A DNA stretch of 43,237 nt, from NCBI GenBank assembly GCA_029213165.1, contig JARGNO010000019.1, positions 21,239 to 64,475 of the forward strand. Reading direction: 5' to 3'. The notes beneath the pieces were generated by a model. That model saw nothing but the letters and a program-made list of their open reading frames with translations, had not been told where the DNA came from and ran no database searches. This stretch comes from Minwuia sp. GTDB lineage: Bacteria; Pseudomonadota; Alphaproteobacteria; Minwuiales; Minwuiaceae. Within the stretch, counting starts at the first letter, position 1. The number at the start of each line of letters is the position of its first letter. Positions 1-43,237 of this stretch are shown in pieces. Made by a program: the position numbers and the translations under genes.

Positions 1-164
1 ATCGAGTGGGAGCTGAGCAGCGACGACGTACCCGCGCCGAAGCCCTTCACATCACTGTATTTCGTGCCGGTCGCGACCTGACGCTGGGTTTCCACCAGGT
101 CGGTCTGCTGACGCAGCATCTGCTGGATCATGGCTTCGCTGTTACCGAAGGAACCGATACGCAT
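1..164 (-). CDS. flgL: Flagellar hook-associated protein FlgL, N-terminal fragment
   Basis: Only the first 54 codons are present; the rest lies beyond the left edge. FlgL (HAP3) forms the junction between the hook and the flagellin filament. The N-terminus, beginning MRIGSFGNSEAMIQQ and continuing with a polar heptad-like helix (RQQTDLVETQRQVATG), is the flagellin-like D0/D1 helix typical of FlgL. The ATG at 162-164 is preceded on the minus strand by a good ribosome site (GGGAGG, about 8 bases upstream). It follows flgK on the same strand with only 19 bases between, the usual flgK-flgL order, so the two are almost certainly co-transcribed. Family assignment rests on the short N-terminus plus position. 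Confidence 0.82.
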   Translation of the reverse strand, partial: MRIGSFGNSEAMIQQMLRQQTDLVETQRQVATGTKYSDVKGFGAGTSSLLSSHS

Positions 165-183
165 GTTACGAGACCTCCCTTTC

Positions 184-2274
184 CTAGATTCTCAGCAGGG
201 CGTCGAACATCTCCTGCGTCGCGGAAATGACGCGGGCGGAGGCGTTGAAAGCCGTCTGAAAGGTGATGAGGCGGGTCATTTCCTCGTCCAGGTTGACGCC
301 GGAGACTTCGCTGACCCGCTCACTCAGTTCATCGCGCAGGGCCAGGCGATCCTCGGCCCGGATTGAGATATCCTTGGCGGCCTGTCCGGCGCGGCCAAGC
401 AGTTCGGAGCCAATTTCCGACAGGGTTGCGGTCATCGCTGGCAGGCGACCGGCCCCGTCGAAGCGGCTTTCGGTGCTGCCGAGCTGCTGCAGTGCCAGGG
501 CACCGGCATTGTCGCCGATGCCCACGGCAGGTGTTCCTGCCGCATTGACGCTGGCCAGCGCGATACCTTCCGGGTTGCCGGAGACCGCATCAGAAACCTC
601 GAAACCCGAGGCGACAGAGGCAACCGCGGCGCTGCCAATGCCGAACAGATCGGCGGCGGAGACGCCGGTCGTGCCACGGGTGCTGTTGTCGGCCAGCACT
701 TCAACGCGGAAGGCGGAGGCGGCGGCAGCGGGCGTGGCTGTCAGCTTGCCCGCACCGTCCAGGGCGAAACTGACCAGTCCCGAGAAGTTGGTATTGAGCT
801 GGTTCACCATGTCGCCGACCGTGCCGCCGATTGCCGCGAAGTCTATGGTGGTGGTGATCGCACGCTGGTTGGCCGGGCCGACCAGGCTCAGCGTCAATTC
901 GCCGGTCATGCCGTGGTTTGTCGCGGTGGTCAGTCCGGTGTCGAAGGTGGGGCCTGATCCGGTGCTGACGAGATCGTTGAGGCCGAACCGGTGAGAGAAC
1001 CCGCGACCGCCATTGTCGGAAGGCGTGGTCGCATCCTGCTGAATGGCAACACCGCTTGCGCCGCCTGCAGCGGCAAAGCTCATGACACCATTGGACAGGC
1101 TCAGTGTGCCCTGACCACCCAGACCGGCATTCACTGCGTTGATCGCATCCTGGATGGTACCGCCGATCGCACCGAAGTCGATGGTGGCGGAGGCGGTGAC
1201 GGCATTGCTGGCGTCGAAGGTGTGGAATGTTGCAATGCCGGTGAAGCCATGCGGGTCGGTTGCCAGCGCACCCGTGTTCCGGCCCGTCAGCGTTGCCGGC
1301 GGGGGGACGGCTGTGAAGTCATTGTGGACCCGGTTCAACTCGTCAGCGACCTGACCAGCCATGGCACCGAGTTCCACGGCGAGATCGTTCAGGTTCGTGT
1401 CGCGGATGTCGAGCAGGCCGCGCAGTTCGCCGGAGCGGATACTGGCGTCGATGGCACCATTGACTGCCGAGGCCTGCTCGGTCGCCGGATCAATCCGCTC
1501 GATCGTCAACTGCGGGAAGGTCTGACCGGCGTTGGCCGCATCATTGGGGACATGCACCAGTCGGCGGGCCGCATGATCGACCAGCGGCAGACCGGCATTC
1601 GTCGATACCGCAAGAATCCCGTTGCCGAGTTCAAAGGTCCGGATGTCCATCAGGGCACCCAGTTCATCAAGCTTCCGTGCCCGCTGATCCTCCAGCGCAT
1701 TGCTGTCCGCCGTGTCAGGCAGGCGCGAGATCTCGCGGTTGAGGCCGTCGATCTGCTCGATCAGGTCGTTGATGATCTGGACCGTGTCCCCGATACGCTG
1801 ATCCGCCTGACGCTGCAGGTCCCGAACGCCGTCGGAGACCAGATCAAGATCCTCATCCAGACGCTGCAACGCATCCAGCATGGTATTGCGGGCGGCTGTC
1901 GTCTCGGGATTGTTGGCCAGCGCCGAGGCGGCATTGAAGATGTCGTCGAGGCGAGAGACCAGTGTGCGGTCCTGTGTCGGATCACCAAGAAGGGCCGTCA
2001 GTTGCTGCTGAAGCTCGTCCATGGTCTCGAAACGACCGGACTCAGCCGCCGCAATCCGGAACTCCTGGGACAGGAAACTGTCTGCGATGCGCCGGACCTC
2101 GGAGACCTGAACGCCGACACCCTGATTGCCAATGATCCGGACACTCTGCGACGCTTCCTTGCGGGCATAGCCTTCCGTGTTCACGTTGGCGATGTTGTCG
2201 GAAACCGTCGAAAGCCCGACCTGGGCCGCAATCAGGCCGCTTGTTCCTGTGCTCAGGACACCGTTCAGGCTCAT
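184..2274 (-). CDS. flgK: Flagellar hook-associated protein FlgK (HAP1), long form with an internal repeat
   Basis: A 696-residue extracellular junction protein of the flagellum, exported by the flagellar type III apparatus. The N-terminus (SGLIAAQVGLSTVSDNIANV, then NTEGYARK) is the conserved flagellar rod/hook motif. The C-terminus (GVNLDEEMTRLITFQTAFNA, then SARVI) is the matching C-terminal D0 helix diagnostic of FlgK. It is longer than most FlgK proteins (commonly 450 to 650). The extra length lies in a central region where residues about 348-435 and 457-546 resemble each other, each carrying a TIDF.AIGGT motif followed by beta-rich sequence. The ATG at 2274 has GGAGG just upstream on the minus strand. 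flgL follows after 19 bases. Confidence 0.95.
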   Translation of the reverse strand: MSLNGVLSTGTSGLIAAQVGLSTVSDNIANVNTEGYARKEASQSVRIIGNQGVGVQVSEVRRIADSFLSQEFRIAAAESGRFETMDELQQQLTALLGDPTQDRTLVSRLDDIFNAASALANNPETTAARNTMLDALQRLDEDLDLVSDGVRDLQRQADQRIGDTVQIINDLIEQIDGLNREISRLPDTADSNALEDQRARKLDELGALMDIRTFELGNGILAVSTNAGLPLVDHAARRLVHVPNDAANAGQTFPQLTIERIDPATEQASAVNGAIDASIRSGELRGLLDIRDTNLNDLAVELGAMAGQVADELNRVHNDFTAVPPPATLTGRNTGALATDPHGFTGIATFHTFDASNAVTASATIDFGAIGGTIQDAINAVNAGLGGQGTLSLSNGVMSFAAAGGASGVAIQQDATTPSDNGGRGFSHRFGLNDLVSTGSGPTFDTGLTTATNHGMTGELTLSLVGPANQRAITTTIDFAAIGGTVGDMVNQLNTNFSGLVSFALDGAGKLTATPAAAASAFRVEVLADNSTRGTTGVSAADLFGIGSAAVASVASGFEVSDAVSGNPEGIALASVNAAGTPAVGIGDNAGALALQQLGSTESRFDGAGRLPAMTATLSEIGSELLGRAGQAAKDISIRAEDRLALRDELSERVSEVSGVNLDEEMTRLITFQTAFNASARVISATQEMFDALLRI

Positions 2275-2572
2275 GACCGTTCCTCCACACCTGCGGCAAG
2301 GCTTGCCGGGCCGATGGCAGCTTCAACCCGGGGGCGGCAAAAGATGCCGGGCACTAACTGGTATTGTGATTGCCGCATAACCAATTGAAACAAGGACATT
2401 TTTTCGTCGGTCTCGAAGCTGTTCGCGATGTCTGTGCGTCTGTTCATGGTGGGGTCATTGCACAGGACGGACCAGTTGGGGGCCGGGAGCGGGCTGCGTT
2501 TCGGACTACCCAGTGGACAAGGGCTTCCGCTACGCTGCCCCCAGGCACAGCTTCACTGGACAGGGGAGGACA
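2275..2572. other. Divergent intergenic region between flgK and the Rieske oxygenase gene
   Basis: This 298-base gap separates two divergent genes and should hold both promoters. I see no convincing gene in it. Candidate signals are a sigma-54-like element on the plus strand (listed separately) and the Shine-Dalgarno stretch AGGGGAGGA directly before 2573. An open frame starting at 2370 runs through here but overlaps the oxygenase in another frame, so I discount it. No clear sigma-28 flagellar promoter is visible upstream of flgK. Confidence 0.5.
2359..2374 (+). promoter_or_regulatory. Possible sigma-54 (RpoN) promoter element
   Basis: The plus strand reads TGGTATTGTGATTGCC. This fits the -24/-12 pattern TGGYAYR-N4-TTGCW at 14 of 16 positions and keeps the essential GG and GC dinucleotides ten bases apart. 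It points towards the Rieske oxygenase gene about 200 bases downstream. NtrC, a sigma-54 activator, is encoded later in this window. A single match of this length can arise by chance, so this is a candidate only. Confidence 0.3.
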
Positions 2573-3715
2573 ATGGACAGGGCCACGGAACTCTCCCTGC
2601 TGCGGGAAGTACTTGAACTGCAGGAGGCCGGATCATTCTTTCTGGATGATGCCCAGGGCCGGAACGCAGTGGCCAACTACTGCTCCCCCGAACGTTTCCT
2701 GCGGGAGCGGGACAGCATCTTTCGCGGTCTGCCGCAGATGGTGGCGCATGTCAGCGAACTCTCGGCGGAGAATGCCTTTCTCAGACGCGATATCGGAGGG
2801 CTGCCGGTCCTGCTGACGCACGAAGGGGCAGGGCGTTACCGTGCCTTTCTGAACGTCTGTCGCCACCGTGGAACCCGGCTGGTGGATGACGCGCGCGGCT
2901 GTGCGCGGCGCTTCACCTGCCCCTATCACGCATGGACATGGAACAATCGCGGCGAGCTGACAGGCGTTCCCCATGAGCGTGACGGCTTTCCGGAGGTCGA
3001 CCGCAAGGAATTCGGCCTGAAGCAACTGGCCTGTGAGGAGCGTCATGGCTGGATCTGGGTCGCGGCGGACGACACGCTGGCAGATGACCTCGCCGGATTC
3101 CTTGCAGGCATAGGCCCGGATCTGGACTGGATTGGCAGTCGGGACCTGCATGTCGTGGCAGAAACGGTTTCAGTGCGTGATGTGAACTGGAAGATCCTGA
3201 TCGAAGGCGGGGTGGAATCCTATCACTTCAAGGTCGCGCATCGGGCCACCATCGGTCCTTATTTCACTGACAACCTGTCCACCTATCAGGCGTTCGGCAG
3301 TCACTTGCGCTCCGTGCTGCCACGCGTGTCGGTGCAGGAACTGGCAACCCGGCCGGAAGAGTCGTGGCAACTGCGCCAGCACGCGAACCTGCTCTACACG
3401 ATCTTTCCGCTCAGTCAGTTGCTGGTCCAGCAGGACCACCTGATCTGGGTCCGGTTCGAGCCGGTCAATGCGGCCCGGACCCGTATCACGCTCAGGACAA
3501 TGGCGGCGGAAGGCACGCGGTCAGACACCTACTGGCAACGCAACCACGCAATCACCTGCGCGACGCTGACCGAGGACTTCGTGATCGGAGAGAGCATCCA
3601 GAGTGGATTGGACACGGGTGCCAATGACCAATTGACCTTCGGGCGGTTCGAAGGGGCGTTGCACAGGTTCAACAGGGCGGTGGAGCAGATGATCGGTTTA
3701 CGGGAAACCGGCTGA
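2573..3715 (+). CDS. Rieske non-heme iron oxygenase, alpha subunit
   Basis: A 380-residue catalytic subunit of a Rieske-type oxygenase, an enzyme that uses a [2Fe-2S] centre and mononuclear iron to hydroxylate or demethylate organic substrates. The Rieske ligands are visible as C96-x-H98 (NVCRHRG) and C116-x2-H119 (CPYHAW). The catalytic iron site is H218 and H223 (ESYHFKVAH) with a distal aspartate, probably D335 (TLTEDF). I place the start at ATG 2573 rather than 2513 because AGGGGAGGA lies immediately before it and the family N-terminus fits. No ferredoxin or reductase gene is adjacent, so electrons must come from a partner elsewhere. The substrate cannot be read from sequence; the length suits the broad carnitine/aromatic oxygenase group. 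Confidence 0.88.
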   Translation: MDRATELSLLREVLELQEAGSFFLDDAQGRNAVANYCSPERFLRERDSIFRGLPQMVAHVSELSAENAFLRRDIGGLPVLLTHEGAGRYRAFLNVCRHRGTRLVDDARGCARRFTCPYHAWTWNNRGELTGVPHERDGFPEVDRKEFGLKQLACEERHGWIWVAADDTLADDLAGFLAGIGPDLDWIGSRDLHVVAETVSVRDVNWKILIEGGVESYHFKVAHRATIGPYFTDNLSTYQAFGSHLRSVLPRVSVQELATRPEESWQLRQHANLLYTIFPLSQLLVQQDHLIWVRFEPVNAARTRITLRTMAAEGTRSDTYWQRNHAITCATLTEDFVIGESIQSGLDTGANDQLTFGRFEGALHRFNRAVEQMIGLRETG

Positions 3716-3725
3716 CGCGGATTTT
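3694..3725 (+). terminator. Possible weak terminator of the Rieske oxygenase gene
   Basis: CGGTTT (3694-3699) and AAACCG (3705-3710) form a six-pair stem with a five-base loop across the last codons. A run of four T follows at 3722-3725, about 12 bases below the stem. The distance to the T run is too long for a textbook intrinsic terminator. Confidence 0.25.
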
Positions 3726-3856
3726 ACCGATTTCCGCTCGCCTGATCCACATCCCGCAACCGTACTTTACGTCCCCTTAATGTTGTTGCACTAGACCAGT
3801 CGGTCGGGGTGTCGAGTGTCATCACCCTTTCCGGATCAGCTGGGTAGTGCGGCAAG

Positions 3857-5320
3857 TTGAACAGCAGCAGGAAAACATCAGGCAGCAGACGCTTCTTCGA
3901 GGTCTTCGAGACCTTGATAGGGGCCGCGGCACCCTTGCATCTGCGCTCGATGGTAATGGAAGAACGCATTGCCCGGCAGATTGATGCTTCCGTCATCTTT
4001 GCGGTTGGCAACTTCACGTTCGCAGTTGTTCTGGCAATCGCTTTCAGCCCGTTTCTACATCCCCTGTTCGTCTGGCCCTGGTGCGCGCTGACAGTCAGCC
4101 TGAGTGTGCTGCAACTGCTGCAATGGCGGGCGAAGCGGCATTCCACCCGACGATCCCATTCTTCCCGGACAGCAGCATCCATTGTTCAGAAGAATCTGAT
4201 CTTCGGAGTCATCTGGGGGGTCTTCGGGGCATTCGGGGCAATGAACGGTACAATTGCGACTGATGTCCTGCTGGTCATCCTGCTGACCGTTACAATTTCG
4301 GGCGGTGTCCTGCTCAACGCCATGATTCCTCTCGCTGCCGTGGTGCTCTATCTCTGCGCCGGGGTTGTTCCGATCATTGCGATTTCGACGAAGTATTCCG
4401 AAGTTGCACCTTACCTGCTGGTCATGTGTCCGATCCTTCTGGCCCTGATCGCGTTCGCGGCGCGGCAGAACTTTCTGGTCGGCATCCAGTTCGTGCAACG
4501 CGAATACGATCTGCTTGAAACAATGACCAAGCTGGAGAACGCAACACGCGAGAAGAGCGCATTTGTCGCCAGCACAAGTCATGAACTCAGAACCCCGTTG
4601 AATGCGATCATCGGGTTCTCCGAGGTTATCCGGGAGGAAATCTTCGGCAAGATCTCTCCGCCGCGATACGGTGAATACGTGAAGGACATTCATGGCAGCG
4701 CGAGACACCTGCTGGGTGTGATCAACGACCTGCTGGACCTCTCGCGCATTGAAACCGGCAATGCGGAGGTCACGATGGAGTGGACGAGCCTGTCCAGACT
4801 GATCGCCGAGGCAACCGCGATGATCGCGCCATTGGCCCAGAGCAGACATATCGTCATCGGACCAACAGAAATCGATGACAGCATCGTGGTGCTGACCGAT
4901 ACCCAGCGTTTCCGCCAGGTCGTTCTCAATGTTCTCAGCAATGCCATCAAGTACTCTGCGGAAGGAACACAGGTTGCGATCAGCGTCGATACGGGTCGCA
5001 AGGGTGATCTGGTTCTCTCGGTCAGGGACAGGGGGCTCGGCATGACCCCGACCGAAGTCAGGCAGGCATTGACCCCCTTTGGCCGAACCGAGTCCTCCGC
5101 AATGACAGGTGAGCAGGGATCAGGTCTCGGACTGCCCATCACGCGTCACCTGATGCAGGTGCTGGACGGCGACTTGCAGATCGACAGCGTCAAGGGGGAG
5201 GGAACAACGGTGCGGATACTGGTTCCAGCCGTGGCCTGGGCGAAGCAGAAGGAGACCGGACTGTCATCCGCCAGCAAGAATGCGCAAGTGGACGTTCAGG
5301 CAGCGACCAGTTCCGCATGA
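3857..5320 (+). CDS. Membrane-bound sensor histidine kinase (orphan)
   Basis: A 487-residue sensor kinase. Residues about 45-90 and 115-205 hold roughly five to six hydrophobic membrane segments, with no large periplasmic domain. The kinase core follows: phospho-acceptor H242 in STSHELRTPLNAIIGFSE, N-box with N362 (NVLSNAIKYS), G1 (DRGLGM, D391) and G2 (GSGLGLPI, from 421). This is the alphaproteobacterial HisKA/HATPase type seen in PleC- and DivJ-like kinases. The start is uncertain: 3857 is a TTG without a clear ribosome site, and ATG codons at 3950 or 3956 would give proteins about 31 or 33 residues shorter. The next gene is convergent and also encodes a kinase; no response regulator is adjacent. 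The signal sensed is unknown. Confidence 0.85.
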   Translation: MNSSRKTSGSRRFFEVFETLIGAAAPLHLRSMVMEERIARQIDASVIFAVGNFTFAVVLAIAFSPFLHPLFVWPWCALTVSLSVLQLLQWRAKRHSTRRSHSSRTAASIVQKNLIFGVIWGVFGAFGAMNGTIATDVLLVILLTVTISGGVLLNAMIPLAAVVLYLCAGVVPIIAISTKYSEVAPYLLVMCPILLALIAFAARQNFLVGIQFVQREYDLLETMTKLENATREKSAFVASTSHELRTPLNAIIGFSEVIREEIFGKISPPRYGEYVKDIHGSARHLLGVINDLLDLSRIETGNAEVTMEWTSLSRLIAEATAMIAPLAQSRHIVIGPTEIDDSIVVLTDTQRFRQVVLNVLSNAIKYSAEGTQVAISVDTGRKGDLVLSVRDRGLGMTPTEVRQALTPFGRTESSAMTGEQGSGLGLPITRHLMQVLDGDLQIDSVKGEGTTVRILVPAVAWAKQKETGLSSASKNAQVDVQAATSSA

Positions 5321-5347
5321 CTGCTGTCCCGGGGGCCGGTTAACGGT

Positions 5348-7282
5348 TCAGGCGGCGGCGAACAGGAACGCAACACTTGTACCCTTGCCCGTTTCGCTGC
5401 TTATCTCCAGCTTTCCACCATGCAGTTCGATCAGCATGCGGGCCAGCGGCAGCCCCAGCCCGGCACCGTCCTTGGCGGAATAGGCGTTGACCCGCACAAG
5501 CTCGAATGGTCTGACAATCCGCGCCCTCATCTCTTCAGGTATGCCCCTACCGCTGTCAGAGACACTCAGTCTGATCTCTCCATGCAATTCGGTGATCTCG
5601 ATCAGGACCTGGCTGTTGCCGGGTGCATGTGTGATGGCATTGTCCAGCACATTGCCAAGGGCCTGGGCAATGGCATCTGGATCGATGGTCGCCATGATGC
5701 TTTCCCGGTGGTGCCGCAGATGCATCTCGACGCCTGCCGGGACCGCCTTTGCCGCATGGTCGGCAATGCAGCGCCGGGCGAGTTCGACAATGTCGGTCGG
5801 TCGGGCATTCAGACTGTAGTTGCCTGACTCGATCCGTGAAATGTCGAGAACACCGTCCACCAGCTTGAGCATTTTGCGGCTGCTGGCGTGAATGTCGGCC
5901 GCGTAGTCGCGGTAGGCGACTGGCTGGATTGGTCCAAGCATCTGATCCTTCATCATCTCGGAGAAGCCCATGATCGCGTTCAGGGGCGTGCGCAATTCGT
6001 GGCTCATCCCGGCCATGAACTGGTTGCGGGTGTCGTTGATGGTCTCCACGAGCAACAGCTTGGCCTGCTGCCGGCGCAGGCCAAGCGCCAGTGCAATCGC
6101 GAAGTAGAGGGTTGCGATGGTGCAGCCGATAGCCGCCAGATAGTGATTGATCTCCAGATACGGTGTGATGTCGAACACCCGCAGGTAGAGGTAGACCGAG
6201 GTGACGTGACTGAATGCCCAGCCGACGGTTGCCACAGCCGCATTGTCGATGCCGCGGCACCAGAGGTAGATCGCGGTTCCCAGGACCAGGACCGCGCCGG
6301 GTCCCGCGACGAATGCGATCAGAAGTGTATCCACTGGCGCCGGAAGCAACGGGGACGCCGTCGTCAGCAGCCCGGCGATGATCAGCAGACGCATGACGAC
6401 ATTGATGCGGGGCGTATGCTCAGCCGTATTCAGATAGCGCTGAAAGAAGCGTACACCGCTCGCAAAAAGCAGTCCCAGAACTACGAAATGGAGCTGGTTC
6501 GCGTGCTGCCACGCGCCTGGCCAGATCCAGACCTGACCGAACCCGGTTGCGACCGCCACGTAGAGCGCATAGCTGAGACTGAACGGCACGAAGTCGAGAC
6601 AGGCCTTGTCACGCACGGTCAGATAGACGGTCAGGACATAGAGACAGACTGCTATCACCGCCCCGAACAGAAGGCTGAGCAGGATCTGGTCCAGCACGAC
6701 CGTACGCGCGAAATGCGCCTCCCCCAGAAACTCGATGGGGGCAAGCAGGACGGATGTGCTCTCGACCTTCAGAAACACGACAGTTGTCGCATTTGCGGTC
6801 AGTTGAACCGGGAATGCCGGGAAATGACTTTGCGGGAAGCTTTCGGGCAAAGGAAGGGTATCACCACGCGCGATCCGTAGATGGTCGCCGCCGTTTGGCC
6901 CCGGCAGATAGGCCGTGACGGAATCAATGTAGGGGAAACGATAGACGAGCACCCCTGACTGCACATGGCTCGCGGCGTTCGAAAGGGTCAGCCGCAGCCA
7001 GAGCGGCCGGTCACTGAACCCGAGGTGCAGTGACCGCTGCGGCCCGTCGATGAAGGTCAACTTCCGGGCATCCGACAGCTCGGCCGTCCCGGTCTCATCA
7101 AATGCATATGCCAGCGAGAGACCGACACCCAGGTCGTGCGGCACCGGATTGGCAACGCGATCCCGGGCCGGTGTGAACAGCAGCAGGCTGAGCACCACCA
7201 GAGCGACGGTGCCGATGATCCAACCACTGAAGGGCGGTATCCGGAGAAACCTGATCTTCCGTCTGACTGATCGTCTGAACAT
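5348..7282 (-). CDS. 7TMR-DISM-type sensor histidine kinase (orphan)
   Basis: A 644-residue kinase. After an N-terminal membrane helix comes a periplasmic beta-rich domain (roughly residues 45-190) of the 7TMR-DISM extracellular type. About seven membrane segments follow (roughly 195-400), then a HisKA/HATPase core: phospho-acceptor H428 (GMSHELRTPLNAIMGFSE), N-box (NVLDNAITHAPG), G1 (DSGRGIP) and G2 (GAGLGLPL). 7TMR-DISM receptors are thought to bind small extracellular ligands such as carbohydrates. I chose ATG 7282, which has AGGAG about 13 bases upstream; a TTG at 7351 would add 23 residues. It converges on the preceding kinase and diverges from the MarR-GNAT gene. No response regulator is adjacent. 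Confidence 0.87.
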   Translation of the reverse strand: MFRRSVRRKIRFLRIPPFSGWIIGTVALVVLSLLLFTPARDRVANPVPHDLGVGLSLAYAFDETGTAELSDARKLTFIDGPQRSLHLGFSDRPLWLRLTLSNAASHVQSGVLVYRFPYIDSVTAYLPGPNGGDHLRIARGDTLPLPESFPQSHFPAFPVQLTANATTVVFLKVESTSVLLAPIEFLGEAHFARTVVLDQILLSLLFGAVIAVCLYVLTVYLTVRDKACLDFVPFSLSYALYVAVATGFGQVWIWPGAWQHANQLHFVVLGLLFASGVRFFQRYLNTAEHTPRINVVMRLLIIAGLLTTASPLLPAPVDTLLIAFVAGPGAVLVLGTAIYLWCRGIDNAAVATVGWAFSHVTSVYLYLRVFDITPYLEINHYLAAIGCTIATLYFAIALALGLRRQQAKLLLVETINDTRNQFMAGMSHELRTPLNAIMGFSEMMKDQMLGPIQPVAYRDYAADIHASSRKMLKLVDGVLDISRIESGNYSLNARPTDIVELARRCIADHAAKAVPAGVEMHLRHHRESIMATIDPDAIAQALGNVLDNAITHAPGNSQVLIEITELHGEIRLSVSDSGRGIPEEMRARIVRPFELVRVNAYSAKDGAGLGLPLARMLIELHGGKLEISSETGKGTSVAFLFAAA

Positions 7283-7387
7283 CAGATCTTCAATTCTCCT
7301 AGCTTCAGGGGAAACAGCACCATACTGCGCTGCCAGTCCGATCGTGGCCAATCCCGATTGCGAAATTATGGGGTGAGGGGATTTGAA

Positions 7388-7426
7388 GTTTCATATATAT
7401 GCTTGTGGCATCTAATTGCATGAAAC
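7388..7426. promoter_or_regulatory. Inverted repeat in an AT-rich divergent promoter region, candidate operator
   Basis: GTTTCAT (7388-7394) and ATGAAAC (7420-7426) form a perfect seven-base inverted repeat with a 25-base spacer. Inside it lies the ten-base palindrome CATATATATG (7392-7401). The stretch is strikingly AT-rich compared with the rest of the window. It sits just before the MarR-GNAT start (7449) and in the region from which the leftward kinase must also be transcribed. MarR proteins usually bind palindromes in their own divergent promoter regions, so this is the natural operator candidate. Confidence 0.45.
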
Positions 7427-7448
7427 AGGCATTCATGAAGGTGAACCC

Positions 7449-8384
7449 GTGGATGAAACCCTGAAACTGAGAGCAGAAGCCCTGCGCCGCTTCAATCGGG
7501 CCCATACGAGCCTGGTTGGCTTGCTGCAACAGGCCTATCTGGACAGCGGTCTCTCGCTGACAGAGGTGCGCGTTATCTACGAGATTGCAAACCGGGATGG
7601 TCTGACCATCACTGACCTCGCGCGCGACCTTGCCCTCGACAATGGCTACCTCAGCCGACTTGTGCGAGGGCTGAAGGATCGTGAACTGATCGTTTCCTCC
7701 GTCTCCCGGGCCGATGCCCGTCAGCAGATCCTTGCACTGACGGACGCGGGCGCGGCGCTGTATGCTTCGCTCTCCGTCAGATCGCAGAACGAGATGATGG
7801 AACTGATCTCCGGCCTGGAGGAGCAGGATCAGCGGAGCCTCATGACCGCGCTTCAGGCTGCCACAAGGCTGCTGGCGAGGGCTTCCAATCGGCCCGTGCC
7901 GACACCTGTCATCACGCTCAGGGGCCATCGGCCGGGCGATATGGGTTGGGTCATTGCGGCACATGGTCGAATCTACGCGACCGAGTTCGGCTGGGATCAC
8001 ACGTTCGAGGCGATGGTGGCAGACATTGCCGCCGCATTCCTGCGCGATTTCGATCCGGAATGGGAACACTGCTGGATGGCGGAGATCGACGGCGTTCCCG
8101 TCGGCTCGGTGACGGTTGTCAGGAAATCGGCCGAAGAGGCGCAATTGCGCCTGCTGGTCATCGACCCGTCTGCGCGTGGCCTGCGGCTGGGTGAGCGGAT
8201 GGTCGCGGAGTGCATTCGATTTGCGGGCGAGAAGGGCTACAGCAAGCTGGTGCTCTGGACAAACGACAACCTGCATGCGGCACGGCGGATCTATCAGAAA
8301 GCCGGGTTCCGGCTGGTCGAGGAGGAACCGCATCACAGTTTCGGTGTCGATCTGGTCGGGCAGAACTGGGAACTGGTGCTTTGA
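7449..8384 (+). CDS. MarR-type regulator fused to a GNAT N-acetyltransferase
   Basis: A 311-residue two-domain protein. Residues about 10-145 form a MarR winged-helix domain: the DNA-reading region is LTITDLARDLALDNGYLSRL, followed by the wing and KDRELI. Residues about 155-311 form a GNAT acetyltransferase with the acetyl-CoA loop near residues 243-250 (RGLRLGER) and the C-terminal motif NLHAARRIYQKAGFRL. MarR-GNAT fusions are a recognised family, but their substrates are mostly unknown. I chose GTG 7449, preceded by GAAGGTGA; a TTG at 7416 would add 11 residues but has no ribosome site. The stop codon overlaps the start of the EamA transporter gene, implying a shared role: sense, acetylate and export a small molecule. 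Confidence 0.88.
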   Translation: MDETLKLRAEALRRFNRAHTSLVGLLQQAYLDSGLSLTEVRVIYEIANRDGLTITDLARDLALDNGYLSRLVRGLKDRELIVSSVSRADARQQILALTDAGAALYASLSVRSQNEMMELISGLEEQDQRSLMTALQAATRLLARASNRPVPTPVITLRGHRPGDMGWVIAAHGRIYATEFGWDHTFEAMVADIAAAFLRDFDPEWEHCWMAEIDGVPVGSVTVVRKSAEEAQLRLLVIDPSARGLRLGERMVAECIRFAGEKGYSKLVLWTNDNLHAARRIYQKAGFRLVEEEPHHSFGVDLVGQNWELVL

Positions 8385-9277
8385 ACCGGCGTGCGGGTCT
8401 CACGGCCGCTGCGGCCACCGGTATCCAGGTCGGACTTGGGATCGTTGCCACGCGCTTCGTGGTCGATCAGGCAGGTCCGGTATCACTCGCGTTCTTCCGT
8501 TACGCCCTCGCTTTCCTGTGTCTCCTGCCCGTTGCATTGAAGATTGCGCCATGGCCGTTTTCCAGGCGTGACGTGGTGCCGGTGGTCCTGCTGGGCATTG
8601 TCCAGTGCGGACTGGTGATCGTGTTCCTGAATATCGCGCTGCAATACATCCCCTCGGCCCGTGCCTCCCTGATCTTTGCCACGTTTCCCCTGCTGACCAT
8701 GGTCTTGTCGGTTGTCTTCGGGAAGGAGGCATTCAGCGCCCGCATCGCCTTTGCCGTGATTGTCACGATCATCGGGGTCGGTCTGGCGCTGGGGGAAAAG
8801 GTGACCGAGACCACAGCCCCCGACGCAGGCTGGATCGGTGAACTCGCGGCCTTCGCGGCTGCCCTGTCGGGCGCGGCCTGTTCGATCTTCTATCGTCCCT
8901 ACCTGATGCGGTATCCGACGGTCTCTGTCGGATCGCTGGCCATGCTTGCCTCCGTCATCTTCCTTGCCGCGGCGGCAGTGCCCGAAGGGCTCTTCGACGC
9001 CTTGCCCGCATTCACGGACATCGGTTGGCTGGCCGTGATCTTCATCGGCACTGGCAGTGGTGCCAGCTATTTCCTCTGGCTCTATGCCTTGCGTAACGCG
9101 GGCGCCACGGAAGTCACCATCTACCTTGGCCTCAGCCCTGTGACAGCCGCATTGGGCGGTGCCGTACTGCTGGGCGAGATCCCTGGTGCTGCAACGTTCA
9201 CCGGTCTGGTGCTTGTCCTTGCGGGTCTGTGGCTCGCGTCCCGCCAGCAGCCACCGCCGGCGCCAGGGCCTGCCTGA
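8381..9277 (+). CDS. EamA/DMT-family transporter
   Basis: A 298-residue inner-membrane protein with about ten hydrophobic helices arranged as two EamA repeats (roughly residues 5-135 and 150-290). Family features include an early FFRYALAFLCLLP stretch and the late LSPVTAALGGAVLLGE motif. Members export metabolites and amino-acid-like compounds. The start is inferred to be TTG 8381, which overlaps the previous TGA as TTGA; this gives the normal length for the family, whereas the nearest upstream ATG (8210) would add 57 residues of non-membrane sequence read from within the GNAT domain. The overlap implies translational coupling to the MarR-GNAT protein. The substrate is unknown. Confidence 0.87.
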   Translation: MNRRAGLTAAAATGIQVGLGIVATRFVVDQAGPVSLAFFRYALAFLCLLPVALKIAPWPFSRRDVVPVVLLGIVQCGLVIVFLNIALQYIPSARASLIFATFPLLTMVLSVVFGKEAFSARIAFAVIVTIIGVGLALGEKVTETTAPDAGWIGELAAFAAALSGAACSIFYRPYLMRYPTVSVGSLAMLASVIFLAAAAVPEGLFDALPAFTDIGWLAVIFIGTGSGASYFLWLYALRNAGATEVTIYLGLSPVTAALGGAVLLGEIPGAATFTGLVLVLAGLWLASRQQPPPAPGPA

Positions 9278-9334
9278 CGGCAATCGGCTCTGATCTTGCT
9301 TGAAGTGGCCAAACGTCTCTGGCTTGGTGTCGAA

Positions 9335-10186
9335 ATGAAACCGCTTCCGGTCCTGATCATCGTTCCCGTGCTTGCCTTGCTGCTGGCTTTGCCTGCAGCG
9401 ACCCCGGCGCATGCTCAGCTTGGCAGTCTCTGGCGTGCCATTACGGGGCAGGATGAGGGACCGAAGCCGGACAAGGGATTTGGCCCCTTCAGAGAAGAGG
9501 CAAGGCGTATCGAGGATGCGCTGAACTGTGGCCGTGTCGTGGAACAGGCGAATGATGCCTTCTCGGACCTGCGTCGGCACTGCATCCTGGGCGACAATCG
9601 CACGGTTCGCGTCACCATCGTCGAACCTGTCGGACACGAGGGGCTGACCAAGCGCGTCCGGCTGACATGGACGGACAATGGTACTGGAGAGCAGCGCGCG
9701 CTCAGCGCCCCAGCACACGTTGACCGGTCTGCCGCGCAGGCGGCTCTCAGCGGGCTGGCGGCGCTGTTCGTGCCCGAAAAGTCGGATCACCTGATCGATT
9801 TGTTCACGGGCGGAACCGATGGTGCCTTTGAGTCGGGTCCGTTCAGTGTCTCTGTGGTTCACCAGTCTCGGGCGGGGCTCGATCTTCGCACGGTCGAACT
9901 GCGAGACGGCAACTATGAAGCGCTGGCTGAATCAGAGGCCCGCAGCGCCCGCCCTGGCTTTGACCGGTGCCTGTTCATCGTTCGCAACATCGATGTCCTG
10001 AAGAACCTGGAAATCGATGGCGAGCCGCGCCCGCAGAGGTCCGACCTGCACCTCACCTATTTCCTGCACGCGAAGCGGGGCGACCGGTTCCTGTGTGAAC
10101 TGCATGATTCCGGTTACTACCGCATCAGGATCTCGCAGAAGGACGGTGAAGAGTTTCGCACACTCGCTCACGGCAATATCCGCTGA
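9335..10186 (+). CDS. Secreted protein of unknown function
   Basis: I do not recognise this 283-residue protein. It begins with a clear Sec signal peptide: a short basic start (MKP), a hydrophobic core to about residue 20, and likely cleavage after AHA at residue 27. The mature part is mixed alpha/beta with four cysteines (C65, C83, C212, C254), enough for two disulfides in the periplasm. It has no membrane helix after the signal. I chose ATG 9335 because the signal peptide starts there; a TTG at 9296 would add 13 residues. It lies 57 bases after the EamA gene and about 100 before the channel gene, so it may belong to either transcript. Confidence 0.7.
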   Translation: MKPLPVLIIVPVLALLLALPAATPAHAQLGSLWRAITGQDEGPKPDKGFGPFREEARRIEDALNCGRVVEQANDAFSDLRRHCILGDNRTVRVTIVEPVGHEGLTKRVRLTWTDNGTGEQRALSAPAHVDRSAAQAALSGLAALFVPEKSDHLIDLFTGGTDGAFESGPFSVSVVHQSRAGLDLRTVELRDGNYEALAESEARSARPGFDRCLFIVRNIDVLKNLEIDGEPRPQRSDLHLTYFLHAKRGDRFLCELHDSGYYRIRISQKDGEEFRTLAHGNIR

Positions 10187-10208
10187 GCCGATGTCCGGCG
10201 CTGACACG

Positions 10209-10237
10209 GTGACTGTGATACCCCCGGACCGCAAAAT
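10209..10237 (+). promoter_or_regulatory. Possible sigma-70 promoter of the channel gene
   Basis: GTGACT (10209-10214) and CAAAAT (10232-10237), separated by exactly 17 bases, each match the -35 and -10 consensus at four of six positions. The 98-base gap before the MscS gene is the only likely promoter site between 9335 and 15067. The strength of the match is modest. Confidence 0.3.
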
Positions 10238-10284
10238 CGTTTAGGCTTTCCACTCGGGCTTGCGAACACGCCCGGTAGGGGGGA

Positions 10285-12669
10285 ATGAACATGGGGATCG
10301 CGCGCACTCTGCTGGCCTTCTCGATCCTGGTCCTGTTCGGGTTTGCCTTGCCTGGCGCAGATGCGGTGAAGGCGCAGGCACTGCAGGTACTCAAGCAGGC
10401 CGAGAAGCGCAGCGAAGCCGCAGCCCAGCCCACCACACCAGGTCAGCAGAGCCTTGAAACCCTGCTGGAGCCGACCGTCCGGAAACTGGTGGAGGAAAAA
10501 CTTGCCGAAGGCAGCGCCACCAGGCAGGGCGCCGCGCCGGATCAGGGTGGCGGGGATCCTTTCGCCGCGCTGATCGATGGCGCGCGCAACAGCATGAACG
10601 GCATCACCAAGGGTATCGACGGAGTCATTGCCATCTGGCCCCTTGGTCAGAGCGAGATCGAGGACGCCTTCATCCTGCTGACGGATTTCGAGGGCTGGCC
10701 GCGCATGTGGACCGGTATCGCCAACCTTTTGCTGATGCTGGCAGGTGGGGGCTTTCTGGCCTGGATGACCCGGCGCATGTTTGGTCAACTGGTGGTCGCC
10801 CCCGCGGCAATACGCGGGCGCCTGTTGCCGTCCCTGACCGTGACAGTCGTGGTGCTGTTGCGCGACCTGCTGGTACTGGTGGTGATGGTCGCTGCAGGCT
10901 TCCTGCTGTCGCTGGTCTGGTTCAGTCAGTTCGACCCGATGCGGATATTCCTGATCAGCTATCTCGCCGTGACAGTCGTCGTGGTGGCCGGCTGGTTCCT
11001 TGGCAATGCGCTGTTTGCCCCGAACGCGCCGGAGCGACGCATGGTCGATCTGGACGACCGTTCCGCACGGCGCATGGTCTACTGGCTTGCCATCGTGCTT
11101 GGTCTGGCCGCGCTGGCCGGATTCAGCATGGGAATGCTGCGCCTGCTGGGCATGCCGCAGGCCATGCTGGACATCGTGCAGCTCGGTGTCGGCGGCCTGC
11201 TTGCCCTGGTCACGCTTTTCGCTGTCATCAGAACTCCGACCGACCCGCAAAGGATACCTGCAAGCACTGGTCTGAGTGCATTGCTGCACCAGCTCTTCGG
11301 ACGCTATCGCCGCGTCTGGCTGGTGGTCGCGACAGCCATGTTCCTGCTGCTCTGGTCCCTCAGCGTCTTTTCCCCGGACCCCAGCAAGACCGTTGCCGTC
11401 TTCGGCCTGTTCGGGGCACTGGCTGGCGGCCTGTTCGTCGCCAGACTGCACAATCCGGCCGAGCCGGAGGATGAGACACCTGCGGTCCCGGCGGACGATG
11501 CCGGGGAAGCCGGGATGCTGGAAATGAAGCAGAGCGGTGGTCTGCTGCCGTCGGTGCGCCAGATCGCCTATGTGGTGCTGGCACTCGTCGGCCTTGCGGC
11601 ATTCCTGCATGTGGTGGCGCTGGACATTGTTGCCCTGCAGCAGAGCCCGGTTGGCCAGTTGGCGACCGAAGTGCTGCTGGATGTCCTTGTCATCCTGCTG
11701 GTCGCTTCCATTGGCTGGGCGCTGGTTCAGCGGACAATTACCCGTTTCATTGACCGGGAGAACGAGCGCGCGATGGCTGCCGCTGCCGATCATGCCGTCG
11801 ATGAGGATGGCCTGGGTGGTCTGATCGTCTCCCGCTTCGGCACGCTGCTGCCCCTGATCCGTGGCTTCATCCTGACCATCCTTGTCGCCATCACGGTCAT
11901 GGTGGTGCTGTCGTCCCTGGGGCTGGATATCGGCCCGCTGATCGCAGGTGCGGGTGTTGTCGGCATCGCCATCGGCTTCGGCGCCCAAGCGCTGGTGCGT
12001 GACATCATCTCCGGCATCTTCTTCCTGATCGATGATGCCTTCCGCGTCGGCGAATACGTCGAATTCGGGGAGATCCGGGGACAGGTGGAACAGATCTCGA
12101 TCCGGTCCATGCGCCTGCGTCACCATCGGGGCGCCATTCACACCGTGCCCTTCGGCGAATTGCGCTCCATCACCAACTACAATCGTGACTGGGCGATCTA
12201 CAAGCAGGAATTCCGGCTGCCCTACGACACCGATGTCGACAAGGTCCGCAAGATCATCAAGAAGGTCGGGCTGCGGCTGCTGGAGGATCCGGAGCTCGGG
12301 CCGAAGTTCATTCAGCCGCTGAAGTCCCAGGGCGTGTTCCGTATCGAGGAGGGGGCACTGATCCTGCGCACCAAGTTCACCTGCAAGCCGCGCGAGCAGT
12401 TCATGATCCGCAAGGCGGTGTTTCAGGAGGTGAAGAACGACCTCTACGCGGCAGGTATCGAACTGGCGCAACGCCGGGTCCAGATCGAATGGCCCGACTG
12501 GGCGAAGGGTGACGGCGAAACGGAAACCATGAATGCGGACACGCCGACTGCGGTTCAGAAACCTGGGGGCCCGCAGACGCCACCCGCAGGCGCCGTAGCG
12601 GCCGCAGGCGCGGCGGGACTGGTGATCGCGCAGAACACCCAGACCAAGGAATATCCGGACGAGCCCTGA
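10285..12669 (+). CDS. Large MscS-family mechanosensitive ion channel
   Basis: A 794-residue membrane protein, much larger than the 286-residue E. coli MscS and closer in build to the multi-helix relatives. It begins with a signal-like helix, then a charged, probably periplasmic stretch (about residues 30-130) and some ten membrane helices. The MscS core is at about 520-745: the pore helix GPLIAGAGVVGIAIGFGAQA, then LVRDIISGIFFLIDDAFRVG, then the beta and alpha-beta cytoplasmic domains. Such channels open when the membrane is stretched and release solutes during osmotic downshock. The tail after residue 745 is proline/alanine-rich with a short hydrophobic patch. ATG 10285 has TAGGGGGGA just upstream. 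The oxidoreductase gene follows after four bases. Confidence 0.9.
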   Translation: MNMGIARTLLAFSILVLFGFALPGADAVKAQALQVLKQAEKRSEAAAQPTTPGQQSLETLLEPTVRKLVEEKLAEGSATRQGAAPDQGGGDPFAALIDGARNSMNGITKGIDGVIAIWPLGQSEIEDAFILLTDFEGWPRMWTGIANLLLMLAGGGFLAWMTRRMFGQLVVAPAAIRGRLLPSLTVTVVVLLRDLLVLVVMVAAGFLLSLVWFSQFDPMRIFLISYLAVTVVVVAGWFLGNALFAPNAPERRMVDLDDRSARRMVYWLAIVLGLAALAGFSMGMLRLLGMPQAMLDIVQLGVGGLLALVTLFAVIRTPTDPQRIPASTGLSALLHQLFGRYRRVWLVVATAMFLLLWSLSVFSPDPSKTVAVFGLFGALAGGLFVARLHNPAEPEDETPAVPADDAGEAGMLEMKQSGGLLPSVRQIAYVVLALVGLAAFLHVVALDIVALQQSPVGQLATEVLLDVLVILLVASIGWALVQRTITRFIDRENERAMAAAADHAVDEDGLGGLIVSRFGTLLPLIRGFILTILVAITVMVVLSSLGLDIGPLIAGAGVVGIAIGFGAQALVRDIISGIFFLIDDAFRVGEYVEFGEIRGQVEQISIRSMRLRHHRGAIHTVPFGELRSITNYNRDWAIYKQEFRLPYDTDVDKVRKIIKKVGLRLLEDPELGPKFIQPLKSQGVFRIEEGALILRTKFTCKPREQFMIRKAVFQEVKNDLYAAGIELAQRRVQIEWPDWAKGDGETETMNADTPTAVQKPGGPQTPPAGAVAAAGAAGLVIAQNTQTKEYPDEP

Positions 12670-12673
12670 ACAG

Positions 12674-15067
12674 ATGACAGATACCATGCACATTCCCGCC
12701 TATTGCGCCCAGTGCAGGTCGCGTTGCGGCTGCATCGCGGTGGTCGTGGATGATCGCCTGACCGGCATCGAACCGATGCCGGATCACCCGACCGGCGCGA
12801 AACTCTGTCCGAAGGGCCGCGCCGCGCCGGAACAGGTCTATCACCCTGATCGCCTGACGCGGCCCATGCGCCGGACCACGCCGAAGGGTGCCGGACCGAC
12901 GGAATGGCACCCGATAAGCTGGGACGAAGCCCTGAACGAGATTGCGGAACGGATGGGCGGCATCCGCAGCACACATGGTGCGGAGCAGGTCGCCTTTTCC
13001 GTCACCACCCCAAGCGGGACGCAGCTTTCGGATGGCATCGCCTGGATCGAACGTTTCATTCGCGCCTTTGGCAGCCCGAACACGATCTACTCGACGGAAA
13101 TCTGCAACTGGCACAAGGACGAGGCCGCCAAGTTCACCACCGGTCACGGCATCGGTGTCCCCGACTTCGCAAACACCGGCTGCATCCTGCTGTGGGGCAA
13201 CAATCCCGCGAATACCTGGCTCGCCCGGGCAGGCGAGGTGCAGAAGGGGTTGCGGAACGGCGCGCGTATGATCGTTGTCGACCCGCGCCCGACCACATTC
13301 GCCAATCGCGCCGACTGCTGGCTGCAGGTGAAGCCCGGCACGGACCAGGTGCTCGCACTTGGCCTGGCGCACCTGCTTGTCCGGGATGGCGGGTTCGACA
13401 AGGGATTCATGCGCGACTGGAGCAACGGCCCCTTGCTGCTGCATGGCGACGAGAAGCGGTTCCTCCGGCAGTCGGACCTGATGACGGATGGCTCCACTGA
13501 TGTCCTGTTCGGCCAGGCATCGACCGGCAACCTGCTGCGCTATGACCGGTCGATGGGGCGGTGGCTTGATGATCCCGCCGACCTGTTGCTCGACAGCGAC
13601 TGCATTGTCGGGACGACCGCTGGCGCAGTCTCCTGCAGGTCTGCGTTTGCCGCATACCGTGAACTGCTCGATCGTCACCGGCCGGGTCATGTTTTCGGGG
13701 TTACGGGCGTTCCTGTAGAGACACTCGAGAAGGCTGCGACGATCCTTCGGAACAGTGCGTCGGTCGCCTGGTACGCCTGGAATGGTGTTGGTCAGAGCAA
13801 CACGGCCACGCAAACCGACCGTGCCATGTCATTGCTGCACGCGCTGACGGGCAGTCTTGGAATTCCGGGGGGCAATGTGGCGGGCGGCATCGCCCGCTTC
13901 AACGACATTTCCGGCCCGGAGCTGCTGTCCCCGGATCAGCGGGCGAAGGCACTCGGACTGGATGAGCGTCGATTGGGGCCACCTGCAAATGCCTGGGTAA
14001 CCGGACGCGATGTCTATCGGGCAGTGCTGGGGCAGGGGCCTTATCCGGTGCGTGCGCTGTTCTCCTTCGGCGGCAACCTGCTGGCATCACAGCCTGATAC
14101 GGCGCTCGCCCGGCAGGCGCTCGAAGCGTTGGAATTTCATGTTCATACCGACTTCTTCCTGAACGCCACGGCGGAATACGCGGATATCGTGCTGCCGGTC
14201 GCAACATCCTGGGAGCGGGAGGGACTGAGCAAGGGCTTCGACAACAGCCTGGAGGGTCAGCGGCATGTGCAACTGCGCCCGGCAGTCGTTGCACCCTTGG
14301 GAGAATCCCGGTCGGATATCGACATCGTGCTGCAACTTGCTGACCGTCTTGGCATGTCAGACAGGTTCTTCGGTGGAAACGTGGACCAGGGCCACGATCA
14401 TGCGTTGGCCCCAACCGGTCTGACAGTCGACGACCTGCGCCGCAATCCAGGCGGGGTCAGTCTTGAGGGTGATGTCGTATATCGCCCATTCGCAATACCA
14501 GATGCCTCGACGGGCAGGGTTGCAGGCTTCAACACACCGACCCGCCGCCTGGAGGTATGGTCGGAATTGCTGCAACAGCACGTCGGATCCGGTCTGCCGT
14601 ATCCGCAAGACAACGTCGGCGCATCAGATCCTGCCCTGCCTCTGACGCTGGGCGGTGCGAAGACGGTGGCCTATTGCCATAGCCAGCACCGCAATCTTCC
14701 GTCCCTGCGCAGGCTGATGCCTGACCCGTTACTGGAAATCGGCACGGCGACGGCGGCGGAAAGGGACATCGCGGATCGTGACTGGGTTCGGGTCACCACA
14801 GCGACAGGCAGTTTCGTCGCCCGCGCCAGGGTGACCGCGAAACTGCGCGAAGGCATGGTGTTCGCCCAGCATGGCTGGTGGGTGCCCGATCAGGCCGGTC
14901 AGCCCTATGGCGGTGGATCGGCCGGTTCCATGGGCGCCAGCATGAACCAGGCAGTCAGTACCGCCGACTGCGATCCGGTCAGTGGCTCCATCCCGCTCAG
15001 ATCAAGCGCTTGCGAAGTGGTTCGGCTTGCCGGTGATCATGCATCCGCACGGGCAGGTGCGGTGTAA
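12674..15067 (+). CDS. Molybdopterin oxidoreductase of the DMSO reductase family (orphan)
   Basis: A 797-residue molybdoenzyme. An N-terminal [4Fe-4S] site is visible as C11-x2-C14-x3-C18 and C45 (KLCPKGRA). C144 in STEICNWHKDE is the probable molybdenum ligand. WGNNPANTW and FSFGGNLLASQPD are cofactor-binding stretches, and the C-terminal beta-barrel (molydopterin dinucleotide-binding) starts near residue 655. There is no twin-arginine signal, so it should be cytoplasmic. No electron-transfer or membrane subunit is adjacent, and the substrate is unknown. It starts four bases after the channel stop with a poor ribosome site, suggesting translation coupled to that gene. Its last 31 bases overlap the tail of the convergent TetR gene. 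Confidence 0.9.
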   Translation: MTDTMHIPAYCAQCRSRCGCIAVVVDDRLTGIEPMPDHPTGAKLCPKGRAAPEQVYHPDRLTRPMRRTTPKGAGPTEWHPISWDEALNEIAERMGGIRSTHGAEQVAFSVTTPSGTQLSDGIAWIERFIRAFGSPNTIYSTEICNWHKDEAAKFTTGHGIGVPDFANTGCILLWGNNPANTWLARAGEVQKGLRNGARMIVVDPRPTTFANRADCWLQVKPGTDQVLALGLAHLLVRDGGFDKGFMRDWSNGPLLLHGDEKRFLRQSDLMTDGSTDVLFGQASTGNLLRYDRSMGRWLDDPADLLLDSDCIVGTTAGAVSCRSAFAAYRELLDRHRPGHVFGVTGVPVETLEKAATILRNSASVAWYAWNGVGQSNTATQTDRAMSLLHALTGSLGIPGGNVAGGIARFNDISGPELLSPDQRAKALGLDERRLGPPANAWVTGRDVYRAVLGQGPYPVRALFSFGGNLLASQPDTALARQALEALEFHVHTDFFLNATAEYADIVLPVATSWEREGLSKGFDNSLEGQRHVQLRPAVVAPLGESRSDIDIVLQLADRLGMSDRFFGGNVDQGHDHALAPTGLTVDDLRRNPGGVSLEGDVVYRPFAIPDASTGRVAGFNTPTRRLEVWSELLQQHVGSGLPYPQDNVGASDPALPLTLGGAKTVAYCHSQHRNLPSLRRLMPDPLLEIGTATAAERDIADRDWVRVTTATGSFVARARVTAKLREGMVFAQHGWWVPDQAGQPYGGGSAGSMGASMNQAVSTADCDPVSGSIPLRSSACEVVRLAGDHASARAGAV

Positions 15068-15720
15068 CCCAGGTTTTCCGGGCTGCCGGGTTCCATATCG
15101 GCAAGCTTCTCGAGGGCGCCGGGGGATACCGGGGCCGTCACCATGGCGAGCACCATTGCAACCAGATCATCTGTGAAGACGTCGGAAAGCGCGTCCAGCT
15201 TCCGGTTCCTGTCCCAATCACACAGGACGCCCGAACTTGCCCGGCTGCCGGCATAGAGCCTGTAACGCAACAGCAACGGCGGAATATCCGGCAGGCAGTG
15301 AACAACACCCTGGTGTGCCCGCCGCATCCCGCTGTCGATGCCCTTCATGATCTGCATGAGCCTCAGATTGGGGTCGCGCAGGACCTGGTTGAGGAACCGC
15401 AGGGTCTGAATACCGGACTCTCCATCGTCGCGCTGTTCGCAAAGGGGGCGGACCAGGGCGTTGATGTAATCCTCAATCTGTGGCTGTCGGCCCGTGGCTT
15501 CAAGTTCGTCGAGAATCTGGTTCCGCCGGTCGTCGATTCGCCCGACGCCACGCTCGAACACCGCGCGCAGCAAACCTTCCCGCGATCCGAAGTGATACTG
15601 GATTGCGGAGGTGTTCCGCTGTCCTGCCGCCTGAAGAATCTGTCGCTGCGACACCAAGGTAATGTCCTGCTGGCTGAACAATTCGCCTGCCGCGACCAGG
15701 ATCTTGTCTTTTGCACTCAT
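15037..15720 (-). CDS. TetR-family transcriptional regulator
   Basis: A 227-residue regulator. Residues about 5-55 form the TetR helix-turn-helix: KILVAAGELFSQQDITLVSQ followed by the recognition helix region NTSAIQYHFGSREGLLRAVF. The rest is a helical ligand-binding and dimerisation domain. The ATG at 15720 has GGGAG about ten bases upstream. It is divergent from the ABC importer operon across a 295-base region, the usual arrangement for a local repressor, so the importer is the likely target. Its 3' end overlaps the molybdoenzyme gene tail to tail by 31 bases. The ligand is unknown. Confidence 0.9.
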   Translation of the reverse strand: MSAKDKILVAAGELFSQQDITLVSQRQILQAAGQRNTSAIQYHFGSREGLLRAVFERGVGRIDDRRNQILDELEATGRQPQIEDYINALVRPLCEQRDDGESGIQTLRFLNQVLRDPNLRLMQIMKGIDSGMRRAHQGVVHCLPDIPPLLLRYRLYAGSRASSGVLCDWDRNRKLDALSDVFTDDLVAMVLAMVTAPVSPGALEKLADMEPGSPENLGYTAPARADA

Positions 15721-15849
15721 TCTCGTCGCTCTCCCAGGACCTGAGTCTGCTTTCGTTCCGATGGCATTGTTCGGGTGGCCCTTACCAAGGCCTCGTCACC
15801 ATTTCTCTCATTGACCGCCCACTCCACAACCTACACGTGATCCGGCCGG

Positions 15850-15876
15850 AAGGTGCAGGACGCAACCGCACCTTTT
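15850..15876 (+). promoter_or_regulatory. Hairpin with short T run: operator, attenuator or weak terminator
   Basis: AAGGTGC (15850-15856) pairs perfectly with GCACCTT (15868-15874) around an 11-base loop, and the 3' arm runs into TTTT (15873-15876). In the rightward leader it could act as a weak intrinsic terminator or attenuator. As DNA it could be a spaced operator for the adjacent TetR protein. Confidence 0.3.
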
Positions 15877-15935
15877 CAGGAACTATTGCCCCTCACGTCA
15901 AGCGCACGGTTGCCCCGGACCGATCCAGGCGGTGG

Positions 15936-15985
15936 GTTGGATGCGTAGTTGCCAGCGGCGGTCGTCGCGCCATACTGCATCCAAC
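15936..15985 (+). promoter_or_regulatory. Long stem-loop in the leader of the ABC importer operon
   Basis: GTTGGATGC (15936-15944) is a perfect inverted match to GCATCCAAC (15977-15985). Three more pairs (GTA with TAC) extend the stem if one base is bulged. GGCG (15957-15960) and CGCC (15968-15971) can form an inner stem. The element ends 30 bases before the ATG at 16016, clear of the ribosome site GGAGG. It may be an mRNA leader structure, or a TetR operator with widely spaced half-sites. Confidence 0.4.
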
Positions 15986-16015
15986 ACGAACGGAACCGGA
16001 TACGGAGGCGGGACA

Positions 16016-17551
16016 ATGAAACTCACGCGCAGGGCGATGTTGCAGGGAACCGGCATTGGCGCGGCGGCGATGCTGCTGGCACCCGGCGGGGCGCTGGCCG
16101 CGGCGCATGGCGGCGGGGCGGTCACGATTGCCTATCACGTCAATCTGCCGTCCTGGGATCCGACCGTGGGCCTGTCTGCCGTAAACCCGACGATCCAGAC
16201 ATTCTACCAGACGGTCTACGACCAGCCGATCACGCAGAACCCGGACCTCAGCTTCTCACCAGGATTGCTGACCGGCTGGGGCTGGAATGATGACCGGACC
16301 GAGATCTGGATGGATGTTCGCGAAGGTGTGACGTGGCACGACGGCTCGCCGTTCACGGCGGAGGATGTGGCCTGGTCACTGTCCCGTGCCGGCAACCCGG
16401 AGACCGGCAATCCGATCCAGTTCCTCTGGTCGAAGGTCACGGACTACAAGGTCTCGGGCAACCGCGTGACCGGCAAGGTTGCAGCCTATGAGCCGACATT
16501 CTTCAAATGGCTGTCATTCCTGACCGGGTACTTCATGCCGAAGGCCTATTTCGAGAAAGTCGGCGCGGAAGGCTTCGAGAAGGCGCCGATCGGAACCGGC
16601 CCCTACATGGTGGAGGAATTCCAGCGGAATGCCTTTGTCCGGCTGAAGCGCAACCCGAACTACTGGGGTGCGAAGCCCGCATTCGAGACCGTGGTGTTCA
16701 AGTTCGTCACCGATGCCTCGGCCCGCGTCGCTGAAGTGGAAAGCGGTGGATCGGATATCACGCTGGAAATTCCCTATCAGGAGTATGACCGCCTGAAGGA
16801 AAAGGCCGGCCTGTCCGGTGTCACGACACCGGTCAGCGATATCGGCATGATCTTCCTGAACGATATCGAGGTCATGACCGATCCGAACGTGCGCAAGGCG
16901 GCGGCCCATGCCATCGACAAGAAGGCCATCGTGGATCGCCTGCTGCGCGGATACGGCGTGCCGATCGATACGCTGCAGGCACCGCAGTATGCGGCCTTTG
17001 ATTCCTCCATCCAGGTCGCCCACGACCCGGAAGCCGCGAAGGCACTGCTGGCGAAGAGTGGCTATTCCACGGACAATCCGGTCCGTTTCAGGATCCAGAC
17101 GACGCGCGGCTTCAAGCCGAAGGATTACGAGATGGTGCAGGCCATCGTCGGCATGTGGCGCAAGGTGGGGATCGAGGCGGAGATCGAGGTCTACGAGATC
17201 GCCAAGCATTACGAACTGCGCGCAACGGATACTCTCGCCCCTGCAGCCTTCTACAACTGGGGCAACTCCATTGGTGATCCCTCGACCTCGACGGGGTTTG
17301 CCATGTTCGGACCATCCCCGCATTCCGTCTGGGACGGACAGGATCTGATCGAGATGATCGGCCCCTTGTGGGGCGAGGCGGATGAGGCCAAGCGGATTGC
17401 CGGCTACAAGGCCGTGGACAGGCATATCGCGGAAAACGCATATGTCATCCCGCTGCTGCAGTACGTCCAGCCAATCGTGCATTCCGACAGGCTGTCTGTC
17501 GGCACACACGTTTCAGGGGTCATGCTGCCGCAGGCCGTGAAACCGGCCTGA
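16016..17551 (+). CDS. ABC importer substrate-binding protein, family 5 (peptide/nickel type), Tat-exported
   Basis: A 511-residue periplasmic binding protein. The N-terminus (MKLTRRAMLQGTG) carries a twin-arginine motif, then a hydrophobic core and cleavage near ALAAAHG, so it is probably exported folded through Tat. The mature protein has the SBP_bac_5 pattern: SWDPTVG near the start, the VTWHDGSPFTAEDVAWSL motif, and later RKAAAHAIDKKAIVDRLL. Members deliver peptides, nickel, opines, sugars or other small solutes to DppBCDF-type importers. I chose ATG 16016 because GGAGG lies just upstream and the signal begins there. It is the first gene of the importer operon. A strong hairpin separates it from the permease genes. 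Confidence 0.92.
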   Translation: MKLTRRAMLQGTGIGAAAMLLAPGGALAAAHGGGAVTIAYHVNLPSWDPTVGLSAVNPTIQTFYQTVYDQPITQNPDLSFSPGLLTGWGWNDDRTEIWMDVREGVTWHDGSPFTAEDVAWSLSRAGNPETGNPIQFLWSKVTDYKVSGNRVTGKVAAYEPTFFKWLSFLTGYFMPKAYFEKVGAEGFEKAPIGTGPYMVEEFQRNAFVRLKRNPNYWGAKPAFETVVFKFVTDASARVAEVESGGSDITLEIPYQEYDRLKEKAGLSGVTTPVSDIGMIFLNDIEVMTDPNVRKAAAHAIDKKAIVDRLLRGYGVPIDTLQAPQYAAFDSSIQVAHDPEAAKALLAKSGYSTDNPVRFRIQTTRGFKPKDYEMVQAIVGMWRKVGIEAEIEVYEIAKHYELRATDTLAPAAFYNWGNSIGDPSTSTGFAMFGPSPHSVWDGQDLIEMIGPLWGEADEAKRIAGYKAVDRHIAENAYVIPLLQYVQPIVHSDRLSVGTHVSGVMLPQAVKPA

Positions 17552-17574
17552 GGCCGCTGCCTCAGCCATGGCAC

Positions 17575-17605
17575 AGACCGCGTCGCCATTCGTGCGACGC
17601 GGTCT
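17575..17605 (+). promoter_or_regulatory. Perfect 12-pair intercistronic hairpin between binding protein and permease genes
   Basis: AGACCGCGTCGC (17575-17586) pairs perfectly with GCGACGCGGTCT (17594-17605) around a seven-base loop. No T run follows. In importer operons such structures often protect the upstream binding-protein mRNA or partly terminate transcription, giving more binding protein than permease. That role here is inferred from position and stability. Confidence 0.65.
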
Positions 17606-17634
17606 CGTCCTCCGTTCCAGTCGGGAAAGTCTGA

Positions 17635-18639
17635 ATGAGTGGCCACCTGCTTCTCCGCCGGTTGGTTCAGGCGGTGCCGACCCTATTCGGGGTTTCGGTC
17701 GTGGTGTTCGTGCTGGTGCGCGTGGTGCCGGGCAATCCGATTGCCATGATGCTGCCGCCCGGAGCCACCCTGGAAGACATGGAGCGCCTGCGGCAGGCCT
17801 ACGGGCTGGACGGCAGCATCGTGGAGCAATACGTGATCTGGCTGGGGCAGGCGTTGCAGGGCTCCTTCGGAACCTCCATCAGCCTGCGGCAGGATGTTTT
17901 GGAACTGGTACTGGGGCGTCTTCCGGCAACGCTGGAACTCGCGGTGTTCGCAACCGCCATGGCCATCGCTGTCGGCGTGCTGGCCGCGACAACGGGCGTC
18001 CTGTTCCGGGGGCGTTGGCCGGAAACAGTGATCGACGCCGTCAATGGCTTCACGCTGGCCGTGCCTGATTTCATCTGGGCGCTGGCACTGATCCTGGTAT
18101 TCGGCGTGCTGCTGCCCGTGCTGCCGATATCCGGACGGGTCGATCCCCGCCTGGGCACCGAGTTCGCAACCGGTTTCTATCTGACCGAAGCGCTGGTGAG
18201 CGCCCGCTTCACGGTTGTCGGCGACCTGCTGGCCCACATGATCATGCCGGCGATTGCACTCGCCCTGCCTCTGGCCGCCATCATCACGCGCGTGCTGAAG
18301 AACAGCCTGGCGGAGGCCATGGTGCAGGACTACGTGATGATCGCCCGTGTGAAGGGATTCTCGCGCTGGCGCATCATCTGGGTGGAGGCGCTGCGCAATG
18401 CCTCGATCCCCGCGCTGACCCTGACCGGGGTACAGTTCACTTTCCTGGTCGGTGGCACGGTGCTGGTGGAGAAGATCTTTTCCTATCCCGGTATCGGCAA
18501 CATGGCGATCGATGCGGTCATCAACCGGGATCTGCCGCTGATCCAGGGCCTGATCCTGAGTTTCGCGGTGATCTTCATTGTCGTGAACCTGCTGGTGGAC
18601 CTGTCCTACGGGTGGCTGAACCCAAGGCTGCGATCATGA
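17635..18639 (+). CDS. ABC importer permease, DppB-like
   Basis: A 334-residue inner-membrane permease with about six helices. The N-terminal part (GVSVVVFVLVRVVPGNP) and the spacing MMLPPGA..EDMERLRQAYGLD are typical of DppB/OppB proteins. The cytoplasmic EAA loop that contacts the ATPases is near the C-terminus (ARVKGFSRWRIIWVEALRNA). ATG 17635 is preceded by GGGAAAG. The gene ends in an ATGA overlap with the next permease gene. Confidence 0.93.
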   Translation: MSGHLLLRRLVQAVPTLFGVSVVVFVLVRVVPGNPIAMMLPPGATLEDMERLRQAYGLDGSIVEQYVIWLGQALQGSFGTSISLRQDVLELVLGRLPATLELAVFATAMAIAVGVLAATTGVLFRGRWPETVIDAVNGFTLAVPDFIWALALILVFGVLLPVLPISGRVDPRLGTEFATGFYLTEALVSARFTVVGDLLAHMIMPAIALALPLAAIITRVLKNSLAEAMVQDYVMIARVKGFSRWRIIWVEALRNASIPALTLTGVQFTFLVGGTVLVEKIFSYPGIGNMAIDAVINRDLPLIQGLILSFAVIFIVVNLLVDLSYGWLNPRLRS

Positions 18640-19472
18640 CCGGAGCGCGACTGAACTGGCGTATCGCGGTCGGTGGCGGTGCCTTGCTGGCGCTGGCAGT
18701 CATTGCGATCCTGGCGCCGGTGCTCGCGCCCGTCGATCCGCTGGAACAGGATCTGTTCCTGGAACTGTTGCCGCCCTGGTGGCAGGCAGATGCAGACCCG
18801 ACACGGGCACTGGGGGCCGACAGCCTGGGCCGCGATGTGCTTTCCCGCCTGATCCACGCAGCCCGCCCGGCCCTGACCGTGGCAGTTGTCGCAGGGGTGC
18901 TGACCATGCTGCTTGGCACGGCGCTGGGGCTGCTGGCCGGATACATGGGGGGCATGGTGGATGTGCTCATTTCCCGCCTGGTCGATATCTGGACCAGTTT
19001 TCCGCCTGTGCTGCTGGCCATCATGCTGGTTGCGCTGATCGGGACCGGACTGCATTCCGTCATCATCGCCATCGTGCTGATCGACTGGACACGGTTCTGC
19101 CGGGTCGTGCGCTCAGAAACGCTGGCGCAGACGCAGATGGAATATATCGATGCGGCGGTGATTGGCGGGTTGAAGCGGGGCGTGATCCTGTTCCGGGAAG
19201 TGCTGCCGAACGTGTTGCCACTGGTCATCGTGCTGCTGACGCTGGAGATGAGCATTGCCATCATCGTGGAGGCGATCCTGTCCTTTGTCGGCCTCTCGGT
19301 TTCCTCCGATTCCCCCACGTGGGGCGGCATGATCGCGGAGGGCCGGCAGGTCATTCATCAGGCCTGGTGGGTCATGGCCTTCCCCATGGGACTGATACTG
19401 ATTGCCGTGCTCGCCCTCAACCTGTTGGGGGACGGCCTGAAGACCGCCCTTGATCCGGTCCTGCGCAGATGA
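18636..19472 (+). CDS. ABC importer permease, DppC-like
   Basis: A 278-residue inner-membrane permease, partner of the preceding DppB-like protein. It has about six helices. The motif GADSLGRDVLSRLIHAAR near residue 60 is characteristic of DppC/OppC, and the EAA loop reads YIDAAVIGGLKRGVILFREV. I place the start at ATG 18636, which overlaps the previous stop as ATGA; a GTG at 18612 would add eight residues. It ends in another ATGA overlap with the first ATPase gene. Confidence 0.93.
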   Translation: MTGARLNWRIAVGGGALLALAVIAILAPVLAPVDPLEQDLFLELLPPWWQADADPTRALGADSLGRDVLSRLIHAARPALTVAVVAGVLTMLLGTALGLLAGYMGGMVDVLISRLVDIWTSFPPVLLAIMLVALIGTGLHSVIIAIVLIDWTRFCRVVRSETLAQTQMEYIDAAVIGGLKRGVILFREVLPNVLPLVIVLLTLEMSIAIIVEAILSFVGLSVSSDSPTWGGMIAEGRQVIHQAWWVMAFPMGLILIAVLALNLLGDGLKTALDPVLRR

Positions 19473-20335
19473 GTGCGATCCTCGACATCCGCGACCTGCG
19501 CGTAACCCTCAGGCGCGGCGGCCATCTGGTCCGTGACGTTTCGCTTTCCGTCAATGCGGGAGAGGTCCACGGCCTCGTCGGGGAAAGCGGTGCGGGCAAG
19601 ACCATGATTGCCCGGGCGGTCCTGGGCATCCTGCCCGATGCCGTGAAGGTGAGCGGCGGCAAGATTGGCTTTCGCGGGGACGATCTGCTGCAGCTGGCTC
19701 CGAAGCGGTTTCGGGCGCTGCTGGGGCGGGAGATCGCTCTGATCCCGCAGGATCCGCTGACCGGCCTCAACCCGGCCCGCCGCATCTCGGCGCAGATGAC
19801 CGACATGCTGCGTCATCATCTGGGCCAGTCCCGGCAGGAAGCACGGGCGAATGCATTGCGCCTGTTGCAGGAGGTGCAGATCCGGGACGCCGGGCAGGTG
19901 CTCGACCGATACCCGCACGAACTCTCCGGCGGCATGCGGCAGAGGGTGCTGATCGCCATTGCCTTCTCTGCCGAGCCTTCGCTGATCGTTGCGGATGAGC
20001 CGACGACCGCGCTGGACGTGACTGTGCAGAAGCAGATCCTGCGCCTGATCCGCCAGATGCAGGAACGGCACGGCACAGCGGTCCTGTTCGTCACGCATGA
20101 CCTCGGCGTGGTGGCCAAGGTCTGTCACCAGGTCACCGTGCTGCATACCGGACAGGTGGTGGAGCAGGGGGGTATTGCCGAGATCATGTCCACCGGTGCT
20201 GCGCCTTTCACCAGGGCGCTCATGGGTGCCACACCACGGTACGACCAGCCGGCAGATGCACTGCATCCGGTGCCGGCGCACATTCACCGAGAGCTCCTCG
20301 CCGCCGCGCGCCGCTTCGATGAGGCCAACCCGTGA
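19469..20335 (+). CDS. ABC importer ATPase, DppD-like
   Basis: A 288-residue ATP-binding subunit. Walker A is GESGAGKT (38-45), Q-loop IPQDPLTGLNP (from 92), signature LSGGMRQR (152-159), Walker B LIVADEP (172-178) and the switch histidine is H210. The C-terminal segment after residue 235 resembles the oligopeptide-transporter tail but lacks the cysteine-rich [4Fe-4S] motif of some DppD proteins. It starts by ATGA overlap with the permease gene and ends by GTGA overlap with the next ATPase, so the operon is fully translationally coupled. Confidence 0.94.
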   Translation: MSAILDIRDLRVTLRRGGHLVRDVSLSVNAGEVHGLVGESGAGKTMIARAVLGILPDAVKVSGGKIGFRGDDLLQLAPKRFRALLGREIALIPQDPLTGLNPARRISAQMTDMLRHHLGQSRQEARANALRLLQEVQIRDAGQVLDRYPHELSGGMRQRVLIAIAFSAEPSLIVADEPTTALDVTVQKQILRLIRQMQERHGTAVLFVTHDLGVVAKVCHQVTVLHTGQVVEQGGIAEIMSTGAAPFTRALMGATPRYDQPADALHPVPAHIHRELLAAARRFDEANP

Positions 20336-21894
20336 CCGGGCCGCTGCTGCAGGTGCGCGACCTGACACTTTCGCTGCCGGACCGGTCGCGCGGGAAGCTG
20401 TTCGCGAAGCCGCCGATGACCGACATCCTGCGCGGTATCAGCCTCGACCTGCCAAGGGGAGAGTCGCTCGGGATTGTGGGAGAGAGCGGTTCGGGCAAGA
20501 CCAGTCTGGGGCGGACGCTGGTGCGCCTCTACCAGCCAACGTCAGGGCAGATCCTGTTCGATGGCGCGGATATCACCACACTGGATGAAGGCGCGATGCG
20601 CACCCATCGCAAGCACATGCAGATGATCTTCCAGGACCCCCAGTCGTCGCTCAACCCGCGTCGCAGGGTCGGTGAGATCGTCGCCCAGCCGGTTCTGGCC
20701 CTGGGGGTGGAACGCGATCGCCGCGCAGCACTGAAACGCGCTGATCTCGCACTGGACCGCGCCGGTCTGGGCCATGCATTCGCGCGACGCTACCCGCACG
20801 AACTTTCCGGCGGACAGCGCCAGCGTGTCGGCATCGCGCGCGCCATCGCGACTGAACCACGGTTGATCGTCGCTGACGAGATCGTCTCGGGTCTGGATGT
20901 ATCGACGCAGGCGCAGATCCTCGCGCTGCTGAACGACCTGAAACAGGATATGGGGCTGTCACTGATCTTCATCAGCCACGATCTGTCGGTCGTGCGTGTG
21001 CTGGCGGATCGGGTGATGGTGATGCTGGGCGGACGCGTGGTAGAAGAAGGCACGTCTGCCGATGTGTTTCAGGGGCCCCGACATGCCTACACACGTCAGT
21101 TGATTGATGCGGTGCCGCTGCCGGTGATCGAACCCGGCTGGCTGGACACGAAACCGGCAACGGAGGGAACGCGAATGGTCGATATCAAGGGGCAGACGGT
21201 TCTGGTCACAGGCACCAGCCGGGGCATTGGCAGGGTGTTCGTCGATGCCTTGCTCGCCGCCGGGGCCGCCAGGGTCTATGCCGCCACACGGGACGGCAGT
21301 GGCAGCCACAGCGACGCCCGCGTTGTTGCGGTGAAGCTGGATGTGACGAATTCGGCCGACATCTCGACTGCAGCGCAGACCTGTGCCGATACCACCGTGC
21401 TGATCAACAATGCCGGCATCAATTTCAACAGCAAGCTGCTTGAGACCGATCAGGTGGATGCGGCGGCAGCGGAGATCACGACCAATTACCTGGGCACCCT
21501 GAACATGTGCAGGGCGTTTGCGCCCGTGATCGAAGGCAATGGCGGCGGCGCCATCGTCAACATGGCGTCGATCCTGGCACGGGTTAACCTGCCGCTGATG
21601 GGATCACTCTGCGCCTCCAAGGCTGCCGTCTATTCGATGACACAGGGAATCCGTGCTGAACTGGCCAGCAAGGGCATTGCCGTATTTGCGGTGCTGCCTG
21701 GCGCGGTCGATACAGACATGACGAAGGATTTTCCGCCACCGAAGGCAGCACCCGCAGACATTGTCGCGGAAGTACTGGCCGGAATACAGGCAGGCGAGGC
21801 CGACATCTACGCCGGTGACATGGCAAAGGGTGTCTCCGGCGGTCTGGCTGCGGACAGGCCCGCCGTGATCGCGGAAATGGCTGGCTACGTATAG
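20332..21894 (+). CDS. ABC importer ATPase (DppF-like) fused in frame to a short-chain dehydrogenase/reductase
   Basis: A 520-residue open frame joining two proteins. Residues 1 to about 270 are a DppF/OppF-type ATPase: Walker A GESGSGKT (50-57), Q-loop [11 protein letters not shown], signature LSGGQRQR (158-165), Walker B LIVADE (178-183), and a final [12 protein letters not shown] typical of the family end. Residues 282-520 are a complete SDR: cofactor motif [13 protein letters not shown], catalytic S413 and K430. The tyrosine expected at 426 is leucine. No stop separates the halves; the SDR methionine at 21175 has GGAGGGAAC just upstream, so a free 239-residue SDR may also be made. GTG 20332 overlaps the previous stop. 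The ATPase role is clear; the function of the fused SDR is not. Confidence 0.85.
21162..21177 (+). promoter_or_regulatory. Internal ribosome binding site and ATG at the ATPase-SDR junction
   Basis: GGAGGGAAC followed by an ATG at 21175-21177 lies inside the 520-codon fusion, exactly where the SDR domain begins. It is as good a Shine-Dalgarno sequence as any in this operon. It suggests either that the SDR is also translated separately or that the two genes became fused by loss of a stop codon. Confidence 0.6.
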
Positions 21895-21933
21895 GAATTC
21901 GGGGACAGGTCTCGCACGAGGGAGCGAACAGGG

Positions 21934-23175
21934 ATGGGTACTTACGTCGATATCAGCGCAACGGATGGCGCAGGCACCATGCGCGCCTACCTGGCAACAC
22001 CGGAGAAGGGGTCCGGCCCCGGTCTGGTGCTGTTGCAGGAGGTTTTCGGGGTCAACGCCTTCATGAAGGACATGGCGGACTACTTCGCGGAGGAAGGCTA
22101 TGTCGTGATGGTGCCGGACCTTTTCTGGCGCATCGAACCCGGTGTGGAACTCGGCAGTTCCGAGGAGGAACGCGCCAAGGCCTTCGAACTCTACGGCAAG
22201 CTGGATGTGGACAAGTCGGTCGAGGATATCGCTGCCACAATCGCCGCGCTGCGTGCCCATGATGCGCAGGTGGGGAAGGTCGGTGCCGTTGGCTACTGCC
22301 TTGGCGGGCGACTGGCATGGCTGACAGCCGCGCGGACCGACATCGATGCCGCAGTCGGCTATTACGGTGTGAAGATCGAAGGCGATCTGGCGAAGAAGGG
22401 ACGGATCACGGCACCGCTGATGCTGCACTTCGCTGAACTGGACAGTTACACTCCCCCGGAAGTGATCGAACAGATCAGCAGCGCCACCGCCGACATGCCC
22501 AATGTCGAGATCTACACCTATCCGGGTGCGGACCATGGTTTTGCCCGCCCGACCGGCGCCAATTATGACAAGCCGTCAGCAATGATGGCCTATTCACGTA
22601 CCCTGACGCAGCTTCGACGGGTGCTCGGACCGGTCTACGACCTCAGCCAGCTCTGGGACATGCATTGCTTCTACGAATTCGCGGAGCGCGACGTGGATGC
22701 GACCATGGCCACGATGGTCTCGGAACCCTATGTGAACCACATCCCGACCATGACCGGCGGTGTCGGGCATGATCACCTGAAGCGGTTCTACAAGTATCAC
22801 TTCGTGGATTCGAACCCCGAGGACACGAAGCTGGTTCCGATCAGCCGTACCATCGGCACCGACAGGCTGGTCGATGAGATGCTGTTCTGCTTCACCCACA
22901 CGCGGGAGATCGACTGGATGCTGCCCGGGGTCGAACCCACCGGCAAGTATGTCGAGATTCCGCTGATCGCCATCGTCCATTTCCGCGGTGACAAGCTCTA
23001 CAACGAGCATATCTACTGGGATCAGGCTTCCGTCCTTGTGCAGATCGGCAAGCTCGATCCGACGGGATTGCCGGTTGCCGGACATGCCACGGCGCAGAAG
23101 CTGCTCGATCCTGCGCTGCCGTCCAATGAACTGATGGGCGACCTGTGGAAGGGCAGCGAAGGCAAGCCGATCTGA
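21934..23175 (+). CDS. Dienelactone hydrolase fused to a SnoaL/NTF2-like domain
   Basis: A 413-residue protein. Residues about 5-235 form an alpha/beta hydrolase of the dienelactone hydrolase family with catalytic C122 (GYCLGG), D170 (FAELDSY) and H201 (GADHGF), plus E36 in QEVFG. Classical members open dienelactones in aromatic-compound breakdown; others act on varied esters and lactones. Residues about 240-390 form a separate domain with tryptophan- and histidine-rich sequence (MHCFYEF, VNHIPT, HFRGDKLYNEHIYWD) of the SnoaL/NTF2-like cone fold. ATG 21934 has GAGGGAGCGAACAGGG before it. It follows the importer operon by 39 bases and may be its last gene, suggesting the imported compound is hydrolysed. 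Confidence 0.87.
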   Translation: MGTYVDISATDGAGTMRAYLATPEKGSGPGLVLLQEVFGVNAFMKDMADYFAEEGYVVMVPDLFWRIEPGVELGSSEEERAKAFELYGKLDVDKSVEDIAATIAALRAHDAQVGKVGAVGYCLGGRLAWLTAARTDIDAAVGYYGVKIEGDLAKKGRITAPLMLHFAELDSYTPPEVIEQISSATADMPNVEIYTYPGADHGFARPTGANYDKPSAMMAYSRTLTQLRRVLGPVYDLSQLWDMHCFYEFAERDVDATMATMVSEPYVNHIPTMTGGVGHDHLKRFYKYHFVDSNPEDTKLVPISRTIGTDRLVDEMLFCFTHTREIDWMLPGVEPTGKYVEIPLIAIVHFRGDKLYNEHIYWDQASVLVQIGKLDPTGLPVAGHATAQKLLDPALPSNELMGDLWKGSEGKPI

Positions 23176-23189
23176 CCAACCGGGAAGGG

Positions 23190-23225
23190 GGGCCGGAGCG
23201 GGGCGTTCAGAAGTACGCCCGGCCC
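23190..23225. terminator. Bidirectional hairpin between convergent genes
   Basis: GGGCCGG (23190-23196) pairs with CCGGCCC (23219-23225), and GCGT (23203-23206) with ACGC (23215-23218), leaving a six-base bulge and an eight-base loop. The loop contains the stop codon of the leftward membrane-protein gene. It lies just after the rightward hydrolase stop. There is no T run on either strand, so termination would rely on Rho or on stem strength. Confidence 0.4.
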
Positions 23226-23827
23226 TCGAAGGCGGCGTAGATCAGGGCTGTGGCCCCGCACCAGGAGGCGCCGACGCGCCAGGCCAGCTTTCCTGCGGCT
23301 TCGGAGACGTATTCTCGGGTGCGGATCACCGCACCAGCGGCAGCCCCGACGAGGATGAAACCGCCCAGCAGCAGGCCCGGATAGATCGGTGGCGGCACCT
23401 CACCCCAGGCATGACCGGTCAGGGCACTGAGACCGGCGGCAAATCCACCGATGAGCGCGAGGGCCATGGTGACCGGCTTCGCTGCCCCAGGCAGCAAGGC
23501 GGCAAATGCGGCCAGCACGGCCCCCACCAGGACGGCGACGGGTTCGGCAACCGGGCCGGTTGCCGGGGCAACGGGCATCGCCGCGACAATGCCGATCAGG
23601 GCGGCGAGCACGGAATGGGGTGCATTCGTCTTCCGGCCCAGCCCGATCAGCAGGCCGAGTGGCAGCAGGCAGAGCAGGATCGTCGAGGCTGTCAGTGGCA
23701 GGACCGTGCCTTCCAGGAACGATTCCACCATGCCGCTACGGGAAAAGGCGTGCGCGCGCGCCGTCTCCGGCCCGAACAGGATCAGGCCGGAGACAGTGGT
23801 CGCGAATACGCCGGAGAGGCGGATCAA
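23207..23827 (-). CDS. Membrane protein paired with HupE, function unknown
   Basis: A 206-residue protein with about six hydrophobic helices. I do not recognise the family with confidence; its size, glycine/alanine-rich helices and genetic linkage suggest a relative or partner of HupE. I infer the start at TTG 23827, which overlaps the hupE stop as TTGA. Upstream of that point the frame is charged, arginine-rich sequence read from within hupE and not plausible protein. A signal-like start (LSGVFATTVSGLILFGPETARAHA) is consistent with this choice. A small histidine-containing motif (ARAHAFSRSGM) follows the likely cleavage point. Confidence 0.72.
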   Translation of the reverse strand: MIRLSGVFATTVSGLILFGPETARAHAFSRSGMVESFLEGTVLPLTASTILLCLLPLGLLIGLGRKTNAPHSVLAALIGIVAAMPVAPATGPVAEPVAVLVGAVLAAFAALLPGAAKPVTMALALIGGFAAGLSALTGHAWGEVPPPIYPGLLLGGFILVGAAAGAVIRTREYVSEAAGKLAWRVGASWCGATALIYAAFEGRAYF

Positions 23828-24417
23828 GCGATACCGACGAGGAACGCGCCGCCGACAGCCGCGATGACCACACCCGCTGCCCTGACGATGTAGGCACCGC
23901 GGGGAACGGTCGTCACGAAGCCCAGCAGGATACCGGCCATGTGCAGCACACCTGTGCCGACCACAAAGCCCAGGGCATAGGCGAACGGGTTCGCGGCCTC
24001 CGGCAGTTCGGTGCCATGGGCATGGCCATGGAAGATGGCGAAGACACCGACGATGACTGCCGCGATCCACAGCGGCGCACGTACCGCAAAGGCCACCAGC
24101 AGGCCAAGGATGACACCGGAGAGCGCGATGCCGGCCTCTACAGCCGGTACCGGGATACCTGCGACACCCAGGGCCCCGCCGACCGCCATCACCAGCGGGA
24201 AGACCACGGGCAGGATCCAGATTGCCGGCTTGCCCAGGAACGCACCCCAGAGCCCCACCGCGACCATGGCCACGACATGGTCCCAGCCGAGGATCGGGTG
24301 GGTGAAGCCACTGATGAGACCGCCTGAAAGACCCTCACCTGAATGCGCTGCAGCCTCGCCGCCTGTCAGCAGCAGGGCCGCGGCTACCAGGCCAAACCCG
24401 GTCAGAACATGTCTCAT
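23824..24417 (-). CDS. hupE: HupE/UreJ family protein, probable nickel or metal permease
   Basis: A 197-residue inner-membrane protein. A signal peptide (cleavage near AAAHS) is followed by six helices. The family signatures are present: HPILGWDH (H40, D46, H47) and the histidine cluster FHGHAHGTE (H130, H132, H134). HupE from rhizobia transports nickel for hydrogenase and UreJ serves urease; other relatives may carry cobalt. No hydrogenase or urease gene is in this window, so the metal is unproven. I chose ATG 24417 with GAGAGGAGC just upstream; a GTG at 24432 would add five residues. It lies 40 bases after mmsA on the same strand and overlaps its downstream partner by TTGA. Confidence 0.88.
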   Translation of the reverse strand: MRHVLTGFGLVAAALLLTGGEAAAHSGEGLSGGLISGFTHPILGWDHVVAMVAVGLWGAFLGKPAIWILPVVFPLVMAVGGALGVAGIPVPAVEAGIALSGVILGLLVAFAVRAPLWIAAVIVGVFAIFHGHAHGTELPEAANPFAYALGFVVGTGVLHMAGILLGFVTTVPRGAYIVRAAGVVIAAVGGAFLVGIA

Positions 24418-24457
24418 GCTTGCTCCTCTCACGCCTTCTGGATATTGCAGATGCCGG

Positions 24458-25957
<1,500 letters not shown>

Positions 25958-26046
25958 CTGATCCTCCCCGGATGCGCGATATGATGTCGTATGTGCTGGG
26001 CAATCTATGCTGACCCAGCCGCCGCGGGCAAGGTCGCAGGATGTGG

Positions 26047-27900
26047 TCAGTCGCCGCTGCCCAGACATGGCGAGGCCGGTGTGTCGACATCGGACGTCTG
26101 GCTCAGGCCCTCACGGATCGCCGCCCTGAAGCGGTCGCCGAGAAGGCGGGTCCCGGAGTCCGACAGGTGATGCGCATCCTGATAGAGCATGGCACCATCA
26201 TCGCCCAGCACGCGGATCGCACCCGCCTCACGTTCGAACACCGGTGCCACATCGACCACGGCAACCCCAGCGCCGGCAGCGGCTCGGACCGCCGCATTGC
26301 CTGTGTCGCGTTGTCGGTGAATGCTCTCCGGCTCGATGAATGGACCTCGACTGTCCTTGCCAATTGCTTCCCTGGGGGCTGCAAACGGCAGATAAGGCGG
26401 CTGGGTCAGCAGGATGATCCCGGCTGTCCGCGGCACCAGGAAGCGTAGGCTTTCGCACAGGGCGGGACTGCCTGGTGCCAGCATGAACGACCACTTGTGC
26501 GTCATGATCACGGCATCGGGCGGAAACTTCTCGACAGCCTGCTGGATATCGGGCCAGAGGGATGCCTTTGCCCCCGGCAGATGGTTCCGGGACGGGCTGG
26601 CCAGCACCCTCAGGTTCACACCAAGTTCCGACGTGACCCTGGCGATCTCCCGCGCGTACATGGCGGCGTGGCTGTCCCCGATCAGGGTCACCGTCCTGTC
26701 CGAACCACGGTCAAGAAACAGTCCACCATCCGCGATCCGGTCATTGTCAGCCGCCAGATACCAGGACTGCCGCATCTGGTAACCACCGAACGCAGCGAGC
26801 ACGACAAGCACCAGGGTCGCGCCGAAGACGGGCAGGTTGCCGCGCCAGCCATTGATCAACCGTCGCATCGGACGTTCCACCAGGTAGTGCAACGAGACCG
26901 CGGCCACGACCAGAAGTCCGATCTTCACCAATGCGGTCTGCATCGGCTCAGCCAGGAACATCGCGTATCCGACGAGGGAGAATATCGGCCAGTGGCACAG
27001 GTAGATCGAATAGGAGAGCTTGCCGATCCAGACACAGGATCTGAGCGAAAGCATCCGGTTGACCGGGTTTGCCGCGACATGGGCCTGGGATATCAGCAGC
27101 ATCGTCGCCGTCACCGGCAGGATGGCCAGTGTCCCCGGAAAACCGGGGCCCTCATGGATGATCAGGAACGACACGGCAATCGCCGCGATACCTGCCAGGC
27201 TGATCAGCGTCGAGAGCAGCCGCGAAACCTGCCAGCGCTCGAACGCAACGACGCCAAGCAGGGACCCGCCCAGCAATTCCCAGGCCCGGGTCGGCAACAG
27301 GTAGAACGCTGCTTCATTGTTCACCGGTGTCAGCAGGACGCACCCGACAAGACTGGCAAGCAGCAGGACGAGTGTCCCCAGCAACATGCCATTGCGAAGG
27401 CGCGCGAAACCGAAGAGCAACAACGGAAAGACCAGGTAATACTGTTCCTCGACCGCCAGCGACCAGTAGTGCAGCAATGGCTGGGCAAGGGCGGACAGGG
27501 TGAAATAGTCCCCCTGCAACAGCAGTTTCACATTGATGACCGAAAACGCGGCGGCAACGATATTGGCACCAAGGGACGCAATATCGCGGTCCGAATAGAT
27601 TAACAGCGCCGCGACTGCGGTCGCCACGAGAACGACCATGAACGCCGGCATGATCCGGGCAATGCGGCGCTTGTAGAAGCGGCCCAGCGAGAAATCGCCT
27701 GTTGTGATCTCCACCGCAAGGATGCGGGTGATCAGGAAACCGGAGATGACAAAGAAGATGTCGACCCCGACAAATCCGCCCGGCAGCCAGTCACGCTGGA
27801 AATGAAAGATCACGACTGACAGCACCGCAATGGTACGCAGTCCGTCAATCGCCGGACGATATTGCAGGGATTGTCGCGGAAGGGTCGCAGAGGCTGTCAT
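26047..27900 (-). CDS. Membrane acyltransferase (AT3 family) with C-terminal SGNH domain
   Basis: A 617-residue OafA-like O-acyltransferase. Residues about 13-350 hold the AT3 domain of some ten helices: RPAIDGLRTIAVLSVVIFHF with the conserved histidine, then GVDIFFVISGFLIT and YWSLAVEEQYYLVFPLLL. After a final helix (about 355-375) a periplasmic SGNH domain follows with GDSH (nucleophile serine) near residue 410 and DAHHLSDSG near 585. Such fusions O-acetylate lipopolysaccharide, capsule or other surface sugars. ATG 27900 has only a weak ribosome site. No sugar-polymer genes are nearby. mmsA follows on the same strand after 89 bases. Confidence 0.92.
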   Translation of the reverse strand: MTASATLPRQSLQYRPAIDGLRTIAVLSVVIFHFQRDWLPGGFVGVDIFFVISGFLITRILAVEITTGDFSLGRFYKRRIARIMPAFMVVLVATAVAALLIYSDRDIASLGANIVAAAFSVINVKLLLQGDYFTLSALAQPLLHYWSLAVEEQYYLVFPLLLFGFARLRNGMLLGTLVLLLASLVGCVLLTPVNNEAAFYLLPTRAWELLGGSLLGVVAFERWQVSRLLSTLISLAGIAAIAVSFLIIHEGPGFPGTLAILPVTATMLLISQAHVAANPVNRMLSLRSCVWIGKLSYSIYLCHWPIFSLVGYAMFLAEPMQTALVKIGLLVVAAVSLHYLVERPMRRLINGWRGNLPVFGATLVLVVLAAFGGYQMRQSWYLAADNDRIADGGLFLDRGSDRTVTLIGDSHAAMYAREIARVTSELGVNLRVLASPSRNHLPGAKASLWPDIQQAVEKFPPDAVIMTHKWSFMLAPGSPALCESLRFLVPRTAGIILLTQPPYLPFAAPREAIGKDSRGPFIEPESIHRQRDTGNAAVRAAAGAGVAVVDVAPVFEREAGAIRVLGDDGAMLYQDAHHLSDSGTRLLGDRFRAAIREGLSQTSDVDTPASPCLGSGD

Positions 27901-27991
27901 CGTTGAGTGCTTGCCGATCCGTGATTCTCGCGCTTGCTGCTGCCGCGAGTTCTATCGTTGTCGCCTTATCCGGTCCACAATCTCGTCGCTC

Positions 27992-29257
27992 TCAGGTCGT
28001 GACCGGTGTTGGCCCGCCGCCATCGAGGATTTCCTTCAACGGGATATCGAAGGTCTGCCGCTCGCTCGCGATGGAGGAATCAACCACATCCTCCAGCCCG
28101 GGAACGACACTGCCGGCAACCAACGGCTGGCTGGTCTGGACGCGCAGTGCCAGCATCAGGTCATAGAGTGTCAGCCCGTCCAGTTCGCGTGCCAGCACCC
28201 ATCGTCCCCGCCGGGTCTCTGCGACATATCCCGTCCTCTCCAGCCGTTCCAGCATGGATTCCATCAGGTTCGGTGCCGCCCGGATGCGGCGGATAAAGGC
28301 CTGGGTACGCACGCTCTCACCAGACGGATGGGCCTTGCGCAGCAGACGCAGGATCTCGACCGCCATCGCCAGACGCCCGACCCTGGGGGCGCGGTCCAGA
28401 TCGACACTGCCGCGGCCCTGCCATTCCGGCAGCGCCGCAGTGATCGACGCGCCGGTCAGGGTCACGATCCAGACCAGCCAGATCCAGAGCAGCAGGATCG
28501 GCAGGACCGAAATCGCACCATAGATCGCCTGATAGGTGGGAAACGCCGTGATGTAGAGGCCGAAGCCCGCCTTCAGCGATTCGAACAGAACAGCTGAAAA
28601 TATGGCTCCGACCGCGGCATCCCGCAGCAGTACGTGACGGTTGGGCAGGACAACGAACAGCGTCATGTAACCGCTGAAGGCCAGCATCAATGGCACCAGC
28701 CGCGCCAGTCTGTTGACGAGCATGCTGATCTCCTGCGTGCCGGTGCTGTTCGCCATCGCGAACAGCGCGCTGGTCAGCGTCAGGCTCAGCAGGAACAGGA
28801 TCGGGCCGACGGTCAGCAACGCCCAGAAGGAGAGCAGCCGGGTCACGATTCCACGACGCCTGACTACCCTGAATATCCTGTTGAAGGTTCCTTCGATCGT
28901 CACCAGCAACATGACGGCCGTGACGACAAGACCGATGATTGCAACGGCGGAAAGCTTGCCGACGTTCTGGCGGAAGGTTCCGAGATATTCACGGACAACG
29001 TCGTTCGCGTGGGGCACGAAGTTCTCGAAGACGAAGGCTTCGAACTTCGCCTCCATGCCGTCGAATGCCGGGAAGGCAGCCAGGATGGCAAAGCAGATCG
29101 CCATCAGCGGCACCATGGCCAGCAAGGTGGTGAAGGTCAGTGCCCCAGCGACCTGGGTCAGGTTGTTGTCGGCAAAGCGCTTCAGGACGTATCGGGTGAA
29201 TCCGCCCGTTTCCTTCAGTGCGAAGGTTGCCAGATGGATGGCCTTTTCACGATCCAC
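27992..29257 (-). CDS. YihY/BrkB-family inner-membrane protein
   Basis: A 421-residue protein. Residues about 30-285 form the six-helix YihY/BrkB domain, with the family stretch NLTQVAGALTFTTLLAMVPL near the start and PTYQAIYGAISVLPILLLWI later. Residues about 300-421 form a cytoplasmic extension that looks like a winged-helix fold (FIRRIRAAPNLMESMLERLE, then a VAETRRGRWVLA wing). The family was once called ribonuclease BN, a label now withdrawn; its true function is unknown. The start is a GTG at 29257 with a poor ribosome site and TTATAA only a few bases upstream. It is divergent from fabI. Confidence 0.9.
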   Translation of the reverse strand: MDREKAIHLATFALKETGGFTRYVLKRFADNNLTQVAGALTFTTLLAMVPLMAICFAILAAFPAFDGMEAKFEAFVFENFVPHANDVVREYLGTFRQNVGKLSAVAIIGLVVTAVMLLVTIEGTFNRIFRVVRRRGIVTRLLSFWALLTVGPILFLLSLTLTSALFAMANSTGTQEISMLVNRLARLVPLMLAFSGYMTLFVVLPNRHVLLRDAAVGAIFSAVLFESLKAGFGLYITAFPTYQAIYGAISVLPILLLWIWLVWIVTLTGASITAALPEWQGRGSVDLDRAPRVGRLAMAVEILRLLRKAHPSGESVRTQAFIRRIRAAPNLMESMLERLERTGYVAETRRGRWVLARELDGLTLYDLMLALRVQTSQPLVAGSVVPGLEDVVDSSIASERQTFDIPLKEILDGGGPTPVTT

Positions 29258-29392
29258 TGCTTATAAGTCCCCGAAGTCGTTAACGGACGAATCTGACGGT
29301 CGCCTGAGCGCGGAAGTGCGCGGGTGGCCTGTCGCGAAGATAGCGGATACCTTGCGTTCTGCATCACCGACAGTCGAGGGGCTTTGAGCGGA

Positions 29393-30202
29393 ATGAGTAA
29401 CAGCACGGGACTGATGGCCGGCAAGAAGGGCCTGATCATGGGTGTCGCGAATGATCGCTCCATTGCCTGGGGGATCGCCCGCGCAGCGGCAGACGCCGGC
29501 GCAGAACTGGCGTTTACCTATCAGGGTGATGCGCTGAAGCGGCGTGTCGTGCCACTGGCCCAGTCAATCGATTGCGATTTCGTCATGCCGTGCGACGTGA
29601 CGGATGAGGGCAGCATCGATGCCCTGTTCGCTGAGATCGAACAGAAGTGGGGCAAGCTCGACTTCGTCATCCACGCGATTGCCTATGCTGACAAGGACGA
29701 GTTGAAGGGGCGCTATGTCGATACCAGCGCCGGGAACTTCCGCAATTCGATGCTGATCAGCTGTTATTCCTTCACCGCCATTGCCAACCGCGCCGAGCCA
29801 CTGATGACGGATGGCGGCAGCATGGTCACGCTGACCTACTACGGTGCCGAACGCGTGATGCCGCATTACAATGTCATGGGTGTTGCCAAGGCCGCGCTGG
29901 AGGCGAGCGTGCGTTATCTGGCGGTCGATCTGGGGCCGAAGAATATTCGGGTCAATGCGATCTCGGCAGGGCCGATCAAGACGCTGGCGGCATCGGGCAT
30001 TGGTGATTTCCGCCAGATCCTGCGCTGGAATGAACTGAATGCACCGCTGAAACGCAACGTCACCATCGAACAGGTAGGCAATTCCGCGCTGTTCCTGATC
30101 AGTGACCTGGGCGAGGGCGTGACAGGCGAGGTCCTGCATGTCGATTCCGGATACCATGTCGTGGGCATGAAGGCCGTCGATGCGCCTGACATGACCGCCT
30201 GA
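29393..30202 (+). CDS. fabI: Enoyl-[acyl-carrier-protein] reductase, NADH-dependent
   Basis: A 269-residue enzyme for the last step of each fatty-acid elongation round, reducing trans-2-enoyl-ACP. It is an SDR with the FabI-specific cofactor loop ([14 protein letters not shown]) and the Y-x6-K catalytic pair Y159 and K166 ([20 protein letters not shown]). [15 protein letters not shown] is the substrate-loop region, also the triclosan and isoniazid-class target in relatives. I chose ATG 29393 ([13 protein letters not shown]); an ATG at 29324 would add 23 residues with no family similarity. It starts a rightward run with aroC 15 bases downstream. Confidence 0.96.
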
Positions 30203-30217
30203 CGCCGCCCCGGAACC

Positions 30218-31306
30218 ATGTCACACAACAGTTTCGGTCACCTGTTCCGGATGACAACCTGGGGGGAGAGCCATGGCCCCGCCCTGGGCTGTGTCGTCGA
30301 CGGCTGTCCCCCGTTGATCGCGCTGGACGAAGCCGATATTCAGGTATGGCTGGACCGTCGCCGTCCGGGACAGAACCGTTTCACCACCCAGCGGCGCGAG
30401 CCGGATGCGGTCCGCATCCTCTCCGGTGTGTTTGAAGGCCGGACCACGGGCACGCCCATCAGCCTGATGATCGAGAACGTGGACCAGCGCTCGAAGGACT
30501 ATTCCGACATCAGCGGCAAGTACCGTCCCGGTCATGCCGACTTCACCTACATGACCAAATACGGCATCCGCGACTACCGCGGTGGCGGTCGTTCCTCGGC
30601 GCGGGAGACAGCTTCGCGTGTCGCTGCCGGTGCGGTGGCGCGCAAGGTGCTGGGGGACGGTGTCCGCGTACGCGGCGCGCTGGTGCAGGTGGGTGATATC
30701 GCCATCGACCGTGACGCCTGGGACTGGGATGTGGTGGACCGCAATCCGTTCTGGTGTCCCGATCCGCAGACGGCGGAACGCTGGGAGACCTATCTGGACA
30801 GCATCCGCAAGGCGGGCAGTTCCGTTGGAGCGGTTATCGAGGTGGTGGCGGAGGGGCTGCCAGCCGGACTCGGCGCGCCGATCTACGGCAAGCTGGATCA
30901 GGACCTGGCCTCCGCCATGATGTCGATCAACGCCGTGAAGGGTGTCGAGATCGGGGAGGGGTTTGCGGCCGCTGCCCTGACGGGTGAGGAAAACGCCGAC
31001 GAAATGCGGATGCAGGATGGCGCCCCGGCTTTCTTGTCGAACCATGCGGGCGGCATTCTGGGCGGCATCTCGACGGGTCAGCCGATTGTCTGCCGCTTTG
31101 CCGTCAAACCCACCTCCTCGATCCTGCAACCCCGTCAGACGGTTGATACAGACGGCAATGATACCGAGATCATCACGAAGGGCCGCCACGATCCCTGCGT
31201 TGGCATTCGCGCCGTGCCGGTGGGGGAGGCGATGATGGCCATCGTGCTTGCCGACCATTTGCTGCGTGCCCGTGCGCAGAACCAGACAACAGCCGAAGGG
31301 GAGTAG
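30218..31306 (+). CDS. aroC: Chorismate synthase
   Basis: A 362-residue enzyme that makes chorismate from 5-enolpyruvylshikimate-3-phosphate, the last step of the shikimate pathway. It needs reduced FMN. The signatures are [17 protein letters not shown] near residue 16, [20 protein letters not shown] near 124 and the C-terminal [20 protein letters not shown]. Length and ends match the family. It sits between fabI and an AhpD-like gene, with five bases before the latter. Confidence 0.97.
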
Positions 31307-31311
31307 GGCAC

Positions 31312-31890
31312 ATGTCCCAGCCAGATTACGTACACGCACTTGATGTTCCCGTGCCGAGTGACGCGGAACTGCCGGAAAGGACCCGGAAGTATTTCGAGAT
31401 CTGCCGGGAAAAGCTGGGGATGGTGCCCAACGTGCTGGCCACCTATTCCTTCGACGCGGCGAAGCTGGATGCCTTCACGGCCATGTACAATGACCTGATG
31501 CTGGGTGAATCCGGTCTGACGAAGCTGGAGCGCGAGATGATTGCTGTCGCCGTCAGCTCCGTGAACAAGTGCTTCTATTGCCTGACCGCGCATGGCGCAG
31601 CCGTGCGTCAGCTTTCCGGGGATCCGGCGCTGGGCGAACTGATGGTGATGAACTATCGCGCCGCCGATCTGCCCCCGAAGCAAAAGGCGATGCTGGATTT
31701 CGCGACCAAGCTGACAGAGACCCCGCAGAAGATGGAGGACAGTGATCGCCAGGCGCTGCGCGATGCCGGTTTCACCGACCGCGATATCTGGGACATCTCA
31801 GCGACGGCGGCCTTCTACAACATGACCAATCGCATGGCGAGCGCCATCGACATGATGCCCAACCGCGCCTACCACGCGCAGGCGCGCTGA
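31312..31890 (+). CDS. AhpD-like peroxidase-related protein (carboxymuconolactone decarboxylase fold)
   Basis: A 192-residue helical protein. The AhpD-type redox site is C87-x2-C90 with H94 (NKCFYCLTAHG). The flanking KLEREMIAVAVSSV is typical of the uncharacterised peroxidase-related family. Members may act as alkylhydroperoxidase partners, with cysteines cycling between thiol and disulfide; the physiological substrate is unknown. The ribosome site GGGGAG overlaps the aroC stop region. sppA starts four bases after its stop, so the three genes are probably one transcript. Confidence 0.9.
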   Translation: MSQPDYVHALDVPVPSDAELPERTRKYFEICREKLGMVPNVLATYSFDAAKLDAFTAMYNDLMLGESGLTKLEREMIAVAVSSVNKCFYCLTAHGAAVRQLSGDPALGELMVMNYRAADLPPKQKAMLDFATKLTETPQKMEDSDRQALRDAGFTDRDIWDISATAAFYNMTNRMASAIDMMPNRAYHAQAR

Positions 31891-31894
31891 ACCG

Positions 31895-33631
31895 ATGGGC
31901 CTTGTCGGGCGGTTCCTGCGGGGTATCTGGCTGTTCCTGAAGGCGGGGGTCTTCGTGATCGGCCTGCTGGTGGTCGCCGGAATTGTCGCGGCCCTGGTTT
32001 TCGCGCCCTGGGAACAGGCGGGCGAAGAACTGCCTGACAGCGCGGTGCTGGAAATCCCGGTTGTCGGCGACCTGCCAGAAAAGCCCTCCAGTGGTGATTT
32101 CGCCCGCTTCGTGCGGGGGGATGCCATGACCCTGACACGACTGGTGCGCGTTCTGGAACGGGCGGCGAAGGACAGCCGTATCCGTGGGCTCGACATGGAT
32201 CTTTCACTCGCCGAGCTGGGCCAGACGGATGTGGAGGCGCTGCTGCCCGCTATCCGAAGCTTCCGGGATGCAGGAAAGCCGACGCGGGTCTTTGCAGAAA
32301 GCTATGACCTGGCGCGCTATCGCCTTGCCAGTGGCTTTGACGAGATCTGGATTTCGCCATCCGGTGAGTTCGCCGTGACCGGTGTGGCGCTGGAAATGCC
32401 CTACGCCGGTGAACTGGCCGATGATCTGGGGATCAGGCCGCAGATCGAGGCCCGGCGCGACTACAAGACCGCCGCAGATGTCATCCGTCGCCGTGAGATG
32501 CAGGGACCGGTACGTGCCGCCTTCGCTGAACTGGTATCGGACGTGCACCGTTCGGCACTGAATGACATTGCTGCGGGACGCGGACTGGACACGGATCAGG
32601 TACGCGGTCTCCTTGCCGAGGCCTTGCTGAACCCGGAGGCCGCCGTCGCCGGTGGTCTTGTGGATCGTGCCGGCTATGCCCGCGTGTTCCGCCGCAGCGG
32701 GGCGGATAATGACGACGGACAGGTAGATTTCGCGGCTTACCTTCCCGAGCTTGCGCATCCGGTTGATGCTGGCGCACCGAAGGTCGCCCTGATTACCGCG
32801 ACCGGCCAGATCATGGGCGGAGAAGGCGGTGGTTTCAGCGGCAGCGTGATCACTGACGGGCAGTTGATCGGGGAGCTTCAGGCGGCAGCCGATCACGCCG
32901 GGATCGATGCCATCCTGATCCGGATCGACAGCCCGGGCGGCGCCTATGGTGCCTCCGACGCCATCCGCGCCGCGATGCGGGCAATTGACAAGCCGATTGT
33001 CGCCTCGATGGGCAATGTCGCGGGTTCGGGGGGCTATCTGATTGCGGTCGGCGCGGATGCCATTGTCGCCCATCCCTCCACCATCACAGGCTCGATCGGT
33101 GTCATCAGCGGCAAGGTAGTGGTTGCCGACCTGCTGGAAGACTACGGCGTCCGATTCGAGATCGTGCGCAGTGACCGCAATGCCGCGATGTTCTCGCCCT
33201 TTGCCCCGTTCACGCCGGATCAGCAGGACCGACTGGCCCGCCGTGTGGATGCGATCTATGCGACCTTCAAGAACCTGGTGGGGGAAGCGCGCAAGTTGCC
33301 GGAGGAGCAGGTCGAAGCCGCGGCCCAGGGGCGGATATGGACTGGTTCACAGGCTTTCGGTCGAAAGCTTGTCGATGCGACGGGTGGTCTGGAAACCGCA
33401 TTGTCGGTGATCCGTCAACGCCTTGGCGTTGCCGCGGAACGTGAGATTCATCTGGTGGAATTCCCTGGCGGGTCCCCGCAGGAACGGTTCATGGAGGCGT
33501 TGCAGGAGGGATTCGGAGGTCTGGCGACCCTCGCCACCGGCAAGCCCGAGATCAGTGTCGGGAAACTGCGGGAATATCTGGCGGCGGAAGCCGGAACCCG
33601 ACTGATGACACCGGACGTGAACCTGCGCTGA
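31895..33631 (+). CDS. sppA: Signal peptide peptidase SppA, long (two-domain) form
   Basis: A 578-residue membrane-anchored serine protease of family S49 that degrades released signal peptides. A single N-terminal membrane helix (about 10-34) is followed by two ClpP-like domains. The catalytic lysine is K191 in RRDYKTAADVI of the first domain, and the nucleophile is S378 in GNVAGSGGYLIA of the second; this split Ser/Lys dyad is as in E. coli SppA. IDSPGGAYGASDAIR is the oxyanion region. Its stop codon directly abuts the stop of convergent cinA. Confidence 0.95.
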   Translation: MGLVGRFLRGIWLFLKAGVFVIGLLVVAGIVAALVFAPWEQAGEELPDSAVLEIPVVGDLPEKPSSGDFARFVRGDAMTLTRLVRVLERAAKDSRIRGLDMDLSLAELGQTDVEALLPAIRSFRDAGKPTRVFAESYDLARYRLASGFDEIWISPSGEFAVTGVALEMPYAGELADDLGIRPQIEARRDYKTAADVIRRREMQGPVRAAFAELVSDVHRSALNDIAAGRGLDTDQVRGLLAEALLNPEAAVAGGLVDRAGYARVFRRSGADNDDGQVDFAAYLPELAHPVDAGAPKVALITATGQIMGGEGGGFSGSVITDGQLIGELQAAADHAGIDAILIRIDSPGGAYGASDAIRAAMRAIDKPIVASMGNVAGSGGYLIAVGADAIVAHPSTITGSIGVISGKVVVADLLEDYGVRFEIVRSDRNAAMFSPFAPFTPDQQDRLARRVDAIYATFKNLVGEARKLPEEQVEAAAQGRIWTGSQAFGRKLVDATGGLETALSVIRQRLGVAAEREIHLVEFPGGSPQERFMEALQEGFGGLATLATGKPEISVGKLREYLAAEAGTRLMTPDVNLR

Positions 33632-34126
33632 TCAGGCTCCGGCCTGCCGCGCCACCATCCGGAATGCCTGTGCCACGGTTTCCTGCCTGATCCAGCTTCG
33701 ACCGCGGTCCGCAAAGACATGGCGCTGGTGAACGGTGGCTTCGCCGCGGCGCGCACATGCGATGTGTACAAGCCCGACCGGCTTGGTGTCGGTGCCGCCG
33801 CCTGGACCCGCAACACCCGTGACCGAAACCGCGATATCGGCGCGACTGTTGCGCAGCGCCCCCTCGGCCATCGCAATTGCAACCGGTTCGGAGACTGCGC
33901 CATGTTCCTTGAGCAGGGCGAGCGGGATGCCGAGCATGTCCTGCTTTGCCTCGTTGGAATAGGTCACGAAGCCCCGGTCCACGACATCCGATGATCCCGC
34001 AATCTCTGTCAGGGTGCCCGCAATCATGCCACCGGTGCAGCTTTCAGCAGTCGCAAGCAAGAACTTGCGTTCGCGCATCTGCTGCAGCAATTCAGCGGCA
34101 TCCGTTACCAGACGTTGTGTCATCAT
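33632..34126 (-). CDS. cinA: CinA-family nicotinamide-nucleotide amidohydrolase (PncC-like)
   Basis: A 164-residue protein containing only the C-terminal, deamidase half of classical CinA. It hydrolyses nicotinamide mononucleotide to nicotinate mononucleotide in NAD recycling. Features seen are AESCTGGMIAGTLTEIAGSS with the probable nucleophile S29, VTYSNEAKQDMLG with Y57 and K61, and SVTGVAGPGGGTDTKPVG. The length fits stand-alone PncC proteins. ATG 34126 overlaps the pgpA stop as ATGA, and AGGAG lies upstream. The stop abuts the sppA stop with no bases between. Confidence 0.94.
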   Translation of the reverse strand: MMTQRLVTDAAELLQQMRERKFLLATAESCTGGMIAGTLTEIAGSSDVVDRGFVTYSNEAKQDMLGIPLALLKEHGAVSEPVAIAMAEGALRNSRADIAVSVTGVAGPGGGTDTKPVGLVHIACARRGEATVHQRHVFADRGRSWIRQETVAQAFRMVARQAGA

Positions 34127-34599
34127 CCGAAAGCTCCTGTCGCGTATTGTAGCAGAAGCACGCAGATTACGGCAAAGATGCCGGCAACAATGTCATCTGC
34201 CATGACACCGAGCGATCCTTTCAGCCGACGGTCAGCCCAGCCGACCGGTCCCGGTTTCCAGATATCGAACAGCCTGAACCCGACAAAGGCCAACAGGTAT
34301 CCGACCGGATCAAAGGTCGTGAAGGGCAACAGGGGAATCCACTGGCCGGCAGCCTCGTCGATCACGATCTCGGATGGATCATGCATCGTCCTGTGCGCGC
34401 GCATGTGTACCCGCGCAGCCCAGAGTCCGACACCAAAGGTGACGAGAATGGCGGCGACCAGTGCGATCTGTCCGCCGGACCACATGATCAGCCAGCCAAC
34501 CGGCAGCGCCGCGAGTGAGCCCCATGTGCCCGGAGCAGGCCGGATCAGGCCGGAATAGCCGAATGTGGCCAGGAATGTTGCGAGTCGCTGAATGATCAT
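34123..34599 (-). CDS. pgpA: Phosphatidylglycerophosphatase A
   Basis: A 158-residue inner-membrane phosphatase that makes phosphatidylglycerol from its phosphate. Family motifs are IRPAPGTWGSLAALPVGW near the start, EIVIDEAAGQWIPL in the middle and LGVMADDIVAGIFA near the end, with about four hydrophobic helices. The ATG at 34599 shares its first base with the ispDF stop (TGATG), and the stop overlaps cinA as ATGA. The ispDF-pgpA-cinA order is common in this bacterial group. Confidence 0.95.
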   Translation of the reverse strand: MIIQRLATFLATFGYSGLIRPAPGTWGSLAALPVGWLIMWSGGQIALVAAILVTFGVGLWAARVHMRAHRTMHDPSEIVIDEAAGQWIPLLPFTTFDPVGYLLAFVGFRLFDIWKPGPVGWADRRLKGSLGVMADDIVAGIFAVICVLLLQYATGAFG

Positions 34600-35780
34600 C
34601 AGGCTTCGAAGGTATCCGGTTCACGCGGCAGTTCAACGGTCGCGGTCGCCTGCGCGGCAATGCCTTCCCTGCGACCCGTGAAGCCAAGCTGTTCCGTCGT
34701 CGTGGCCTTGATGCTGATCCTGCGTGCAGGGACCGACAGGATGGCGGCCACATTGTGCCGCATCGCCTGCCGGTACGGCTTTATCTTCGGTGCCTCGCAG
34801 ATGATCGTCAGATCGATACTGTTGATCCTGCCGCCCCTGAGCTGCAGCAGCGACATGGCGTAGCGCAGGAAGATATCCGAACTGACGCCTTTCCAGCGCG
34901 CGTCGTCAGGCGGGAAGTGATCACCGATATCGCCCTCTGCCATTGCCCCCAGAACAGCATCCGTGATCGCGTGCAGCGCAACGTCTGCATCGGAATGCCC
35001 CGCGAGGCCATGCGTATGGGGCACCTGCAAGCCGCAGAGCATCAGGGCCCTGTCACTGGCAAAGCGATGGACGTCAAAGCCTGAACCGGTTCTCGTCTCC
35101 ATGATGCTCAGACCCTTCTGCCGGACGAGGAACTCAGCCCGTTCCAGATCCTCGGCAACGGTGATCTTGAAATTGTCCTCGGAACCCTGGACCACCTGCA
35201 CCACCATACCGGCGGCCCGGGCAACCGCCACGTCATCGCTCATCGCCTGGCCTGCCGCTTTCCGGTGCGCGGCTGTTATCGCCAGAAAATCAAAGCCCTG
35301 AGGCGTCTGCGCACGCACCAGACCTTCCCTGTCCTGCGTGCCACTGACCTGCAGGCCCTCAACGCGGCTCAGACTATCAACGACGGGCAGGGCGGGCAGG
35401 ACCGCGGAACAGGATACCAGTCCATCACAGACACGCGTGATCAGCGCATGGTCGATCAGGGCGCGCGCTGCGTCATGGATCAGCACATGTGCCGGTGCCG
35501 AACCGGCAAGTGCCGCGAGTCCCGCAGCCACCGACTGTTGCCGTGTTTCACCGCCAATGACCGGCGGGGGCAGGTCCAGCCCGGCGATTGCCTTGTCGTA
35601 GAGGTCCTTCTGCCCGGCCCCGATGACCACCTGCACATGGTCGATGCGCGGGTGCTCCAGAAAGGCCAGAACAGTCCGCCGCAGGACAGGTTGACCATCC
35701 AGATGCAGATACTGTTTTGGCAGATCGCCGCCCAGGCGTGTGCCGCTTCCGGCTGCGACAATCAGTGCAGCAGTTTGCAT
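34599..35780 (-). CDS. ispDF: Bifunctional IspD-IspF enzyme of isoprenoid synthesis
   Basis: A 393-residue fusion performing two steps of the MEP pathway. Residues 1 to about 228 are the IspD cytidylyltransferase (AAGSGTRLGGDLPKQYL near residue 9; VLIHDAARALI near 99). Residues about 230-393 are IspF, the cyclodiphosphate synthase, with zinc ligands D236, H238 (GFDVHRF) and H270 (GHSDADVALHAITDA). The fusion is widespread in alphaproteobacteria; the intervening IspE is separate. I chose ATG 35780, which has GGCAGGAA just upstream; the open frame extends further but without similarity. It is divergent from dusB. Confidence 0.96.
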   Translation of the reverse strand: MQTAALIVAAGSGTRLGGDLPKQYLHLDGQPVLRRTVLAFLEHPRIDHVQVVIGAGQKDLYDKAIAGLDLPPPVIGGETRQQSVAAGLAALAGSAPAHVLIHDAARALIDHALITRVCDGLVSCSAVLPALPVVDSLSRVEGLQVSGTQDREGLVRAQTPQGFDFLAITAAHRKAAGQAMSDDVAVARAAGMVVQVVQGSEDNFKITVAEDLERAEFLVRQKGLSIMETRTGSGFDVHRFASDRALMLCGLQVPHTHGLAGHSDADVALHAITDAVLGAMAEGDIGDHFPPDDARWKGVSSDIFLRYAMSLLQLRGGRINSIDLTIICEAPKIKPYRQAMRHNVAAILSVPARRISIKATTTEQLGFTGRREGIAAQATATVELPREPDTFEA

Positions 35781-35893
35781 TGGTTCCTGCCATTGACGGA
35801 AAAGGGGGTGGCGTGGGACTTGCGTCTGGATTAGCGCGAAAGGGGTACTGCTCACAAGGGCAGCAATTGCTTGCATGAGCCAGTATGCTGCCG

Positions 35894-35916
35894 CATATTT
35901 GCACAAGAGTTGCGCA
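35894..35916 (+). promoter_or_regulatory. Candidate NtrC binding site and promoter region of dusB-ntrBC
   Basis: TGCACAAGAGTTGCGCA (35900-35916) is a near-perfect 17-base palindrome with seven-base arms differing at one pair. It matches the enteric NtrC site TGCACCA-N3-TGGTGCA at 11 of 14 fixed positions. A -10-like CATATT (35894-35899) touches it. The site is centred about 30 bases before the dusB ATG, a place suited to repression of the operon by its own product. A TTGCAC-N5-TTGC stretch here also resembles sigma-54 sites but lacks the essential GG. Confidence 0.45.
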
Positions 35917-35937
35917 CCATTGGCGATTGAGTGATTT

Positions 35938-36933
35938 ATGAGCATTTTCATCGGGCAGCACCAGATCAGCGATCCGGTTCTGCTTGCGCCGATGTCGGGT
36001 ATCACGGACGCACCCTTCCGCCGGATGGTGAAGCGCTTTGGTGTCGGGCTGGCCTTTGCGGAAATGGTTGCAGGTCGGCATGTCCTGAGTGGCCAGGACC
36101 GCACCAACCGGATGCTTCGCCATGACGGCAGTGGCGTTCAGGCAATCCAGATTGCCGGCCGCGACCCGGCGATCATGGCCGACGCCGCGCGTTTCGTGGT
36201 GGATCAGGGCGCAGACATCGTCGATATCAACATGGGCTGTCCCGCCAAGCAGGTCACCGGCGGCTATGCCGGTTCGGCACTGATGCGCGATCTTGATCAG
36301 GCGCGCAGGATCATCGCCGCCGTGGCGGGTGCATCGCGGGTTCCGGTGACGCTGAAGATGCGTACCGGCTGGGACGATGCGTCACGCAATGCCCCCGAAC
36401 TGGCCCGCATCGCCGAGGATCTGGGGGTGCAGATGATTACCGTTCACGGACGCACCCGGTGCCAGTTCTACAAGGGACGGGCAGACTGGCGGTTCATTTC
36501 CGACGTGAAGCAGGCGGTAAGGATTCCGGTTGTTGCGAACGGCGACATCACGACGGTCGCGGACGCGCAGACTTGCCTGGAACAATCGGGTGCGGATGGC
36601 GTCATGATCGGACGCGGTGCACAGGGGCGGCCCTGGTTCCCGGCACAGGTGATCGCGGCCTTGCAGGGGCAGGCATTCACGTTGCCCACGATCCCGGAAA
36701 TCGGTGAATTGCTGCTGGCACACTACCGCGACCTGATCGACAGCGGCGACACATGGCCAATGGTGCGTATCGCGCGCAAGCACCTCGGCTGGTATGCCGC
36801 GCATCTGGATGATCCCCGTGCCTTCCGGACTGAAGTGATGACGGCGGAGGATCCGGAAGTCGTGCTGGATGCCATAGATCGGCATTTTTCTGTCGGGACC
36901 GATCTGTCAGTCTCGCAGGCCAGGGCTGCATGA
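35938..36933 (+). CDS. dusB: tRNA-dihydrouridine synthase DusB (NifR3)
   Basis: A 331-residue FMN enzyme that reduces uridine to dihydrouridine in tRNA. Family features are LLAPMSGITDAPFRRMVKRF near residue 15, the catalytic cysteine C101 in DINMGCPAKQV, VHGRTRCQFYKG, and the FMN phosphate site VVANGDI..GADGVMIGRGAQG. In alphaproteobacteria this gene, once called nifR3, regularly heads the ntrBC operon. It ends in an ATGA overlap with ntrB. The candidate NtrC site upstream suggests autoregulation. Confidence 0.96.
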   Translation: MSIFIGQHQISDPVLLAPMSGITDAPFRRMVKRFGVGLAFAEMVAGRHVLSGQDRTNRMLRHDGSGVQAIQIAGRDPAIMADAARFVVDQGADIVDINMGCPAKQVTGGYAGSALMRDLDQARRIIAAVAGASRVPVTLKMRTGWDDASRNAPELARIAEDLGVQMITVHGRTRCQFYKGRADWRFISDVKQAVRIPVVANGDITTVADAQTCLEQSGADGVMIGRGAQGRPWFPAQVIAALQGQAFTLPTIPEIGELLLAHYRDLIDSGDTWPMVRIARKHLGWYAAHLDDPRAFRTEVMTAEDPEVVLDAIDRHFSVGTDLSVSQARAA

Positions 36934-38018
36934 TGGCCCGCATAGACGCCTCCGCCATTCTCGACACGATCCCCGATCCGATACTTGTTGCGGGCAAGGG
37001 AGGGGCAATCCTGCGGGCGAACCCGGCGGCCGAGGAATTCTTCGGCATGGGGCAGGCGGCACTGAAGAAGAACCGCCTGCAGGACATCATTCCCTTCGGC
37101 AGCCCGATGCTTTCGCTGTTCGAGCAGATCCAGTACGGGACGGGCGCGGTCTCCGAGTACGGCATTCTGCTTGGCGGTGCCCGGACTGAGGTAAAGACAG
37201 TCAACATCAAGCTGTCACCGCTGCATGACGATTCCGGTGCTGTCGTGATCCAGATCGACGAGCGCTCCATGGCGTCGAAGATGGACCAGTCGCTTGTCCA
37301 TCGCGGTGCGGCTCGGGCCGTCACCGGCATGGCGGCCGTTCTGGCGCATGAGGTCAAGAACCCGCTGTCCGGCATCCGCGGCGCGGCGCAGTTGCTCGAA
37401 ACCAGCGCATCGGAGGAAGACCGGGACCTGACCCGCCTGATTGTCGATGAGGTGGGGCGTATCGTGGCTCTGGTGGATCGCATGGAGGCTTTCTCCAGCC
37501 CCAGCCCGCTGGAAGGCGAGCCTGTGAACATCCATGAGGTGCTGGAGCGTGTTCGCCGCCTGGCCGAGAACGGTTTCGCATCCCACGTGAAGATCATCGA
37601 AAACTATGATCCCTCACTTCCGATGATTCCCGGCGACAAGGACCAACTGATCCAGGTGTTCCTGAACCTGGTGAAGAACGCGGCCGAGGCCGTGCCCGCC
37701 AAGAAGGGTGAGATTCACCTGAACACCGCCTATCGCCACGGTGTGCGGCTTGCCTTGCCGGGCAGCAGGGAACGAATCCAGTTGCCGCTTGAGGTCACCG
37801 TTTCCGACAATGGTGACGGCATTCCCGAAGACCTGAGACCGAACCTGTTTGACCCCTTCGTCTCGACCCGTCCTGGCGGCACCGGGCTGGGGCTTGCGCT
37901 TGTTGCCAAGATCGTTGGTGACCATGGCGGCATCGTTGAGGCCGACAACATGGCCCGGGGTGCGCGTTTCAGGGTTCATCTGCCCGTCGTTCAGAACAGA
38001 GAGAAGAAAAAGCGATGA
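36930..38018 (+). CDS. ntrB: Nitrogen regulation sensor histidine kinase NtrB (GlnL)
   Basis: A 362-residue cytoplasmic kinase with no membrane helix. It phosphorylates NtrC under nitrogen limitation and is steered by PII proteins. A PAS domain (about residues 5-115, [20 protein letters not shown]) precedes the HisKA region with H140 ([20 protein letters not shown]). The ATPase domain shows [20 protein letters not shown] and GGTGLGLAL. It overlaps dusB upstream and ntrC downstream, both by ATGA, so the three are translated in a coupled way. Confidence 0.97.
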
Positions 38019-39460
38019 CACCAGCGTCCATCCTCGTTGCCGACGATGACCGTGGTATCCGGACCGTGCTGAACCAGGCCCTGGGACGCGCGGGGTACGA
38101 TGTACGCTCGACCGGCAATGCCTCGACACTGTGGCGCTGGGTCTCGGATGGGGCAGGGGATCTGGTGATCACGGACGTGGTGATGCCCGATGAGAGCGGG
38201 CTCGATCTGCTGCCACGCGTGAAGAAGCTGCGACCAGACCTGCCTGTTGTGGTCATGAGTGCCCGCAACACCCTGCTGACGGCGGTCAAGGCAACGGAGC
38301 GCGGCGCGTACGAATACCTGCCGAAACCCTTCGACCTGAAGGAACTGCTGACCATCGTCGACCGGGCGTTGAGTTCGCCTGCCGGAACCGGCGGTGACGC
38401 GGGGATCGAGGGCGAGGAGGCAATGCCCCTGATCGGGCGATCTCCGGCGATGCAGGAAATCTATCGCGTCATGGCGCGTCTGATGACGACTGACCTGACC
38501 GTGATGATCACGGGTGAATCGGGTACCGGCAAGGAACTGGTGGCCCGGGCACTGCACGAATACGGCAAGCGCCGCAATGGCCCGTTCGTTGCCATCAACA
38601 TGGCAGCGATCCCGCGCGAACTGATCGAAAGCGAACTCTTCGGGCACGAGAAGGGCTCCTTCACCGGTGCATTGCAGAAAAGCTCCGGCAGGTTCGAGCA
38701 GGCGGACGGCGGCACCCTGTTCCTGGACGAGATCGGCGACATGCCACTGGAGGCACAGACCCGATTGCTGCGTGTGCTGCAGCAGGGCGAGTACACGACT
38801 GTCGGCGGGCGCACCTCCATCCGTACCGATGTCCGTATCGTCGCCGCAACGAACCGCGATCTCAGGGTCCAGATCGGCCAGGGTCTCTTTCGGGAGGATC
38901 TCTACTACCGGCTGAATGTTGTGCCGATCCGTCTGCCGCCGCTGCGGGAGCGGTCGGAGGATATTTCCGACCTGATCCGCCACTTCCTCAATCGCGCGTC
39001 GGAAGAGGGGCTGCCCTCCAAGACCGTGGACCGGGACGCCATGAACCGCCTGATCAGCTACCGCTGGCCCGGCAACGTGCGCGAACTCGAGAACCTCGTC
39101 CGGCGCTTTGCCGCGCTCTATTCCGACGAGACCATCACGGTCGACATCGTGGAGCGAGAACTGGCCGATCCGCTGCCGTCACCTGCGGAGGAATACAATC
39201 CGGCTTCCGAAAGCCTGGGGTCCGCCATCGAATATCACCTCTCCCAGTACTTCACGGCGCATGGGGAGGACCTTCCCCCCGCCGGACTGTATGACCGGGT
39301 ATTGCGCGAGATGGAAAAGCCACTGATCAACCTGGCTCTGGCCGCAACCCGGGGCAACCAGTTGCGGGCAGCGGATCTTCTGGGCCTGAACCGGAACACC
39401 TTGCGCAAGAAGATCCGGGAGCTGGATATCCGCGTGGTTCGCGGTGCCGGGTTCGACTGA
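38015..39460 (+). CDS. ntrC: Nitrogen regulation response regulator NtrC (GlnG)
   Basis: A 481-residue sigma-54 activator. The receiver domain carries phospho-acceptor D54 ([13 protein letters not shown]). The AAA+ domain has Walker A GESGTGKE (167-174), the sigma-54-contacting loop GSFTGA (214-219, a serine variant of GAFTGA), Walker [12 protein letters not shown] (from 232) and [13 protein letters not shown]. The C-terminal Fis-type helix-turn-helix is [20 protein letters not shown]. Phosphorylated by NtrB, it activates nitrogen-scavenging genes. Confidence 0.97.
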
Positions 39461-39466
39461 TCTTGC

Positions 39467-39492
39467 GGGGCTGGACCGAAGACATCAGCCCC
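39467..39492 (+). terminator. Intercistronic hairpin after ntrC
   Basis: GGGGCTG (39467-39473) pairs perfectly with CAGCCCC (39486-39492) around a 12-base loop, starting six bases after the ntrC stop. No T run follows. It separates the ntrBC transcript from the ntrY promoter candidate immediately downstream. Confidence 0.4.
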
Positions 39493-39493
39493 C

Positions 39494-39523
39494 CTGACGC
39501 CCGCGGCCAAGCTGGCCTATAGT
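39494..39523 (+). promoter_or_regulatory. Candidate sigma-70 promoter of ntrYX
   Basis: CTGACG (39494-39499) and TATAGT (39518-39523), 18 bases apart, match the -35 consensus at four and the -10 consensus at five of six positions. The start site would fall near 39530, giving a leader of about 28 bases before the ntrY ATG at 39558. Together with the hairpin before it, this suggests ntrYX has its own promoter. Confidence 0.45.
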
Positions 39524-39557
39524 CCGGGACGTGTTGAGGCACTGATTCCGGAAACCC

Positions 39558-41876
39558 ATGACCGCGCCCGCCCAAGAATCCAGGACACCTGCCCTGATCC
39601 GCCTGCGCAACAGGATGCTGGATCTGGAGGTCGGACGTCTGGGCGCGTTCGGGCTTGCCGCGCTGGCGCTTGGGGCCGGTGCCGCCACCTATGCCACGCT
39701 GTTCCGAACCGAGGCCCCCTTGCAGAGCGTGGCGGAGCTGCCGCCACTGCTGATCATCTTCGATGTGCTGGTACTGGTGCTGCTGGTCGTCGTCATCGTT
39801 GCGCGCGTATGGCGCATCTGGCGCGCGCAGCGGGCAGGCAAGGCCGGTGCCGCATTGCACATGCGCCTGGCGAGCCTTTTCGCCGCTGCGGCAGTGGTCC
39901 CGGCGCTGCTGGTCGCGGGGTTCTCGACCCTGTTCTTCGACCTGCGGCTGGAGGGCTGGTTCAGCGAGCGGGCGCAGCAGGCGGTGGCCGAATCGGTCGC
40001 GGTTGCGGAATCGCTGATAACCGAACACCGCGCCACCATTCGCGCCGATGCCCTGGCCATGGCACAGGACCTCAACCGTGTCGCCGGATCCGTGCAGGAC
40101 AACCGCAACCTGCTGAACCGCGTCGTCAGTGCACAGGCAGGCGCGCGCGGGTTGAGCGAGGCCATTGTCTTCGACCGCAGTGGAACCATTCTGGCCCAGA
40201 CCAGCCTGAGTTCCACCGGCCTCGCCGATCAGGTGCCCCTGTCGGCGATTGACGAGGCGGACCGGGGCGATGTCGTGATGCTGTCCGACACCTCCAATGC
40301 CCTGTCGCCCAGTACGCTGACCGGATTGCCCGACGACAAGTCCGCTGCGCTGATCCTGCTCGATGGCTTCATTGGTGCCTATCAGGTCTATCTCTATGTC
40401 GGACGGTTCGTGGAGCCACGGGTGGCCGCCCAGGTTCAACGCGCGCGCCAGGCAGCGGAAGACTATCAGCGGCTCGCGGCCCAGCGGTTCGGCTTCGAAC
40501 TGACCTTCTTCCTGATGTTCGTTGTGGTCACGGTCCTGCTGATGCTCGCGGCTGTCTGGCTGGCGCTGACCTTTTCAACGCGCATGTCCCGGCGGCTCGG
40601 TGGTGTCGTGGTTGCCGCCGAGCGGGTGCGTGAGGGCGATCTGGCCGCGCGCGTCGTCAATACCGGGGAAGACGACGAGATCGAAACCCTGGGCCGGACC
40701 TTCAACCGGATGGCCCGGCAGATCGAGAACCAGCAGGCCGAGCTGCAACTGGCCAACCGGACACTGGATGAGCGGCGACGGTTCATGGAAACCGTGCTCG
40801 CCGGTGTCACCGCTGGCGTGATCGGGTTGGACACACGCGGATTCATCGACGTGCCCAACAGATCCGCCAGTCGCCTGCTCGACCTGTCGCAATCCGACAT
40901 GGTCGGACGGCATCTGGACGAGGCCGTGCCAGAGATGGCTGATCTTCTGCGTGATGCGACTGACCGGCCAAGCCGGGTCGCGGAGGGCGAGATCAGCATC
41001 AGCCGCGAAGGCATGTCGAAGACATTCTTCGTTCGTGTCGGTGCCGAACGCCGCAACAGCGAGGTACTGGGCTATGTCGTCACCTTCGACGATATCACCG
41101 ACCTTGTTTCGGCCCAGCGCATGGCGGTCTGGGCTGACGTCGCCCGCCGCATTGCGCATGAGATCCGCAACCCGCTGACACCGATCCAGCTCTCGGCAGA
41201 ACGCCTGAAACGCAAGTACCTCAAGCAGATACAGACCGATCCGGAAATATTCGTTCAATGTACCGACACCATTGTCAGGCAGGTCGGCGACATCGGCCGG
41301 ATGATCGAGGAGTTCTCGGCCTTCGCCCGAATGCCGGCCCCGGTCTTCCGCCCCGAAGATCTGGCCGAACTGATACGGCAGTCGGCATTTGCGGCTGAGG
41401 TCGCCAATCCCGACATCGCATACGAACTTGATCTGGAGCCCCTCGAATCACCGCTGACCTGTGATCGCAGACAGGTCGCCCAGGTGCTCACGAATGTCCT
41501 GAAGAACGCATCGGAGGCCATTTCGGGCCATCAGAATGCCACTGAGGCAGGGCGGATACGGGTGACACTGAAATGCCACAATGATGTCGCGGTGATAGCA
41601 GTCACGGACAATGGTATTGGACTCCCCGAAACCGCGCGGGAGCGCTTGACCGAGCCCTATGTGACCACAAGAGATAAGGGTACCGGGTTGGGCCTGGCGA
41701 TCGTTCGCAAGATCATGGAGGAGCACTCCGGGGTGTTGCAGATCGGCGATGCACCCGACGGACAGGGGGCAGAGATCCGACTCTGCTTCCCGTTGAGGCT
41801 GGCCGCGCAGGAAAGCGACGCGGGCAAACAGGATTTGAGGGTATTGGCGACCGATGGACATACTGATCGTCGATGA
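39558..41876 (+). CDS. ntrY: Membrane sensor histidine kinase NtrY
   Basis: A 772-residue sensor kinase, partner of NtrX, linked to nitrogen and redox control. Helices lie at about 28-50, 65-87, 105-128 and 313-338, with a periplasmic domain of roughly 185 residues between the last two. HAMP (about 340-395) and PAS (about 405-515) domains follow, then HisKA with H534 (RRIAHEIRNPLTPIQLSAER) and the ATPase domain (NVLKNASEAI, DNGIGLPE, GTGLGLAI). The layout and length are those of alphaproteobacterial NtrY. Its last 23 bases overlap the start of ntrX. Confidence 0.96.
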   Translation: MTAPAQESRTPALIRLRNRMLDLEVGRLGAFGLAALALGAGAATYATLFRTEAPLQSVAELPPLLIIFDVLVLVLLVVVIVARVWRIWRAQRAGKAGAALHMRLASLFAAAAVVPALLVAGFSTLFFDLRLEGWFSERAQQAVAESVAVAESLITEHRATIRADALAMAQDLNRVAGSVQDNRNLLNRVVSAQAGARGLSEAIVFDRSGTILAQTSLSSTGLADQVPLSAIDEADRGDVVMLSDTSNALSPSTLTGLPDDKSAALILLDGFIGAYQVYLYVGRFVEPRVAAQVQRARQAAEDYQRLAAQRFGFELTFFLMFVVVTVLLMLAAVWLALTFSTRMSRRLGGVVVAAERVREGDLAARVVNTGEDDEIETLGRTFNRMARQIENQQAELQLANRTLDERRRFMETVLAGVTAGVIGLDTRGFIDVPNRSASRLLDLSQSDMVGRHLDEAVPEMADLLRDATDRPSRVAEGEISISREGMSKTFFVRVGAERRNSEVLGYVVTFDDITDLVSAQRMAVWADVARRIAHEIRNPLTPIQLSAERLKRKYLKQIQTDPEIFVQCTDTIVRQVGDIGRMIEEFSAFARMPAPVFRPEDLAELIRQSAFAAEVANPDIAYELDLEPLESPLTCDRRQVAQVLTNVLKNASEAISGHQNATEAGRIRVTLKCHNDVAVIAVTDNGIGLPETARERLTEPYVTTRDKGTGLGLAIVRKIMEEHSGVLQIGDAPDGQGAEIRLCFPLRLAAQESDAGKQDLRVLATDGHTDRR

Positions 41877-43237
41877 TGAAGCCGACATCCGGGAACTTGT
41901 TTCCGGAATCCTGGAGGATGAGGGTTACGTCACGCGGGTGGCCGGCAATGCTGATGAGGCCCTGGCCGCTGTCAGCGAACGTGCGCCTTCAATGGTCATT
42001 CTGGATATCTGGCTGCAGGGCAGTCGACTGGACGGGCTGGAGATCCTTGAGGCGATCCAGCAGATGGCCCCCGAGACGCCGATCGTGATGATCAGCGGCC
42101 ATGGCACCATCGAGACCGCGGTTGCCGCCATTCAGCTTGGCGCCTACGACTTCATCGAGAAACCGTTCAAGGCTGACCGCCTGACACTGATCGTCGAGCG
42201 CGCGCTGGAAGCCACCCGTCTGCGGCAGGAGAATGCGGAACTGCTTACACGGGCAGGGCGCAACACCGACCTGATCGGCGCGTCGGCCCCCATGACCGCG
42301 CTGCGCAGCGAGATCGAGCGTGTGGCCCCGACCAACAGCCGCGTCATGGTTTCCGGACCGCCGGGCAGCGGCAAGGAAGTGGTCGCGCGCAACCTGCACA
42401 ATCTGTCGCGCCGCTCCGGTGGTCCGTTCATCGTGGTCAGTGCAGCCACCATCGAACCGGACCGCATGGAACTTGAGCTGTTCGGAGAGGAGGCGCGGCA
42501 GGAAACGACCGGCAAGCCCCGCAAGATCGGGCTGCTGGAACGCGCCCATGGGGGAACACTCTTCCTCGATGAAGTCTCCGACATGCCCGTGCAGACCCAG
42601 AACAAGATACTGCGCGTATTGCTGGACCAGACGTTCCAGCGCATTGGTGGCAGCCGCCCGGTCAATGTCGATGTCCGTGTCATCTCATCGACCAGTCGTG
42701 ATCTGCCGCAACTGGTGGAGGATGGCCTGTTTCGCGGTGACCTGTTTCACCGACTGAATGTCGTGCCCATCAACGTCCCGCCGCTCCGCCGGGTGCGGGA
42801 GGACATTCCCGCGCTGGTCGACTATTTCATGCAGCGCACGGCGGACAACTCCGGACTCGCACCGCGACCGGTCGCCGAGGCGGCAATCGCCGCACTGCAG
42901 GCCTGTGACTGGCCTGGCAATGCGCGCCAGTTGCGTAATGTTGTGGAACGGCTGCTGATCATGGCACCCGGCGAATCCAGATCCCCGATTACCCTGGAAA
43001 TGCTGCCGCAGGACATCACCAATCCGGCAGCGGCAACGCTTCGCCCCGATACGGGTCAGGAGATCATGTCCCTGCCACTCCGGGAGGCGCGGGAGATCTT
43101 CGAGCGTGAATATCTGCTGTCCCAGATCGACCGGTTCGGCGGCAATGTCACCAAGACGGCAGCGTTCGTGGGCATGGAACGTTCTGCCCTGCACAGGAAG
43201 CTTAAACTGCTTGGTGTCACCTCGGAGCGTGGCCGCT
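41854..43237 (+). CDS. ntrX: Response regulator NtrX, 3' end beyond the window
   Basis: The ATG at 41854 (MDILIVDDEADIRELVSGIL) opens a frame that runs to the edge for 461 codons without a stop; family members are about 450 to 470 residues, so nearly all is present. The receiver phospho-acceptor is D51 (VILDIWL). The AAA+ domain has Walker A GPPGSGKE (168-175) and Walker [12 protein letters not shown] (from 233). In place of the GAFTGA loop it reads FGEEARQETTG, so contact with sigma-54 is doubtful. A Fis-type helix-turn-helix ends the visible part (GGNVTKTAAFVGMERSALHR). It overlaps ntrY by 23 bases. Confidence 0.95.
   Translation, partial: MDILIVDDEADIRELVSGILEDEGYVTRVAGNADEALAAVSERAPSMVILDIWLQGSRLDGLEILEAIQQMAPETPIVMISGHGTIETAVAAIQLGAYDFIEKPFKADRLTLIVERALEATRLRQENAELLTRAGRNTDLIGASAPMTALRSEIERVAPTNSRVMVSGPPGSGKEVVARNLHNLSRRSGGPFIVVSAATIEPDRMELELFGEEARQETTGKPRKIGLLERAHGGTLFLDEVSDMPVQTQNKILRVLLDQTFQRIGGSRPVNVDVRVISSTSRDLPQLVEDGLFRGDLFHRLNVVPINVPPLRRVREDIPALVDYFMQRTADNSGLAPRPVAEAAIAALQACDWPGNARQLRNVVERLLIMAPGESRSPITLEMLPQDITNPAAATLRPDTGQEIMSLPLREAREIFEREYLLSQIDRFGGNVTKTAAFVGMERSALHRKLKLLGVTSERGR

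What the first reader, a model, noticed from the sequence alone, without database searches (positions are those of the whole stretch)
7388..9277. Compact sense-modify-export unit: MarR-GNAT fusion coupled to an EamA exporter
Seen: the regulator and acetyltransferase are one protein, the exporter start overlaps its stop as TTGA, and an AT-rich inverted repeat lies just upstream. Known: MarR proteins respond to small ligands, GNAT enzymes acetylate amines and EamA proteins export metabolites. Inference: one ligand is detected, acetylated and expelled, a possible detoxification or resistance device. The divergent 7TMR-DISM kinase may share the control region.
Basis: partly seen in the sequence, partly recalled or inferred. 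Interest (0 to 1): 0.5.

Follow-up and report, generated by a model that had tools for sequence, protein, structure and literature searches.

The report
Self-regulated acetyltransferase with its exporter
A bacterial protein that is both a gene switch and an acetylating enzyme sits in one operon with its own membrane exporter, probably to detect, modify and expel one unidentified small molecule; the fused protein is common in bacteria, but what it acts on is not known.

Summary
A 311-residue MarR-GNAT fusion (GTG 7449-8384) overlaps an EamA exporter (TTG 8381-9277) by TTGA. Between its arms lies a 21-bp palindrome (7395-7415), a divergent copy of an operator found upstream of MarR-GNAT genes in many phyla (47 of 50 held-out loci, 7 of 7 in the genus, 28 of 34 further loci). 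The genus form occurs once in this genome, so the regulator looks local. The EamA partners form one subfamily; in 143 genomes 13 of its 14 copies (at the cut-off used) lie directly behind a MarR-GNAT gene. The pair is not universal: 13 of 20 close loci in relatives, 31 of 77 named loci, 0 of 34 in a phylum-wide sample, where the fusion stands alone, mostly with the same operator. The divergent 7TMR-DISM kinase is judged not part of it. The fusion already has an NCBI product name, and a Pseudomonas Lrp/GNAT/EamA cluster has similar logic. Detect-acetylate-export is the best reading; ligand, acetylation and export are inferred.

The parts
7395..7415 (.). Predicted operator: 21-bp palindrome ATATATGCTTGTGGCATCTAA, the genus form of the MarR-GNAT family operator ATAGTTGACTAAGTCAACTAT
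   Evidence: De novo motif; site score and controls; only match of the genus form in G000 with up to 3 mismatches
7388..7426 (.).
   Evidence: Sequence; alignment with four congeners
7449..8384 (+). MarR-GNAT fusion, 311 aa, GTG start; MarR winged HTH about residues 1-145, GNAT domain about 153-311
   Evidence: Pfam; AF2 model mean pLDDT 90.1, pTM 0.59; GNAT fold Z about 18-19
8381..9277 (+). EamA (drug/metabolite transporter) exporter, 298 aa, TTG start overlapping the stop codon of the previous gene as TTGA
   Evidence: Pfam EamA, two stretches; partner subfamily tree and co-occurrence
5348..7351 (-). Divergent 7TMR-DISM histidine kinase; neighbour, judged not part of the unit
   Evidence: Pfam; beside the unit in L010 and L011, not found in the fetched upstream DNA of L012 and L013
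9296..10186 (+). Next gene on the same strand, no Pfam or NCBIfam match; kept behind the pair in the five paired genus loci; possible but unproven operon member

Best explanation
An autoregulated one-operon device. A dimer of the MarR-GNAT protein sits on its own operator (7395-7415) and represses its gene and the translationally coupled EamA gene. A small amine-bearing ligand bound by the fusion lifts repression; the GNAT half acetylates that same compound (or a close relative) with acetyl-CoA; EamA exports the product or the excess compound; as the ligand falls, repression returns. Shown here by sequence: domain make-up, gene overlap, a conserved operator-like palindrome present once in the genome in its genus form, a dedicated EamA subfamily. 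Inferred: binding and repression, ligand, acetyl acceptor, export.
For: Operator: 40 of 40 training, 47 of 50 held-out and 7 of 7 genus loci pass the 99% shuffle threshold; 54 of 90 non-genus loci have two or more sites, 49 of 57 spacings exactly 21 bp; 28 of 34 further loci pass. One match of the genus form in G000. EamA follows on the same strand, profile match starting within 260 bp, in 44 of 97 loci; the next commonest neighbour cluster, ABC ATPases, is in 11 loci, 6 of them Microvirga. In 143 genomes (own included) 13 of 14 partner-type EamA genes adjoin MarR-GNAT and all 13 genomes holding one have the fusion. Partner EamAs lie on one side of a branch against 10 others (SH-aLRT 93, quick tree). 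Tyr282, at the usual GNAT catalytic place (recalled), is invariant in 97 of 97, as are E179, E187, W167 and Y176. The GNAT fold matches small-molecule acetyltransferases (PAT, SpeG) as well as RimI/Ard1-type ones.
Against: 0 of 34 phylum-sample loci have the EamA partner and two of six congeners lack it, so the fusion often works without it. The first glycine of the CoA loop (R/QxxGxG, recalled) is Arg or Lys in all 7 genus members and Gly in 90 of 90 others, so activity here is not assured. No metabolic neighbour recurrent across lineages points to a substrate. Operator-protein covariation was inconclusive. Operator misses: 3 of 50 held-out and 6 of 34 further loci.
Confidence: 0.5

Rival explanations
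1. Metabolite overflow rather than detoxification: the unit senses a normal amino acid or amine, acetylates it and exports the surplus, as EamA-type exporters do for O-acetylserine and cysteine.
For: [quoted passage not shown] Weak TIGR00950 'carboxylate/amino acid/amine transporter' match, 85.4 bits against a cut-off of 230.2. In Microvirga L076 oligopeptide-type ABC genes precede the pair; in Azospirillum L065 an M20 peptidase and a family-5 solute-binding protein follow it.
Against: Those neighbours are lineage-limited.
Confidence: 0.25
2. The GNAT half is a sensor: it binds acetyl-CoA or an acyl-CoA and sets DNA binding by the MarR half, so the operon reads carbon status.
For: The CoA-loop glycine is changed to Arg/Lys in all 7 genus members; the fusion often stands without the exporter.
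Against: Tyr at the usual catalytic place and acidic residues E179 and E187 are invariant in 97 of 97, which suggests retained catalysis.
Confidence: 0.12
3. The GNAT half acetylates a protein, possibly its own MarR domain, to relieve repression.
For: RimI- and Ard1-type folds score as well as small-molecule ones.
Against: No lysine in the MarR domain is conserved: its most lysine-rich column is K in 30 of 97, and no K is among the invariant or nearly invariant columns of 67 sequences.
Confidence: 0.08
4. EamA is only an operon passenger with its own unrelated cargo.
For: The MarR-GNAT gene lacks this EamA in 53 of 97 loci (one of them, L043, has too little DNA to tell) and in 34 of 34 phylum-sample loci.
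Against: Near-exclusive adjacency of that EamA subfamily to MarR-GNAT (13 of 14) and frequent 4-bp overlaps (26 of 43 called pairs, one locus counted twice).
Confidence: 0.05

Closest known systems
[quoted passage not shown]
   Same: Same full-length MarR-GNAT architecture; 34-51% identity over 95-98% of the protein in the alpha- and betaproteobacterial records listed
   Different: A naming class; I found no paper that tests a member. In the five annotated plasmid regions read, none lists an EamA product next downstream (PLSDB gene tables are incomplete)
Pseudomonas aeruginosa PA2577-PA2578 (Lrp/AsnC regulator + GNAT operon) with divergent PA2576 (EamA), PMC8707732 (abstract, outline and passages seen)
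   Same: A local regulator, a GNAT and an EamA-type exporter grouped together; the paper reports that PA2577 binds the intergenic region and represses PA2576; cargo not identified
   Different: Separate regulator and GNAT genes, Lrp not MarR, EamA divergent rather than coupled. The structure titled PA2578 (3owc) is a distant match to the GNAT half: 22% identity by fold, E 2.1e-8 by profile, E 0.022 by single sequence. Kinship of PA2576 with the partner EamA was not tested
Classical MarR repressors of efflux genes such as MexR and MepR (their operons recalled)
   Same: MarR domain (matches to 'Multidrug resistance operon repressor' and MepR chains); palindromic operator near an efflux gene (for those proteins recalled)
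   Different: Here the regulator carries an acetyltransferase in the same chain and lies upstream in the operon it is thought to control

Membership tests
MarR family | MarR winged-HTH domain | tested here: met
   PF12802 38.7 bits (cut-off 27), PF01047 34.7 (24.6); helix-strand order in the model
MarR family | Palindromic operator near its own gene | tested here: met
   by sequence only, binding not shown
MarR family | Ligand-responsive DNA binding | not testable with these tools
   Needs a binding assay
GNAT family | GNAT fold and curated domain score | tested here: met
   PF00583 57.4 bits (cut-off 20.7); Z 17.5-19.4 to the 50 listed acetyltransferase entries
GNAT family | R/QxxGxG/A acetyl-CoA loop (motif recalled) | tested here: inconclusive
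   RGLRLG: first Gly replaced by Arg/Lys in 7 of 7 genus members, Gly in 90 of 90 others; second Gly kept in 96 of 97
GNAT family | Acetyl transfer activity | not testable with these tools
   Needs an enzyme assay
EamA (drug/metabolite transporter) | Two EamA repeats | tested here: met
   PF00892 120.5 bits, two stretches
EamA (drug/metabolite transporter) | Export of a metabolite or drug | not testable with these tools
   Needs a transport assay
NCBI bifunctional HTH/GNAT product class | Full-length homology to proteins that bear the name | tested here: met
   tblastn to annotated RefSeq plasmid records

The most novel reading that the evidence does not exclude
A cross-phylum, so far undescribed one-operon device: a regulator fused to its own modifying enzyme, governed by a shared palindromic operator (often two sites 21 bp apart) and, in many lineages, coupled to a dedicated EamA exporter subfamily, so that one unknown amine is sensed, acetylated and expelled by two genes.
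Probability: 0.4. Interest if true: 0.55.

Novelty: new member of a known kind. Interest (0 to 1): 0.4.

Why it matters
MarR-GNAT fusions are widespread and named by annotation pipelines, but I found no paper that tests one (nine searches of an open-licence library; one paper lists the product name in passing). A conserved operator whose genus form has one match in the genome gives a direct handle: a reporter on this promoter can screen for the ligand, and the same compound can then be tested as acetyl acceptor and as EamA cargo. If true, a large family of orphan regulators, enzymes and exporters would receive a function together.

Tried and rejected
Kinase as part of the unit: rejected, since L012 and L013 keep pair and operator while the kinase is not found in their fetched upstream DNA; L013 has a different histidine kinase there, on the same strand as the pair. 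A promoter-like match on the minus strand has its first hexamer at 7394-7389, beside the operator (1 found, 0.3 expected), so an effect on the kinase in this strain is not excluded. No plus-strand promoter-like match was found in 7250-7550.

A wider regulon: no second match of the genus form in G000 with up to 3 mismatches; the same call gave 1-2 further matches with 2-3 mismatches in each of three congeners, not followed up. The consensus form gave 7 matches per strand in G000 against 22 for the reversed control, i.e. chance.

A second recurrent partner: Pfam on 20 of the 23 same-strand next genes in EamA-less loci (L045, L060 and L116 left out) gave scattered families (HAD, EAL, GGDEF, SDR, methyltransferase, PadR and others) and one EamA of another subfamily in L027. 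In 28 of 51 such loci the next called gene is on the opposite strand.

Operator-protein covariation: inconclusive; GNAT columns score as high as MarR ones, as shared descent would give. Anti-phage defence: only weak CasR matches to the HTH. No fold family can be called absent.

Papers: no description found (listings read, plus passages of PMC11254643, PMC8707732 and PMC13295564). The library lacks most subscription journals.

A first gene caller was unreliable on this GC-rich DNA. Its replacement still misplaced the window's EamA start and missed the EamA of L073 and L091. The pair counts therefore come from the EamA profile; one search serves only for overlaps and neighbours.

Full report
WHAT IS THERE. 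The genome appears to be alphaproteobacterial: the contig of a congener (L041, same contig as L013) is titled Alphaproteobacteria. The window holds a MarR-GNAT fusion (GTG 7449-8384, 311 aa) and an EamA exporter (TTG 8381-9277, 298 aa), overlapping as TTGA. Pfam confirms MarR_2/MarR, Acetyltransf_1 and two EamA repeats. The GTG start is favoured over TTG 7416 because L010-L012 have ATG at the aligned codon. The AlphaFold model (67-row alignment) has mean pLDDT 90.1 but pTM 0.59, so the two domains are well modelled and their mutual placement may not be. The GNAT half matches acetyltransferase structures at Z 17.5-19.4 over the 50 entries listed, among them phosphinothricin acetyltransferases and RimI/Ard1. 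No solved chain matched both halves in the listed rows of the sequence searches (one search shows the best 60 of 164).

THE OPERATOR. Upstream regions of 97 MarR-GNAT loci were extracted; 12 loci were left out beforehand: three duplicates (L041, L042, L074), the tandem copy L035, three distant full-length homologs (L029, L031, L036) and five GNAT-only matches (L030, L032, L033, L034, L037). A palindromic motif learned from 40 loci, genus excluded, has the consensus ATAGTTGACTAAGTCAACTAT. Against 1,940 dinucleotide shuffles it passes the 99% threshold in 40 of 40 training, 47 of 50 held-out and 7 of 7 genus loci; misses L020, L026, L069. Of 90 non-genus loci, 54 have two or more sites, and 49 of 57 spacings are exactly 21 bp, two helical turns; one set of shuffles gave none. 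In 34 further phylum loci 28 pass; misses L177, L178, L179, L180, L182, L185. At least one of those 34 (L152) has the contig length of an earlier locus (L060), and many loci are close relatives, so counts are not independent. The window's site is 7395-7415 (ATATATGCTTGTGGCATCTAA), with ATGC/GCAT in place of TTGAC/GTCAA. The genus form has one match in G000 with up to 3 mismatches. That points to a strictly local autoregulator. Binding itself is inferred.

THE PAIR. Relatives search: 26 of 143 genomes (own included) match at E up to 1e-20, GNAT-only matches included. Of the 20 closer full-length loci, 13 (window included) have the partner EamA directly downstream; three more distant full-length loci (L029, L031, L036; 28-31% identical) show no EamA by the profile, which would make it 13 of 23. 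In the genus 4 of 6 congeners are paired. After dropping three duplicates, 31 of 77 named loci are paired, so 44 of 97 in all. L043 has only 129 bp downstream and could not show a partner, and L027 has an EamA of another subfamily and is counted unpaired. Paired loci include Alpha- and Betaproteobacteria and records assigned to Rokuibacteriota, Methylomirabilota, Myxococcota, Deinococcota and Chloroflexota; several of the latter are short contigs of metagenome bins (for example L047, L052, L069, L073), where a wrong assignment is possible. The pairing label needs 20 changes on the quick tree, fewer than in any of 500 shuffles (mean 32.1), and well-supported branches force at least 5. Hence it clusters by lineage but was gained or lost repeatedly. 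G000 has about 23 EamA genes (counted by hand from the 46 domain matches) in 4.1 Mb, so chance adjacency should be well under 1% (estimate).

THE DEDICATED EXPORTER. The 42 partner EamAs long enough for the tree (2 of 44 were too short) lie on one side of a branch against 10 other EamAs: six paralogues of the own genome, the L027 neighbour and three from other loci (SH-aLRT 93, quick tree with long branches). In the 143 genomes the window's EamA has 14 matches at E up to 1e-45: 13 adjoin the MarR-GNAT gene, one (G008:C34) does not, and every genome with such an EamA has the fusion (places compared). A caveat is that the threshold separates this subfamily from other EamAs by choice.

AGAINST A FIXED UNIT. 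In a draw of 398 phylum genomes, 43 matched the fusion profile (36 covering both domains, 7 GNAT only), and the partner EamA profile passed only in the window's own genome, with one paralogue there (only the best few candidates per genome are scored). I fetched 34 of the 36 places (the other two, G000 and G114, were already held): none has an EamA by profile in the roughly 4 kb taken, yet 28 keep the operator. So the core is an autoregulated MarR-GNAT; EamA is a recurrent, lineage-dependent addition.

MECHANISM. MarR proteins bind DNA as dimers and are usually displaced by small ligands (established, recalled). A local operator, a catalytic domain in the same chain and a coupled exporter gene fit detection, acetylation and export of one compound. 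Residues at GNAT catalytic or substrate-side places (Y282, E179, E187, W167, Y176; places recalled) are invariant in 97 of 97. In the window's genus the first glycine of the CoA loop is Arg or Lys in 7 of 7, Gly in 90 of 90 others; other GNATs tolerate a basic residue there as far as I recall, but activity needs testing. Self-acetylation of a MarR lysine is unlikely, as no such lysine is conserved. The substrate is open: oligopeptide-type ABC genes upstream in Microvirga and peptide-type genes in Azospirillum are lineage-limited hints.

KNOWN OR NEW. The fusion carries NCBI product names, so the architecture is known to annotators. The nearest studied analogue I found is P. aeruginosa PA2576-PA2578: an Lrp regulator in an operon with a GNAT, repressing a divergent EamA gene, cargo unknown (PMC8707732, abstract and passages). 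No paper that tests a MarR-GNAT was found in nine searches; one paper (PMC13295564, one passage) lists the product name among strain-group genes of Cutibacterium acnes. I file this as a new member of a known kind, with the shared operator and the dedicated EamA subfamily as the parts that seem undescribed.

Noticed in passing
window 9296-10186: A 296-aa gene behind EamA on the same strand with no Pfam or NCBIfam match; conserved in place in the five paired loci of the genus.
   Followed up: partly
window 8184-8186 (residue 246 of the fusion): The first glycine of the GNAT CoA-binding loop is Arg or Lys in 7 of 7 genus members and Gly in 90 of 90 other homologs.
   Followed up: partly
L019 and L035 (G100:C43): Two MarR-GNAT genes in tandem ahead of one EamA gene.
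   Followed up: no
L137 (Listeria innocua plasmid pLI47-1): A 29%-identical MarR-GNAT homolog lies between a lincosamide resistance gene and copB on a plasmid typed as mobilizable.
   Followed up: no
L076, L077, L085, L087, L100, L119: In six Microvirga loci ABC-transport genes directly precede the MarR-GNAT/EamA pair on the same strand; in L076 Pfam marks one as oligopeptide/dipeptide type.
   Followed up: partly
window 10285-12669 and 12674-15067: A large MscS-type mechanosensitive channel gene followed after 4 bp by a molybdopterin oxidoreductase gene.
   Followed up: no
L125, L126, L127, L128 (congeners G002, G004, G001): Further weak matches of the genus-form operator (2-3 mismatches) elsewhere in three congeners; chance or extra sites, not examined.
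   Followed up: no
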